NCBI GenBank assembly: GCA_002786785.1
Contig: PCUD01000171.1
Span: 1 to 56,689, forward strand
Direction of reading: 5' to 3'
DNA: 56,689 bases
DNA from: Ignavibacteriales bacterium CG18_big_fil_WC_8_21_14_2_50_31_20
GTDB lineage: Bacteria > Bacteroidota > Ignavibacteria > Ignavibacteriales > Melioribacteraceae
Under the pieces are notes generated by a model. That model was not told where the DNA came from and made no database searches. It was given only the letters and a program-made list of their open reading frames with translations. The number at the start of each line of letters is the position of its first letter. The stretch's first letter is position 1. A program made the position numbers and the translations under genes. This document shows positions 1 through 56,689 of this stretch, piece by piece.

Positions 1-230
1 AATCTGCTTAATTCTTTTTTATATTTGATGGTACCTTTTTGGTGAATATTGCCGGCTCTTTTTCGTGAATATTAACACCCAAATTCAAAACTTAGAGGCT
101 CCTTTGAGGTTTTCTAATGCATAGATTGGGGTAAATAAATTATCCGAAAACAACCTCAGAAATATTGTTTCTCCAGAATAAAAAGGGATAAAAAAAGTCG
201 AAATGCCAATTTTTGTTTTAAAACAAAAAA

Positions 231-255
231 CCTTGTCAAATTGACAAGGTTTTTT
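231..255 (-). terminator. Rho-independent terminator of fba
   Basis: A perfect 9-bp inverted repeat (CCTTGTCAA at 231-239, TTGACAAGG at 241-249) with a one-base centre is flanked by A-runs on the left and a T-run at 250-255. Read on the minus strand it follows the fba stop codon and ends in a U-tract. The flanking runs on both sides mean it could work in both directions. The rest of 1-279 shows no gene I can support. Confidence 0.8.
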
Positions 256-279
256 AGTTGTTAAAAATTAAGCAAAAAA

Positions 280-1311
280 TTAAACTCCAAGAGTAGTACC
301 TTCGCCACGTAGATCTTTAACAGCAACAATAACTCTTTCTTTCATTGAAGTTTCACCTTTTTTCAAATATCCACGTGGGTCGTACATTTTTTTATTACCA
401 ACATCGCCGTCTATTTTTAGAACGCCGTCATAATTTTTTAACATGTGGTCGGCTAATGGACGTGTAAATGCGTATTGTGTGTCTGTATCAACATTCATTT
501 TTACAACGCCATAATCTAATGTTTCTCTAATTTCTTCAAGTGTCGAACCACTTCCACCATGGAAAACTAAATCGAAAGAAGCAGCTTCGCCATATTTAGC
601 AACAACAGCAGCTTGTCCATCTTTTAATATTGAAGGACGTAATTTTACATTACCTGGTTTGTAAACACCGTGAACATTACCAAAAGTTGCAGCAAACATA
701 TAACGCGCACCTTCAACTGCTGAAAGACGTTCGTAAACGTAAATCATATCTTCTGGAGTTGTGTATAATTTTTCTGCTGGAGCGTTTTCGTTGCTTACGC
801 CATCTTCTTCACCGCCAACAACACCTGCTTCAACTTCAAGAATAATTCCAAGTTCTTTACATTCTTTTAAAAGGTCAACAGCTATATCCATATTTTCTAC
901 TAATGGAAGTACAGAGCCATCAAACATATGAGATTGAAATAATGGTCCCATTCCTTTTTCCACTCTAGCTCTTGATGCAGCTAATAATGGCTTTAAGAAT
1001 GAATCAACTTTATTTGCTTGGCAATGGTCAGTGTGCAGTGCAACATTAATATCATATTTATCGGCAACAAGATGAACGTGTTGAGCTATTGAAATTGCTC
1101 CAAGTGCAGCATCTTTAAGCGCTTGACCAGAGGCAAACTCGCCACCGCCTGTACTTACTTGAATAATTCCATCTGATTTTGTTTCAGCTAAAGCTTGAAG
1201 AACAGCATTTGCTGAAGATTCTGAAACAACATTAATTGCTGGATATGCAAATTTGTTTTTCTTTGCGTTATCAAGCATTTCACAATATTTTTCGTGTGAT
1301 ACTACTGGCAT
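280..1311 (-). CDS. fba: Class II fructose-bisphosphate aldolase
   Basis: This cytoplasmic zinc enzyme of glycolysis and gluconeogenesis cleaves fructose-1,6-bisphosphate to dihydroxyacetone phosphate and glyceraldehyde-3-phosphate, or runs the reverse. The 343-residue length fits the class IIA (FbaA) family. Visible signatures are HTDHC at residues 93-97 (catalytic Asp and zinc His), GGEEDGV near 167-172, NVHGVYKPG with a zinc-type His at 214, FHGGSGS from 250 with a second zinc-type His at 251, and NVDTDTQ at 273-279, which binds phosphate. The ATG is preceded on the minus strand by AGGAGA, a good ribosome binding site. The gene stands alone, with its own terminator at 231-255 and a candidate promoter upstream. 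Nothing looks damaged. Confidence 0.97.
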   Translation of the reverse strand: MPVVSHEKYCEMLDNAKKNKFAYPAINVVSESSANAVLQALAETKSDGIIQVSTGGGEFASGQALKDAALGAISIAQHVHLVADKYDINVALHTDHCQANKVDSFLKPLLAASRARVEKGMGPLFQSHMFDGSVLPLVENMDIAVDLLKECKELGIILEVEAGVVGGEEDGVSNENAPAEKLYTTPEDMIYVYERLSAVEGARYMFAATFGNVHGVYKPGNVKLRPSILKDGQAAVVAKYGEAASFDLVFHGGSGSTLEEIRETLDYGVVKMNVDTDTQYAFTRPLADHMLKNYDGVLKIDGDVGNKKMYDPRGYLKKGETSMKERVIVAVKDLRGEGTTLGV

Positions 1312-1355
1312 GTTTATCTCCTTTAATAATTAAATGTTTAATTTATTTTATAGAA

Positions 1356-1386
1356 CAAAAATAATGAAATAAGCATGGTTCTACAA
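1356..1386 (-). promoter_or_regulatory. Candidate -33/-7 promoter of fba
   Basis: On the minus strand TATTTTTG (complement of 1356-1363) matches the Bacteroidota -7 consensus TAnnTTTG. An ATTG (TTG being the complement of 1384-1386) lies 20 nt upstream as a weak -33 element. The start of transcription would be near 1349, giving a leader of about 38 nt before the fba ATG. This is a consensus match only. Confidence 0.45.
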
Positions 1387-1732
1387 TGTAGAAATACATT
1401 CATGAAGCGTAATATTAAACTTAGGTTATAGATATTCAAAAAATTTACATTTATTAACCAAGGTTTTCTTGCTAATTTTTTTCTGTTTTGTCCTTGTTTT
1501 GGTTGACTTTTTTATTCTTTTTGAGTCAACCTATTTCAGGACTCTACAAAGTGTAATTATTCAAATTAAGGGGTTTTTGTTGATTTGGTACTGTATTATT
1601 TTTACAATTTTAAAAAAAGAGGCACTAAAATGATTTACATTTTAATGGAGAAACATTCATTTTATTTTAGTTAATTGATTATTTTATATGATATAAATAT
1701 GTTTTGTAATTGCAGAGTCAGAGGATATTAAG
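1387..1732. other. Non-coding stretch before the defence operon
   Basis: I find no open reading frame with a credible start here. It is very T-rich on the plus strand. The one structure seen is an 8-bp perfect inverted repeat at 1501-1531. The ribosome binding site of the following operon, GAGGA, lies at 1721-1725. Confidence 0.6.
1501..1531. repeat. Inverted repeat, 8 bp arms
   Basis: GGTTGACT at 1501-1508 is perfectly complementary to AGTCAACC at 1524-1531, with a 15-nt T-rich loop. It lies about 200 bp upstream of the restriction-modification operon. It could be an operator or a weak hairpin; no T-run follows, so a terminator is unlikely. Confidence 0.35.
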
Positions 1733-1864
1733 ATGAAGTGTGAAGTTCAAATTAAAGATAGTAAAATATTTGCACCGCTTAAAGATAAGTGGTTTATGTT
1801 AAAACCTGAAGAAGAGGTAAGGCAAAAATATATCTGCCGTTTAATTAATCATTATGGTTTTTGA
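1733..1864 (+). pseudogene. Detached 5' end of the hsdM-like gene, ended by TGA
   Basis: An ATG at 1733 with GAGGA seven bases upstream opens a 43-codon frame that stops at TGA (1862-1864). The peptide includes KPEEEVRQKYICRLINHYGF, the usual first helix region of the type I restriction enzyme R N-terminal domain (HSDR_N). The frame continues without any shift into the downstream gene: codons GTT GAG CAA follow the TGA, then the ATG at 1874. So the two pieces look like one ORF of about 750 codons broken by a single nonsense codon, in a place where relatives usually have a small residue such as Ser (TCA to TGA is one change). Alternatives are a sequencing error, readthrough, or reinitiation at 1874. 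Confidence 0.75.
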
Positions 1865-1873
1865 GTTGAGCAA

Positions 1874-3985
1874 ATGTCCCAAGAGGAAAAAGTGAATAAT
1901 GCTCAAAGAGGACAAGGGCGGGCAATGGCTGATATCGTAATTTGGAAAACTAAAGAAGACAAACTTAAAGAAAATAGTCCATCAATAGTTATTGAATGTA
2001 AAGCGGAACATTTAACAATAAGAGAAGAAGATTTTTTTCAAGGCTATAACTATGCTTCATGGGCTGGTGCTGATTTTTTTGTAACAACAAATCTAAAAGA
2101 AACAAAAGTTTTCAAAGTACAAAAAGGAAAAATACCCAAAAGACTTGATGAAATTGTCGATATTCCTGATGCTAAAATAATTGATGACAAGAAAAAAGTA
2201 AGTGAATTACTAAAGCAAACAAAAGCATTTACAAGAGATGAATTTTCAAAACTACTTTTCAAATGTCATAATATTATTAGGAATAACGACAAACTTTCAC
2301 CTGAAGCGGCTTTTGATGAAATTAGCAAAATTTTGTTTATTAAAATTAGATATGAACGAACAAATGACGGTACTCAAATATTTTCTATCGAAGAATTTAA
2401 TAAAGCACGAGATAGTTATGAAAAATATAAGCATAAAGATGGTTTAGACTTTTATCAATTATTATTTGAGCAAACAAAGGAAGATTTTAAAGGGGATGAT
2501 CTATTTGAGAGCCACGAAAAAATAAATATTAAACCAGGCAGCTTTGAGGCAATTGTAAAAGAATTACAAAAATATAACCTTTCTACAACATCTGATGACG
2601 TAAAAGGAATTGCCTTTGAAAAATTCCTCGGTAGAACTTTTAGGGGTGAGTTGGGACAATTTTTTACACCCAGACCTATTGTTGACTTTATGGTTGAAAT
2701 TCTTGACCCCGAAGAAGGGGAAATAATTTGTGATCCTGCATGTGGCAGTGGGGGGTTTTTAATAAAAGCTTTTGAATATGTGAGAACAAAAATTGAAGAC
2801 GAAATTCAAATAGAAAAAGAAAAGATAAAGAAAAAGTTTTATAATGATGAATATATAAAACTTTCAGAGATTGACAAAGCTAAAATAGATAAGAAAGTTA
2901 ACAAACTATTCAACAACCTAAATTCTGAATTGGATATTTATAATGAAAGAAGCAGATTAAGAGAACTTTCATATGATTGTATTTTTGGTACTGACGCAAA
3001 CCCCAGAATGTCCCGTACAGCAAAAATGAATATGATTATGCACGGCGATGGTCATGGTGGTGTGCATCATAATGATGGATTACTTAATGTTAACGGAATT
3101 TTTGAAAATCGTTTTGACATAATTTTAACAAATCCTCCATTTGGTTCTAGAGTTGAAAAATCATCCAAAATAACAGAAGCCGATAAATTTACAGACCAAG
3201 TAAGAATTAAAAAATATCAGAAAAGATATGGAGCTGCATATGACAAAGCAATGGAACAAGTTACTGGAAATATTGGGAAATCCATTTTAAGTCTATATGA
3301 TACTGGTGAAATGAGTGCTTTAACTGAAGTTCTATTTATTGAAAGAAGTTTAAACTTGTTAAAACATGGTGGTAGGATGGGAATTGTTTTACCTGAAGGA
3401 GTTTTAAACAATAGTAACTTGCAAAAGATACGTGACTATGTAGAAAGTAAAGCAAAAATTCTTTTAATAACTTCAATACCGCAAGATGTTTTTATTGCTT
3501 CTGGCGCAACCGTAAAACCAAGTTTACTGTTTTTTAAAAAATTTACGGAGGATGAAGTAACTATATATACAAATATAGTTGAGGACACACAAAATGAAAT
3601 AAATGTAAAATATGAAAAAGAGTTAAATGCAATTAAGATAAAACTTGAATTAAAAGGAAAAGATAGACTAGACAAAGAGACGATTACAGACCTTAAGAAA
3701 CAATTGAAAACTTTAGAACTGAAGTTAGAAGTAGAAACTAAGGCTAAAATTAAAGAGAAATTCGATTATGAAATACCTATTGCAGAAGTCGAAAAAGCTG
3801 GAATTAGTACAACTGGGACAGAAATTGAAAATGAGTTAATACCTTTAAGCAAAGAGTACTCAAAATATCGCGTAAAGAACCAATTATGGAAAAATGTATT
3901 TGACTCAATTACTTATAATATTTCTGATGAAGAAAAACTATTACGCATATCAAAAGTAAGTGAACCAGTAGAGATTTATGGATAA
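1874..3985 (+). CDS. hsdM: Type I-like DNA methylase with N-terminal nuclease-like domain
   Basis: This is an N6-adenine DNA methyltransferase of the HsdM class, read from the first ATG after the internal TGA. It holds most of an HSDR_N-type PD-(D/E)xK fold: Asp20 in ADIVIW and E41-C42-K43 in VIECK. The methylase core follows, with GQFFTPR near 260, motif I DPACGSGGF at 287-295 and motif IV NPPF at 420-423. The C-terminal third is Lys/Glu-rich and probably helical, as is usual for contacts with HsdS. It overlaps hsdS by 8 bp. The first 47 codons of the intact gene, including a Glu-rich helix of the nuclease-like domain, lie upstream of a stop codon, so the nuclease part may be inactive if translation starts here. 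The TTG and GTG alternatives between 1862 and 1874 have no better ribosome binding site. A fused nuclease-methylase would explain why no HsdR gene follows. Confidence 0.88.
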   Translation: MSQEEKVNNAQRGQGRAMADIVIWKTKEDKLKENSPSIVIECKAEHLTIREEDFFQGYNYASWAGADFFVTTNLKETKVFKVQKGKIPKRLDEIVDIPDAKIIDDKKKVSELLKQTKAFTRDEFSKLLFKCHNIIRNNDKLSPEAAFDEISKILFIKIRYERTNDGTQIFSIEEFNKARDSYEKYKHKDGLDFYQLLFEQTKEDFKGDDLFESHEKINIKPGSFEAIVKELQKYNLSTTSDDVKGIAFEKFLGRTFRGELGQFFTPRPIVDFMVEILDPEEGEIICDPACGSGGFLIKAFEYVRTKIEDEIQIEKEKIKKKFYNDEYIKLSEIDKAKIDKKVNKLFNNLNSELDIYNERSRLRELSYDCIFGTDANPRMSRTAKMNMIMHGDGHGGVHHNDGLLNVNGIFENRFDIILTNPPFGSRVEKSSKITEADKFTDQVRIKKYQKRYGAAYDKAMEQVTGNIGKSILSLYDTGEMSALTEVLFIERSLNLLKHGGRMGIVLPEGVLNNSNLQKIRDYVESKAKILLITSIPQDVFIASGATVKPSLLFFKKFTEDEVTIYTNIVEDTQNEINVKYEKELNAIKIKLELKGKDRLDKETITDLKKQLKTLELKLEVETKAKIKEKFDYEIPIAEVEKAGISTTGTEIENELIPLSKEYSKYRVKNQLWKNVFDSITYNISDEEKLLRISKVSEPVEIYG

Positions 3986-5333
3986 GATAAATACAATTCA
4001 AAAATCTTATATTAAATATATTCCATATTCTGGGCTAGGTAAATGGTATGTAAGTTATTATTTAAATCCTTACATAATAGAAAGTCAGTACCCTTTGATA
4101 TCATTAAAAGAAGTAATTGAACCACTACAAGAAAGAATTAAAAAGGATGACTATACTGGTGAATTACAAGTTGTAAGCAAAATTAGTTTTAACGATGGAA
4201 GAATTCATTTGAGAAATGAAAATAAAACGGGAATGGATTTATATGTAATGCCAGTAAACCAGTTATTAGTTTCAAAAATTAATTTTCATCAGGGGGCAGT
4301 TGCAATTAATGAGAAGTCAAAATTAGTTTGTTCAACCCATTATCAACCATACAAAATAAAACATAAAAGAATAAATGGAAAATATCTTGTAAGAGTATTA
4401 AGAAGTGATGGTTTTTTAAATTTCATTAAGTACTTAAGAGCCGATGGAATTAAGAATGAAGCTACTTATGAATTTATTGGACAATTGAAAATTCCTCTAC
4501 CTCAACTAGCAGAACAAATTAGATTAGTTAATTCTTATAACAAAAGAATAATGCTTGCCGAAAAGCAAGAAAGAGAAGCAAATCAAATTGAGAAAAATAT
4601 TGAGAATTATCTTTTGGATACTTTAGGGATAAAGAAATTAGATAAGAAAGAAAGTAAAAAAGGGTTGCAATTTGTAAGGTTTAATATTATTGAAAGGTGG
4701 GCTGTTGATTTTCTAAATAAAGAAGCACTTATTTCAGCGTTATTAAAGGGAAAATATAAAATTATTAAATTGCGAGAATTTATAAATTTGTATCAATATG
4801 GTCTTTCTGAAAAATCATCAAAAGAAATTGTCGGTATTCCAATGCTAAGGATGAATAACATTAATAATTCCAGACTTTCTATTGAAAAATTAAAGTACAT
4901 TTCTATTAGTGAGGATGAAGAAGAAAAGTATCGTCTTAATAAAGGCGATTTGTTGTTTAACAGAACAAACAGTAAAGAACTTGTTGGTAAAACTGCAGTA
5001 TTCAATGAAAATGAGGATTATACTTTTGCTTCCTATTTGATTCGTGTAGTAGTTGATAAAGAAAAAGCGAATGTTAATTATATAAATTATCTATTTAATT
5101 CACCTTTGCTCCAGTATCAAAAAGATATGGTAAGTCGTCAAATAACAGGTCAAGCAAATATCAATGCTCAAGAAATGCAAGAATTTTTATTTCCATTACC
5201 ACCATTGCATATTCAAAATGAAATTGCTAATAACATCGATAATATGAATGGTAAAATAAATACTCTTAGACTGCAAGCAAAAGAAAACCGAGAATTAGCA
5301 ATTGAAGAATTTGAAAAGGAGATATTTCAATGA
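3978..5333 (+). CDS. hsdS: Type I restriction-modification specificity subunit
   Basis: This DNA-recognition subunit would guide the HsdM partner to a bipartite target. The 451 residues show two target-recognition units. The first runs to about residue 165, ending in a QLKIPLPQLAEQIRL segment followed by a charged helix (about 170-210). The second starts near 235 and ends in FPLPPLHIQNEI followed by a second helix (about 415-450). The repeated 'P-L-P-P-L-x-x-Q-x-x-I' type boundary is typical of HsdS. It overlaps hsdM by 8 bp at its start and overlaps the next gene in ATGA at its end, so the four genes are probably one transcript. The stop is TGA, showing that TGA is read as stop in this genome. 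Confidence 0.9.
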   Translation: MDKINTIQKSYIKYIPYSGLGKWYVSYYLNPYIIESQYPLISLKEVIEPLQERIKKDDYTGELQVVSKISFNDGRIHLRNENKTGMDLYVMPVNQLLVSKINFHQGAVAINEKSKLVCSTHYQPYKIKHKRINGKYLVRVLRSDGFLNFIKYLRADGIKNEATYEFIGQLKIPLPQLAEQIRLVNSYNKRIMLAEKQEREANQIEKNIENYLLDTLGIKKLDKKESKKGLQFVRFNIIERWAVDFLNKEALISALLKGKYKIIKLREFINLYQYGLSEKSSKEIVGIPMLRMNNINNSRLSIEKLKYISISEDEEEKYRLNKGDLLFNRTNSKELVGKTAVFNENEDYTFASYLIRVVVDKEKANVNYINYLFNSPLLQYQKDMVSRQITGQANINAQEMQEFLFPLPPLHIQNEIANNIDNMNGKINTLRLQAKENRELAIEEFEKEIFQ

Positions 5334-6760
5334 AAATAAAAGAATTGTGGATAGAGAAATATAAAATACTAGAAAAATTCAAGATTACTTTTGATAGTCA
5401 ATTGACAGTAATGATTGGAGAAAATGGGGCTGGAAAATCAACTATTATTGAGATAATAGCAAAAATATTCTACGATTTGTATTTACATTTTGTTCTTGGT
5501 AAGGGTTCTAAACCTGAAGATGATTTTAAATTACGATATGATATTGAGTACGAAAAGGTAGTATATGAAGTTTATATAACCGCAAATAAAAAAACAAAAG
5601 AATATTATGAAGTGAATATTGCTGGCGATGGAAAAGCATCAAAAAAATTCTCTAAAGCAGAAATAAACAACCATTTTATAAATGGATACAAGAATATACT
5701 TCCACAAAATGTTGTTATGTATTACGCGGGTATATCAGAAATATTACTAAATAGGTTTAAAGAATTTCAGAAAGAATTTATTCTAGATTCTTTAGATGGG
5801 GAAATCAAAATTGAACAACCGTTTTTCTATTTTCAACCCCAAAACTTATCAACTATACTTATTGGATTATTGAGTTATCAGTATGGGGGAATTCCAGGGA
5901 CACTGAAAAAACAATTTGGAATTTCAGAATTTAAGGAAATTACGATTACAATAAAAAAACCCAATTGGGCAAAATCACCTTCTTCGGATAATTTTTGGGG
6001 TAGTCTTGGTGATTTAAAAGTTTTTTTAGGGAAATTAAGAGAGGCTTGTAATAAGGAAATTGTTGTTGAAAATGGAGCAAGTTTTATTTTTACAACAAAA
6101 GAAGAACTTGAAGAGGTCTGGAGTTTTTATGGCGAAGAAAAACACATATTCAAATATCTTAATATTTTACAAGCAAATGACTTAATTGAAAATATTGAGA
6201 TTATTTTGCTTCACAAGAAAAAAGAAATATCTTTTGAAAGATTAAGTGAGGGTGAAAAACAATTTTTAATATTATATGGTTTAAAGGAATTACTAATTAC
6301 TGATAATTCAATATTTTTATTAGATGAGCCTGATACTTATCTGCACCCTGCATGGCAAAGAGATTTCGTTAAATCTTTAATTGATATGGAGGATACAAAA
6401 ACTAATTACTTGATTACTTCGCATTCACCAAATATAATTTCAGGGTTGAAAAGAGAACAACTTAGAATTTTAGAAAACATAGAAAACAAAACCAATATAC
6501 GCGATTTTTCGTTTAATCCTTATGGTCAACCTGTAGATAGAATTTTAATAGATTATTTTGATCTTAAGGGTTTGAGGTATATAGATGTTGAAAAGGAAAT
6601 TACTGAATTACAGGAAATGCTTACTCTTGACAAATTCAATTTAGAAGAATTTACATCTCTTTATACTAAGCTGGAAAAATTAATAGGCAAAGATGATATA
6701 GATTTACTCTCAATAAAACTTGAAAAACTTAGAAGAGCGAACTTAAATGAGAAAAATTAG
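5330..6760 (+). CDS. PtuA-like ABC-type ATPase (OLD/AAA_21 group)
   Basis: This 476-residue ATPase has an ABC/SMC-like head. The Walker A is GENGAGKST (residues 30-38), the signature LSEGEKQF begins near 305, Walker B is FLLDEPDTYLHP with D332/E333, and the switch His365 lies in LITSHSP. There is no TOPRIM domain, unlike OLD nucleases. The order ATPase then small HNH nuclease is that of Septu (PtuA-PtuB), and of the retron effectors that use the same pair. In Septu the ATPase forms a ring or horseshoe that holds the nuclease and senses infection; whether this copy does so is inference. It overlaps hsdS by 4 bp and the nuclease by 14 bp, so it appears to take the slot where HsdR would be expected. 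It could also be a generic AAA ATPase of another defence type. Confidence 0.8.
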   Translation: MKIKELWIEKYKILEKFKITFDSQLTVMIGENGAGKSTIIEIIAKIFYDLYLHFVLGKGSKPEDDFKLRYDIEYEKVVYEVYITANKKTKEYYEVNIAGDGKASKKFSKAEINNHFINGYKNILPQNVVMYYAGISEILLNRFKEFQKEFILDSLDGEIKIEQPFFYFQPQNLSTILIGLLSYQYGGIPGTLKKQFGISEFKEITITIKKPNWAKSPSSDNFWGSLGDLKVFLGKLREACNKEIVVENGASFIFTTKEELEEVWSFYGEEKHIFKYLNILQANDLIENIEIILLHKKKEISFERLSEGEKQFLILYGLKELLITDNSIFLLDEPDTYLHPAWQRDFVKSLIDMEDTKTNYLITSHSPNIISGLKREQLRILENIENKTNIRDFSFNPYGQPVDRILIDYFDLKGLRYIDVEKEITELQEMLTLDKFNLEEFTSLYTKLEKLIGKDDIDLLSIKLEKLRRANLNEKN

Positions 6761-7361
6761 TAAGGGAAGACACTCAACTTTATTCGATACTTTTATAACA
6801 ATATATGCACCTACGGTATGGGAAGATATACACGAAATAGGTGTACCCAAAGATGCACATGAAGACACTAAATTACAAATATTAATCGATGAACAAAATC
6901 AACTATGTGGATATACTGAAATTTATATTAATGAAATTGAAGAATGCCACATTGATCATTATAAAAAAAGAAGCATGTTTCCTGAATTAACATTTGAATG
7001 GGATAATCTAATTGTTGCAAGAAAAGATAGTTTGTTCGGAGCCAATTACAAAGACCATCAATCAGGCATCGGTATAAATGATTATTTTTATATTTTGAAT
7101 CCTGTGACTGATAAAGTTGAGAATTATTTTGAATATACTCCTTGGGGTGAGATAATACCTAAACCAGATTTATCTGAAGTTGAAAAAGAAAAAGCAATAA
7201 AGACAAAAGATGTTTTTAACTTGAATCATCGCTCATTAAAGGACAGAAGAAAAAATATTATTAGACTTATTAATGATTACGCTACATTGGGAAATCTTGA
7301 TATTTATTCTGCTCTGGAATCGTCTGGGTTCACAAGTGTTAAAAACCAATTGTTAACATAA
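6747..7361 (+). CDS. PtuB-like HNH endonuclease
   Basis: This 204-residue protein resembles the HNH nucleases of the TIGR02646/PtuB group. The core is C54-G-Y-T, then C67-H-I-D-H71, then PELTFEWDNL with Asn87, then GANYKD. Relatives typically read CxYC ... IEH ... WDNL ... C..CN..K. Here the His-x-Asp-His and WDN parts are kept, but the second Cys of the first pair and the Cys pair of the last element are missing, so the structural zinc site looks degenerate. It overlaps the ATPase gene by 14 bp, implying translational coupling. It probably cleaves DNA or tRNA when released or activated by the ATPase; this is drawn from the family, not shown by the sequence. Confidence 0.72.
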   Translation: MRKISKGRHSTLFDTFITIYAPTVWEDIHEIGVPKDAHEDTKLQILIDEQNQLCGYTEIYINEIEECHIDHYKKRSMFPELTFEWDNLIVARKDSLFGANYKDHQSGIGINDYFYILNPVTDKVENYFEYTPWGEIIPKPDLSEVEKEKAIKTKDVFNLNHRSLKDRRKNIIRLINDYATLGNLDIYSALESSGFTSVKNQLLT

Positions 7362-7512
7362 AAAAGGAGTATTTTAAAACAGAAAGACAGAAACAAACAA
7401 GTCTCTGCTTTTTGATTAGATATAAAAATTATAATGATAATTTATTCAACCTAAATAAAGCGATAAACTAAATTTTTAACTACTAAGCAGTAATTTTATA
7501 AGGATAATTTCT

Positions 7513-8475
7513 ATGGGAAAGAAAAAAGGTGGAAAACCAACAATGCAATCAACTGAAAAATTATTAGCTAAACTAACCAAAGAATTAGGAAAACAAAATT
7601 TTATAACAGAGGATGACCTAAACAAATTCATGGAAGAAAATATAATTGGTAATGAATTAGATTTCGATGAAGAGGAGCAACTAACTAATTCTCAAAAAGC
7701 CCAAGAATTAGTTTGGGATGCTTGGGAATTAGAAGAGCCTGAAGATAGAGTTGAACTTGCTTTAAAAGCACTTCAGTTAGATGATAACTGCGCAGATGCA
7801 TATAATTTATTAGCTGTGGATAAAGCAAAAAGCTATTTGGAAACTCTAAACTATTATTTAAAAGCAATTGAAGCAGGCAAAAAAACTCTTGGAAAAGATT
7901 TTGCAAAATTTAAAGGAGCCTTTTGGGGTTTTCATGAAACACGACCATATATGAGAGCAATGGACGGGCTTGCCTATACATTTTTGCAAAGTGATCAAAT
8001 TGAAAAAGCTATTGATACTTGGAAAGAAATGTTAGTGCTAAACCCTAACGATAATCAGGGCGTAAGATACAACTTAATTACAGTTATGCTATCAGTAAGG
8101 AAATATAAAGATGTTGAAAAATTAATTAGTGATTTTAAAGACGATGCTTCGGCAACTTGGTTATATTCAAAAGCGTACTTGTTTTTTAATCAGAATGACA
8201 AAAAACCACTAGCAACAAAAGCTTTGGTAAAAGCCATGAAGTTTAATCCATATGTTCCTCTCTTTATTTTCGGTTTAAAAGAGATGCCTGAGGAGTTACC
8301 TGAATATATAGGCTTTGGTGATGAAAATGAAGCAATAGAATATGTGAATTCTGCAGTCTATTTATGGGGTACAAACAAAAAAGCGTTTATGTGGCTTGTA
8401 GATACTCATAAAAAAAATGTTGAAGAATTAGATGCTATTATTGAAAAAAAAGAAGGTAAAAGAAAAAATATATAA
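7513..8475 (+). CDS. Tetratricopeptide-repeat protein, ST7-like
   Basis: This 320-residue cytoplasmic protein has no signal peptide. The first 60 residues are acidic and unstructured-looking. Helical repeats follow: AYNLLA near 97, a TPR at about 145-190 with FWGFHETRPYMRAMDGLAYT and a second unit LNPNDNQGVRYNLI, then further helices. The FW-F-ETRPYMRA pattern is shared with the ST7/SecC-associated TPR family found beside defence and regulatory genes. The ribosome binding site is AAGGA eight bases before the ATG. It is separated from the nuclease gene by 150 bp and may be an independent cargo gene. I cannot name a partner or function. Confidence 0.7.
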   Translation: MGKKKGGKPTMQSTEKLLAKLTKELGKQNFITEDDLNKFMEENIIGNELDFDEEEQLTNSQKAQELVWDAWELEEPEDRVELALKALQLDDNCADAYNLLAVDKAKSYLETLNYYLKAIEAGKKTLGKDFAKFKGAFWGFHETRPYMRAMDGLAYTFLQSDQIEKAIDTWKEMLVLNPNDNQGVRYNLITVMLSVRKYKDVEKLISDFKDDASATWLYSKAYLFFNQNDKKPLATKALVKAMKFNPYVPLFIFGLKEMPEELPEYIGFGDENEAIEYVNSAVYLWGTNKKAFMWLVDTHKKNVEELDAIIEKKEGKRKNI

Positions 8476-8577
8476 TTTATTGATTACACTCTCCATCCAG
8501 AATATCAAGAAACACTTAAACCCGCCAAGGTTTCAACAGAATTATTGAGCTGTAGAAACCCAAACAACAATATTTTG

Positions 8578-8661
8578 TTCAGGATATTACCTGAATAATG
8601 TTTTGAATAATTCAGGCAATAACCTTATATTTACAATTAATATTTAAGGATATAACCTGAT
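8578..8661 (+). promoter_or_regulatory. Three-operator promoter of the mobile mystery pair
   Basis: An 18-bp palindrome occurs three times at exactly 33-bp steps: TTCAGGATATTACCTGAA (8578-8595, perfect outer 6-bp arms), TTCAGGCAATAACCTTAT (8611-8628) and TTAAGGATATAACCTGAT (8644-8661). A promoter of the -33/-7 type sits among them: TTTG at 8602-8605, a 20-nt spacer, TATATTTA at 8626-8633. Operator 2 thus lies between and over the promoter elements, and operator 3 covers the ribosome binding site (AAGGA) and the ATG at 8660. The natural ligand is the HTH protein encoded next, acting as autorepressor. Part of operator 3 could be shared with the ribosome binding site by chance. Confidence 0.75.
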
Positions 8662-9121
8662 GAATCAAAAGAATAATTTGCAAATTAAACAATTAGATAA
8701 AAAGTTATCTAAGATGAACGAGCTAAAAGAAATAGCAGTTCCACAAAAGGGTTGGCTTTATGCTGTGCGTAATACTCTTAATATGTCGCTTAAACAATTT
8801 GGAAATAGATTAAATATAACGCCACAAAGTGCAAAAGAGATTGAGGAAAGAGAGATTAATAGAAACATTACACTTAAAAATTTAGCCGATGCGGCAAATG
8901 CTCTTGATATGCAACTGGTCTATGGATTAGTTCCAAAAGGCTCTTCAATAGAATCAATAATAGAAAAAAATGCTAAGCGAGTAGCTCGTGAAATAGTAAT
9001 GAGAACATCTCATACAATGAGCTTAGAAGATCAAGAAAATCTTCCAGATAGAATTTCAATAGCAATTGAAGAAAAAGCAAATCATATAAAAAATGAATTA
9101 CCAAGGTATTTATGGGATTAG
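8660..9121 (+). CDS. Mobile mystery protein A, XRE-type HTH regulator
   Basis: This 153-residue protein matches the family called mobile mystery protein A (TIGR02612). The HTH runs from about residue 33 to 80: LNMSLKQFGNRLNITPQSAK, then EIEEREINRNITLKNLADAA, and MQLVYGLVPK follows it. The C-terminal half (95-153) is helical and charged. These proteins sit on mobile or variable DNA and are encoded together with a Fic protein; the arrangement resembles a toxin-antitoxin pair with this gene as antitoxin or repressor. It overlaps the Fic gene by 10 bp. Three palindromes precede it and are the likely autoregulatory sites. Confidence 0.9.
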   Translation: MNQKNNLQIKQLDKKLSKMNELKEIAVPQKGWLYAVRNTLNMSLKQFGNRLNITPQSAKEIEEREINRNITLKNLADAANALDMQLVYGLVPKGSSIESIIEKNAKRVAREIVMRTSHTMSLEDQENLPDRISIAIEEKANHIKNELPRYLWD

Positions 9122-9708
9122 AAATTGAATATCTACCAGGACAAACCCCGCTTGACCATGATGAGCTTGAAGGATTAAAAATTCCAACCATTACCACTCG
9201 TGGTGAGCTGGATGAATTTGAGCAGCAAAATATTGAACATGCTGTTGAGTGGACACTTAAAAACAAATTCAAAGCTGATAAGATTTTGACAGTTGAATTT
9301 ATTAAGACTTTGCATAAAAGAATGCTTGGTGAAGTATGGCGTTGGGCTGGCGAATTTAGAACTACAAATAAAAACCTTGGTGTTGATAAATTTGAAATTC
9401 CCATCGAGCTAAGAAATCTAATTGATGATACAAAATACTGGATAGAAAAAAGTGTTTTTAAACCTGATGAAATTGCTATTAGATTTAGCCACAGAATTGT
9501 GAAGATTCATCCTTTTCCAAATGGCAATGGAAGGCATTCAAGACTAATTGGAGATATTTTAGCTAACCACGTTTTTAGCCACGATGTCTTTTCTTGGGGT
9601 GGAGAAAACCTTGAAACTAAAGGTGAAGCACGAGCATTGTATTTACAAGCTCTTCACGAAGCGGATAAGAATAACTACACTAAATTAATACACTTTGCAA
9701 GACAATAA
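9112..9708 (+). CDS. Mobile mystery protein B, Fic-domain protein
   Basis: This is a Fic (filamentation induced by cAMP) domain protein of 198 residues, matching mobile mystery protein B (TIGR02613). The active-site loop HPFPNGNGRHSR (133-144) is a full HxFx(D/N)GNGRxxR motif, so AMP or another nucleotide transfer from ATP to a target protein is chemically possible. W-WAGEFRTTNKNLGVD near 78-92 is the usual upstream Fic segment. I do not see a clear (S/T)xxxE(G/N) inhibitory helix in either partner, so inhibition may work through the partner protein in another way. The target is unknown. The gene starts inside the end of gene A, implying coupled translation. Confidence 0.92.
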   Translation: MGLEIEYLPGQTPLDHDELEGLKIPTITTRGELDEFEQQNIEHAVEWTLKNKFKADKILTVEFIKTLHKRMLGEVWRWAGEFRTTNKNLGVDKFEIPIELRNLIDDTKYWIEKSVFKPDEIAIRFSHRIVKIHPFPNGNGRHSRLIGDILANHVFSHDVFSWGGENLETKGEARALYLQALHEADKNNYTKLIHFARQ

Positions 9709-9721
9709 ACGTGAACAAAAA

Positions 9722-9747
9722 AAAGCACCGTTTTTAGGCGGTGCTTT
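9722..9747 (-). terminator. Terminator between convergent fic and M16 genes
   Basis: AAAGCACCG (9722-9730) and CGGTGCTTT (9739-9747) form a perfect 9-bp stem with an 8-nt loop. On the minus strand the stem ends in a run of eight T residues, so it is a strong terminator of the M16 operon. On the plus strand only TTT follows, so termination of the Fic transcript would be weaker. Confidence 0.85.
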
Positions 9748-9777
9748 AAATTGAGAATAATGTTAAGAATAGAATTT

Positions 9778-11847
9778 CTATTTTGTTGAGAAAAGAGAAT
9801 CCTCCAAACCAGTGTTTGTTTTCAATGATGTGACTTCCAACTCCATTGATTGTGGACCAACTGATTGCGTAATTTTAAACGGAAACTTAATACCATCAAC
9901 TTCTTTGTAATCATTATATAAACTACTTTGAGTCATAACTCCTTGAGGTAATTTTAGACTTTTACTTTCCTTTACTAACAATCCAGAAGTTTTACTGTAA
10001 TAATGTGTCCAAACATCTTTATTTGGCAAAGTAAGATTTACAATATAAACATCCTCGCCATCTACTTTGTCTGTACCAGCTAGTTTGGCATTTATCCCAG
10101 CAGCGCTATAATTAAGGAATAAATTTAGAGTAGCTTCCATTTTCATGTTTTCTAAATAATCGCCTTCCAATATTTGTTCTTTGCCCATTGCAGCAACTTT
10201 ACCAACCACACCGTCATAAACTGATTTTTGTTTCATCATTCCTGCATCCATGGTTTGTAAATACTTGTTTGGAGCTTTATTGAAAATTTCCAATTTTATT
10301 TCCATTCCTTGAACTTTGGAAGTAATTAAAGTGGTTTTGTCTTTAATCTTTTCTACTTTTTCTCTACCACCAATTGCCGAAATATAATTTTCAATAATTG
10401 ATTTTGCTGTTACACCTTCTTCAGCTTTATTTGCAGAAGGATCATATTCATTTCCGTAAGTATCATAAAAACTGACTTTATTATCACCGCTTAATTTCAC
10501 TAATCCTTCAAGAACGTCATCTCCTTTTCCAACAATTAAAATGTGAGCATTTTCTGGATTAACATATTTTTGAGCAGATTCATGTATATCGTTGACTGTA
10601 ACTGAATTAAGTTTCTTCAAATAATTTTGATAATAATCAGATGGTAAATTGTATCGAGCAATATTTAATGCAAAGCCAGCAACAGTCTGTGAGCTTTCTA
10701 ACGCTCGTGAGAAACTTCCAGTAAGAAAATTTTTTGCTGCTTGTAATTTTTCTTCTGAAACTTTTTCATTCCTAAATTTTTTCATTACATCTAAAAATGT
10801 AATTATTACGCTATCTGTTACCTCATTTCTAGCGTCGCAGGCAGAAGTAAAGTTTCCTACCAACTTATCACCAGTAATTGAGGAGTAAGCTCCATAAGTA
10901 TATCCTTTTTCTTCTCGCAATACTTGGAAAAACTCACCAGATACTCCTCCTCCAAGAAGATAATTCATAACAGATGCTTTAATTGCGTCATCTCCAAATT
11001 TATCCAAGCTAATTGGATATGTTATATTTACTACTGATTGAACAGCATTAGCTCTATCAACAAAAGCTATTTTATTATTGGCGGGTGCTGAAACATCAGT
11101 ATAAGTAAATGTTGGCACTTCCTTAGCTGTCCACTCACTAAAATATTTTTTCACTAATTCTTCAGCATCATCTTTTGTTATATCACCCACTATGGCAAGA
11201 AAAGCAATGTTAGGATGAAAATAGGTGTTGTAATATTCTTTACACATTTCTGCTGTAATGTTTGCAACTGTTTCTTCTGTTTGAATTTCTCCGTAGGGAT
11301 GATCTTTTCCATAAAGCAAAACTTTACGAACGTTTGACGCAATTGCTGAAGGTTGTTCTTTAGCAGCTTTAAGTCCAGAAATAGTTTGCTTTTTTATCTT
11401 TTCAAGTTCTTCTTCCTTAAATGAAGGATGAAGTAAAACATCTGACATTAATGCTAACAGTTTATCAGTATGTTTGCTTAATGATGAACCATAGATTCCA
11501 GTTGATGATGTAGAGATATCTGCTCCAATAAAATCAATGGCTTCATCAAGTTCATCTTTTGTTTTGTTTTCGGTTCCAGCACGTAATAATTCTCCAGCAA
11601 TAGAGATATAACCTGTATTCTCATTTTCCATAATTGCTTCTCTATGAAGTTGCAGAGAAACGGTTACACGTGGAAGCTTATCATTTTCAACTACGAAGAC
11701 TTGCAATCCGTTATCCAATGTAAATGATTCATATTCACCAATTTTAATTTCTGGGGCTGGACCTGGTTTAGGTTTTTGTGTTCTATCCAGTTGAGCAAAA
11801 AGCAGAACAGATGTTAATAGAACAAAGCTTATCGTTTTTCTTATCAT
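9778..11847 (-). CDS. Inactive-type M16 peptidase subunit with LolA-like C-terminus
   Basis: This 689-residue exported protein has a signal peptide (about residues 1-18, ending in FAQ). The two M16 halves (about 40-250 and 255-450) resemble the zinc protease fold, but the HxxEH motif is absent: the place reads AGELLR. It is therefore probably the non-catalytic partner of the active M16 protein encoded upstream in the same operon (44-bp gap). From about residue 480 a separate domain follows, with AIGGREKVEKIKD, a beta-rich core and a last segment DGIKFPFKI, resembling outer-membrane lipoprotein-sorting (LolA-like) domains. The pair probably degrades peptides in the periplasm. The ribosome binding site is GGAGA nine bases before the ATG. 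Confidence 0.88.
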   Translation of the reverse strand: MIRKTISFVLLTSVLLFAQLDRTQKPKPGPAPEIKIGEYESFTLDNGLQVFVVENDKLPRVTVSLQLHREAIMENENTGYISIAGELLRAGTENKTKDELDEAIDFIGADISTSSTGIYGSSLSKHTDKLLALMSDVLLHPSFKEEELEKIKKQTISGLKAAKEQPSAIASNVRKVLLYGKDHPYGEIQTEETVANITAEMCKEYYNTYFHPNIAFLAIVGDITKDDAEELVKKYFSEWTAKEVPTFTYTDVSAPANNKIAFVDRANAVQSVVNITYPISLDKFGDDAIKASVMNYLLGGGVSGEFFQVLREEKGYTYGAYSSITGDKLVGNFTSACDARNEVTDSVIITFLDVMKKFRNEKVSEEKLQAAKNFLTGSFSRALESSQTVAGFALNIARYNLPSDYYQNYLKKLNSVTVNDIHESAQKYVNPENAHILIVGKGDDVLEGLVKLSGDNKVSFYDTYGNEYDPSANKAEEGVTAKSIIENYISAIGGREKVEKIKDKTTLITSKVQGMEIKLEIFNKAPNKYLQTMDAGMMKQKSVYDGVVGKVAAMGKEQILEGDYLENMKMEATLNLFLNYSAAGINAKLAGTDKVDGEDVYIVNLTLPNKDVWTHYYSKTSGLLVKESKSLKLPQGVMTQSSLYNDYKEVDGIKFPFKITQSVGPQSMELEVTSLKTNTGLEDSLFSTK

Positions 11848-11891
11848 TTTAAAATCTCCAAATTTTTATTAATCAAACATATGAGAAAGTA

Positions 11892-13208
11892 CTATTTTTT
11901 TTCTGCTTTGGGCAAGTAATATAAAGCGACTCTTGTATTACTATCCAAATATTCATTTGCTACACGTTTAATATCTTCACGAGTAACTGCCATGTAATTT
12001 TCTAACTCATTATTAATTTGATTTGTATTTCCATAATAAACATAATAGTTTGATAAGCTTCCGGCTATACCAGCAACGGTTGAAAACCCACCAACAATTC
12101 TACTTTCTATTTGGTTTTGAAGCTTTTGAAATTCATTTTCAGAAATTAATTCGGCTTGAACTTTGTCAATTTCATCTTGAAGTGATTTTTCAACATCATC
12201 TATTCCAACTCCAACATTTGCAATTGAATAAACAATAAACTGTCCTGAGTCTTCCAAAGCAAATGGAATTGAGCTTGCAAAAACAGATTTTTGCTCTTTG
12301 TCAACCAACCTTTTAGGTATGCGTGCACTAGGACCACCAGAAAGAAGTGTGGTTAACATATCTATTGCATATGAATCCTTATCCGTTTGTTTAGGAATTG
12401 GGTACGACAATAAAACCATTGGAAGTTGAATATTATCATAAACAGTATCTCTTACTTCCTCAGTTTTCTTTGGTTCAACAATATCAGGGAAAGTAATTTC
12501 TTGTTCACCTTTAGGTATATCGGCAAAATATTTTTCAATCATATCTTTTGCGTCATCAATATCAATATCGCCAGCAATTGTTAAAACTGCATTATTTGGT
12601 ACATAATAGTGCTTATAGAAATTCATAAATTCATCAATGGTTGCCATGTCAATATATTGAGCAGAACCAATGGGAGTCCAGTTATAAGGGTGTTTTGTGT
12701 AAGCTCGTTTAAACGTTTCTTCAAGAAGACTTCCGTAAGGTTGGTTATCTAGTCTCATTTTTCTTTCTTCTTTTACAACTTTACGTTGTGTTTCAACACC
12801 AGTAGAATCAACTAAAAGATGTAACATTCTTTCAGATTCCATCCACAACCCAAGCTCTAATTGATTTGAAGGAAAAATTTCATAATAGTACGTGCGGTCA
12901 AAATTAGTTGTTGCATTATTTGTTCCGCCATTACTAGAAACAATTTTGTGATAATCTCCGGTTGGAATGTTCTCGGTTCCTTCAAACATTAGATGTTCAA
13001 AAAAATGTGCAAACCCAGTTCTATCCGATTGCTCATTTTTAGAGCCAACGTGATAGAAAACAGTTACTGCAACAATGGGTGTTGAATCATCTTGGTGGAG
13101 TATTACATGAAGTCCGTTATCTAAGTTATACTCAACAAAATCTATTTTCTTTTGAGCAACTAGAATAAAGTTTGTAACAAGGAATAGCACGATAACTTTT
13201 TTAATCAT
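11892..13208 (-). CDS. Zinc-dependent M16 family peptidase, catalytic subunit
   Basis: This 438-residue secreted or periplasmic protease has an N-terminal signal peptide ending near FILVAQ. The active site is intact: HFFEH at residues 68-72 (inverted zinc motif HxxEH) and the third zinc ligand among the Glu of VVKEERKMRL near 147-148. The usual N-half catalytic and C-half structural domains are visible; length fits a single-chain bacterial M16B enzyme. It is the first gene of a two-gene minus-strand operon with the inactive homologue. The upstream region has AGAGG as ribosome binding site and a TAATTTTG -7-like box (complement of 13241-13248), without a clear -33 box. Confidence 0.93.
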   Translation of the reverse strand: MIKKVIVLFLVTNFILVAQKKIDFVEYNLDNGLHVILHQDDSTPIVAVTVFYHVGSKNEQSDRTGFAHFFEHLMFEGTENIPTGDYHKIVSSNGGTNNATTNFDRTYYYEIFPSNQLELGLWMESERMLHLLVDSTGVETQRKVVKEERKMRLDNQPYGSLLEETFKRAYTKHPYNWTPIGSAQYIDMATIDEFMNFYKHYYVPNNAVLTIAGDIDIDDAKDMIEKYFADIPKGEQEITFPDIVEPKKTEEVRDTVYDNIQLPMVLLSYPIPKQTDKDSYAIDMLTTLLSGGPSARIPKRLVDKEQKSVFASSIPFALEDSGQFIVYSIANVGVGIDDVEKSLQDEIDKVQAELISENEFQKLQNQIESRIVGGFSTVAGIAGSLSNYYVYYGNTNQINNELENYMAVTREDIKRVANEYLDSNTRVALYYLPKAEKK

Positions 13209-13317
13209 TATTAACCTCTATTAAATATGAAATGTTAAAACAAAATTATATAAATTTTTATTAACTAGAGAGTTTTTTTTGAATAAAATAATTGTGCGGA
13301 TTATTTGGCGTAAACCC

Positions 13318-13402
13318 GCGACAAAAAAAATAAAAAGTTGTAGTTGGTAGAGTTTTTATTTATTAAGTGTTTTGTGTGAAAACAAATCGGCATTTTTGTC
13401 GC
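13318..13402. repeat. Long-range inverted repeat, 10 bp arms
   Basis: GCGACAAAAA (13318-13327) is perfectly complementary to TTTTTGTCGC (13393-13402), separated by 65 bp in the gap between the M16 promoter region and the end of feoB. No function is evident. It could form a long hairpin in either transcript. Confidence 0.3.
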
Positions 13403-13482
13403 AAAAGTTTTTGCAATGAGTATTATTCCGAAAAAGTTATTTAAACGATTACAATTTCACATTTTAGTAAAGGAGCAGTTTA

Positions 13483-15627
13483 TTATAGCAAAAAGTACTT
13501 GCTAACATTATATGTTAAAAAAGCCATTATCCAAGCAACAGTCATTGTATAAGTTGCGTAAAAAGCAGTCCATTTCCACTCACCTGCTTCTTTGTGGAAC
13601 ACAATTGTAGCAGCAGCACACGGAATATAAAGAAGTACAAAAACCATTAAGGCTAATGCCACAGCTTGATTATAGTTTGGATTTGCCAAGAGTCTCTCTC
13701 GTAACTCGTGCGAATTTTCGTCAACATCACCAAGCGAGTATAGTGTACCCATAGTAGAAACAACAATTTCTTTTGCAGCTATGCCCGAAATAAGAGCAAT
13801 TCCTAATTTCCAATCAAATCCAAGTGGAGCAACAACTGGGGTTATAAGCTTTCCTAATTTCCCAGCAAACGAGTATTCAAGTTGCCTTGTACCTTCTTGA
13901 TTATCCAAATCTTTAAGTATTACACTTTTTTCAATTTCGTTATAGTTAACGGAATTTGTAACATCATTTTTGATTTGTGAATATTCATTTGCTATTTCAT
14001 CGCTTTTAGGATAATTGCTTGCAACCCAAATAAGAATAGATGCAGTTAAAATAATTGTTCCAGCTTTTCGTAAATAAAGTGATGCTTTTTGCCACATTTG
14101 CAACATTAAAATTTTAAAAGACGGCATTCTATATGGTGGAAGTTCCATTACAAATGGCTCAGATTCACCCTTAAAAACAGCAGTTTTAAGTAAACGGGCA
14201 GTTATTAAGGCAATTGCAATTCCCAGCATATAAATTCCAAAAAGTGCATTTCCTGCATGTGCAGCCCCAAAAAAAGTTCCTGCTATTAAAATATATACAG
14301 GAAATTTTGCACTGCAACTCATAAATGGAATTATAAGAAGAGTTGTAATTCTATCGCTTTTGTTACGTAAAGTACGTGTTGCCATAAAAGCTGGAACAGA
14401 ACAGCCAAAACCTGTAATCATTGGAATAAATGATTTTCCGTGCAAACCAAATTTGTGCATCACTTTATCAATTACAAATGCAGCTCGCGCCATGTAACCG
14501 GTTCCTTCCAAAAAAGAAAGGGAAAAGAATAAAATCATAATATTGGGGAGAAAAACCAAAACGCCACCAACACCTGCAATAATTCCATCCACTATAATAG
14601 ATCGAGTGTTTGGTTCTGCAATTATTACAGATACTGTTTTACCAAGCCATGCAAAAAAAGATTCAATCCAATTCATTGGCATTTCACCAAGAGTGAATGT
14701 TAGCTGAAAAATTCCCCACATAAAAAATATAAATAGTGGAAGCCCAGTTATTCTATTAATTAAAATGGAATCAATTATTTCAGAATTGCTCTTTTTCTTT
14801 TTGGCAGGGTATTTAACTGTTTCCTTTATTGCTCCACGTATTAATGCATGTCTTTCTTCTTTTAACATTAATTCTGGATCGCTTTCAAATTTACGAGTAA
14901 TTTCTTTAATAGCATCGGTTAAAATTTTATTAATTTTAATCCAAACTGGATATTCGCGCACAATTTTGTAAACATCCTTATCGTTCACCAATAATTTTAT
15001 TGCAATCCAACGTGGGTAATATTTTTGTGAGAGATCAGAATCTTTGGAAATAACAGAAATTAATTGCTCAATATATTCTTCCATTGTTTGAGAAAAGGCA
15101 AGTTTGTTTTTCTTAATGGAAATTTTTTGAGTAAAAAGTTCAACGATGTGATTAAGTAACTCTTCAACTCCAAGACCTGTAACAGCCGATGTTGGAATAA
15201 AATGAGTTCCAAGCAATTTTTCCAATTGCTCTATATCAATTATTGTTTCTTGCTTTTCTAACTCGTCATACATATTTAAAGCAACAAGCAGATTAGCTTG
15301 AATATCAATTAGTTGAGTTGTTAAATATAAATTTCTCTCTAAATTTGTGGAATCAACAACATTCACAACTATATCTGGATTTCCATCTAAAATATATTCG
15401 CGGGTAATTACTTCTTCGGGGGAATAAGTGGTTAAACTATAGGTGCCAGGTAAATCAATAATTTTTATTTCAAATCCATTGTACGAAACGGTTCCTTCAT
15501 ATTTTTCAACCGTAACACCCGAAAAATTACCAACTTTTTGATTTGCTCCAACCAATTTATTAAAAAGTGAAGTTTTGCCACTGTTGGGATTTCCTACTAA
15601 AGCAACTAATATTTCTTTTTTTTGCAT
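13483..15627 (-). CDS. feoB: Ferrous iron transport protein B
   Basis: This GTP-dependent Fe(II) permease sits in the inner membrane and has 714 residues. The G domain has G1 GNPNSGKTS (12-20), G3 DLPG (58-61) and G4 NMYD (118-121, where NMMD or NKxD is more usual) followed by the helical regulatory domain. The membrane part starts near 290 (LPLFIFFMWGIFQL) and includes the two gate repeats, with GCSVPAFMATRT and the SCSAKFPVYI segment, and the LPPYRMPS loop. The C-terminal TM pair carries PCAAATIVFHKE. It lies 47 bp after feoA in the same orientation. Together they import ferrous iron under low-oxygen conditions. Confidence 0.96.
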   Translation of the reverse strand: MQKKEILVALVGNPNSGKTSLFNKLVGANQKVGNFSGVTVEKYEGTVSYNGFEIKIIDLPGTYSLTTYSPEEVITREYILDGNPDIVVNVVDSTNLERNLYLTTQLIDIQANLLVALNMYDELEKQETIIDIEQLEKLLGTHFIPTSAVTGLGVEELLNHIVELFTQKISIKKNKLAFSQTMEEYIEQLISVISKDSDLSQKYYPRWIAIKLLVNDKDVYKIVREYPVWIKINKILTDAIKEITRKFESDPELMLKEERHALIRGAIKETVKYPAKKKKSNSEIIDSILINRITGLPLFIFFMWGIFQLTFTLGEMPMNWIESFFAWLGKTVSVIIAEPNTRSIIVDGIIAGVGGVLVFLPNIMILFFSLSFLEGTGYMARAAFVIDKVMHKFGLHGKSFIPMITGFGCSVPAFMATRTLRNKSDRITTLLIIPFMSCSAKFPVYILIAGTFFGAAHAGNALFGIYMLGIAIALITARLLKTAVFKGESEPFVMELPPYRMPSFKILMLQMWQKASLYLRKAGTIILTASILIWVASNYPKSDEIANEYSQIKNDVTNSVNYNEIEKSVILKDLDNQEGTRQLEYSFAGKLGKLITPVVAPLGFDWKLGIALISGIAAKEIVVSTMGTLYSLGDVDENSHELRERLLANPNYNQAVALALMVFVLLYIPCAAATIVFHKEAGEWKWTAFYATYTMTVAWIMAFLTYNVSKYFLL

Positions 15628-15674
15628 ATAAACTTTATTTTTGTGTTAGAAGCATAACAAATGAGAAGAAAAAA

Positions 15675-16202
15675 CTAACCTCTACCTTTAAAAATACTCC
15701 AACGTTTTATGTTATGTCTATCGCTCTTATCTAGTTCAACAATTTTCACAAATATTCCTTTTGCTTCTGCAATTCGAAGTGAAAGATTAAAACCATTAAT
15801 CAAGATTTCTATTGGGTCACCTAAAGGGGCAACACGTATAACTTTAACTTTAACTCCTTTAACCAACCCCATATCAAGAAGTCGGAAACGAATATCACCT
15901 TTTGCACCCATTTTTGTAACTTCTACTAAATCGCCAACCTTTACTTGGTTTAAAGTTATAATTAGCTCTTCGGTGCATTCCAATAAAATTTTTGAAGCAA
16001 GTTCACGTCCTAATTTTACTTCAATATCATTGTGTTTAACTATTACTTTCCCGTGACCATTTTCTTTTGATTTAAAGAAAATTTTATCGCCAATTTTTAA
16101 CCCAAACGATTCCAAATTATTAATAGCACCTAAGCCACCAGCAATTTCTACAATGCTCGATTCATAATTGGCTGGGCAATATGTTAATCTTGTTAAATTC
16201 AC
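15675..16202 (-). CDS. feoA: Tandem FeoA-domain protein
   Basis: This 175-residue protein has two SH3-like FeoA domains. The first (about 1-80) is diverged; the second (about 88-162) has the usual pattern DLVEVTKMGAKGDIRFRLLDMG, then PIEILINGFNLSLRIAEAKGIFV. FeoA works in the cytoplasm on the G domain of FeoB and is needed for ferrous uptake. The start codon is GTG: no in-frame ATG exists near the N-terminus, and no clear ribosome binding site is seen. Single FeoA proteins are usually near 75-85 residues, so this is a duplication. It is first in the feo operon; the gene upstream is divergent. Confidence 0.88.
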   Translation of the reverse strand: MNLTRLTYCPANYESSIVEIAGGLGAINNLESFGLKIGDKIFFKSKENGHGKVIVKHNDIEVKLGRELASKILLECTEELIITLNQVKVGDLVEVTKMGAKGDIRFRLLDMGLVKGVKVKVIRVAPLGDPIEILINGFNLSLRIAEAKGIFVKIVELDKSDRHNIKRWSIFKGRG

Positions 16203-16271
16203 TATTTAAACTTAATCTTAATAAGGACTAAAAGCAATTTTTCTGTTAATTTAAAATAACTTTAATGCTTC

Positions 16272-16292
16272 TTGATAATTATGTTAAATCAA
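16272..16292. promoter_or_regulatory. Weak dyad between feoA and the divergent kinase
   Basis: TTGAT at 16272-16276 and ATCAA at 16288-16292 form a dyad with an 11-nt centre. It lies about 70-90 bp upstream of feoA, where an iron regulator would be expected, but it is not a recognisable Fur box and could be chance. Confidence 0.2.
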
Positions 16293-16440
16293 CTTATTTT
16301 TAGGCGTTAAACTAAGTCTGTTACATTACTTTTAAAATTGAGTTTATTAATAGTGTTGCAAAATTTTCTACTAGTTTGAAAACGGGAAAGATTCCAAAAA
16401 AGTTATACTCAAAATAAAGTATATTCCAAATAAATTAATT

Positions 16441-18738
16441 ATGTACAAAAGCCAAAACAAAATTCTGTTTGTATTATTTTTTAGTGTGGTGCTAACTACA
16501 TCTTTTTTTGCATATTCATTTCAAGACGAAGACAAAAGACTTTCCAAATTTAATAACCTCCCAACAATTGAAAAAATTGATTCACTAAACAATTATGCAA
16601 CCAATTTAAAGGGATCAAATACTGACTTACGAATTGAATTAGGTCGTAAATGCTATACTTTATCTCAACAAGAAAATTATGAATTAGGATTAATTAAAGC
16701 GCAATTTAATATTGGTGCTGGATTTTTCCACTCTTTACAGCGCGATTCTGCATTAACCTATTACCGAAAATCTTTTGAACTTTCAAAAAAAAGCAAAAAT
16801 ACTCTTTGGGTAATGAACCTTTCTATTAATTTGGGGCAAACTTTTTCTGAAAAATATAAGTTTGATTCAGCAATGGTTTATTATAATCTTGGGATTGATA
16901 ATGCTGAAATACTAAAGGATTCTGCTTCTCTTGGTTATTTAATTAACTCAGTTGGCTTTGTTTACTGGAAAAAAGGCGATTTCAATTTCGCCTTAGAAAA
17001 TTATAAAAAAAGTTTAAAAATACTTGAACGTGTTGGAGATGACAAACAAGTTGCTGCTTCGTTAAACAATATTGCAACTTCATATTTTCAATTAGGAAAT
17101 TACAAACTTGCTCTTGAATACTTTATAAAATCATCCGAATTAAGAAAAAAATATTCACCTACAACTTCCCCAATAATTTTAACAAGCATTGGGTTAATAT
17201 ATCTTGAGTTAGATGACACAACGCTTTCGCATAACTATTTTAGTGAAGCATTAATAAATGCCGAAACAACTAATAGCATTCTTGGAAAAGCATATGCTAA
17301 TTTAGGTTTGGGAGATTTATGCTTAAAGCAAAACAAGTACAATTTAGCCATTAAACATTATAATAAATCAAAAGAATTTTATACCGAATTAAATGATCAA
17401 AATGGAATTGCTAAATTATTAAATAACATTGGATTAGTTTATCTAAAAGAAAACGAGATTAAAATTGCTGAAAAATATTTTTTATCAGCTTATAAAACAA
17501 GTAAGCAAAAAGAATTAGCTCAATCGGAAGTAGAATCGTTTGCTAATTATGCCAATATTCAAATATTAAATGGTCAATATATTTTAGCAAAAAATAATCT
17601 TGAAAAAATTTACAAACAAGCCCAAAAAGGGAATTTTGTTACCAGCAGACTTAAAATATTAAATTTGCAAGGGTTATTATATGAAAAAGCTAAGGATTTT
17701 AAGTCCGCTTTATATTTCAATAAATTATACAACAATTTAAAAGACAGTTTATTTAACGAAAAAAGTCTTAGAATTATTTCTGAAATAAAGGAAAAGCACG
17801 AAGCCGATAAAAAAGAGAAAGAAAATGTTGCCTTACAGTACGAAAATAAAATTCAAAAACTTGATTTAAATAACCAGGAAAAAGAAAAACAATATATTAC
17901 CATTATTGTAGTCTTTCTCTTTTTAGTGATTGCATATTTAATTTATCAAAATTCGTTACGAAAGAAGCGAAATGCTTCATTACTGGCTGCAAAAAATGAG
18001 GTTGAAAAAATAAATGAGAAATTAAATAAAACAAATAAATTACTTCAAAATTTAATTTCCACAAAAGACAAATTCTTTTCTATAATTGCACACGATTTGA
18101 AAAATCCGTTTGGAACTCTTTTGGGTGCCACACAAATACTTAAAATGGATGACGAATTAAGTGAAGAGGATAAAAAAGAACTTATTGAAATTATAGCTAA
18201 CGATTCCGAAAGGCTTTATTCCTTACTCGAAAATTTACTGTTTTGGGCAAGTTCGCAGACTGGCAAATTAAAAGCAAAGAAAACAAATGTCCAAATTAAC
18301 TCATTAATTTTAGATGTAGTTACATTGCTTAAATCCAATGCAAAAAATAAAAATATTAGCTTAAATATAGATGTTCCCAAAAATTTAATTGTTGTTTTTG
18401 ATGAATTTATGTTCAGTACAATTATTCGAAATTTATTAACAAACGCCATTAAATTTTCGTACCATGGTGGAACTATTTCAATTGAAGCTGAAGAAATTGG
18501 CAACAAAATTCATCTTAAAGTTATTGACCAAGGTGTTGGAATTAGCAAAGAAAACCAAACCAAATTATTTTCTGAAAATTCTGGTTTTAAACAAAAGGGA
18601 ACAGACAAAGAAAAAGGCACAGGGCTTGGTTTAATCTTATGCCGTGATTTTATGAAAGAAAACGACTCTATTATTACCCTTTCAAGTGAAGTTGGAAAGG
18701 GAACCACATTTGAACTTATCCTTCCAAAAGCAAAATAG
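16441..18738 (+). CDS. TPR-containing sensor histidine kinase
   Basis: This 765-residue kinase has a signal peptide or first membrane segment (about 7-27), then a periplasmic array of TPR units (about 60-430; repeated A-x-x-Y-x-K-S and N-N-I-A/G motifs). A coiled coil (about 445-480) leads to a TM segment with IIVVFLFLVIAYLIY near 488-502, a second coiled coil, and HisKA with H551 in IIAHDLKNPFG. The ATPase domain shows NLLTNAIKF, DQGVGIS and GTGLGL. No response regulator lies beside it, so its partner is elsewhere. TPR kinases of this design are frequent in Bacteroidota and respond to unknown, probably protein-mediated, signals. The upstream region is 238 bp and shared with feoA; no strong ribosome binding site is seen. 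Confidence 0.92.
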   Translation: MYKSQNKILFVLFFSVVLTTSFFAYSFQDEDKRLSKFNNLPTIEKIDSLNNYATNLKGSNTDLRIELGRKCYTLSQQENYELGLIKAQFNIGAGFFHSLQRDSALTYYRKSFELSKKSKNTLWVMNLSINLGQTFSEKYKFDSAMVYYNLGIDNAEILKDSASLGYLINSVGFVYWKKGDFNFALENYKKSLKILERVGDDKQVAASLNNIATSYFQLGNYKLALEYFIKSSELRKKYSPTTSPIILTSIGLIYLELDDTTLSHNYFSEALINAETTNSILGKAYANLGLGDLCLKQNKYNLAIKHYNKSKEFYTELNDQNGIAKLLNNIGLVYLKENEIKIAEKYFLSAYKTSKQKELAQSEVESFANYANIQILNGQYILAKNNLEKIYKQAQKGNFVTSRLKILNLQGLLYEKAKDFKSALYFNKLYNNLKDSLFNEKSLRIISEIKEKHEADKKEKENVALQYENKIQKLDLNNQEKEKQYITIIVVFLFLVIAYLIYQNSLRKKRNASLLAAKNEVEKINEKLNKTNKLLQNLISTKDKFFSIIAHDLKNPFGTLLGATQILKMDDELSEEDKKELIEIIANDSERLYSLLENLLFWASSQTGKLKAKKTNVQINSLILDVVTLLKSNAKNKNISLNIDVPKNLIVVFDEFMFSTIIRNLLTNAIKFSYHGGTISIEAEEIGNKIHLKVIDQGVGISKENQTKLFSENSGFKQKGTDKEKGTGLGLILCRDFMKENDSIITLSSEVGKGTTFELILPKAK

Positions 18739-18859
18739 CTTAATAGTTTTTTATTTTTTGAAACTTTTTTCTTTATTATTTGGGTTTTTAAAATTAAACT
18801 ATATATTTTTTGAGTAGTATAATTAGTTTTTATTAACATAATAATAACCAGGATTTTGT

Positions 18860-20206
18860 ATGAAAAATGTGCTAATTCTCGGAGCTGGACAAAGCTCACC
18901 CTATTTAATTTATTATATGCTGAACGAAGCAGAAAAGTATAATTGGGAAGTAATAGTTGCTGATTATAATTATGAGGCTGCTCTGGCAAAGATTAACAAC
19001 CATCCAAAAGGTAAAGCCGTTCAATTTGATGTAAACGATGAAAATTTGAGAAATGAATTAATTAAAAATGCTGATATTGTCTTAAATTTATTGGCACCTC
19101 CATTTCAATTTTTGATTGCTTCCGATTGTTTGAAACATGGTAAATCTGTAATTTCTGCAAGTTACGAAAACAAAAAAGTAGCTGCGCTAAACAAAGAGGC
19201 AAAAGAAAAAGGAATATTAATCCTTAATGAAATGGGATTAGATCCAGGTATTGACCACATGTCCGCAATGTCACTAATTCAAAAAATTCATGATGAAAAC
19301 GGATTTGTTACTAGTTTCATTTCTTATGGAAGTGCAATTCCTGCACCAGAAGTTAAATCAAATCCATTAAATTATTGTATTACTTGGAATTCAAGAAACG
19401 TGGTAATGGCAGGTGAAATGGGTGCAATTTATTTAGAAGACGACAAAATTAAAATTGTTCCATACAGACATCTTTTTAATAGCACAAACGAAGTGGAAGT
19501 TGATGGAATTGGAAAATTAGAAGCTTACCCAAACAGAGATTCTGTTATGTATCAAGATGTTTTTGAGCTAAAAAATGTTAAGACAATGATTCGCGGTACT
19601 TTAAGATATCCTGGATATAGCGAACTTTGGAGCCAAATTGTAAAATTAGGAATGCCAAACGAAGTAGTCGAGATTCCTAAATTGAGTGAAATGACTTACC
19701 GTGAATACACCGAAATGTTTGTTCCTAAAACCGCTAATTCTGTTAACTTGGAAGATAGAGTTGCTGACTTTTTGAAAATTTCTCCAACTGGTGTAATTAT
19801 GGATAAATTAAAATGGTTAGGACTTTTTGACAACAAAGTTATTGGAGGGAATGTTAAATCTTCAACAGAAGTTATGCAAAAGATTTTAAATGAAAAACTT
19901 CCTCTTCCAGCAGGCAAAAGAGATATGGTAATTTTAATGCACATTTTAGAAGCCGAATTTCCAAATACAAATACACGAAAAAAATATGTTTCAACTTTAG
20001 TTGATTATGGCAAGCAAAATGGAATTACGTCAATTGCTAAAACGGTTGGGGCTCCAGCTGCAATTGCTGCAAAATTAATTCTTTTGGGAGAGCTAAATAT
20101 TACTGGAACACACATTCCAACTCACCAATTAATTTATACAAAAGTTTTAAAAGAGTTAGAAACATTAAAGCTAAAATTTGTTGAAAAGGTTGAAGAAATA
20201 GTCTAA
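18860..20206 (+). CDS. Saccharopine dehydrogenase family protein
   Basis: This 448-residue NAD(P)-dependent oxidoreductase starts with a Rossmann fold, LGAGQSSPYL (6-15), followed by DPGIDHMSA and a long C-terminal catalytic domain ending in THQLIYTKVLKELE. The best family match is saccharopine reductase/dehydrogenase (LYS9-like), which makes or breaks the bond between lysine and an oxo acid. In bacteria such enzymes act in lysine degradation or in polyamine pathways (carboxynorspermidine synthase); no neighbouring gene settles which. AGGA precedes the ATG by ten bases. It is monocistronic, ended by the hairpin at 20213-20239. Confidence 0.85.
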   Translation: MKNVLILGAGQSSPYLIYYMLNEAEKYNWEVIVADYNYEAALAKINNHPKGKAVQFDVNDENLRNELIKNADIVLNLLAPPFQFLIASDCLKHGKSVISASYENKKVAALNKEAKEKGILILNEMGLDPGIDHMSAMSLIQKIHDENGFVTSFISYGSAIPAPEVKSNPLNYCITWNSRNVVMAGEMGAIYLEDDKIKIVPYRHLFNSTNEVEVDGIGKLEAYPNRDSVMYQDVFELKNVKTMIRGTLRYPGYSELWSQIVKLGMPNEVVEIPKLSEMTYREYTEMFVPKTANSVNLEDRVADFLKISPTGVIMDKLKWLGLFDNKVIGGNVKSSTEVMQKILNEKLPLPAGKRDMVILMHILEAEFPNTNTRKKYVSTLVDYGKQNGITSIAKTVGAPAAIAAKLILLGELNITGTHIPTHQLIYTKVLKELETLKLKFVEKVEEIV

Positions 20207-20212
20207 TTTGCA

Positions 20213-20239
20213 AAAGCCCAAAACTAAAATTTGGGCTTT
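20213..20239 (+). terminator. Terminator after the saccharopine dehydrogenase gene
   Basis: AAAGCCCAAA (20213-20222) and TTTGGGCTTT (20230-20239) form a perfect 10-bp stem with a 7-nt loop, directly after the stop codon. The T-rich tail is interrupted (CTGTTTGGTTTTG), so strength is moderate. Confidence 0.75.
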
Positions 20240-20311
20240 CTGTTTGGTTTTGTCTTAAAGTGCCCAAAATCAGCAAATAAAAATTAACTTTTTGTGAACA
20301 ATTTAAAACAA

Positions 20312-20340
20312 AAAACCTCCAAGAAAAATTTGGAGGTTTT
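20312..20340 (-). terminator. Terminator for the minus-strand hypothetical gene
   Basis: AAAACCTCCAA (20312-20322) and TTGGAGGTTTT (20330-20340) form a perfect 11-bp stem with a 7-nt loop. On the minus strand it follows the stop codon of the gene at 20360-21151 and ends in TTTTTGTTTT. It is symmetrical, so it may also block plus-strand transcription. Confidence 0.82.
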
Positions 20341-20359
20341 ATTTTAATAGGATAAAAAT

Positions 20360-21151
20360 CTATCTAACATGTTTCCACCAATAATAATACTTGTTTTCCA
20401 AATCATTAATAGAAGGCATTGGGAAAAATTTATAATCGGTTGGTGAAAAGAACCAAAAACCATGTCTTAAATAACTAAAAGAAAGATCGCGAAGTAGCGA
20501 ACCCAATCCAACAGTTTTGGTTGCTTTATCTGGAATGTTTCTTAGTTCTTTAATGCTATCATACATTCTATAAGGATTAACGCGAGGTAAATCTATATTA
20601 AATATTTCACTTTGTTTGTTTGATTTTAAAAAGTGATCAATATCAAACTCAATTTGCGTAAAACATATTTTAGGAGCACCTTTTGAGTCGGTACCGGTTG
20701 TAATATACTTTCCAAAATCTCTTTGGTCAAAAGTGGAAAGAACTAAATTTTCAAGTGGAGTAATTTCTTGGTAAGTTCTTATCATTCCAGGTTCGTTAAT
20801 TGCGGTGTATTCTGAAGGTTCAAGTGAAAGAACTTTGCCATTTGAAGTACAAAGATGTAATTTTTGAATTGCCGAAATATCAATATCTTCAATAACTCCA
20901 TAAGATTTGATAAACTTTGTCTTTTTAGGCGAGCCATCCTCGTGAGGAACTGTTAAATCGAGATATTTTTGAATATTACAAGTTTTGTTTCTATATTCAA
21001 TATCAATTTCTGCAAAAATTACTTTTCCACTATAATGTTTCTCACCGCCAACTGTGTAATGCTCACCAAATTTATCTGGCTCCAATTGAGATGCAACAAG
21101 TGCATTTATTGGAAAAACAATCATATATAAATGTTTTTGATACTCAGCCAT
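20360..21151 (-). CDS. Conserved-looking hypothetical protein
   Basis: I do not recognise this 263-residue protein. It has no signal peptide or membrane segment. It looks globular and mixed alpha/beta, rich in aromatic residues. Its N-terminal half repeats short strands, as in KVIFAEIDIEYR and KICFTQIEFDIDHF, which look alike and may mark two related halves (about 1-110 and 115-210). The C-terminal end is very aromatic (GFWFFSPTDYKFFP and KYYYWW). It stands alone, with its own terminator at 20312-20340 and 276 bp of unshared upstream DNA. Clean codon usage and start support it as a real gene. Function unknown. Confidence 0.7.
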   Translation of the reverse strand: MAEYQKHLYMIVFPINALVASQLEPDKFGEHYTVGGEKHYSGKVIFAEIDIEYRNKTCNIQKYLDLTVPHEDGSPKKTKFIKSYGVIEDIDISAIQKLHLCTSNGKVLSLEPSEYTAINEPGMIRTYQEITPLENLVLSTFDQRDFGKYITTGTDSKGAPKICFTQIEFDIDHFLKSNKQSEIFNIDLPRVNPYRMYDSIKELRNIPDKATKTVGLGSLLRDLSFSYLRHGFWFFSPTDYKFFPMPSINDLENKYYYWWKHVR

Positions 21152-21427
21152 AGTTACTCCAATTCTTTAATAATAATGAATACAAATCTATTAAATAGTG
21201 CTTCTAAGAGCAAGATGAATGAAAAATCTATAATAATAATATTTTAATAAGAAATACTTAAGCTTCTATTAATTATAATACAGCAAAACATATACTAATG
21301 CTTTTGTTCACTAATGTACTATTCTTACTCTAAAAATAGTCTAAAATAAAACCTTATATTCTATTCAACTGAAACTTTTGTTATATTGAAACATCCAATT
21401 ACTAACATTTTTTAATTTAGGAAAACA

Positions 21428-21637
21428 ATGAAACAAATTATATATAAAAGAGTTCTTCCAATTTTTGCTGGAGCATTATTGGGATATGCTTATTATTATT
21501 ATATCGGTTGCGTTAGCGGCTCTTGTGCAATTACAAGTAATCCATATATTTCAACTGTTTATGGTGGGTTATTAGGCGGACTTCTATCTTTTCCAAGTAA
21601 GCGAAAGGAAAAAGAAAGATTAAATGAAAATAAATAA
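21428..21637 (+). CDS. DUF6132 family small membrane protein
   Basis: This 69-residue inner-membrane protein has two glycine-rich hydrophobic segments (about 9-25 and 42-56) joined by YYYIGCVSGSCAITSNPY, whose Cys-x4-Cys pair and 'ITSNPYIST-YGGLLG' pattern are typical of the DUF6132 (YtxH-like/rhodanese-associated) group. These small proteins are often encoded with thioredoxin- or sulfur-related genes. AGGAAAA precedes the ATG. It overlaps the next gene by 14 bp, so both are probably co-translated. No function is established. Confidence 0.75.
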   Translation: MKQIIYKRVLPIFAGALLGYAYYYYIGCVSGSCAITSNPYISTVYGGLLGGLLSFPSKRKEKERLNENK

Positions 21638-21830
21638 AGATATTGAAATTGAGGAACTGGTTAAAATTTTGCCAGAATCAGTTGCCTATTTAAGAGTTGA
21701 AGGAATTAGATGTTTGCGATGTGGTGAACCAATTTGGGGTTCGTTAGATGACGCAGCCAAAGACAAAGGCTTTAAAGATGAAGATGTTAATAGGTTTGTT
21801 AAAGAATTAAATGATATTGCAAAAAAATGA
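21624..21830 (+). CDS. DUF1858 redox-disulfide domain protein
   Basis: This 68-residue cytoplasmic protein matches the small DUF1858 domain, called hybrid cluster protein-associated redox disulfide domain. The pattern is IEELVKILPESVAYLRVEGIRC followed by the Cys-Leu-Arg-Cys-Gly motif (about residues 30-34), then a helical end. A Cys pair in this place is proposed to be redox-active. It overlaps the DUF6132 gene and lies 11 bp before a thioredoxin-like gene, so a dithiol function in this operon is plausible. Confidence 0.75.
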   Translation: MKINKDIEIEELVKILPESVAYLRVEGIRCLRCGEPIWGSLDDAAKDKGFKDEDVNRFVKELNDIAKK

Positions 21831-21841
21831 ACGGAGTTTAA

Positions 21842-22495
21842 ATGAGCCCCAAAAATAGAAAAATTGGTAAATCACAAATTGACGAAGAAGAAAAAATAAT
21901 TTTTAATTTAAATAAAAAACAAAGAAGCCGAGCATATACTTTACTTTTTTTTGTGATTGTCTTAATTCTTTTTATAGTTAATAATTCTTCCGATGATAAA
22001 AAGCCTGGTCCACTTCCTCCAAATTATAAGCAAGAGAATTCCGATTTATTAAAGCTTTCGGACTTAAAAGGAAAAGTTGTACTAATTGATTTTTGGGCAA
22101 CTTGGTGTGCTCCTTGCCGTGAAGGAATTCCTGATTTGGTTGCACTTAAAAATGAATTTAAAAATAACGACTTTGAAATAATCGGGATTTCTGTTGATGC
22201 TTTAACTCGTAATGGCGAAACAGATGCCGATGTTCCACAATTTATTAAAAACTTCAAAATTAATTACCCAATTGTTAGAGGCGACGAAAGTGCAATTTAT
22301 TCCTTTGGTGGAATTAAATCAATTCCTACAACATTTTTAATAAATAAAAGTGGAAAAGTTGTTGCAAAGTATGAAACACTTGTTGCAAAAGAGACACTTA
22401 CCGAAAACATTAATAAAATACTAACTAATAATTATGACTCATCAAATGTAAATTTATCTCCGCATTTTGCACTTCCAATCATAAAACAAGAATAA
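21842..22495 (+). CDS. TlpA/ResA-like membrane-anchored thioredoxin
   Basis: This 217-residue protein is a thiol-disulfide oxidoreductase held on the outer face of the inner membrane. Residues 1-33 are basic and cytoplasmic, one TM helix follows (about 34-49), then the thioredoxin fold with the active site WCAPC (C89 and C92). Strand GIKSIPTTFLINKSG carries the cis-Pro. Proteins of this type reduce or oxidise Cys pairs, often for heme attachment to apocytochromes. This fits the heme-protein genes downstream. It is third in an operon with the two small redox genes. Confidence 0.9.
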   Translation: MSPKNRKIGKSQIDEEEKIIFNLNKKQRSRAYTLLFFVIVLILFIVNNSSDDKKPGPLPPNYKQENSDLLKLSDLKGKVVLIDFWATWCAPCREGIPDLVALKNEFKNNDFEIIGISVDALTRNGETDADVPQFIKNFKINYPIVRGDESAIYSFGGIKSIPTTFLINKSGKVVAKYETLVAKETLTENINKILTNNYDSSNVNLSPHFALPIIKQE

Positions 22496-22533
22496 TTTTG
22501 TTTGGTATAATATGAATATTAAGTAGTTTTGAA

Positions 22534-22563
22534 AGTGATATTTTAATTATGTAAGATATCACT
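22534..22563. repeat. Dyad upstream of the sigma54 activator
   Basis: AGTGATAT (22534-22541) and ATATCACT (22556-22563) form a perfect 8-bp inverted repeat with a 14-nt centre, ending 25 bp before the ATG of the activator. There is no T-run, so an operator is more likely than a terminator; autoregulation is possible but unproven. Confidence 0.35.
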
Positions 22564-22588
22564 ATCTATTATTAATCTAGTTTATAGA

Positions 22589-23935
22589 ATGAATACTTTA
22601 AATAAAAATAAATCCTTACACGAAACACATTCGCAAATAATTTTAAATAGTATTGTAGAAGGTGTTTTTACCGTTGATCAAAACTTAAGAATCACATATT
22701 TTAATAAAGCTGCCGAAAAAATTACTGGCGTTAAAGTTAACAATGCAATTGGTGAGTTTTGCTACGAAATTCTAAAATCAAATATCTGCGAAGCGTCTTG
22801 CCCTATTAAATTAGCTATGTTAACTGGAGCCGAAAGTGTTAATCAAAAAGTTAATATTCTTCGCTTTGATGGAAAAGAAATTCCTATTTCAATTAATTCA
22901 TCTGCTTTAAAGGATGAATTGGGTGAAATAATTGGTGGAGTTGAAACTTTTCGCGATTTATCTACAATTGAAGCACTAAGAAAGGAAATTGAAAAGGGAT
23001 ATACTTTTGAAGATATTGTATCAAAAAATCACAAATTAGTCGAACTTTTTAATATCCTTCCAAACATTTCTGAAAGTGAAGCAACTGTGTTAATACAAGG
23101 ACCAAGCGGTTCAGGAAAAGAATTATTTGCACGTGCAATTCATAATTTAAGTTTTAGAAAAAATGGACCATTTATTGCAATAAATTGTGGTGCTTTGCCC
23201 GATAACTTACTCGAATCGGAGTTATTTGGATATTATAAAGGAGCATTTACCGATGCTCAAAAAGATAAGCCTGGTAGGTTTGAATTGGCAAAAGGTGGAA
23301 CTATATTTTTGGATGAGGTTGAATCGTTATCACAAGCAACTCAAGTTAAATTGTTACGAGTGTTGCAAGAAAAGGAGTTTGAGCCACTTGGTGCAACAAG
23401 TACTGTTAAAACAGATGTGCGTATCATTTCGGCAACAAAAGATAATTTGCTAGATTTAATTGCAAAAAATAAATTTAGAGACGATTTATATTTTCGGTTA
23501 AATATTGTTAAAATTGAACTCCCTTCATTAAATGAAAGAAAGGATGACATTCCTTATCTAATAAATCATTTTGTTGAACGTTTCAATTATAAAACGGAAA
23601 AAATGATTACCTCTGTTTCAAAAGAGGTTCTTGAATTTTTAATGAATTATTCTTACCCTGGTAATATACGTGAACTTGAAAATATTATTGAGCATGCTTT
23701 TGTTATGTGTCAAAATGAAGTTATTGAAATTGAAGATTTGCCAAACGATTTAGTCAATTTAGGTATTATTGAGCCGAACGAAACAGAAATTCAACCAATT
23801 GAAAAATCGGAATGTGAATTAATTCATAACACACTAAAAAAATATAATTGGAATAAAATTGAAGTTGCCAAAGAATTAAAGCTTCACCGTTCAACTCTTT
23901 GGCGTAAAATGCGAAAATATGGACTTCTTAAATAA
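22589..23935 (+). CDS. PAS-domain sigma54-dependent transcriptional activator
   Basis: This 448-residue enhancer-binding protein has no receiver domain. The sensory part is a PAS domain (about 14-130), which carries CEASCP (two Cys near 69-73), a pattern that hints at metal or redox sensing. The AAA+ domain has Walker A GPSGSGKE (171-178), the sigma54 contact loop GAFTDA (218-223, GAFTGA being canonical) and Walker B GTIFLDEVES. A Fis-type HTH closes the protein (about 410-448, VAKELKLHRSTLWRKM). It lies about 600 bp upstream of a dyad cluster and sigma54-like promoter at 24518-24639, so it is the obvious candidate to drive the respiratory operon starting at 24669. Confidence 0.92.
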   Translation: MNTLNKNKSLHETHSQIILNSIVEGVFTVDQNLRITYFNKAAEKITGVKVNNAIGEFCYEILKSNICEASCPIKLAMLTGAESVNQKVNILRFDGKEIPISINSSALKDELGEIIGGVETFRDLSTIEALRKEIEKGYTFEDIVSKNHKLVELFNILPNISESEATVLIQGPSGSGKELFARAIHNLSFRKNGPFIAINCGALPDNLLESELFGYYKGAFTDAQKDKPGRFELAKGGTIFLDEVESLSQATQVKLLRVLQEKEFEPLGATSTVKTDVRIISATKDNLLDLIAKNKFRDDLYFRLNIVKIELPSLNERKDDIPYLINHFVERFNYKTEKMITSVSKEVLEFLMNYSYPGNIRELENIIEHAFVMCQNEVIEIEDLPNDLVNLGIIEPNETEIQPIEKSECELIHNTLKKYNWNKIEVAKELKLHRSTLWRKMRKYGLLK

Positions 23936-23949
23936 TTACTTTTTATTTC

Positions 23950-24378
23950 TTATCTACCCGTTAACCAATTTTTTAATAATAATTTATCATCTTCACTTAA
24001 TTTTGCTGAAGGATGAGTAATTAGATAAATTGGCAGTGGCATAGTATCTCGCGAAATTTCTTCAATTATTTCTTCCTTTTTCTTTTCCATTTTGCTATCG
24101 TCTAATTTATTCCATTCGGAAAAATTTAATTCCTCTCTTCCATTTTTAACATCTTTTGCAACTAACCACGAAATTGGTGCAATATAACTATAAACTGGCC
24201 AAACAGTTTCGTTTGAATGACAATCGTAACATGAATTTTTTAATATCACCTCAACATCTTTGGGAGTAGATATTACTAAATTATTATCCACTGGAGGATT
24301 GTTTCTGTTAATGGGTATAAATTGAATTAAAATTATTGGAATTAGCACATACAATAATGTTTTTGATTTTTTTTTCAA
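23950..24378 (-). CDS. Haem_bd family c-type heme protein
   Basis: This 142-residue protein is held by an N-terminal signal or anchor (about 7-23). A single heme motif CYDCH lies at 50-54, then SNETVWPVYSYIAPISWLVAKD, the usual continuation of the PF14376 heme-binding domain, and a C-terminal Met-rich turn DTMPLPIYLITHP, which may give an axial ligand. It is periplasmic. The start codon is TTG with a GGTG element five bases upstream; no ATG in frame exists. It is oriented against the activator gene (14-bp gap between their stops). Function is probably electron transfer or heme-peroxide chemistry. Confidence 0.85.
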   Translation of the reverse strand: MKKKSKTLLYVLIPIILIQFIPINRNNPPVDNNLVISTPKDVEVILKNSCYDCHSNETVWPVYSYIAPISWLVAKDVKNGREELNFSEWNKLDDSKMEKKKEEIIEEISRDTMPLPIYLITHPSAKLSEDDKLLLKNWLTGR

Positions 24379-24517
24379 GGTTTCACCATATTATTTATAA
24401 AATTGGAATTTGCTACAAGATTGATTTTAATAAGATAGATTATACAACATAAATTTCTAAGTATAAAGTTAATAAAAATATTATTTGGTATTTAAATATT
24501 TCTTAATGTTTCATAAA

Positions 24518-24555
24518 TGCAACCGTGTTGCACAACGTGTTGCAGAAGTGCGACA
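24518..24555 (+). promoter_or_regulatory. Cluster of TGCAAC/GTTGCA half-sites (candidate UAS)
   Basis: TGCAAC (24518-24523) and GTTGCA (24527-24532) form a perfect dyad with a 3-nt centre. A second GTTGCA follows at 24539-24544 and a related TGCGAC at 24549-24554. The cluster sits about 95-135 bp before the expected start of transcription from the sigma54-like promoter, the usual distance for an upstream activating sequence. The PAS-sigma54 activator at 22589-23935 is the likely binder. Confidence 0.6.
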
Positions 24556-24624
24556 GACATCAATATCTTAATTTTAAGAGTTCTTTTTTTGAGCCAAATT
24601 ATGCTTTTTATAATAGAACATTTT

Positions 24625-24639
24625 TGGCCTATTTGTTGT
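24625..24639 (+). promoter_or_regulatory. Candidate sigma54 (-24/-12) promoter
   Basis: TGGCCTATTTGTTGT matches the sigma54 pattern TGGC-N7-TTGC with correct spacing and one mismatch: the -12 element reads TTGT, so the invariant GC is GT. The start would be near 24651, 18 bp before the ATG of the NifX-like gene. The match alone is weak; the upstream dyad cluster and neighbouring activator gene make it credible. Confidence 0.5.
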
Positions 24640-24668
24640 AATGATTGCAACAAAAAAAGAATTAAATA

Positions 24669-25013
24669 ATGGAATTTATAATAATACCCGTTTTTGGCAA
24701 CAGAATTTCACCCCGCCTTGATTATGCCGAGCATTTTCAACTCATTTCAATTGAAAATAGAAGAATTCAGAAGCAGGAATCTATTAATATTATTACAAAC
24801 AGCCGTCTCGAAAGAATAAATAGAATAATTAGAATGAAACCAGATATTATAATTTGCAATGGATTAACTGAACGCTGTTACGTAGAACTAACAAAATCTA
24901 AGATTAAAATTATTCCATGGATTCAAGGAGAAATTGACGAAGCACTCGACAAGTATTTTTCGGGTTATTTACGTGAAAGCGGGCAACACAAATTTGGAAA
25001 TAAACTAAATTAA
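24669..25013 (+). CDS. NifX/NifB-like dinitrogenase cofactor family protein
   Basis: This 114-residue cytoplasmic protein matches the PF02579 fold that carries iron-molybdenum or other metal clusters. Typical features are the first strand MEFIIIPVFGNRISPRLDYA, the strand IIICNGL with its conserved glycine-rich turn, and a last helix GEIDEALDKYFSG. No nif genes are near. In non-fixers such domains accompany Fe-S or hydrogenase-like operons and may hold a cluster or sense it. It is first in the operon, 18 bp before the Fe-S protein gene. Confidence 0.8.
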   Translation: MEFIIIPVFGNRISPRLDYAEHFQLISIENRRIQKQESINIITNSRLERINRIIRMKPDIIICNGLTERCYVELTKSKIKIIPWIQGEIDEALDKYFSGYLRESGQHKFGNKLN

Positions 25014-25031
25014 AAACGATAGGAAATAATT

Positions 25032-25934
25032 ATGTCACAAAATCGGAGAGAGTTTTTAAAAACATTTGCAGCTATTGGTGCTACTGCTGCAACTCTCACA
25101 GCTGTTACTCCAAAAGTAACAAAAGGCAAATCAACCCGTCCACTATCTCCCAATAGAAAGGGCGTTTTAGTTGATACAACGGTTTGCATTGGCTGTGGTA
25201 AATGTGAGTGGGCTTGCAAAACAGCCCATGATATCGAGCCAGGAAGCATTAATGATTACAACACTAAATTAACCGATAATTCACAAAGAAGACCATCGGA
25301 AAATGCTTTAACTGTTGTAAATCAAATAGATATTTCCAATGCAAATAGTGGTAAAATTAAATTACAATGCATGCATTGCGAACATCCAGCTTGCGAATCA
25401 GCTTGTATTGTTGGTGCAATAACAAAACAAGAAAATGGGGCTGTTACTTGGGATACCGATAAATGTATTGGTTGTAGATATTGTATGGTAGCATGTCCTT
25501 TCCAAATTCCAGCTTTTGAATACCATAAAGCACTAGATCCTAAAATTGTGAAATGCGATTTTTGCATTAATCGTACAACAGAAGGTAAGCTTCCAGCATG
25601 TGTTGAAATTTGTCCAGTTGGTACGTTAACTTATGGAACAAGAGACGAACTAGTTATTGAAGCAAAAAGAAGAATTGGCAAAGACCCTGATAAATACTTT
25701 AACCAAGTTTTTGGAGAATATGAGGTTGGTGGAACATCCTGGTTATATCTTGCTGATAAAAATTTGGTAGATGGAGTTTTCCCAAAATTAGGTACAAACC
25801 CTGCACCTGGTGTTTCAGAATCAATTCAACATGGATTATTTGCATATTTTGTACCACCAGTTGCATTATATGCACTTTTAGGTGGCGTTATGTGGCTTTC
25901 CAAAAACAAAGAAAAAAATGAAGGAGGCCACTAA
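25032..25934 (+). CDS. HybA-like Tat-exported 4Fe-4S protein
   Basis: This 300-residue periplasmic electron carrier has a Tat signal (NRREFLKTFAAIGATAATL, residues 4-22), then four Cys clusters of the dicluster ferredoxin type: CIGCGKCEWAC (52-62), CMHCEHPACESAC, CIGCRYCMVAC and CDFCIN ... CVEIC. That predicts up to four [4Fe-4S] clusters. A C-terminal TM helix (about 268-288, FAYFVPPVALYALLGGVMW) fixes it to the membrane, as in HybA of hydrogenase 2. Its partner is the NrfD-like protein encoded next, whose ATG overlaps this stop (TAATG). No hydrogenase subunit is present, so the electron source or sink is the multiheme cytochrome encoded downstream. Confidence 0.93.
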   Translation: MSQNRREFLKTFAAIGATAATLTAVTPKVTKGKSTRPLSPNRKGVLVDTTVCIGCGKCEWACKTAHDIEPGSINDYNTKLTDNSQRRPSENALTVVNQIDISNANSGKIKLQCMHCEHPACESACIVGAITKQENGAVTWDTDKCIGCRYCMVACPFQIPAFEYHKALDPKIVKCDFCINRTTEGKLPACVEICPVGTLTYGTRDELVIEAKRRIGKDPDKYFNQVFGEYEVGGTSWLYLADKNLVDGVFPKLGTNPAPGVSESIQHGLFAYFVPPVALYALLGGVMWLSKNKEKNEGGH

Positions 25935-27178
25935 TGGAACATAAATTTAAACCCGAACAAATGACAAAAAAATATTTCACGCCTTGGGTAATTGTCCTTG
26001 CTGCAATTGCATTAAATGGATTGGCATTTTTGGCAATGAGATTTTTCTTCGGAATTGGCTCAGTTACAAATTTAAATAACCAATTTCCTTGGGGAATTTG
26101 GATTGGATTAGATGTTGGTGCTGGGGTTGCACTTGCAGCGGGTGGATTTACCACTGCTGCACTTGGTCATATTATGCATCGCGATAAGTATGAGGTAATA
26201 ATTAGACCCGCTTTATTAACTGCAATGTTGGGCTACACTTTTGTTGCAATGGGTGTTTTTGTTGATATTGGTAGATGGTATTATATATGGCATCCACTTA
26301 TTATGTGGAATGGAAACTCTGCTCTTTTTGAAGTGGGTATTTGTGTAATGATTTACGTTTCTGTTTTATATATTGAATTTTTACCAATAGTTACAGAACG
26401 TTTTATTGGAAGAGTAAATCTTCCTGGATTCTTAAATCGCTTTAATCTTTTAGTTGATGGACTTTTGAGAAAATTGGACCGCGGACTCGATAAGACAATG
26501 TTTATCTTTATTATTGCAGGTGTTGTGCTTTCTTGCTTACATCAATCATCACTTGGAACATTAATGATTATTGCTGGACCAAAAATGCATCCTCTTTGGC
26601 AAACGCCAGTTCTACCTTTGCTTTTCCTATTATCAGCATTCTCGGTTGGTTTTCCTATGGTAATTATGGAATCGATTACAGCTTCAAAATCATTTGGATT
26701 AAAGCCAGAAACTGATGTACTTTCAAGTTTATCAAAATTTGTTGCACCTTTATTAGGCATTTATTTAGCCTTTAAAATTGGAGATATGTTCATTAGGGAA
26801 ACATTTGTTTATTTAGCAGAATTTAATTCAACAACTATTCTTTTTGGAATTGAATTAGTAGTTGGAGTAATTATTCCGCTAAGAATGTTTCTTTCCGAAG
26901 AAGTTCGTAATTCTGTTCCTGGATTATACATTGCCTCAATGCTTGTAATTTTTGGAGTTGTTATGAATAGGTTTAACAATTTTGTAACAGCATACAATCC
27001 TCCTTATGCCACAGAATCATATTTCCCATCAATTGGCGAAATCTCTGTTACATTAGGTTTTGTTGCACTTGAAATATTAATCTATCGGCTTTTCGTGAAA
27101 ATATTTCCAATTATTAGTGTTCCACTAAAAAATGTGGGGCTCAAAGCTAAATATGCAATTCGTGGAGGTTTGAAATGA
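25934..27178 (+). CDS. NrfD/HybB-like membrane quinone-linked subunit
   Basis: This 414-residue integral inner-membrane protein of the NrfD/HybB family has about ten TM helices and no heme motif. It resembles HybB over the whole length, with FPWGIWIGLDVGAGVALAAG near 53-72, RWYYIWHPLIMWNGNSALFE and LHQSSLGTLMII. Family members pass electrons between the menaquinone pool and a periplasmic Fe-S protein. The gene overlaps the Fe-S protein by 1 bp and the cytochrome by 4 bp (ATGA), so the three form a tightly coupled unit. Menaquinone synthesis genes lie 19 kb away in this window. Confidence 0.93.
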   Translation: MEHKFKPEQMTKKYFTPWVIVLAAIALNGLAFLAMRFFFGIGSVTNLNNQFPWGIWIGLDVGAGVALAAGGFTTAALGHIMHRDKYEVIIRPALLTAMLGYTFVAMGVFVDIGRWYYIWHPLIMWNGNSALFEVGICVMIYVSVLYIEFLPIVTERFIGRVNLPGFLNRFNLLVDGLLRKLDRGLDKTMFIFIIAGVVLSCLHQSSLGTLMIIAGPKMHPLWQTPVLPLLFLLSAFSVGFPMVIMESITASKSFGLKPETDVLSSLSKFVAPLLGIYLAFKIGDMFIRETFVYLAEFNSTTILFGIELVVGVIIPLRMFLSEEVRNSVPGLYIASMLVIFGVVMNRFNNFVTAYNPPYATESYFPSIGEISVTLGFVALEILIYRLFVKIFPIISVPLKNVGLKAKYAIRGGLK

Positions 27179-28302
27179 GGAAATTAATTTATTTAATATT
27201 GTTTGCATTTTTAACTACCACATTTGCTCAAAATAAATTATCAAAACTGCACTCTAAACAAAATTTAGAATGCACAACTTGTCACGAATGTGAAGTTCCT
27301 ACTAAAACAAATCCTTGCTTAGCTCTTTGCCCAAGGGATAAAAGTAAAGGAATATCAAACGTTTATAAATTGGAAAAAGCAGCTAAAGTATTTGAAATTA
27401 ACAATATAAAGGGCGAAAAAGATATTTATGCACCAGTTGTTTTTTCACATAAAGTGCATGCCGAAATGTCAGAAATGAATAACGGATGTATAACTTGCCA
27501 TCATTATAATCCACCTGGTGAAATAGTTAAATGTACTTTTTGTCACGAAGTTGATAGAAATAAAAGTACTATTAATATGCCAGATTTGAAATCGGCTTAT
27601 CATAGACAGTGTATGGATTGCCATAAAACTTGGGAAGAAAAGACAAAATGTGAAAATTGCCATACGTTAAATAACAATTATAAACCAGAAAATTCCGAAA
27701 GTTCAACAGTAAAAATAAATTTACCGTTAAAGCGTCCAATTACTAAAGTATATGAAACAGAAAAATATATAAAAGGAAAATTAGTATCGTTTCATCATAA
27801 CGATCATGTTGAATTATTTGGACTTGAGTGTACTAGTTGCCATAAAGATGAGTCTTGCCAATCATGTCATAATCAAAAATTGGATTTCAAAAAAACAATA
27901 GATACAACAAGACACAGTAGATGTGAATCTTGTCATAGTGCTGAAATCAAAAATCAATGTGCAAAATGTCATAGCGAAAAAGAAACTGCACCTTTTAATC
28001 ATTTTACAAATACTGGTTTTGACATAACAAAATATCACTCAAAAAATTCATGCAAGAGCTGTCATGCAAAAGCAGGTAATTTTTCTGGATTGAAAGCTCA
28101 GTGCCAAAGCTGCCATAAATGGAATGGAGATAATTTCGATCATTCAATAACTGGACTAAAATTAAGTGAAGATCATATTGACCTTGAGTGCAGCGATTGT
28201 CACGAAAACAATAATTATAAAAAACCAACTTGTTCAAGCTGTCACGATGAAGCAGAAGGTTTTATTGTTCCCCAAAAACTGCCTGGTGAAAAGGTAAATT
28301 AA
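27175..28302 (+). CDS. Exported 13-heme cytochrome c
   Basis: This 375-residue protein has a signal peptide (1-19, ending FAQ) and 13 CxxCH motifs by direct count, starting with CTTCH near residue 33 and ending with CSSCH near 359. Extra His residues (for example HKVHAEM, HHNDH, DHSITG) supply the second axial ligands, suggesting bis-His hemes of the cytochrome c3/c7 type. It is about 29 residues per heme, very compact. It is encoded between the NrfD-like protein and the heme kinase, and probably forms the periplasmic wire of the complex. The end acceptor is unknown; no outer-membrane porin is present here. Confidence 0.93.
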   Translation: MRKLIYLILFAFLTTTFAQNKLSKLHSKQNLECTTCHECEVPTKTNPCLALCPRDKSKGISNVYKLEKAAKVFEINNIKGEKDIYAPVVFSHKVHAEMSEMNNGCITCHHYNPPGEIVKCTFCHEVDRNKSTINMPDLKSAYHRQCMDCHKTWEEKTKCENCHTLNNNYKPENSESSTVKINLPLKRPITKVYETEKYIKGKLVSFHHNDHVELFGLECTSCHKDESCQSCHNQKLDFKKTIDTTRHSRCESCHSAEIKNQCAKCHSEKETAPFNHFTNTGFDITKYHSKNSCKSCHAKAGNFSGLKAQCQSCHKWNGDNFDHSITGLKLSEDHIDLECSDCHENNNYKKPTCSSCHDEAEGFIVPQKLPGEKVN

Positions 28303-30174
28303 ATGAAGATATTTAAAAAAATAGGAACAAGATTAATTTTAGCAGTTTCTTTTACTGTCATAATTATTATTGGAGTGTTTGCATATTTTAATATTGAATC
28401 TCACTCCAATAATTTAATTTCAGAAGTAGAAAGGCACGCAAATCAACTTAGTGAAACCGTTAAAAACACTATGCAATTTGATATGCTGTTAAATAACAGG
28501 GAGCATATTGCACGTGTAATTAAAACGGTTGCCAAAGAAGATGGAATTAAGTATATCCGAATTTTAAACAAAAAAGGTGAAATTATCTATTCTACAGATT
28601 CAACTCAACTTGGATTAATGTTAGATAAAAAAGCCGAAAGCTGTTATGCATGTCATTCCGAAAACGAACCATTACAAAAGCTTTCAATAAACGAGCGGAC
28701 AAGAATATTTAAATTAAATTCAGATTCTTCCAGCACGCTTGGCGTTATAAATCCAATTTATAATGAGCAAAGTTGTTGGAATGCCGATTGCCACGCTCAC
28801 TCTTCAGAACAAACAGTACTTGGTGTTTTAGATATTACTGTTGATCTTAAAGAAGTTGAGCGTTTAACAAATAATAGTAAAAGGGATGTTGCTCTATTTG
28901 CACTAATAGCAATTGTTGTAATTGCTATTATTTTAAGGGTTTTGGTGAAAATTTTAATTCAAAAGCCTGTTCGTGAATTGTTACAAGCTACAAATTATGT
29001 GGCAGTAGGAAATTTGAGCCATAGAATTAACTCCTCAAGAAAAGATGAAATTGGTAAGCTTGCAGATTCGTTTGATAATATGACTGTAAAACTTGCCGAA
29101 GCACGAATGCAACTCTTTCAGTCAGATAAAATGGCCTCAATTGGTCGCTTAGCTGCTGGGGTTGCTCATGAGATAAACAACCCGCTTACCGGTGTTTTAA
29201 CATACAGCAGTTTTTTATTAAAACGAGTTAAGAACAACCCAGAAATGAAAGCCGATTTGGAAGTAATTGTCAGAGAAACAAAAAGAAGTAGAGAAATAGT
29301 TAAAGGTTTGCTCGATTTTTCACGTCAATCTACACCTAAAAAAGGAACGGTTGAAATTGCAGAAGTAATAGACAACACATTAGCAGTTATTTCAAATCAA
29401 CTAAAAATAAACCATATAATTCTTGAAAAAAAATATGATAAAAAAATTCCGCAAATAATGGCTGACGCCAATCAAATTCAGCAGGTATTCTTAAACCTGT
29501 TAATTAATGCAATTGATGCAATTGGCAAAACTGGTGGAACAATTAGCATTACTACAAAAGAGATTTTTCTTTCCCCTTATGGAACATTTCAGATTAGAAA
29601 TGCAATGTGCCCAAACAGTCATTCTTTAATGGATGAAAAACATAAAATTGATGGTTTCCCCTCAATTAAATTAAAAGCTAAATCATCCCAAAATGAAGGA
29701 TTTATTAATTTGGACCCCATTTATGGAAAACATCAGCACCATTATGGAATTCAATTTAAGGAAAATGAAATTATTAATCTATTCTGCCCACAATGTGGTG
29801 TTAGCCTTTTGGATGAAAACAAAAAAAGTCCAACTTGTGGCGCACCAGTGTACAATTTAATTATTCCAGATAATGGCAAAGTTGAAGGCTGCACAAGGTT
29901 TAACTGCCATTGGCAAAAGTGGGATGCTGTTGATAGTGCTGGAGATATAAATTTTGTGGAAATAAAAATATCAGATACAGGTTCTGGAATTGATCCAAAA
30001 TTTTTGAACAAAATTTTTGAACCATTTTATTCCACTAAAGGGCAACAAGGTACTGGACTTGGGCTTTCAGTAATTTGGGGAATAATAAATAATCACAAGG
30101 GAAAAATTAGTGTTGATAGCACGTTAAACGAAGGGACAACTTTTACAATTCATCTACCGGTGTGTTATGAGTAA
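28303..30174 (+). CDS. Heme-motif sensor histidine kinase with Cys-rich ATPase insertion
   Basis: This 623-residue kinase has TM1 (about 9-27), a periplasmic sensor (about 30-195), TM2 (about 197-217), HAMP (about 218-270), HisKA with H289 in GVAHEINNPLTG, and an ATPase domain. The sensor holds one CYACH (114-118) and one CWNADCH (158-164, CX4CH), so covalent heme is likely. The ATPase domain is split: its N box (NLLINAIDAI) and the DTGSGID box are separated by about 125 extra residues (about 420-547), which hold six Cys (436, 495, 498, 512, 530, 535) and many His, resembling a zinc ribbon. GTGLGL is intact. The gene follows the cytochrome stop codon directly and overlaps the response regulator by 8 bp. 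Confidence 0.93.
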   Translation: MKIFKKIGTRLILAVSFTVIIIIGVFAYFNIESHSNNLISEVERHANQLSETVKNTMQFDMLLNNREHIARVIKTVAKEDGIKYIRILNKKGEIIYSTDSTQLGLMLDKKAESCYACHSENEPLQKLSINERTRIFKLNSDSSSTLGVINPIYNEQSCWNADCHAHSSEQTVLGVLDITVDLKEVERLTNNSKRDVALFALIAIVVIAIILRVLVKILIQKPVRELLQATNYVAVGNLSHRINSSRKDEIGKLADSFDNMTVKLAEARMQLFQSDKMASIGRLAAGVAHEINNPLTGVLTYSSFLLKRVKNNPEMKADLEVIVRETKRSREIVKGLLDFSRQSTPKKGTVEIAEVIDNTLAVISNQLKINHIILEKKYDKKIPQIMADANQIQQVFLNLLINAIDAIGKTGGTISITTKEIFLSPYGTFQIRNAMCPNSHSLMDEKHKIDGFPSIKLKAKSSQNEGFINLDPIYGKHQHHYGIQFKENEIINLFCPQCGVSLLDENKKSPTCGAPVYNLIIPDNGKVEGCTRFNCHWQKWDAVDSAGDINFVEIKISDTGSGIDPKFLNKIFEPFYSTKGQQGTGLGLSVIWGIINNHKGKISVDSTLNEGTTFTIHLPVCYE

Positions 30175-30964
30175 AAAGTATGACATATTAATAATTGATG
30201 ACGAAGAAGTAATCATTAACGCAATTAATATGATTGCAAAGTTTAATGAATACACAACCGCTTCGGCTACAAATGCAACAGAGGCATTAACTTTGTTGGA
30301 TGAAACATCTTTTAATTTGATAATAACAGATATTATGATGCCCAAAATGGACGGCTTTCAATTTTTAGAAATTGTAAATCGTAAAAAAATTAAAACACCA
30401 GTAATCATGACAACGGGATATTCAACATTAGAAAATGCCGTAAAAGCACTAAATTGTGGTGCAATTGCATTTGTCCCTAAACCATTTACTTTTGAAGAAT
30501 TAACATCTGTATTTAAGCGGGGCATTGAATATTCAAAAATTTCAAACAAGCTTTTCTCTCGTGGTAATTCAGATGATTTGTTGTCCATAATTCCATGTCC
30601 ACCCAAATATTACAGATTAGGATTTGATAGTTGGATGAATGAGGAATTTGAAGGGACTGTTAAGATTGGAGTAACCGATTTGTTTTTAAATTCGGTTGGA
30701 AGCCTTGATAATATTGATTTGATGAGTGTTGATGAAAATATTTATCAAGGAAACAGCGTCTTAAAAGTTGTCGATTCAGATGAATATATACACCAAGTTT
30801 TGTCGCCAATTAGTGGCAAAATAGTAAGTGTTAACGAAAAAGTTCTTGAAAACATAAATCTGTTAGCAAAGGATCCATATTTTGATGGCTGGATTTATAC
30901 TATAATTCCGTTTTCGCTGAAAGCTGAAATAAATAATTTAACATCATGTAGTTCAGATATTTAA
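30167..30964 (+). CDS. Response regulator fused to an H-protein-like domain
   Basis: This 265-residue protein has an intact receiver (1-125; acidic DD at 11-12, phospho-acceptor D55, T-loop and KPF) and no DNA-binding domain. Residues about 145-250 resemble the lipoyl H-protein of glycine cleavage, with WMNEEFEGTVKIGVTDL, SPISGKIVSVNE and DPYFDGWIYTI. In H protein a lysine lies eight residues before the Pro of the SPxSG turn; here that place is Glu (VDSDEYIHQVLSPISG), so lipoylation is not expected. The output is unknown; it may act by protein contact. It is encoded directly after the heme kinase, its likely phosphodonor. Confidence 0.9.
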   Translation: MSKKYDILIIDDEEVIINAINMIAKFNEYTTASATNATEALTLLDETSFNLIITDIMMPKMDGFQFLEIVNRKKIKTPVIMTTGYSTLENAVKALNCGAIAFVPKPFTFEELTSVFKRGIEYSKISNKLFSRGNSDDLLSIIPCPPKYYRLGFDSWMNEEFEGTVKIGVTDLFLNSVGSLDNIDLMSVDENIYQGNSVLKVVDSDEYIHQVLSPISGKIVSVNEKVLENINLLAKDPYFDGWIYTIIPFSLKAEINNLTSCSSDI

Positions 30965-30989
30965 AGTTTTAATTAATAAGGAGAAAAAA

Positions 30990-32153
30990 ATGGTACTATT
31001 TATTCTTGCAGTTTTACTTTTTGCTATTTCAGATTTAATTATTAGAACTGTTATAAGCAAAATGAAGGCAAAAAAAATTCGTGAAGAACGAGCTAATATT
31101 TTAAATGAAAGTTTAAATATTGATTTAAGCTCAACCGAAGCGAAATCATTAAAACGTGTTGAAATTGAAAATCCAAAAGCAAAAATACTTTGTGTGGATG
31201 ATGAAGCAATTATTTTGGATAGTTTTAGAAAAATACTTGTTCTTGATGGATATTCAGTTGACACAGTTGAAAATGGTAGAGAAGCTTTACAATTGTTGAA
31301 AACACATCATTACGATTTTCTTTTCACTGACTTAAAAATGCCAATTATGGATGGAGTTGAAGTAACTAAGGCCACCAAAGAATTGCGCCCAGATATTGAT
31401 GTAGTTATAATAACTGGTTTTGCATCAGTTGAAACAGCCGTTGAAACAATGAAATATGGTGCAATTGATTACATACAAAAACCATTTACTGAAGACGAAT
31501 TATTGGATTTTACGAAAAAAGCTTACATTAAAAGAGAAGCAAGAATTAGAAAAGAATTGAAACCTAAGGTACATATTTCACATTTACACAGCACTAATGA
31601 TTATAATTCTGGCGAATTTGCAATTCCTGGTGGCGTATTTATATCAAAAAATCATTGTTGGGTAAACATTGAAGCTGATGGAAATGTAAAAGCGGGGATT
31701 GATGATTTTGCAAAAAAAATAATTGGAAATATTGATGATATTGAAATGCCTAATTTGGGAATGAAAGCAAATAAAGGTTCGGTTCTTTTTAGCATTAGAC
31801 AAAAAAACAGAACTCTTTCTTTTATTTCACCAGTTAGCGGTGTAGTAACAAAAATAAACACAAAGCTAAAAGAAGATATAGATAGCATAAACATTACACC
31901 ATATGAAACTAATTGGATATGCTCAATTGATGCAGATAATTTGGATAATGAATTGCAAGATTTAAAAATTGGAAAAGCAGCTGTTGCCTTTTATCACAAA
32001 GAAATTGACAGATATACTGAGAAAATTACTGAGTTACGCTCAAATGACAAAGCAATTGACAAAGGGAAACCTCTATTTGTTGGCGAATTATCCGAATTGG
32101 ATGAATATAACTGGAATAATATTGTCAAAGAATTTATTTTATCTGAAAACTAA
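30990..32153 (+). CDS. Membrane-anchored response regulator with H-protein-like domain
   Basis: This 387-residue protein opens with a hydrophobic helix (2-22), then a charged linker, a receiver (about 65-180) with DD at 70-71 and D114, ITGFAS and KPF, then an H-protein-like domain (about 210-320; HCWVNIEADGNVKAGIDDF and SPVSGVVTKINTKL). The lipoyl position is again not a clear match: an Asn lies at the expected site and a Lys one residue before. A helical tail of about 60 residues follows. AAGGAG precedes the ATG. It is the second regulator of the pair and last gene of the operon. Receivers tied to the membrane are rare and suggest action on a membrane complex, such as the NrfD unit. Confidence 0.88.
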   Translation: MVLFILAVLLFAISDLIIRTVISKMKAKKIREERANILNESLNIDLSSTEAKSLKRVEIENPKAKILCVDDEAIILDSFRKILVLDGYSVDTVENGREALQLLKTHHYDFLFTDLKMPIMDGVEVTKATKELRPDIDVVIITGFASVETAVETMKYGAIDYIQKPFTEDELLDFTKKAYIKREARIRKELKPKVHISHLHSTNDYNSGEFAIPGGVFISKNHCWVNIEADGNVKAGIDDFAKKIIGNIDDIEMPNLGMKANKGSVLFSIRQKNRTLSFISPVSGVVTKINTKLKEDIDSINITPYETNWICSIDADNLDNELQDLKIGKAAVAFYHKEIDRYTEKITELRSNDKAIDKGKPLFVGELSELDEYNWNNIVKEFILSEN

Positions 32154-32259
32154 CATCTGCTTTTTATGATATTGAAGATGATGTCAAAACATCGTCTTCA
32201 ATGGTTAATTACAGAACAAATATTATCAAGTTTTGATTTGAGGTAAATGCAATATCAAA

Positions 32260-32292
32260 AAACCCCCAAGGGTTTTAAAACCTTGGAGGTTT
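32260..32292 (-). terminator. Terminator of the M13 peptidase gene
   Basis: AAACC-C-CCAAGG (32260-32271) pairs with CCTTGG-A-GGTTT (32281-32292) over 12 positions with one C-A mismatch. On the minus strand the stem ends in TTTTTT. It lies between the convergent regulator and peptidase genes. Confidence 0.75.
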
Positions 32293-32316
32293 AAAATTTC
32301 TGTTACGCTTAGAGAA

Positions 32317-34350
32317 TTACCAGATTTTAGCTAATTTATCTGCCTGTCTTCTCATTGGGTCCCCTTCTTTAACATCAAATGCTTCAAAGAAAGTTGGCAT
32401 ATTACTTAATGGTCCTAATACTCTTTGAACTCCAGGAGAATGTACATCTGTTTTAATTCTGAGTTTAAGTGCGTCTGGACGAATATTGTTTTTCCAAACT
32501 TGTGTCCAAGATAAAAAGAATCTTTGAGTTGGAGTAAACCCATCAATGATTTCATTGTTTTTAAATTGGTCAGAATTTTTAAAAGCATTATAAGAAACTG
32601 TTAATCCACCAAGATCAGCAACATTTTCACCTTGTGTTAACGCACCATTTACATGGAAAGTATCAATTGCAACGTATTCATTAAATTGGTCAATAATTAC
32701 TTTTACACGTTCGTCAAAATTTTTGCTATCCTCTGCAGTCCACCAATCGCGTATGTTTCCTTCAGCATCATATTGTTTGCCTTGATCATCAAATCCGTGA
32801 GTAATTTCGTGACCAATAACAGCGCCCATTGCACCATAATTTATTGCATCGTCAAGTTTGTAATTGTAAAATGGAAATTGCAGAATTGCAGCTGGGAAAA
32901 CTATTTCGTTTCGTGTAGGACTATAATAAGCATTTATAGTCTGAGGAGTCATGCCCCATTCCCAATCACGAATTGGTTTGTTAATTTTTGAAATCATATC
33001 TTGATGATCAAAATAGTTTGAGTTCATTATATTTTGGATATAGCTTTCTGAAACTTCTAAGCCACTGTAATCGCGCCATTTGTCTGGATAACCAATTTTA
33101 ACGCCAAATCCAGAAAGTTTTTTTAACGCTTCTTCTTTGGTTACTTCGGTCATCCATGTGTTGTTTTTAATACTTTCTCCCATTGAAATTTTTAATGTTT
33201 CAACAATTTTTTGTGCTCTTTCTTTTGCTGCGGGTGGAAAATATTTTGCAACATAAAGTTGACCAATAGCTTCGCCCATTACTCCGTTTGTTGCTGAAAG
33301 AACACGTTTCCAACGTGGACGGTCAACTTCTTGTCCGCTCATAAATTTGCCGTTAAAGCTAAAACTTTCTTCAACAAATTTATTATTTAGATAAGGAGCC
33401 ATTGAGTTAATTAAATTCCATTTTAAATATACTTTCCATTCATCAACCGAAACTTTATTCAATAATTCTGACACCCCTTCAATAAATTTGGGTTGATTAA
33501 CATCAATACTGCCAACATTACCAGCACCAACTTCATAGAGATATAGATTCCAAGCAAAGTTTGGTGATTTTGCGGCTATTTCTGCAACAGTCATTTTGTT
33601 GTAAGTTGCTTGAGGATTTCTATTTTCCAAACGTGTATTTGAAGCCTTTGCCAACTCAGTTTCAATATTCATAATTGTTTTAGCGCGTTCTTCTGAAACT
33701 TCGCACCCCATTAAATTGAACATGTTTTTAACATGGTCAGCATATTTTTCACGAATTTCTTTCGAACGTCCATCTTCATTTAAATAATAGTCTCTATCAG
33801 GAAGCCCAAGTCCACCTTGCCAAATTCCAGCAATTTCATTTTTACTATCTTTTGCATCGGCCGAGGAATAGAAAAAGAAAAGTGGACTTGTTGTGTATTG
33901 ATGCATGTGAGCAATTTCTTTCACTAAATCAATTTTATTGGAAATGGTATCAATTCTTTCCAATTCACCTTTTAATGGTGATAAGCCAAGCTCTTCAATT
34001 TTAGCAGTATCCATTCCAACTGAATAGAAAAAGCCTACTTTTTCAATAATTTCTTTTGGATTTGGTTTTGCTTTTGTAACAGCTTCATCAATAATGGCTT
34101 TTACTTGGTCATTTGTTTCCTCGCGTAAAATTGTAAATCCTCCCCAAATTGTTTGGTCTTCTGGAATTGGATTTTCTTTTAGCCAGTTGCCAACAGCATA
34201 ATGATAGAAATCATCTTGAGCTTTTACTGTAGTATCCATCATAGCTCTATCAAAGCCAACTAGCTCTTGTGCTTCTGATTTTGCACAACTGCTAAAAACG
34301 GTAAATGAAGCTGCCGCAATAGCAAGTGTTAAAAACAATAATTTTTTCAT
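32317..34350 (-). CDS. pepO: M13 family zinc metallopeptidase lipoprotein
   Basis: This 677-residue neprilysin/PepO-like endopeptidase is exported. The N-terminus is a lipoprotein signal with lipobox VFSSC, Cys22 being the acyl-accepting residue, so it is probably anchored to a membrane facing the periplasm or exterior. The zinc motif HEITH (514-518) follows GAVIGHE; the third ligand lies in ENVADLGG about 60 residues later, and CDxxxW-type end signals appear as NMPTFFEAFDV and RRQADKLAKIW. The N-terminal M13_N domain (about 35-420) is complete. It is a peptide-degrading enzyme of broad specificity; the natural substrate is unknown. AAGGAA precedes the ATG. Confidence 0.94.
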   Translation of the reverse strand: MKKLLFLTLAIAAASFTVFSSCAKSEAQELVGFDRAMMDTTVKAQDDFYHYAVGNWLKENPIPEDQTIWGGFTILREETNDQVKAIIDEAVTKAKPNPKEIIEKVGFFYSVGMDTAKIEELGLSPLKGELERIDTISNKIDLVKEIAHMHQYTTSPLFFFYSSADAKDSKNEIAGIWQGGLGLPDRDYYLNEDGRSKEIREKYADHVKNMFNLMGCEVSEERAKTIMNIETELAKASNTRLENRNPQATYNKMTVAEIAAKSPNFAWNLYLYEVGAGNVGSIDVNQPKFIEGVSELLNKVSVDEWKVYLKWNLINSMAPYLNNKFVEESFSFNGKFMSGQEVDRPRWKRVLSATNGVMGEAIGQLYVAKYFPPAAKERAQKIVETLKISMGESIKNNTWMTEVTKEEALKKLSGFGVKIGYPDKWRDYSGLEVSESYIQNIMNSNYFDHQDMISKINKPIRDWEWGMTPQTINAYYSPTRNEIVFPAAILQFPFYNYKLDDAINYGAMGAVIGHEITHGFDDQGKQYDAEGNIRDWWTAEDSKNFDERVKVIIDQFNEYVAIDTFHVNGALTQGENVADLGGLTVSYNAFKNSDQFKNNEIIDGFTPTQRFFLSWTQVWKNNIRPDALKLRIKTDVHSPGVQRVLGPLSNMPTFFEAFDVKEGDPMRRQADKLAKIW

Positions 34351-34428
34351 TTAATTTTCCTTATTTATTAATATAATTTAGCTATTGTTAGACGTGTTTG
34401 TATACCAAACGGTTCATCCATTTCAGCA

Positions 34429-37020
34429 TTAAAGTTCACTAATTATTTCATCAACTTTTTTAAGTGCTTCATCAATTTTGGAAATATCTTTTCCGCCAGC
34501 TGTTGCTAAGTGCGGACGACCACCGCCACCGCCACGAACTATTTTGGCAACTAAGCCAACAATATTTCCCGCTTGCAATTTTTTGTCTTTTATTAAATCA
34601 TCAGAAACCACGCAAACAATTCCAACTTTTTCTTCAATTGCCGAAATTAAAACGCCAACTCCACTTTTAATTTTGTTGCGTAGTTCATCGCCCATTGATT
34701 TTAATTCATCCATGTTTGTTGCTTCAACTCTGCCTTTAAAAATATGGATTGAATTTATTTCATTTGGCGATTTTAATATTTCATCAATTCCACCAAGCTT
34801 TGATTTTAATTCATATTCTGAAATTTCTTTTTCGAGTTTTCGTTTTTCATCATTGGCTTCTGATAATTTTTGACTCAAATCGTTAATTTTGTTTTCTTGT
34901 GCAGAAATCAAGTCATAAACCCCACGTCCAGTAACAGCTTCAATTCTACGTATTCCACTAGCTATTGATGACTCACTTACAATTTTAAATATCCCAATTT
35001 CGGAAGTGTTTTTTACGTGAGTTCCACCGCAAAACTCCATTGAATAATCACTAAATTGCACTATGTTTACTTTGTCGCCATATTTATCACCAAAGAACAT
35101 TAACGCACCCATTTCTTTTGCTTTTTCAAATGGAGTATTTAAATGATGCCCAGTTGAAATACTTTCCCAAATTTTATTATTTACAATTTTTTCAATTTCT
35201 TTTATTTCATCCTCAGTAACTTTTTGAAAATGTGCAAAGTCAAAACGGAGCTTTTCATTATCAACTAAAGATCCAGATTGTTTAACATGTTCCCCTAACA
35301 CTTTTCTTAACGCAGCATTCATTAAGTGAGTTGCAGAGTGGTTGCGCTTAATATCCATTCTTCTTAGTTCATCAATCGATAATTTTGCGATAGTGTTAAT
35401 TTCAAATTCATAATTTTCTGGGTTACTAACCACATGAATAATTTTACCATCAATTTTAGTAACATCAACTATCTCAAATACTTTTTTTTCAATTTGCAAT
35501 TTTCCCAAGTCACCAATTTGTCCACCAGATTCAACATAGAACGGAGTTTTGTCAAATATCAATAATGTAGTATCTTTAACATTTTTAATTGCTAATATTT
35601 TTGCATCTGATTTAACTTCATTATAACCAGTAAATTCGGTTGCTTTAGAAATATCACCTTCAAATCCATCAAGCGATTCAACAGTAATTCCAGCTTCGGC
35701 AATTTTGTTTTTTGTTGCACTTCTTGCTCGTTCTTTTTGCTCAGCCATTAGCTCGTTAAAGCGAGCTTCGTCAATAGTTAAGCCTTTTTCTTCCGCCATT
35801 ACGTTTGTTAAATCAACTGGAAATCCAAAAGTGTCGTAAAGTTTAAATACATCATCGCCACTTATTTGTTTTTTTGTGGTTGATGAAATTGTTTCAAAAA
35901 GTTCAATTCCTCTATCAAGAGTTCTGTTAAAATTTTCCTCTTCTGCTTTAATAATTTTTACTACATTATCTTTATTTGTAACAATTTCTGGGAATACTTC
36001 GCCCATTGTTTCAGTTAAAACATTAACAAGCGTATATAAAAAAGGTTGATTCAAATTTAACTTCCTTCCAAAGCGTGCGGCACGTCGTAAAATTCTACGA
36101 AGAACATAACCGCGACCTTCGTTTCCTGGAGTTGCGCCATCGGCAATTGCAAAAGTAAGTGTACGAATATGATCTGCAATAACGCGCATTGAAACGATAT
36201 CATCTTTTTCTTTGTAAGCAACACCAGAGATTTTAGAAATTTTGTTTATTATTGGAGTAAAAATATCTGTGTCATAATTAGCTTTTTTATTTTGAAGGAC
36301 TGCAACCAAGCGTTCAAATCCCATTCCAGTGTCAACGTGTTTTGCTGGCAGTTCTTTTAGAACCCCATTTTCATCGCGATTATACTGGATAAAAACTAAA
36401 TTCCAGATTTCGATACATTGTTCAACGCCGGCATTAACCCATTGGGGATTTTCAAAATCATCGCCAATATTTATGTGAATTTCGGAACAAGGACCACACG
36501 GACCAGTTTCACCCATTTCCCAAAAATTGTCTTTTTCATCAAATTTCAAAACGTGAGTTGGATTTATATCAGTCTTGGTTTTCCAAATTTCTAAAGCTTC
36601 TTCATCAGTTCTGTATACTGTTGCCCACAATCTTTCTTTTGGCAATTTCCAAACGTCTGTTAATAATTCCCAAGCCCAAGTAATAGCTTCTTCTTTGTAA
36701 TATCCTTCTTCTGGCTTTTGTGGATTTCCTAGCGACCAGTTTCCGAGCATTTCAAAAAAAGTGTGGTGATAAGTATCGCGTCCAACTTCTTCCAAATCGT
36801 TATGTTTTCCGCTAACACGAATGCACTTTTGTGTATTAGCCACACGATTATAATCGCGTGAACCTTGTCCGAGAAAAACATCTTTAAACTGATTCATTCC
36901 AGCGTTTGTAAAAAGCAAAGTTGGGTCATCATAAGGCACAACCGGCGCACTTTCTATAATTCTATGTTCTTTTTCTTTAAAGAAATCTAAAAACTGTTTT
37001 CTAATTTCATTAGAAGTCAT
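34429..37020 (-). CDS. alaS: Alanyl-tRNA synthetase
   Basis: This 863-residue enzyme charges tRNA-Ala with alanine. The class II core at the N-terminus shows FLDFFKEKEHRIIESAPVVP, FTNAGMNQFKDVFLG and TGMGFERL. A tRNA-recognition region RGYVLRRILRRAARFG follows, then the editing domain with HSATH and CGGTH, which hold zinc and clear mischarged Ser or Gly, and the C-terminal domain ending in glycine-rich GGGGGRPHLATAGGKD. All domains are present. AGGA precedes the ATG, and a TATATTTG -7 box (complement of 37064-37071) lies upstream, without a clear -33 element. I looked for a T-box leader and saw none. Confidence 0.98.
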   Translation of the reverse strand: MTSNEIRKQFLDFFKEKEHRIIESAPVVPYDDPTLLFTNAGMNQFKDVFLGQGSRDYNRVANTQKCIRVSGKHNDLEEVGRDTYHHTFFEMLGNWSLGNPQKPEEGYYKEEAITWAWELLTDVWKLPKERLWATVYRTDEEALEIWKTKTDINPTHVLKFDEKDNFWEMGETGPCGPCSEIHINIGDDFENPQWVNAGVEQCIEIWNLVFIQYNRDENGVLKELPAKHVDTGMGFERLVAVLQNKKANYDTDIFTPIINKISKISGVAYKEKDDIVSMRVIADHIRTLTFAIADGATPGNEGRGYVLRRILRRAARFGRKLNLNQPFLYTLVNVLTETMGEVFPEIVTNKDNVVKIIKAEEENFNRTLDRGIELFETISSTTKKQISGDDVFKLYDTFGFPVDLTNVMAEEKGLTIDEARFNELMAEQKERARSATKNKIAEAGITVESLDGFEGDISKATEFTGYNEVKSDAKILAIKNVKDTTLLIFDKTPFYVESGGQIGDLGKLQIEKKVFEIVDVTKIDGKIIHVVSNPENYEFEINTIAKLSIDELRRMDIKRNHSATHLMNAALRKVLGEHVKQSGSLVDNEKLRFDFAHFQKVTEDEIKEIEKIVNNKIWESISTGHHLNTPFEKAKEMGALMFFGDKYGDKVNIVQFSDYSMEFCGGTHVKNTSEIGIFKIVSESSIASGIRRIEAVTGRGVYDLISAQENKINDLSQKLSEANDEKRKLEKEISEYELKSKLGGIDEILKSPNEINSIHIFKGRVEATNMDELKSMGDELRNKIKSGVGVLISAIEEKVGIVCVVSDDLIKDKKLQAGNIVGLVAKIVRGGGGGRPHLATAGGKDISKIDEALKKVDEIISEL

Positions 37021-37125
37021 TTATGTATCCTAAAATTTAATTTATTTCAAAATTTTGCAAACGCAAATATAAGAAAAGGGTAATGGTATTTTTTTACAAT
37101 TTTATAATTATTAATTTAGACTGTC

Positions 37126-37150
37126 ATTCCTGCATGTTTTTAGCGGGAAT
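37126..37150. repeat. Short dyad repeat between sirtuin and alaS
   Basis: ATTCCTGC (37126-37133) and GCGGGAAT (37143-37150) pair over 8 positions with one G-T wobble. The sequence TGTCATTCCTGC ... GCGGGAATCT resembles the small palindromic intergenic repeats known in many bacteria. It has TTC-type flanks and a weak T-run on the plus strand only, so it could also stop the minus-strand sirtuin transcript poorly. Confidence 0.4.
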
Positions 37151-37166
37151 CTATTCTTTTTGAAAA

Positions 37167-37919
37167 TTACATTTCTTTATCAATCAGCATCTCAAATATT
37201 TTGGGAAGCACTTCTCCTGATTTTCCAATAATTGAAAAGTCAACTTGACTTGAAATGTTTGTTGGTTCAATATTAATTTCAACTAAAGTGGCACCAGCTT
37301 CTTTTGCAGAAATTGGAATGTAAGCCGCAGGATAAACGACAGCCGAAGTTCCAACTATAAAGCAAATATCCGACTCAATTGCTTTTCTTTCCGCTTCGGC
37401 AAATATTCCTTGTGGAAGCATTTCGCCAAACCAAACAACATCTGGACGAATCATTCCCCCGCATTTTTCACATTTGGGAACTTCGTTAGCATCAATAAAC
37501 TTTTCAACGTCATAAAATGTTTTGCAATCAAGACAGAAATTGCGTTCAATATTTCCGTGAAGTTCAAGTATGTTTGTACTTCCAGCTCGCTTGTGTAGAT
37601 TATCAACATTTTGCGTAACTACTGTAACTTCGTTAAAACATTTTTCAAATTCTGCTATTTTTTTATGTCCAGCATTTGGTTCTGTTTCACGGACAATTTT
37701 TCTTCTGTATTGATACCATTCCCAAACCAAATTGGGATTTTTCATAAACCCATCAAAACTGGCAAGTTCTTGTGCGGACATTTTATTCCACAATCCGCCT
37801 TTTCCACGAAAAGTTTCAATTCCGCTTTCGGCTGAAATACCAGCTCCAGTAAAGAACAAAATTGATTTTGCTGATTTAAGTTTTTCGATTAGCTCTTTTG
37901 GAATTTCCATTTTATTCAT
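37167..37919 (-). CDS. cobB: Sirtuin NAD-dependent protein deacylase
   Basis: This 250-residue SIR2 enzyme removes acyl groups from lysines of cytoplasmic proteins using NAD+. GAGISAESG lies at 25-33, followed by FRGKGGLW, TQNVDNLHKRAG and the catalytic His in ELHGNIE. The zinc-holding pairs are CLDC and CEKC, separated by 16 residues. The Tyr and Arg of the WYQYRRK segment sit near the acyl pocket; in sirtuins of the SIRT5 class a Tyr-x-x-Arg pattern here favours succinyl or malonyl groups. It lies 11 bp after the YhaM-like gene in the same orientation. A second ATG is three codons into the frame; the first is used here without a clear ribosome binding site. Confidence 0.95.
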   Translation of the reverse strand: MNKMEIPKELIEKLKSAKSILFFTGAGISAESGIETFRGKGGLWNKMSAQELASFDGFMKNPNLVWEWYQYRRKIVRETEPNAGHKKIAEFEKCFNEVTVVTQNVDNLHKRAGSTNILELHGNIERNFCLDCKTFYDVEKFIDANEVPKCEKCGGMIRPDVVWFGEMLPQGIFAEAERKAIESDICFIVGTSAVVYPAAYIPISAKEAGATLVEINIEPTNISSQVDFSIIGKSGEVLPKIFEMLIDKEM

Positions 37920-37930
37920 TTCATTAACTT

Positions 37931-38920
37931 TTAATCAAATAATGATTCTTTCAAATTTTCGTTTTCATCTGTTGGAGGAATATAAATTGCTGTTTCCGCA
38001 AGGCGAATAAAGTTAGTCCAGTTTGTATTACCTTGTCTATCATTTTTTGCCACATTTAAATATGCATTCGATTTTGCACTCAATTCATCAGCGTGATATA
38101 AAACCACAGCTTCGGGCATTTTAGGAATTACTGGCGAAGCATATTCCAATTTTCCTTGATGACTCAGAACCAAGTGAATTAATTGATTTTTTAATGCTTC
38201 TGGAAATCCACTAATTTCCTTTGCTTTTTCTTCTATCCGCATAGCCGCAATAACAATGTGCCCAATTAATTTTCCTTTATCGGTGTAATCAAAATTTGTT
38301 TCATAAGTCAGTTCTTCAGTTTTTCCAAAATCGTGAAAAATTGCACCGGCAACTAATAAGTCTCTATTTAATTCTGGATGAATATCGCATGCAGTTTTGC
38401 AAATTTTTATTATTTCAAGAGTGTGTTCAAGCAACCCATGAATATAGGAATGGTGCCATGCTTTACCTGCTGGAACGTTGCAATATTTTTCAAATGTTTC
38501 AGCATCAAATATTTTTTGAATTAATTCTCTAAAATATTTGCTAGAAATTTCATCAACAACTTTATTCCATTCAGCTTTCATCTCATCCAAATTTCTTTGT
38601 GAGCGTGGCAGAAAATCGGAATGAGTAACGTTATCACTTTCAATTGCTAACCTTATTCTATTAATAATTAATTGTGGAGTTCCGTTGTATTCATCAAATT
38701 TGCAATCTACTTTAGTAATTTTTCCTTCTTTAGCCGATTGTAAAAAAACTTCAAATCCATCCCACATTTTTGCAGCAATTGTACCAGAAATATCTCTCAA
38801 TTCTAGACTTAAAAATTCCTTGTTGGTTCTAGTAACCTTCTTTTCAATTTTCGTAATTAGTAAAAAAAGATGAGCGTCCTCACCAACTTCGTGTTCAAGA
38901 ATACTTTTTTGGTTTAACAT
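37931..38920 (-). CDS. YhaM-like 3'-5' exonuclease, OB fold plus HD domain
   Basis: This 329-residue protein joins an OB-fold nucleic acid binding domain (about 15-95, LELRDISGTIAAKMWDG) to an HD domain (about 160-290) with HHSYIHGLLEHT and FHDFGK as metal-binding parts, a His in HIVIAAM and VLSHQGK. This is the layout of YhaM/CbfA 3'-5' exoribonucleases. It probably trims RNA ends; single-stranded DNA is a possible substrate as well. It lies 8 bp after the UpxY-like gene and 11 bp before the sirtuin, so all three are probably one transcript. Confidence 0.87.
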   Translation of the reverse strand: MLNQKSILEHEVGEDAHLFLLITKIEKKVTRTNKEFLSLELRDISGTIAAKMWDGFEVFLQSAKEGKITKVDCKFDEYNGTPQLIINRIRLAIESDNVTHSDFLPRSQRNLDEMKAEWNKVVDEISSKYFRELIQKIFDAETFEKYCNVPAGKAWHHSYIHGLLEHTLEIIKICKTACDIHPELNRDLLVAGAIFHDFGKTEELTYETNFDYTDKGKLIGHIVIAAMRIEEKAKEISGFPEALKNQLIHLVLSHQGKLEYASPVIPKMPEAVVLYHADELSAKSNAYLNVAKNDRQGNTNWTNFIRLAETAIYIPPTDENENLKESLFD

Positions 38921-38928
38921 ATTATTCC

Positions 38929-39426
38929 CTAATTAATAGCCTTAATTTTTGTTGAACTTGGAATAACAACTTTAACCGTGCGGTTTAACAATTCAATTGA
39001 AAGTGACAATGTACTTTCATTCTTGCTAATTGAATTTATATATCCCTCTACTCCAGCAAAAGGTCCTGATTCAATTAGTATAATTTTGCCTTTTGAAATT
39101 CCATCAATAACTTGAATTCTTTCGGGTGTTTTTAACATAATTTTTAAGCTCTCAATCTCTGATTCCGGAATTGTTGCCACCTTTCCATCAAAAGTTATCG
39201 ATTTAAGAACAGCTTCGCAGGTAAGTGCATAATTTCTTTCTTTTTCATTAGCATTAATAAAAATATAGCTTTTAAAAAGTGCTTCTGTAACCTTCTTTTT
39301 TCTATCACTCCATTGTTTAACAACAACAATTGTTGGAAGAAAAACTTCTATTCCAAGTTCAGAAATCTGTTCCAAAGCTTTAGCTTCGTGGCGTGGTTTG
39401 GTGTATAAGGGATACCAACTTTTCAT
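38929..39426 (-). CDS. UpxY/NusG-family transcription antiterminator
   Basis: This 165-residue specialised NusG paralogue has an N-terminal NGN domain (about 1-100: WYPLYTKPRHEAKALEQI at the start and FKSYIFINA near the middle) and a C-terminal KOW segment (about 112-150, GKIILIESGPFAGVEGYI). Such proteins bind RNA polymerase and help it read through terminators of long operons, commonly polysaccharide operons in Bacteroidota. No polysaccharide genes are in this window. The 77-bp gap upstream of it could host a recruitment hairpin, but I see none. It probably acts on a locus elsewhere. Confidence 0.85.
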   Translation of the reverse strand: MKSWYPLYTKPRHEAKALEQISELGIEVFLPTIVVVKQWSDRKKKVTEALFKSYIFINANEKERNYALTCEAVLKSITFDGKVATIPESEIESLKIMLKTPERIQVIDGISKGKIILIESGPFAGVEGYINSISKNESTLSLSIELLNRTVKVVIPSSTKIKAIN

Positions 39427-39503
39427 ATATTTTTGTTTCCTATTTATCTAAAAAGCACAGTAAAATTTATTGTTTATTTTTAAATTGTGCTTTACTTTTG
39501 CTG

Positions 39504-41066
39504 TTATAAACCTTGTTTAATTGCTTTAATTAATTTATCGTTCTCAATATCAATTGGATAAATTCCGTTAATTACAAAGGATTCATAATTTCCCTCAATA
39601 TTTTCAATAACATCATTGGTTAAAACAAAAACAGCCACTGAAAAATATTTGTCGTTTTGTCTAACTGATTTAATTATTTCTTCACCGCTTAATAAACTCA
39701 ATTCATTTTTTACAATAATAATTGATGGCAGCTCGTCTTTAATTAAATCTAAAGCAGCATATCCGTTTTTTGCGGTTAGCAATAAATAATTTGGCAAGGA
39801 ATCAGAAATTAGTTTACCTCTATCTTCCAATCTTTTTGCATCATCATCAACTAGAAGAACAATATTTTGGGCTTCTAATATTGAAATGTGAAATTCGCTT
39901 CCTTCATTTTTTTGTGAATAAAACCAAACATCCCCATTAAGTTTATCAATTATTTCTTTTACCAAAATCAACCCCATTCCAGAACCTTGTTCACCTTCGG
40001 TACCTTCGGTGGAATACTTTTCATCCAATTTAAATAATTTATCTTGGTCAACATCAGAAATTCCAACACCTTTATCTTTAACTACAATTTCAACCATATC
40101 ACCCTTAAATCTACTTCCATAAATAGATACAGCAGAATTTGGGTTTGAATAATTGATTGCATTATGTAACAAATTAGAAATTGCTTTTCCAATTTGCTTC
40201 TCATCGCTTTTTATGTAAATATCGTTTGGAATGTTCTGGATAATTTCAACGTTTTTGCGAACTGCTGCTCCAGTATGCTTTGAAACTACTACCGAAACAA
40301 TGTTTTTTAAATTTAATCTTTGGATTTCAATTGCTGTACGTCCAGTTCTTAAACGCGACCAGTCGAGCAAACGTTCAATATAATTAAGTTGATGTTGTGA
40401 ACTATTGTAAATGTATGTTATATATTCGTTTTTTTCTTCATCAGGAAGCCCTTTATCATTTAGTAAAATTTCGGAAAATCCAAGAAGAGTAGTATATGGT
40501 GATTTTAAGTCGTGAGAAACAATTGAAATAAATTTATCCTTCTTATTATTGAGGCTTATCATTTCTTCGCTATAATTAATCAAATCTTTTTTGGCTTTTT
40601 CAATTTCAGAAATATCAAAGAAAATTGAATTATATTCAGTAATTTGTCCATTGCTATTACGCTTTGCAGAAATAGTTTCATATAAATCAATAATCTCATC
40701 ATTTTCGCAAATAACGCGGTACGAAATAGAATAATTGTTTTTGCTTGAATTATTTAAAACCTCATTTAACCCATTTTCAACCCTTAATCTATCATCCTCG
40801 TGAATAATTGAATTTAACTTTTTAGGTAATCCCTCAATTTGTTCTGCAGTATATTTCACTACATCAAAAATGGAATTAGAATATTTAACTTCAAAGTGGT
40901 TGTTTATAAAAAAAGTTTTAGCAAAAAAATAATTTCTAAATGAATCGTTATATTTTAAAATTTCCGAATCAAGTTCCGAATTGAAAAAATTAATAACTTC
41001 ACCAATAACTTGTTTGTCCTTTATTATACTGCTCAATTTTTGGTTTAGTTTTTCACTTTTGTCCAT
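39504..41066 (-). CDS. PAS histidine kinase with C-terminal pseudo-receiver
   Basis: This 520-residue cytoplasmic protein contains a PAS domain (about 45-160), HisKA with H185 in IVSHDLKSPYTT, and an ATPase domain (KAISNLLHNAINYS, DKGVGISD, GSGMGLILV). The C-terminal 120 residues look like a receiver (starts VLLVDDD) but the site for the phosphorylated Asp is Lys near 451 (VKNELSLLSG) and the conserved later Lys is missing, so it is a pseudo-receiver. It has no membrane segment. It follows the NtrC-like regulator by 22 bp and is third in a signalling operon. Confidence 0.88.
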   Translation of the reverse strand: MDKSEKLNQKLSSIIKDKQVIGEVINFFNSELDSEILKYNDSFRNYFFAKTFFINNHFEVKYSNSIFDVVKYTAEQIEGLPKKLNSIIHEDDRLRVENGLNEVLNNSSKNNYSISYRVICENDEIIDLYETISAKRNSNGQITEYNSIFFDISEIEKAKKDLINYSEEMISLNNKKDKFISIVSHDLKSPYTTLLGFSEILLNDKGLPDEEKNEYITYIYNSSQHQLNYIERLLDWSRLRTGRTAIEIQRLNLKNIVSVVVSKHTGAAVRKNVEIIQNIPNDIYIKSDEKQIGKAISNLLHNAINYSNPNSAVSIYGSRFKGDMVEIVVKDKGVGISDVDQDKLFKLDEKYSTEGTEGEQGSGMGLILVKEIIDKLNGDVWFYSQKNEGSEFHISILEAQNIVLLVDDDAKRLEDRGKLISDSLPNYLLLTAKNGYAALDLIKDELPSIIIVKNELSLLSGEEIIKSVRQNDKYFSVAVFVLTNDVIENIEGNYESFVINGIYPIDIENDKLIKAIKQGL

Positions 41067-41088
41067 TAATTGTCCTTAAAAAATAATA

Positions 41089-42459
41089 TTAAAAATCATG
41101 TTCACTAAATTTTGTTGGAATATTTAGTTCTTCCATTTTCCTATAAAGTGACGAAAGACCAATTTCTAAAGATTTTGCCGTTTCCTCTTTATTATAATTA
41201 TTGTTTTTAATTACATTAATAATATGCTCACGTTCAAAATTTTTTACAGCTTCTTTTAGTGAGACTGGAAATCCATATTTAGAAATATTTTCTTTTATAT
41301 AATCAGAAAGATCTTCAACTTTAATTACATTTTCAGGTGCAAAAATAACAGCTCGTTCAATAATATTTTCAAGTTCTCTAACACCACCACGCCAATTGTG
41401 ATTTATTAAAGCACGCATTGCATCGTTATCAACGCCAAGTATTTTTTTACCCATTTGATTGCAATATTTTTCAACAAAAAAGTTTACTAAAAGAGGAATA
41501 TCGTCCCTTCTTTCATTTAATGAAGGCAATGAAATTTCAATAACATTTAAGCGGTAATATAAGTCTTCTCTAAATTCACCAGCTTCAGTTTTTTTGAATA
41601 AATTTTGATTAGTTGCAGCAATAATTCTTACATCCGTAGAAATAGATTTAGTTCCACCAACTGGGATAAAGTTTTTTTCTTCAATAGCACGCAGAAGCTT
41701 TACTTGCATATTAAGGGGCAAGTCGCCAATTTCATCTAAAAAAAGTGTTCCACCATCAGCAACTTTAAATAAACCAACCTTTTCTTCTGTTGCTCCAGTA
41801 AAAGAGCCTTTTTTGTGACCAAATAACTCGCTTTCAATTAAGTTCTCAGAAATAGCACCACAATTTATTGGAAGAAATATTTCATCTTTTCTTTTACTGT
41901 TATAATGAATTGCTTTTGCCACAAGTTCTTTTCCTGTTCCACTTTTGCCTGTAATTAAAACATTGCTACTGGTTTGTGCAACTTGTGTAATAAGTCTGAA
42001 AACTTTTTTAATTACATTGCTATCGCCAATAATATTCTGAAAACCAGGTTCAGCTGAAACTCTTTTGCGTAGTGATTTGTTTTCTATTGATAGCTGCTTA
42101 AATTTAGATAATCTCTTTAATCTAAGGAGCAAATCGTCAAATTCAATTGGTTTTATTAAGTAATCATAAGCACCTTCACGGATAGCTGAAATGGCAGTTT
42201 TTACAGAGGCATAGGCAGTCATAATAACAAAAAATGTTTCTGGGCTAATTTTGCTTGCTTGTTTTAGCAATTCCATTCCATCCATATTTGGCATTTTTAT
42301 ATCTGTTATAACCACATCAAAACTATTTTCCTTAATTTTAGTAAGAGCATCTTGTCCATCACCCGAAGTATCTGTTTTGTAACCTTCGTCTTCAAGAACA
42401 ATTTGAATAGAATCTCTTATAGCTTTTTCATCATCTACAATTAAAACTGTTGTTGCCAT
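41089..42459 (-). CDS. NtrC-family sigma54 response regulator
   Basis: This 456-residue protein has an intact receiver (1-120; D9-D10, phospho-acceptor D53, KP pair in LIKPIEF), then the AAA+ sigma54 domain with Walker A GKSGTGKE, GSFTGA (a common variant of GAFTGA) and DEIGDLP, and a Fis-like C-terminal HTH (EETAKSLEIGLSSLYRKM). It activates sigma54 promoters after phosphorylation, most probably by the PAS kinase encoded 14 bp upstream. Its targets are not visible here. A second, receiver-free activator of this class lies at 22589-23935. Confidence 0.94.
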   Translation of the reverse strand: MATTVLIVDDEKAIRDSIQIVLEDEGYKTDTSGDGQDALTKIKENSFDVVITDIKMPNMDGMELLKQASKISPETFFVIMTAYASVKTAISAIREGAYDYLIKPIEFDDLLLRLKRLSKFKQLSIENKSLRKRVSAEPGFQNIIGDSNVIKKVFRLITQVAQTSSNVLITGKSGTGKELVAKAIHYNSKRKDEIFLPINCGAISENLIESELFGHKKGSFTGATEEKVGLFKVADGGTLFLDEIGDLPLNMQVKLLRAIEEKNFIPVGGTKSISTDVRIIAATNQNLFKKTEAGEFREDLYYRLNVIEISLPSLNERRDDIPLLVNFFVEKYCNQMGKKILGVDNDAMRALINHNWRGGVRELENIIERAVIFAPENVIKVEDLSDYIKENISKYGFPVSLKEAVKNFEREHIINVIKNNNYNKEETAKSLEIGLSSLYRKMEELNIPTKFSEHDF

Positions 42460-42473
42460 TGTTTTTTCCTTTT

Positions 42474-43964
42474 TTAAGGTAATAATTTAACTGTAAAAAC
42501 CGCACCTTCATTTTTTTTGCTTTTTACTAAAATTTTTCCGTGCATTTTTTTTATTATTCCATAGCTTACCGAAAGTCCCAAACCAGTTCCTTTTCCAACT
42601 TCTTTTGTTGTAAAAAATGGATTAAAAATTTTGCTTTTAACATCGGCATCCATTCCATAACCATCATCAACTATATCTGTGCAAATAAACACATCGTCAA
42701 GATAAGTACGAACTTCAATTTTTCCTTCTCCGCTAATTGCATCTAAAGCGTTTATTAAAATATTTACATATACTTGCAAAAGTTGGTCTGGCACTGCTAA
42801 AATCATTGGTAGGTCGTGACAAAAGTTAGTTTTGAACTCAACATTTTTTACGCGTTTATCATATTTAACAATTCCTACTGCAATTTTCACAACATCATTT
42901 ATTTGGAGCAGCTCTTTGTCTTCCCCAGGTGGGCGTGAAAAATCGACCAATTCTCTAACAATTTTTGAAATTCTATCAATATTATCTTTTATTGTACTTA
43001 ATTGTTCAGCAAGTTTTTCGTCTTTGTTTTTTCTTTGCATTATTTGAACCAAAGCAGAAATAGAAGTTAATGGATTTCCAATTTCGTGAGCAACACCAGC
43101 GGCTAATTGTCCAATAACAGCAAGTTTTTCTGATTGGTCAACTTGTTGTTGCAATTTTTTAACTTGTGACAGATCCTGCATAATCATTGTTCTGCCATTA
43201 TAAGTGCCATTTTGGCTTTTCACCTGAGTAACTTTTAGCTTAACGGGAATTATTATTCCATCTTTGGTTTTTCTTTTTGTTTCAGCAATTTGAACTTCGC
43301 CTCTAATTTTGGATTCATGTATGATATACTGCAATTCATCGTGAGACTTTGGTAAATTTGGCAATAAATAAGTTGAGGGTTGTCCAACAACTTCTTTTTC
43401 GGAATATCCAAACATTTCTTCAGCCCCATGATTCCACGAAATAAATTTTTCGTTAACATCAATAGCAGCAATAGCAGTATCTGATTTATAAAGAATTGTG
43501 TTAAGATATTGTTGATTCATTTCCAATTTTTTTGCAAGTCTATCACGATCGTATTCAATTTCTTTAATCTGCGTGTTTTGATAGAGCATTGAGTAGCGTG
43601 CAAAAATTTGTTCAATTATTTCATCAAGAAATCCAATAATTAAAATAGGATTGTGTTTTTCAATTTCATTCTTGTCAATATTACTAAGAAGCGCAAATCT
43701 TCCCGAACTAAATATTTGACTAACTTCTAATAGGTTTAGGTTGGTTCTTGAAAATAGATTATAAGAATCTATTAAGTATTGATCAGTTGATAAATAATCG
43801 GCGCTGCTAACAACTTCAATTAAACTCTGCATACTTGAATTTACAAAATGGTCAATTTCTAATTTTGATAATTTGTTGCCAAAATTTTGTTGTAATTTTA
43901 AATTCCAATTTTCAACTATTAAATTGTGACTATTATTTAGTAATTCAAGAATAGTTTTTTTCAT
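42474..43964 (-). CDS. PAS sensor histidine kinase, NtrB-like
   Basis: This 496-residue cytoplasmic kinase has a helical N-terminal region (1-150) ending in a coiled coil, a PAS domain (about 155-265, SWNHGAEEMFGYSEKEVVGQ), HisKA with H293 in GVAHEIGNPLTSIS, and an ATPase domain (NILINALDAI, DDGYGMD, GTGLGLSVSYGI). The H-E-I-G-N-P form is typical of NtrB-type kinases that pair with NtrC-like regulators, which is the gene directly downstream (14-bp gap). There is no membrane segment, so the signal is intracellular or comes through a partner. Confidence 0.92.
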   Translation of the reverse strand: MKKTILELLNNSHNLIVENWNLKLQQNFGNKLSKLEIDHFVNSSMQSLIEVVSSADYLSTDQYLIDSYNLFSRTNLNLLEVSQIFSSGRFALLSNIDKNEIEKHNPILIIGFLDEIIEQIFARYSMLYQNTQIKEIEYDRDRLAKKLEMNQQYLNTILYKSDTAIAAIDVNEKFISWNHGAEEMFGYSEKEVVGQPSTYLLPNLPKSHDELQYIIHESKIRGEVQIAETKRKTKDGIIIPVKLKVTQVKSQNGTYNGRTMIMQDLSQVKKLQQQVDQSEKLAVIGQLAAGVAHEIGNPLTSISALVQIMQRKNKDEKLAEQLSTIKDNIDRISKIVRELVDFSRPPGEDKELLQINDVVKIAVGIVKYDKRVKNVEFKTNFCHDLPMILAVPDQLLQVYVNILINALDAISGEGKIEVRTYLDDVFICTDIVDDGYGMDADVKSKIFNPFFTTKEVGKGTGLGLSVSYGIIKKMHGKILVKSKKNEGAVFTVKLLP

Positions 43965-43995
43965 TTTGTTATTTTGTAACCAATTATAAGCTTTT

Positions 43996-45165
43996 TTATT
44001 TTATTAAAAACACTTTAGCAATATCAATAAGTAACGAAGGTTTATTAAATAAAGCTATTTTAAAAACATTTCCAAGAGAGCGTTTTTGCATTGGAACTTT
44101 TGAAATGGCATGAGCAATGCTATTATACTTTTCGTCACTTAAGTTGTAGATAGTGTCTTTAATTCTTCCAAAAATTTCATGCCGTTTTCCAAGTCTCTCA
44201 GCCCAAGCTTTATCATAAGTTAAAATATGATTTAAATTATTTTGTTTAATTGCTTCGCCAACAATTGTTCCGCCAATTTTACCACCAATCATTCCGCTCA
44301 CAATTCCACCACCAGAAAGGGGATTTACTTGTCGGGCAGCATCGCCGACCAAAATTATTCCAGGAGCAGATATTTTTTCAAGTGTAATTGATGATGGAAC
44401 GCCGCCAGCAATTTTTGTTAATATTGGTGCATTTGGGTAATGTTCACTCATAAATTTATTTAAATATGTTTGTGACGAAGTTTTCTTTCCTATTGCACCA
44501 CTAACGCCAAGACCAATATTTGCTGAATTATTTCGCTTTGGAAAAATCCAAAAATAACCTTCGGGTGCAACGTCTTTTCCAAAATAGAAATAAAGTGTAC
44601 TTGAATCTACATCAATATTTGCGGCTGTAACTTGTGTGCAGCTTTCCATATCTCTAAAATCGATATGAGTTTTTATTCCAGCCCAACGGCCAATACGCGA
44701 TTCCACACCATCGGCAGCAATTACAACTTTTGATCGCATTTCTTGCTGCTCGCCTTTATATTCGTATTTAACTCCGCAAACTTTTCCATCTTCAATTATA
44801 AGCCCGTTAACATAAGCACGTGTAATAATTTCAACGCCATAGCTGGCAGCTTGTTTGGCTAATTCGTAATCAAAAATACGTCTTTCAAGAATAAAACCAG
44901 ACTGCTCTAATGGAATGACAACTTCAGTTCCGTCAGGTGAAATCATTGCAAACTTATCTATTGTCGTTGAAATAAAAACATCATCAGGCTTAATAAATTC
45001 TTCAATTCCTGCTTTACTTACTGCTTCACCACAACGAACTGGATAACCAATGTCTCTATCTTTTTCTAACATAATTACAGAAACACCTTGTTCTGCTGCA
45101 AACCGTGCAGCCATTGAACCTGCAGGGCCACCACCAACTACAATTACGTCATATTCACTTTTCAT
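43996..45165 (-). CDS. Geranylgeranyl reductase family flavoprotein
   Basis: This 389-residue FAD-dependent oxidoreductase has the dinucleotide motif GGGPAGS (11-17), YPVRCGEAVSK with its conserved Cys near 45, a second FAD segment LVGDAARQVNPLSGGG near 275 and the family signature between them. Relatives reduce double bonds of isoprenoid chains, in lipids, chlorophyll precursors or menaquinone. The gene overlaps a ferredoxin gene by ATGA, which suggests the electron donor, and the divergent men genes start 525 bp away. So saturating the menaquinone side chain, as MenJ does in mycobacteria, is the most sensible inference. Archaeal-type lipid work is the alternative. Confidence 0.88.
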   Translation of the reverse strand: MKSEYDVIVVGGGPAGSMAARFAAEQGVSVIMLEKDRDIGYPVRCGEAVSKAGIEEFIKPDDVFISTTIDKFAMISPDGTEVVIPLEQSGFILERRIFDYELAKQAASYGVEIITRAYVNGLIIEDGKVCGVKYEYKGEQQEMRSKVVIAADGVESRIGRWAGIKTHIDFRDMESCTQVTAANIDVDSSTLYFYFGKDVAPEGYFWIFPKRNNSANIGLGVSGAIGKKTSSQTYLNKFMSEHYPNAPILTKIAGGVPSSITLEKISAPGIILVGDAARQVNPLSGGGIVSGMIGGKIGGTIVGEAIKQNNLNHILTYDKAWAERLGKRHEIFGRIKDTIYNLSDEKYNSIAHAISKVPMQKRSLGNVFKIALFNKPSLLIDIAKVFLIK

Positions 45166-45365
45166 CTATTTTTATTTACCAATCTTTCTTTGTTGAATTT
45201 AAGTACTTCTATTGGACAAGCCCAGACGCACTTTGAACAATTTGTGCATAAATTTTCATCTATTTTTATTTCAGCTTCTTTTAGTTCTATTGCATCTTCT
45301 GGACAAACACCCACGCAACAGCCACAAAAATCACATTTATTTGGAATTATATCTATTAATAACAT
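45162..45365 (-). CDS. Small 2[4Fe-4S] ferredoxin
   Basis: This 67-residue ferredoxin has two full Cys motifs: CDFCGCCVGVCPEDA and CTNCSKCVWACPIEV, predicting two [4Fe-4S] clusters. It is soluble and low-potential in type. Its TGA stop overlaps the ATG of the reductase gene, so both are translated together and it is probably the electron donor for that flavoprotein. It is the first gene of the minus-strand run. Confidence 0.93.
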   Translation of the reverse strand: MLLIDIIPNKCDFCGCCVGVCPEDAIELKEAEIKIDENLCTNCSKCVWACPIEVLKFNKERLVNKNR

Positions 45366-45690
45366 AAATTTTTACTTTCCCATTTTTGAGAATTAAAGAT
45401 ACGTATTGAATACTTGAAATGAAATAGACTCAACAAAATTATTATAGATAAAATGTATTCTTTTCTCTATTTGGTATTTCCATTTTATAAAGAAAAATTA
45501 ATAAATAATTTGTAAACATAGTTGTCTTTGTTCAATATTATTTGCAAACATGATTTTCATTATTAAATAATCTTAAGAGATTAACTGAATACAAAACAAA
45601 TTTACATTTGGAAATATAAATTGGAGAGTATGATTAAATGAAACAATCTTTTATATTTGCAACTAATATTATTTTACTTTAGCTGATTAT
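45366..45690. other. Divergent regulatory region between ferredoxin and menF
   Basis: This 325-bp stretch separates two divergent operons. I see TAnnTTTG-type -7 boxes on the plus strand at 45603-45610 (TACATTTG) and 45652-45659 (TATATTTG), without well-placed -33 elements. A 14-codon frame (45638-45682) starts with ATG after GGAGAG (45623-45628) and ends eight bases before the TTG start of menF; it could be a leader that feeds translation of menF. No other gene is supported. Confidence 0.4.
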
Positions 45691-47064
45691 TTGAAAAATT
45701 ACCAAGAAAAAATAAAAACCTTTGTTAACCAAAATTCAATAGATAAACAGACCTTATCAAGTTTAATTTTTAAGATTGATGAAATAGATTTTCAATCAAT
45801 TATTAATAATATTCAGGATAAAGATGTTACCTACTTTTACACTAAACAAATAAGTGAAGAAGTTAGCTTTTTAGGATTTAATCCCATTTTTGAAGTTGCA
45901 ACTTCTGGAAATTCCCGTATTGAGGATACCGAAAAAATAGTTAGCGGGATAGCAAAAAATTTTATTTCAAATTGGGATGAATTTAATATTGAATCAATTC
46001 CTTTATTTTTAGGTGGAATGACTTTTACAATTGATAAGCAAAAAGATCTGTGGAGTGATTTTTCGGATTCCGAATGGTTCATTCCAAAATTTTTGTTATT
46101 TCAATCAAAAGGAAAATCGTATGTTGTATTTAACTCATACGGTTACGATTTTTCGGAACAAAAAATAGATTTTGATTTTGAACGCCTTAATTCATATTTG
46201 ACCAAAAATGTTAGTAATAGCCAAAATGTTGGAACGATTATAATTTCTTCCAATGGAAAAGAAAAAAACATTTGGGTTGAAAACGTAAATAAAGCATTAA
46301 AAAAAATTGATTCAGGCGAAGTTCAAAAAATTGTTTTATCAAGACAAATTGACTTAGAATTAAACGATAATATAAAAATTTCAAGTGCTTTGGAAATTTT
46401 GGGCAAAAGATATCCTCGTTGTTATGTTTTTGCTTTTCGTAAAAACAGCTCCATTTTTTTTGGTGCCTCTCCAGAAAAATTAGCAAAAATATCAAACGGT
46501 TGGATTGAAGCAGATGCACTTGCCGGTTCAATTTCGCGTGGAAAATCAGAAGAAGAAGATTCTAATTTAGCTAAAACACTTTTGGCAAGCAAAAAGGATT
46601 TAGCTGAGCAGGAAATAGTTGTTTCATTTATTCGTGATTCCTTTTCTCAATTTTGTAGCCAAGTAGTTTTTGAGCCAAAACCAATTATCCGAAAACTTCC
46701 CAATATTCAACATCTTTGGACTCCAATTAAAGGGAAAATAAACCCCAATAAATCAATTTTCACTATTTTAAAAGAGTTACATCCAACTCCTGCAATTTGT
46801 GGAGTTCCTTGGAACAAAGCCTTAAAATCAATTAAAGAAATGGAACCACACAATAGAGGACTTTTTTCGGGAATGATTGGCTGGTTTAATCTTAAGAATG
46901 AAGGTGAATTTGCAGTTGCTATTAGAGCGGCTTTGCTTAAAGGGAAAAAAATATATGCTTTTGCTGGCTGCGGAATTGTGCAAGGTTCCGACCCAGAAAT
47001 TGAATATGCAGAATCAGAATTAAAATTAAAACCAATAATATCTTTATTTGATAATTTGGAATAA
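45691..47064 (+). CDS. menF: Isochorismate synthase
   Basis: This 457-residue chorismate-using enzyme converts chorismate to isochorismate, the first committed step to menaquinone. The conserved C-terminal half is visible: KIVLSRQIDLEL, GASPEKLAKI, EADALAGSISRGK, AEQEIVVSFI, HPTPAICGVP and AGCGIVQGSDPEIEYAE, which holds magnesium-binding Glu. The start is TTG, the only plausible one: no in-frame ATG lies between the upstream stop at 45664 and residue 109. It heads the operon menF-menD-menH-menB. A pabB/trpE assignment is unlikely given the neighbours. Confidence 0.93.
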   Translation: MKNYQEKIKTFVNQNSIDKQTLSSLIFKIDEIDFQSIINNIQDKDVTYFYTKQISEEVSFLGFNPIFEVATSGNSRIEDTEKIVSGIAKNFISNWDEFNIESIPLFLGGMTFTIDKQKDLWSDFSDSEWFIPKFLLFQSKGKSYVVFNSYGYDFSEQKIDFDFERLNSYLTKNVSNSQNVGTIIISSNGKEKNIWVENVNKALKKIDSGEVQKIVLSRQIDLELNDNIKISSALEILGKRYPRCYVFAFRKNSSIFFGASPEKLAKISNGWIEADALAGSISRGKSEEEDSNLAKTLLASKKDLAEQEIVVSFIRDSFSQFCSQVVFEPKPIIRKLPNIQHLWTPIKGKINPNKSIFTILKELHPTPAICGVPWNKALKSIKEMEPHNRGLFSGMIGWFNLKNEGEFAVAIRAALLKGKKIYAFAGCGIVQGSDPEIEYAESELKLKPIISLFDNLE

Positions 47065-47169
47065 ATTTATATCTTAACACTAAATATATAATAAATTGAG
47101 ATGGAAGAATATATGGGCATTCTCCTAAAAAAAAAATACATAAATCGTTAACTAAACAGATTGATAATC

Positions 47170-48948
47170 ATGACAGAATTAGTAAACAGCAATTCGCTAT
47201 GGTGCGACCTTCTGGTTACCGCACTTGAAACACATGGTATTAAATATGCTTGCATTTCACCAGGCTCTCGAAATACACCATTGGTAGTTTCATTTCAAAA
47301 ATCAAAAAAAATTAAATGCTTTGTGAACGTGGATGAACGCTCAAGTGCATTTTTTGCAATTGGGTTGGTTTTACAGACCAAATCTCCTGTTGTAATTATT
47401 ACAACTTCAGGAACTGCTGTTGCTGAGCTTTATCCAGCAATAATAGAAGCATATTACAATAGAGTTCCCTTAATTGTAATTACAGCAGATAGACCACAAG
47501 CACTTCATAATGTTGGCGCAAATCAAACAATAAACCAAGTTAATATCTTCAAAAATCATGTTCGTGGATATTATGAAGCAGGAATGCCAAAAATAAACAA
47601 ACCAAGTTTATTTGGATTTTCAAAAAAGATTATGCATGTTGTATCAGAAAGCGTTAGTAAAAAAAGTCCAATTCATTTTAATTTTCCATTTGCAAAACCT
47701 TTTGAGCCCTCTGCAGGAACAGAGGAAGTTGGTGAAGGCTTTATTGAATCGATGCACAGAGAATTTAGTAAAACCATTTTACATGTTTATTACAAACACA
47801 AAGCAAATACTGATACTTATTATTTAGGCGAATTATTGCGCAACTCACCACGTACTATGATTTTTGTTGGAAACAGCAGGCTAAAAGAAGGTGTTATAGA
47901 TGAGATAATTACTCTTGCAAAAAATCTTAAGGCCCCAATTTTTGCTGATGGATTTTCGAATATGAGATTTTTGAAGAAAACCAACGAAAATATTATTATC
48001 AATTTTTCTTCGTTTTTCCAATCAGAAAAAATTAGAAAAGCTGTTGAACCCAAACTTATACTTCAGTTTGGAGGCACTCCTGTTTCAGAACATTTTCTTG
48101 AGTTTTTAAAAGGAACAAAAGCGACTAAGGTTTCAATAGATAAATATGGCGATATTCACGACCCAACAAGAACCCAGACTAAAGTTATAAAAGGAAAACC
48201 TGATTGGGTATGCAGGATGTTAAATGATTTGCCTTCTCTTAAACCAAAAGAGGAACAAAAAGAATTTTTAAGGTTTGTTTTACAAATTGAAAATAGCGCC
48301 CAAGAAATAAAGGATTTATTTTTGGAAAGCACATCATTTCCATTTGAAGGAAATATTATTAATACAGTATTAAAATTACTTCCCGAGGAATCCAATTTAA
48401 TGATTTCAAATTCGCTACCGGCTAGAGATTTTGATTGCTTTGCAGAATATGATAAGCGAATTAAAATAGCAAATAATCGTGGCGCAAGTGGGATTGATGG
48501 AATTGTTTCTACTGCTGCAGGTTTGGCTGCTCAAAGTGCTAATCCAACGGCATTAATTATTGGCGACCTTTCGTTTTTTTATGATTTAAATGGCCTTTTG
48601 GCTTTGAAAAAATATAATATTCCTTTAATAATTATTATGCTAAATAATGGGGGTGGGGCAATTTTTGAAACGCTTCCAATTGGCCGCGAAGCAAATGTTG
48701 ATTTCCTAAATTATTTTAAAGCTCCAACTGAGCTTGATTACAAAAGCATTGTTAAAGGTTTTGGCGGAAATTATAAAGAAGTTTCATCGTCCTCTTCATT
48801 TGAAAAAGAATTTAAAAATGCGCAAAAGAAAAAAGAATTTACAGTTCTCGAGATAATCATTAATTCTAAAACTTCGCAAAATGAACGAGAAAAGTATTGG
48901 ACAGTTTTAAAAGCACAAGTAGAAGCTGAATGTGGAATTACAGATTGA
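47170..48948 (+). CDS. menD: SEPHCHC synthase
   Basis: This thiamine diphosphate enzyme joins isochorismate and 2-oxoglutarate to give 2-succinyl-5-enolpyruvyl-6-hydroxy-3-cyclohexene-1-carboxylate. The ATG at 47170 is preferred over a TTG nine bases earlier, giving 592 residues. N-terminal features are CISPGSRNTPL and TTSGTAVAELYPAIIEAYY with the catalytic Glu in NVDERS. The central part shows FVGNSRLK and the C-terminal part GDLSFFYDLNGLL and NNGGGAIFETLP, which bind the cofactor and magnesium. Its end overlaps menH by 17 bp. Confidence 0.95.
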   Translation: MTELVNSNSLWCDLLVTALETHGIKYACISPGSRNTPLVVSFQKSKKIKCFVNVDERSSAFFAIGLVLQTKSPVVIITTSGTAVAELYPAIIEAYYNRVPLIVITADRPQALHNVGANQTINQVNIFKNHVRGYYEAGMPKINKPSLFGFSKKIMHVVSESVSKKSPIHFNFPFAKPFEPSAGTEEVGEGFIESMHREFSKTILHVYYKHKANTDTYYLGELLRNSPRTMIFVGNSRLKEGVIDEIITLAKNLKAPIFADGFSNMRFLKKTNENIIINFSSFFQSEKIRKAVEPKLILQFGGTPVSEHFLEFLKGTKATKVSIDKYGDIHDPTRTQTKVIKGKPDWVCRMLNDLPSLKPKEEQKEFLRFVLQIENSAQEIKDLFLESTSFPFEGNIINTVLKLLPEESNLMISNSLPARDFDCFAEYDKRIKIANNRGASGIDGIVSTAAGLAAQSANPTALIIGDLSFFYDLNGLLALKKYNIPLIIIMLNNGGGAIFETLPIGREANVDFLNYFKAPTELDYKSIVKGFGGNYKEVSSSSSFEKEFKNAQKKKEFTVLEIIINSKTSQNEREKYWTVLKAQVEAECGITD

Positions 48949-49759
48949 TGGAATAACTTTTAACGTAGTTTGCAAAAGTAATTTTGTTCCTTCTGAGAAA
49001 ATTCCAATAATATTTTTGCATGGCTTTACTGGTAATGCAAACGATTGGCTTTTCTTATTTGATAAAATAAATCCTAAATATTTCCCAATTGCAATAGATT
49101 TGCCAGGTCACGGCAAATCTATTGTTCCAAATAATTTAGATTACTTTTCTGCTAAATTTCATATTAAGATTATTACCAATTTGTTAACGCAATTTAAAAT
49201 TCAAAAAGCTGTTTTTGTTGGTTATTCAATGGGCGGAAGAGCAGCGCTATCCTTTGCTGTCCAAAGTCCAGAAAAAATAATTGCTCTAATTCTGGAAAGC
49301 GCAACTGCGGGAATTGAAAATGAAACTGAAAGAAATTCTAGAATTAAAACAGATTACCAATTAGCCGATAAAATAATTTCTAATGGAATGGAACTATTTG
49401 TTGAGTATTGGCTTAACTTACCATTTTTTGCTTCATTAAAAAATCTTGACAACAATATATATTCGGGAATAGTTGCTAATAAAAAAAACAACTCACCTAT
49501 TGGACTTTCAAATTCACTAAAAGGATTTAGTACGGGAATTATGCCGTGTTTGTGGAATAAATTGTCTTTATTAAAATTTCCAATTCTTCTAATTGCTGGA
49601 AGTCTTGATAAAAAATATGTTAGGATAAATAAAAAAATGGATTTACTTTTTCCAAATTCTGAAATGAAAATAATTGAAAATTGCGGACACAATACTCACT
49701 TAGAAAAGGAAGCAGAATTTGTTATTTTAGTAAATAATTTTTTAAAAAACTTAAAATAA
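48932..49759 (+). CDS. menH: SHCHC synthase, alpha/beta hydrolase fold
   Basis: This 275-residue alpha/beta hydrolase would remove pyruvate from SEPHCHC to form SHCHC in menaquinone synthesis. The nucleophile is S99 in GYSMGG, the oxyanion region HGFTGNANDW at 30-39, and the catalytic His253 in GHNTH. The start is GTG, overlapping menD by 17 bp; the ATG sixteen bases later is out of frame. Family fit and position make MenH clear, though this fold alone cannot prove it. Confidence 0.87.
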   Translation: MELQIDGITFNVVCKSNFVPSEKIPIIFLHGFTGNANDWLFLFDKINPKYFPIAIDLPGHGKSIVPNNLDYFSAKFHIKIITNLLTQFKIQKAVFVGYSMGGRAALSFAVQSPEKIIALILESATAGIENETERNSRIKTDYQLADKIISNGMELFVEYWLNLPFFASLKNLDNNIYSGIVANKKNNSPIGLSNSLKGFSTGIMPCLWNKLSLLKFPILLIAGSLDKKYVRINKKMDLLFPNSEMKIIENCGHNTHLEKEAEFVILVNNFLKNLK

Positions 49760-49772
49760 TGATTGGTAAATA

Positions 49773-50606
49773 ATGAAACACAATTGGCAAAAAGTTAAAG
49801 AATACAGCGACATTACCTATGATAAAATGGATGGAATTGCCCGCATTGCTTTTAACCGTCCAGAAGTAAGAAACGCATTTAGACCCGAAACAGTGCTTGA
49901 ACTACACGAAGCGCTTATAGATGCAAGGGAAGATAGCAGCGTTGGCGTTGTTCTGCTAACTGGAAACGGTCCTGCTAAGGATGGTAAATATGCTTTCTGT
50001 TCTGGTGGCGATCAAAAAATACGCGGCAATAAAGGATATGTTGGAAAAGACGGAGTTCAGCGTTTAAACATTCTTGATGTACAAAAACTTATTCGCTCAA
50101 TTCCCAAGCCAGTAATTGCCCTTGTAGCCGGCTATGCAATTGGTGGTGGACACGTGCTTCACGTTATGTGCGATATTACAATTGCTGCGGATAATGGAAT
50201 TTTTGGGCAAACTGGTCCTAAGGTTGGAAGTTTTGATGGTGGTTTTGGGGCATCATTTCTTGCAAGAATGGTTGGACAAAAACGTGCACGTGAAATTTGG
50301 TATTTGTGCCGCCAATATACTGCTGCTGAAGCATTTCAAATGGGAATGGTAAACAAGGTTGTTCCTGTTAACGATTTGGAAAACGAAGGCGTTAAGTGGG
50401 CAAAAGAAATTTTAGAAATGTCACCACTTGCTTTGCGTTTGTTAAAATCGGCTTTTAATGCAGAACTTGATGGACAAGCTGGTATTCAAGAACTTGCTGG
50501 AAACGCAACTCTTCTTTATTATATGAGCGAAGAAGCACAAGAAGGAAAAAATGCATACGTTGAAAAACGAAAACCAGATTTTTCTAAATTTAAGAGAGTA
50601 CCATAA
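49773..50606 (+). CDS. menB: 1,4-Dihydroxy-2-naphthoyl-CoA synthase
   Basis: This 277-residue crotonase-fold enzyme closes the ring of o-succinylbenzoyl-CoA to dihydroxynaphthoyl-CoA. Typical MenB features are [33 protein letters not shown] and [13 protein letters not shown], with active-site Asp and Tyr in the usual places. It follows menH by 13 bp. The genes menC, menE and menA are not in this window, so the later and middle steps are encoded elsewhere. Confidence 0.97.
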
Positions 50607-50638
50607 AGGCTTTTTAGTTATTTCATATAAGAGAGTAA

Positions 50639-51805
50639 ATGGAAGAAAACAAAAAATTTCAGCAAGATAAAGTAATTACAATATCATTTGCGCATTTTGT
50701 GCACGATGTTTACACCTCTTTTCTTGCTCCAATATTACCTCTGTTGATTGAAAAGTTTTCGCTGTCATTATCATTCGTAAGTTTTTTAACTGTTATTCAA
50801 CGCGCCCCTTCTTTGTTTAATCCAGTTGTGGGATATTTCGCTGATATTTTTCCAATACGTTATGTTTTAATTGCAATTCCTGCGTTATCAGCAGTTATGA
50901 TGAGTTTTATTGGACTAATGCCAAGTGTTTCGCTAATTGTAATTCTTCTGTTAGCAAGTGGAATTGGGGCATCTCTGTTTCACGTTCCAGCGCCAATAAT
51001 GGTAAAACACGTTTCGGGGAATAGAATTGGCAAAGGAATGAGTTATTTTATGCTAGGTGGCGAAATTGCCCGAAGTCTAGGACCACTCTATATTCTTGGA
51101 GGAATATCACTTTGGGGATTAGAGGGAACTTATCGCTTACTCCCACTTGGTCTTTTAGCTTCACTATTGTTGTATTTCAAATTTAGAAATATTCCAATTG
51201 CAGGAGAGTTAAACAAAAAGAAGAAAGAAACTGGTGCAATAAAAGTTTTGAAAGAACAGTCTCGCATGTTTGTTTCCATTGGTGGAATTTTCTTTTTTAC
51301 TTCGTTAGTTAAAAGCTCGCTCACAACTTTTCTTCCGACATATATGACAGAAAATGGCGCTTCACTTTGGGTTGGAGGAATTTCATTATCAATAATCCAA
51401 TTTGCAGGTGCAGCGGGCACTCTGTTTTCGGGCAGCATTTCAGATAAAATAGGAAGACGATTTACATTAATGTTTATGGCAATTATATCGCCATTTTTAT
51501 TGTTGCTTTTTGTTTTTGTGAGCCATACAATGTTTGCAATTCCTGTTCTAATTTTAATTGGATTTATTATGTTTGCAACAATTCCAGTTTTACTTGCCGA
51601 AGTGAACACAATTAAATCAGAACATTCTGGATTAATTAATGGAATTTTTATGACCTTGAATTTTGCAATTGGTGCCTTGTCACTGCTTTTAATTGGAATA
51701 TTTGGCGATTATTTGGGATTAAAAACCACATATATTTTATCAGCATTTATCGGCTTTGGTGCAATATATTTTGTCAGCAGATTACCCAAAACAGACAGGG
51801 TCTAA
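50639..51805 (+). CDS. MFS transporter, fosmidomycin-resistance (Fsr)-like
   Basis: This 388-residue inner-membrane protein of the major facilitator superfamily has about 12 TM helices in two halves of six, with the central loop near 190-205 (FRNIPIAGELNKKKKETG). Motif A-like GSISDKIGRRFTL marks the second half. The start SFAHFVHDVYTSFLAPILP is typical of the Fsr branch. Fsr exports fosmidomycin and relatives; the natural substrate is unknown. It follows menB by 32 bp and may be the last gene of the men operon, although no link with menaquinone is known. Confidence 0.85.
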   Translation: MEENKKFQQDKVITISFAHFVHDVYTSFLAPILPLLIEKFSLSLSFVSFLTVIQRAPSLFNPVVGYFADIFPIRYVLIAIPALSAVMMSFIGLMPSVSLIVILLLASGIGASLFHVPAPIMVKHVSGNRIGKGMSYFMLGGEIARSLGPLYILGGISLWGLEGTYRLLPLGLLASLLLYFKFRNIPIAGELNKKKKETGAIKVLKEQSRMFVSIGGIFFFTSLVKSSLTTFLPTYMTENGASLWVGGISLSIIQFAGAAGTLFSGSISDKIGRRFTLMFMAIISPFLLLLFVFVSHTMFAIPVLILIGFIMFATIPVLLAEVNTIKSEHSGLINGIFMTLNFAIGALSLLLIGIFGDYLGLKTTYILSAFIGFGAIYFVSRLPKTDRV

Positions 51806-51812
51806 CAATAAT

Positions 51813-52778
51813 TTATTTATAAGTATTTGTTGCTTTTATTAATCTATCCATAATTGCAATACCAAGTCCTGTGGATTCAATAGTTTCAACTAAAATTAAA
51901 TCTAAATCTTTATTTTCCAAATTGTGCAAGTGAAAAAAAAGATTTGCTGCTGCTTCTCGCATATCTCCATTTTTTGAGAGAAATTCAATTTGCTCAAATT
52001 TAATTTTGGAATTGTTTTCCTTGAAAAACAAAGCCCCAAGCTTTTTCCCCTTTATATCCCCATCCGAAATTTCGGAAAGGAATTTTAATGGAATATTTGG
52101 AGCATAATGCTGAATCAATTGTCCAGGAGCATTTGGCTTATCAAAATTATTCACTTTTACTTTTACTAGATTGCATACTTCCGTTAACTGCTCTAATGAA
52201 ATACCACCATGGCGTAGTAGAAAAACCTCAGTTTTGGTAATTTCAACAATTGTTGATTCAACCCCAACATTACTTTTGCCACCATCTAAAATAATTTTAA
52301 CTTTGTCCCCCAATTGCTTTTCTACGTGCTCTGCTGTAGTTGGACTCAAAAAGCCAAATTGATTTGCACTTGGTGCTGCAATTGGTCTTCCACATGCGTC
52401 TATTAGAGCCTTTGCAATTGGGTGATTTGGCATTCGCACCGCCACGGTAGGGTTTCCTGCAGTTACGATGTCGGGCACAATATCTTTTTTGGTTAGAACC
52501 AATGTTAACGGACCAGGCCAAAATTTATTTATCAATTTATATACAATATCATTTTCAATTGTTACTAAGTCGTTTAATTGATCGCTTGATGAAATATGTA
52601 AAATTAAAGGATTAAAAGATGGGCGCTGTTTTGCCTCAAAAATTTTAGCAACAGCTGTTGGATTTAACCCATCGGCACCAAGCCCGTAAACAGTTTCTGT
52701 TGGAAATGCAACAATTCCACCAGAAATAATTTCATCTGCTGCTTTTTGTATGTTTTCTTTACTGCTATTTATTATCAT
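51813..52778 (-). CDS. tsaC: L-threonylcarbamoyladenylate synthase, Sua5 type
   Basis: This 321-residue enzyme makes threonylcarbamoyl-AMP from threonine, bicarbonate and ATP, for t6A at position 37 of tRNAs that read ANN codons. The YrdC domain (about 10-200) has PTETVYGLGADG, KRP-like KQRPSFNPL and AAPSANQFG. The Sua5 linker APGQLIQHYAPN follows near 245, then the C-terminal Rossmann-like domain to the end; so this is the long Sua5 form, not the short TsaC form. The stop lies only 7 bp from the end of the convergent MFS gene. The small gene upstream is 3 bp away. Confidence 0.94.
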   Translation of the reverse strand: MIINSSKENIQKAADEIISGGIVAFPTETVYGLGADGLNPTAVAKIFEAKQRPSFNPLILHISSSDQLNDLVTIENDIVYKLINKFWPGPLTLVLTKKDIVPDIVTAGNPTVAVRMPNHPIAKALIDACGRPIAAPSANQFGFLSPTTAEHVEKQLGDKVKIILDGGKSNVGVESTIVEITKTEVFLLRHGGISLEQLTEVCNLVKVKVNNFDKPNAPGQLIQHYAPNIPLKFLSEISDGDIKGKKLGALFFKENNSKIKFEQIEFLSKNGDMREAAANLFFHLHNLENKDLDLILVETIESTGLGIAIMDRLIKATNTYK

Positions 52779-52781
52779 TTG

Positions 52782-53123
52782 TTATTCTTTTTTTGGAATA
52801 AAATCTATTATTCCTTCTTTTTTAAGCGATTGGTAATCGCGGTAAACATCAACCGTTACTTTGTAAGTCTTAAAATATCCTATTGATTGAATATTGACTC
52901 CACCTATTTCTTTGTTAATTTTTATTGAAGCAACAATTGCATTGTTTGCAATCAATTCACTTGAAACAGAATTCTTTCTATCTGGAATATTTTCAATTGC
53001 AAAATAAACGCCCTTCATTGCATTTATATAAGCCGAATCAACTTTTTGTGTAAAATCATTTTTTAGATTTATCGTTTGTCCAAATAATAAAATTGGAAAA
53101 AACAATGTTGCCACTATTTTCAT
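52782..53123 (-). CDS. Small exported hypothetical protein
   Basis: This 113-residue protein is read from the ATG at 53123, because GGAGGG (complement of 53127-53132) sits just before it and the following residues MKIVATLFFPILLFGQ form a signal peptide; a longer frame starting at 53168 lacks this logic. The mature part has charged strand-like segments, as in VASIKINKEIGGVNIQSIGYFKTYKVTVDVY, ending with Lys/Glu. No family is recognised. It stands 3 bp before the sua5-type gene, probably in one transcript. Confidence 0.65.
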   Translation of the reverse strand: MKIVATLFFPILLFGQTINLKNDFTQKVDSAYINAMKGVYFAIENIPDRKNSVSSELIANNAIVASIKINKEIGGVNIQSIGYFKTYKVTVDVYRDYQSLKKEGIIDFIPKKE

Positions 53124-53319
53124 TTTCCCTCCAGAAAAATATGTAAAAGTATTTCCAAAAATATTCAAAAATAATTCGTGCTACAACTGTTTGTATAAAT
53201 AAACGAAACCAAAGTACTTTCAAAAATTTTATTTATTTTGCATATATAAAATTCATCAATAATATAAATAAATAATTATTAAAATTTTGTTGCAATTTAA
53301 GTTAATAAAGAGAAATTAA

Positions 53320-54201
53320 ATGAAAAAAATAATACTAAGTTTTATTATGGTTTTGGCAAACTTTATTTTTGCACAGGAGCAAGACTCTGCAAAATATTTT
53401 TTAATTCGCTGTGATGATTTTGGAATGAATCACTCAGTAAATATGGCAATAAAAAAAATTATTGATTCGGGGATACCTTTTTCTACATCTGTAATGTTTG
53501 CGTGCCCTTGGTATCAAGAGGCTGTGGATATTTTAAAAGAAAATCCAAAAGTTGGTGTTGGTATACATTTAACACTAAACGCAGAATGGCAAAACTACAG
53601 ATGGGGTCCAATACTTGGAAAAGAAGCAGTTCCAAGTTTGGTTGATACAATTGGATACTTTTTTCCTTCACGAAGTAAATTGTTTGCTAACAATCCCAAA
53701 ATTATTGAAATAGAAAAAGAATTAAGGGCACAAATTGAAAGAGCAATTAGTTCTGGAATTAGAATTGATTATCTAGATTATCACATGGGTTCGGCTGTCG
53801 AAACCCCAGAACTTAGAAAACTAGTTGAATCTTTGGCAAATGAATACAAACTTGGAATGTCAGGCTATTTTAATGAGCAATATTCAAGTATAACATACTC
53901 TGCCCCACTTGGAACTAAAAACGACAGTCTTTTTAATCGTGTAAAAAATATTTCAATTGGTGTTAATTTGCAAGTTTTTCATGTTGGAATTGACAACTCA
54001 GAAATGAGTGCTTTAAAAGACATGAATTTATTTGGTCTTAAAAACATGAGTGTTCACAGGCAAGAAGAATTAAATAGTTTGTTAGCTCCGGGATTATTGG
54101 AGCTGCTTAAAGAGGAAAAAGTTATTCCAATTACTTATAGAGATTTAATTCTAAAAGTTGGATTACAAAATATGTTTCGCTCTAGTGATAGCAAATATTA
54201 A
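53320..54201 (+). CDS. YdjC/ChbG-family exported carbohydrate deacetylase
   Basis: This 293-residue protein has a signal peptide (1-18, ending FAQ). The YdjC motifs are present: IRCDDFGMNHSVN with Asp32-33, GIHLTLNAEW with its metal-type His near 87, and DYHMGS with a second metal-type His near 150. ChbG removes acetyl groups from chitooligosaccharides; HpnK acts on hopanoid sugars. Export makes a periplasmic glycan or cell-wall sugar the likelier substrate. The gene stands alone. Confidence 0.87.
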   Translation: MKKIILSFIMVLANFIFAQEQDSAKYFLIRCDDFGMNHSVNMAIKKIIDSGIPFSTSVMFACPWYQEAVDILKENPKVGVGIHLTLNAEWQNYRWGPILGKEAVPSLVDTIGYFFPSRSKLFANNPKIIEIEKELRAQIERAISSGIRIDYLDYHMGSAVETPELRKLVESLANEYKLGMSGYFNEQYSSITYSAPLGTKNDSLFNRVKNISIGVNLQVFHVGIDNSEMSALKDMNLFGLKNMSVHRQEELNSLLAPGLLELLKEEKVIPITYRDLILKVGLQNMFRSSDSKY

Positions 54202-54254
54202 TTAGGAAAATTAATAAAATTTGAATTTCACCACCACTCACACTATTTTAAAAC

Positions 54255-56267
54255 ATGAAAAATTTTGAATTAGTTTCAAGTTATAAACCATCTGGCGATC
54301 AACCTCAAGCAATTAAAGAACTCACAAAAGGAATTGAGGATGGTGAAAAACATCAAGTTTTGCTTGGAGTTACCGGAAGCGGTAAAACATTTACGATGAG
54401 CAATGTAATTGCAAATGTTAACAAACCGACTTTAATTATCTCGCACAACAAAACTCTTGCAGCACAACTTTATTCCGAGTTCAAATCGTTTTTCCCAAAT
54501 AATGCTGTAGAGTTTTTTATAAGTTATTACGATTATTACCAACCCGAAGCTTATGTTGTTAAACGCGATTTATATATTGAAAAGGATTTTTCTGTAAATG
54601 AAGAGATTGATAGGCTACGTTTAAAAGCTACAACATCACTAATTGAAGGCAGACGCGATGTTATAATTATTGCAAGTGTTAGTTGCATCTACGGAATTGG
54701 TGCTCCAGACCAATATGCAAAGCAAATTACTTTTGTTAGAAAAGGGGCACAACTTGATAGAAAAGAGTTTATGCGCTCTTTAATTGATATTTATTACACA
54801 CGCAACGATGTTGAATTTACGCGGGGTACTTTTAGAGCACGTGGTGATGTTGTTGAAATAATTCCAGCATACCAATACGAAGAAGCAATTCGTGTTGAGT
54901 TTTGGGATGATGAAATTGAACGGATTTCAATAATAGATGCATTAACTGGCGAGTTTATTAAAGAAGTGGAAACTGCTGCTATTTATCCCGCAAAATATTT
55001 TGTTACTACAAAAGAGCAAGTTAATGCTGGAATTAAAACAATTGAAGCGGAATTGAAAGTACGTCTTCAAGAATTTTGGGATGATGAAAAATATGTTGAA
55101 GCTCAACGTCTGGAACAACGCACACGTTACGATATTGAAATGATGCGTGAAATTGGCTATTGTTCTGGAATCGAAAATTATTCCCGCCACATGGATGGAC
55201 GACCAGAAGGCTCTCGCCCATCGTGCCTTTTTGATTATTTTCCGAAAGATTATTTGCTTATAATTGATGAATCGCATGTAACTGCTTCACAAATTAGAGC
55301 TATGTATAATGGCGACCGCTCGCGTAAAATGAATTTGGTTGAGTATGGTTTTAGGCTTCCATCTGCTTTGGATAACCGCCCACTAAAATTTGAAGAATAT
55401 GAAAATTTAACAAATCAAGTGGTTTATGTTTCGGCAACTCCTGGCGATTACGAATTGCAAAAAACGGGTGGATTTTATATTGAGCAGGTTATTCGTCCAA
55501 CAGGCTTGCTCGACCCAGAAATTATTGTTCGTCCAGTTAAAACTCAAATTGACGATTTACTTGGCGAAATTAGAATTAGAGCACAAAAAAAAGAACGCGT
55601 TCTTGTTACAACTCTTACAAAAAAAATGGCAGAAGATTTAACAGACTATTTAGAAAACTTAGCCGTAAGAGTAAAATATATCCACAGTGATATTGATTCA
55701 CTTGAACGTGTTGAAATAATTAGAAATTTACGAATTGGTGATTTTGATGTTTTAGTTGGAGTAAATCTTTTGCGCGAAGGTTTGGATTTGCCCGAAGTTT
55801 CACTAGTGGCAATTATTGATGCCGATAAAGAAGGATTTTTGCGAAGTGAACGTTCTTTAATGCAAACAGCAGGGAGAACAGCACGTAATTCTGATGGATT
55901 AGTAATTATGTATGCTGATAGAATTACTAACTCAATGAAAAAGACAATTGATGAAACAAATCGTAGAAGAAAAATTCAAATGGAATATAATGTGGAGCAT
56001 GGAATAACTCCGAAGACAATTTTTAAAAGCCGCGATGAAATTATGGCATCAACCTCAATTGCAGATATGCGAAACAAGGACAAGCTTGAAGAGGCGTCTT
56101 TTTCAAAAGTTGCTGAACCGATAATTAAATATATGTCAAACTCGCAGAGACAAGATTTAGTTGAAGAAATGACTTCCGAAATGAAACAAGCAGCCAAGGA
56201 TTTAGAATTTGAAAAAGCTGCATTCATGCGTGATGAAATTGAAAAATTAAAAAAAATGATAAAATAA
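54255..56267 (+). CDS. uvrB: Excinuclease ABC subunit B
   Basis: This 670-residue helicase-like protein of nucleotide excision repair receives damaged DNA from UvrA and positions UvrC. It carries Walker [11 protein letters not shown] (36-45), the beta-hairpin region [15 protein letters not shown]-type [19 protein letters not shown]-like RVKYIHSDI and [12 protein letters not shown] with the arginine motif QTAGRTARN. The C-terminal UVR domain is seen in [21 protein letters not shown]. All parts are present. The gene is followed by repeats rather than a clean terminator. Confidence 0.98.
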
Positions 56268-56280
56268 TTAGGTTAAATAT

Positions 56281-56410
56281 TATTTCGTAAATACCAAGAA
56301 GAAGGTCATTTCGAAGGAACTTTTTTTTTGTGACTGAGAAATCTCGCACAATTTGAAAGATTTCTCTTCCGATATAGAGCATCGGATTCGAAATGACAGA
56401 TTCATTATTT
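56281..56410. repeat. Cloverleaf-like intergenic repeat, copy 1
   Basis: This 130-bp unit has a perfect outer stem, GTCATTTCGAA (56305-56315) with TTCGAAATGAC (56387-56397). Inside it are two more stems: GAGAAATCT (56336-56344) with AGATTTCTC (56358-56366), and CCGAT (56369-56373) with ATCGG (56381-56385). The GTCATTTCGAA...GAGAAATCT layout is one I recall as common in Bacteroidota genomes. It may also work as a read-through block after uvrB. Confidence 0.85.
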
Positions 56411-56450
56411 TGCAGAAACTCTAATAAGTTTGGGGTTAAGATTTGTCATG

Positions 56451-56467
56451 CCGCCAAAGAAGGGCGG
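56451..56467. repeat. Small hairpin between the two repeats
   Basis: CCGCC (56451-56455) and GGCGG (56463-56467) form a GC-rich 5-bp stem in an otherwise AT-rich region, flanked by TGTCATG and TGATTTG. It may be a remnant of another palindromic repeat type. Confidence 0.4.
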
Positions 56468-56501
56468 TGATTTGAAAAGGCGATACAAATTTGAGCTATT
56501 T

Positions 56502-56629
56502 TATTTCGTGAATACCAAGAAGATTGTCATTTCGAAGGAACGTTTTTTGTGACTGAGAAATCTCGCACAATTTGAAAGATTTCTCTTCCGATATAGAGCA
56601 TCGGAATCAAAATGACAGATTCATTATTT
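56502..56629. repeat. Cloverleaf-like intergenic repeat, copy 2
   Basis: This 128-bp unit differs from copy 1 by six substitutions and a two-base shorter T-run. Both inner stems are kept exactly. The outer stem is damaged: GTCATTTCGAA (56526-56536) now faces ATCAAAATGAC, with two mismatches. The flanks TATTTCGT(A/G)AATACCAAGAAGA and GATTCATTATTT are shared, so the duplicated block is larger than the hairpins. Confidence 0.85.
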
Positions 56630-56689
56630 AGTCGACCCTTAAAAAGCTATAGAAAAAGTTTTAGTACTAGTTAAAGTTAAATTTTCTTG

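Follow-up and report, generated by a model that had tools for sequence, protein, structure and literature searches.

Evenly stepped dyads over the mobile mystery A/B promoter: candidate operators of protein A with a geometry kept across phyla

Genes and features of the A/B locus

The window, i.e., the whole stretch of 56,689 nucleotides analysed here (contig PCUD01000171.1 of Ignavibacteriales bacterium CG18_big_fil_WC_8_21_14_2_50_31_20), lies in a probable defence island that also carries other mobile genes. Within it lies a two-gene unit encoding the mobile mystery proteins A and B, preceded by three similar 18-bp sites with promoter-like elements among them and followed by a terminator-like hairpin:

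8578..8595, no strand: candidate operator O1, TTCAGGATATTACCTGAA, on the 5' side of the -33 box; direct-repeat family D1
8602..8605, + strand: TTTG between O1 and O2, promoter element of -33 type, from sequence
8611..8628, no strand: candidate operator O2, TTCAGGCAATAACCTTAT, which fills the spacer of the promoter
8626..8633, + strand: TATATTTA (TAnnTTT), promoter element of -7 type that overlaps O2 at its right end, from sequence
8644..8661, no strand: candidate operator O3, TTAAGGATATAACCTGAT, just 3' of the expected transcription start and covering the first two bases of the ATG (8660-8661)
8660..9121, + strand: mobile mystery protein A, 153 aa, XRE/lambda-repressor-type helix-turn-helix (HTH) with C-terminal helices; TIGR02612, PF01381 HTH_3
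8819..8845, + strand: codons for A residues 54-62 (TPQSAKEIE), predicted recognition helix (55-66 in the model), best covariation with the half-sites
9014..9034, + strand: codons for A residues 119-125 (TMSLEDQ), conserved C-terminal motif and candidate Fic-inhibitory segment
9112..9708, + strand: mobile mystery protein B, Fic protein, 198 aa; TIGR02613, PF02661 Fic; Fic fold in the model
9508..9543, + strand: codons for the Fic motif HPFPNGNGRHSR of B, with Asn at the canonical Asp/Glu position
9722..9747, + strand: hairpin AAAGCACCG...CGGTGCTTT 3' of B, resembling a terminator and closing the two-gene unit, from sequence

Protein A scores 130.2 bits against TIGR02612 (cut-off 122.6), which together with HTH_3 makes up its only profile matches, and the adjoining protein B reaches 246.5 bits against TIGR02613 (cut-off 124.4); the two genes overlap by 10 bp. 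A sequence search of the PDB with A returned weak HTH matches only. Its AlphaFold2 model (pLDDT 92.6) contains a helix at residues 55-66, and the fold matches in the PDB are HTH structures, including those of HipB and HigA, mainly covering residues 26-93. Outside the HTH, the C-terminus of A carries a near-invariant TMxLExQ segment (L122 and E123 in 60/60 homologues, M120 and Q125 in 59/60) as well as an invariant W152, and the region is likely to be the contact with B.

The same segment bears some resemblance to the Fic-inhibitory motif [S/T]xxxE[G/N], the corresponding canonical Fic motif being HxFx[D/E]GNGRxxR (PMC5033356). At positions 119-123 of A, [ST]xxxE is found in 52/60 homologues, usually with Asp as the next residue, and the full inhibitory motif occupies positions 119-124 in 13/60. 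Protein A of the window reads TMSLED here, which contains [ST]xxxE but departs from the full class I motif by the Asp that follows; a relaxed form of the class I inhibitory motif is possible. Protein B deviates from the canonical Fic motif as well, as HPFPNGNGRHSR has Asn in place of Asp/Glu. This Asn is kept in 50/52 B homologues, at a position where AMP-transferring Fic proteins have Asp/Glu, and the chemistry of B may differ from AMPylation. The second arginine of the Fic motif, R144 of B, is invariant. A further match of B, with 77 bits at best, is to PDC-S04, a candidate defence family of PADLOC.

Upstream of the sites, the gene at 7513-8475 encodes a TPR protein with ST7/TPR-like matches. 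Further upstream, positions 1874-7361 hold four overlapping or near-overlapping genes. Their products are an adenine methylase-like protein with a restriction-like N-terminal segment (by eye), a specificity subunit of type I, the Septu/retron-type ATPase PtuA and the HNH nuclease PtuB. A separate HsdR was not seen within 1874-7361, and these genes may form a methylase-guided Septu-type defence operon.

Three dyads placed over a promoter

A preliminary description of this DNA had placed three 18-bp sites at 8578, 8611 and 8644 in exact 33-bp steps, and both the sequence itself and a repeat scan confirm this arrangement (start-to-start steps of 33 + 33 bp). The sites had also been called palindromic. 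Dyad symmetry is indeed present but imperfect, with 7, 5 and 6 complementary pairs of 9 in O1, O2 and O3, respectively. Likewise, their location near the same face of the helix is right only to the extent that a step is about three turns, since at 10.5 bp per turn it corresponds to 3.14 turns and the sites drift by ~50 degrees per step. The operator consensus yields 6 strand hits in the 56.7-kb window compared with 0.71 expected, a number reached in 0/100 shuffles, and a scan for any array with lags of 19-60 returned O1-O3 as the sole three-copy array of the whole window. In the 3.8-Mb genome, zero-mismatch matches to the consensus are confined to O1-O3. A search of this genome for a wider regulon gave one-mismatch single sites only, in numbers no greater than with a reversed-pattern control, which rules out a larger regulon of the operator consensus in this genome.

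Promoters of Bacteroidota are characterised by a -33/-7 pattern with the elements TTTG and TAnnTTTG. The promoter-like elements TTTG and TATATTTA, separated by a distance of 20 bp, fit this pattern and bear out the suggestion of a -33/-7 promoter among the sites, with O3 starting a few bases past the expected transcription start. Promoter offsets were also counted in the 36 homologous arrays that have their last site near the ATG: in 20/36, TAnnnT starts at the end of site 2 with the offset seen in the window, and in 12/36 a TTG precedes site 2 by 8 bp, again as in the window. The start codon, in contrast to its earlier description as lying inside the third site, shares just its A and T with O3, and this overlap is not conserved in relatives, the last-site centre of clean arrays lying anywhere between about +0.5 and -26.5 with respect to the ATG. 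Start-codon occlusion as a conserved mechanism was thus rejected in general, as the position of the last site varies. As relatives do not preserve this O3/start-codon overlap, transcription is more likely to be the regulated step.

Array geometry in the A family

Loci of A were collected from 395 genomes of the phylum of the window, from 398 genomes of Pseudomonadota (around a Paraburkholderia genome) and from a scan of 84,980 species genomes plus plasmid records, and clustering at 70% protein identity resulted in a non-redundant set of 66 A genes. For each of these, the best three 18-bp windows within 150 bp upstream were scored at every lag from 19 to 55. The best three-copy lag was 33 bp in 45/66 A upstreams and 32 bp in 9/66, compared with a lag of 33 being best or tied in 47/616 upstreams of other ORFs from the same loci. 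Once the dyads were aligned, 42 arrays proved clean, of which 33 contain three sites, 7 contain four and 2 contain five. Their steps measure 33 bp in 81 cases and 32 bp in 14, without any others; the step of the clean arrays was seeded with 32-34 bp, while the lag scan of the 66 upstreams was unrestricted in that respect. Clean arrays stem from Bacteroidota/Ignavibacteria, Pseudomonadota, an Armatimonadota MAG (L041) and Celaenobacter (L038). Additionally, two dyads at 33 bp can be made out by eye on an Agrobacterium Ti plasmid and a Rhizobium plasmid (L127, L130). Among the A genes linked to a B gene, 14/56 fall below the array threshold, some of them with weaker arrays visible by eye. With its three similar dyads at a 33-bp step over the A promoter, the window itself conforms to an array type defined by three or more such dyads at 33 or 32 bp. 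At another locus (L036:2350-2500), four dyads at 33 bp lie in one open frame, so that the stop-to-stop translation displays the array as a peptide repeat of 11 residues.

Within arrays, the sites are 70% identical compared with 31% expected from composition, whereas the linkers, with 38% identity, stay at the 37% expected. As linkers are at chance while sites are alike, recent tandem duplication does not explain the spacing. Selection keeps site and pitch and leaves the linker DNA free.

Half-sites covary with the recognition helix of A

In contrast to the geometry, the half-site varies by clade (TAAGG, GTCAA, GATAA, GCTCA, GCTTC and others), with the following pairs of half-site and helix:

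TAAGG/TCAGG half-sites: helix T.QS.KEIEERE
GTCAA half-site: helix TKQ
ATAA/GATA half-sites: helix SQPR
GCTCA/CATA half-sites: helix APSR
TATCCC half-site: helix RNST
GCTTC half-site: helix GST

For a quantitative assessment, a 9-residue window was slid along A in 37 arrays picked for clear dyads, and half-site distance was compared with the distance in that window after whole-protein distance had been regressed out (partial Mantel test), no region being chosen beforehand. The A window 54-62 ranks first of 145 with a partial r of 0.38, a value reached in 0/5000 permutations, the permutation maximum over all A windows having its 99th percentile at 0.305; the partial Mantel test lessens the effect of shared ancestry here but does not remove all phylogenetic structure. 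Analysed separately, Bacteroidota (n = 22) gave window 55-63 as the best one with a family-wise p of 0.002, and the other phyla (n = 15) gave window 54-62 with a p of 0.031. The best-covarying window coincides with model helix 55-66 of A, which in the AlphaFold2 model would represent the recognition helix of a lambda-repressor-type HTH.

Since half-site changes follow this helix, A is very likely the protein that occupies the array and an autorepressor of the A-B operon. The earlier proposal that the sites are operators of A over its own promoter is hence supported by the recurrence of the array, its promoter placement and the helix covariation. The expectation that the 18-bp motif would recur upstream of other A genes was right for the array geometry, which is found in several phyla, but not for the motif, the sequence of which changes. 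With geometry conserved and half-site not conserved, a search with the exact motif would fail beyond close relatives.

Pairing of A with B

A B gene above the cut-off was detected in 34/395 genomes of the phylum of the window, and all 34 also contain A, while several A genomes among the 395 are without B. At 113/124 A loci, B is present on the same strand. The locus thus combines a two-gene operon of a regulator/antitoxin and a toxin-fold protein with a putative toxin gene that is never found without the putative antitoxin gene (34/34 genomes), so that A/B looks like a type II toxin-antitoxin pair, for which A is proposed to act as antitoxin and repressor in one and B as the toxin.

Arrays above the threshold are found for 42/56 A genes with adjacent B compared with 0/10 without (Fisher p 9e-6, kinship not corrected). 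One member of the B-less set (L101) has two sites by eye, and another locus (L016) has a full three-site array though its genome gave no B match. The contrast, being dependent on the threshold, hints that B matters to the array. In an array study of Mesorhizobium loti, a mobile mystery B gene was among the 50 most heat-induced genes with an M-value of 4.02 (PMC3989490). This is in keeping with what would be expected if stress relieves repression, albeit in another species.

Proposed mechanism and alternative explanations

Based on the array, its family-wide geometry, the promoter placement, the helix covariation and the dependence of B on A, all computed here, we consider it likely, with a probability of about 0.8, that the three dyads are operators of A mediating cooperative, switch-like repression of the A-B operon and that A neutralises B. 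Each 18-bp dyad would be bound by probably one A dimer, with helix 54-62 reading the outer half-sites. Dimers on the three sites, centred 33 bp apart, would thereby sit before the -33 box, in the spacer and past the transcription start, and the occupied O1-O3 ladder would block RNA polymerase and keep the operon repressed. Cooperativity, which the preliminary description had predicted together with tight autorepression, is deduced from the fixed spacing, and the tightness of repression is likewise a deduction: the step of 33 bp (32 bp in some clades), about three helical turns, would be kept by contact between neighbouring dimers, which may touch directly or via a bridge, possibly B, making repression cooperative and switch-like. 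Protein-protein contact between neighbours would call for such a combination of fixed pitch and free linkers. Most likely, A also neutralises B through its conserved C-terminal region, and if A were lost, the promoter and B would both be released.

What exactly occupies the array is the point on which alternatives differ most. Possibly, although the odds are somewhat against it, the array is chiefly bound by an A-B complex in which the Fic protein bridges A dimers (conditional cooperativity) and A alone binds weakly. Such a role of B would account for above-threshold arrays at 42/56 A genes with adjacent B and 0/10 without, and it has a precedent in E. coli Phd-Doc, where two adjacent operators are bridged by the Fic-fold toxin (PMC13034048). 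However, the B-less set is small, composed of divergent A proteins and threshold-dependent, and within it L101 shows its two sites by eye. Moreover, the three-site array of L016 is intact in a genome without B match, and the model of A has enough extra helices that A-A contacts could form unaided. A switch like that of lambda CI, with A both activating and repressing and the occupancy of O1/O2 tuning the promoter, appears unlikely: O2 fills the promoter spacer, here and in relatives, leaving little room for activation of this promoter, even though such behaviour is known of XRE-family phage repressors acting on three or four 18-bp sites, one example being the regulator of a prophage toxin-antitoxin system, whose 18-bp palindromes are equally spaced (PMC8630535).

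Two further explanations would deny A or the spacing any role. That the sites serve another host regulator, or are of iteron or recombination type with A as a bystander, would suit a window that lies in a probable defence island with other mobile genes, but is very improbable given that site sequence tracks the recognition helix of A itself, that the genome holds no further perfect sites and that the place relative to the promoter is conserved. Even less credence is given to the 33-bp step as a functionless by-product of tandem duplication of a promoter segment. Regular spacing is typical of duplication or slippage, and copy number does range from 3 to 5, yet the linkers are no more alike than composition predicts (38% vs 37%) next to sites of 70% identity, and the same step is found in several phyla despite very different operator sequences. 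As the origin of the spacing, tandem duplication is ruled out by linker divergence.

Beyond repression by A of its own operon, the A/B operon may represent a modular ladder promoter, in which a rigid A-dimer assembly (perhaps Fic-bridged) would freeze the 33-bp pitch, the operator word would be re-coded together with the helix, and the numerous orthogonal repressor-operator pairs created in this way would let several copies coexist on mobile elements without cross-talk. This broader idea is put forward tentatively, at slightly less than even odds.

Implications

In the accessible text of open-access papers naming the two families, no account was found of the regulation of mobile mystery A/B, including the array described here. 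One paper each calls a TIGR02612 protein, adjoining a Fic gene in a cas locus, an antitoxin and files TIGR02613 among the Fic/Doc toxins. While XRE autorepression at several dyads is of a known kind, a 33-bp pitch that stays frozen while the operator word drifts in step with the helix appears undescribed for the A family as far as searchable. A widespread "mystery" family thereby gains a specific and testable regulatory mechanism, along with a genome-derived helix-to-half-site code open to domain-swap tests. As operator geometry is conserved across phyla and sequence is not, ordinary motif searches miss the array. If the proposed mechanism is true, the 33-bp ladder would provide a sequence-independent signature for intact A/B pairs, and the diversified operators would constitute a ready set of orthogonal repressors.

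Comparison with known systems

In Phd-Doc, as in A/B, the gene of a small DNA-binding antitoxin precedes that of a Fic-fold toxin. Phd, however, is not an XRE/HTH protein, and Doc is much smaller than B and has a different Fic motif; with HTH_3 and TIGR02612 as its only matches, A is not a Phd-type antitoxin. Phd-Doc is autoregulated via adjacent palindromes, on which the E. coli toxin can bridge antitoxin dimers (PMC13034048), and these palindromes number two (one in E. faecalis) compared with the A/B ladder of three at 33 bp. Class I Fic modules such as VbhTA and EcFicTA likewise consist of two genes with that of the small protein first, and the folds of VbhT and EcFicT are matched by the B model. 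Differences concern the residue after the motif Glu of the antitoxin (Gly/Asn compared with Asp in A of the window) and the toxin motif (Asp/Glu compared with Asn in B). Furthermore, A has an HTH and an operator array, whereas the EcFicTA paper makes no mention of DNA binding.

In the HipBA and HigBA systems, the antitoxins have the lambda-repressor fold and act on palindromes to repress their own operon, and the HTH of A resembles HipB and HigA. In contrast to B, their toxins have folds other than Fic, and in A the PDB matches extend over no more than roughly residues 26-93. To our knowledge, family-wide fixed 33-bp steps have no counterpart in HipBA/HigBA. In the lambda system, sites are spaced by ~23-24 bp and serve two divergent promoters, unlike A/B with its one operon and 33-bp step. 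Nevertheless, lambda-type repressors and PaaR2 of prophage CP-933P share with A/B the arrangement of three or four equally spaced dyads of ~18 bp, XRE-bound, over a promoter (PMC8630535).
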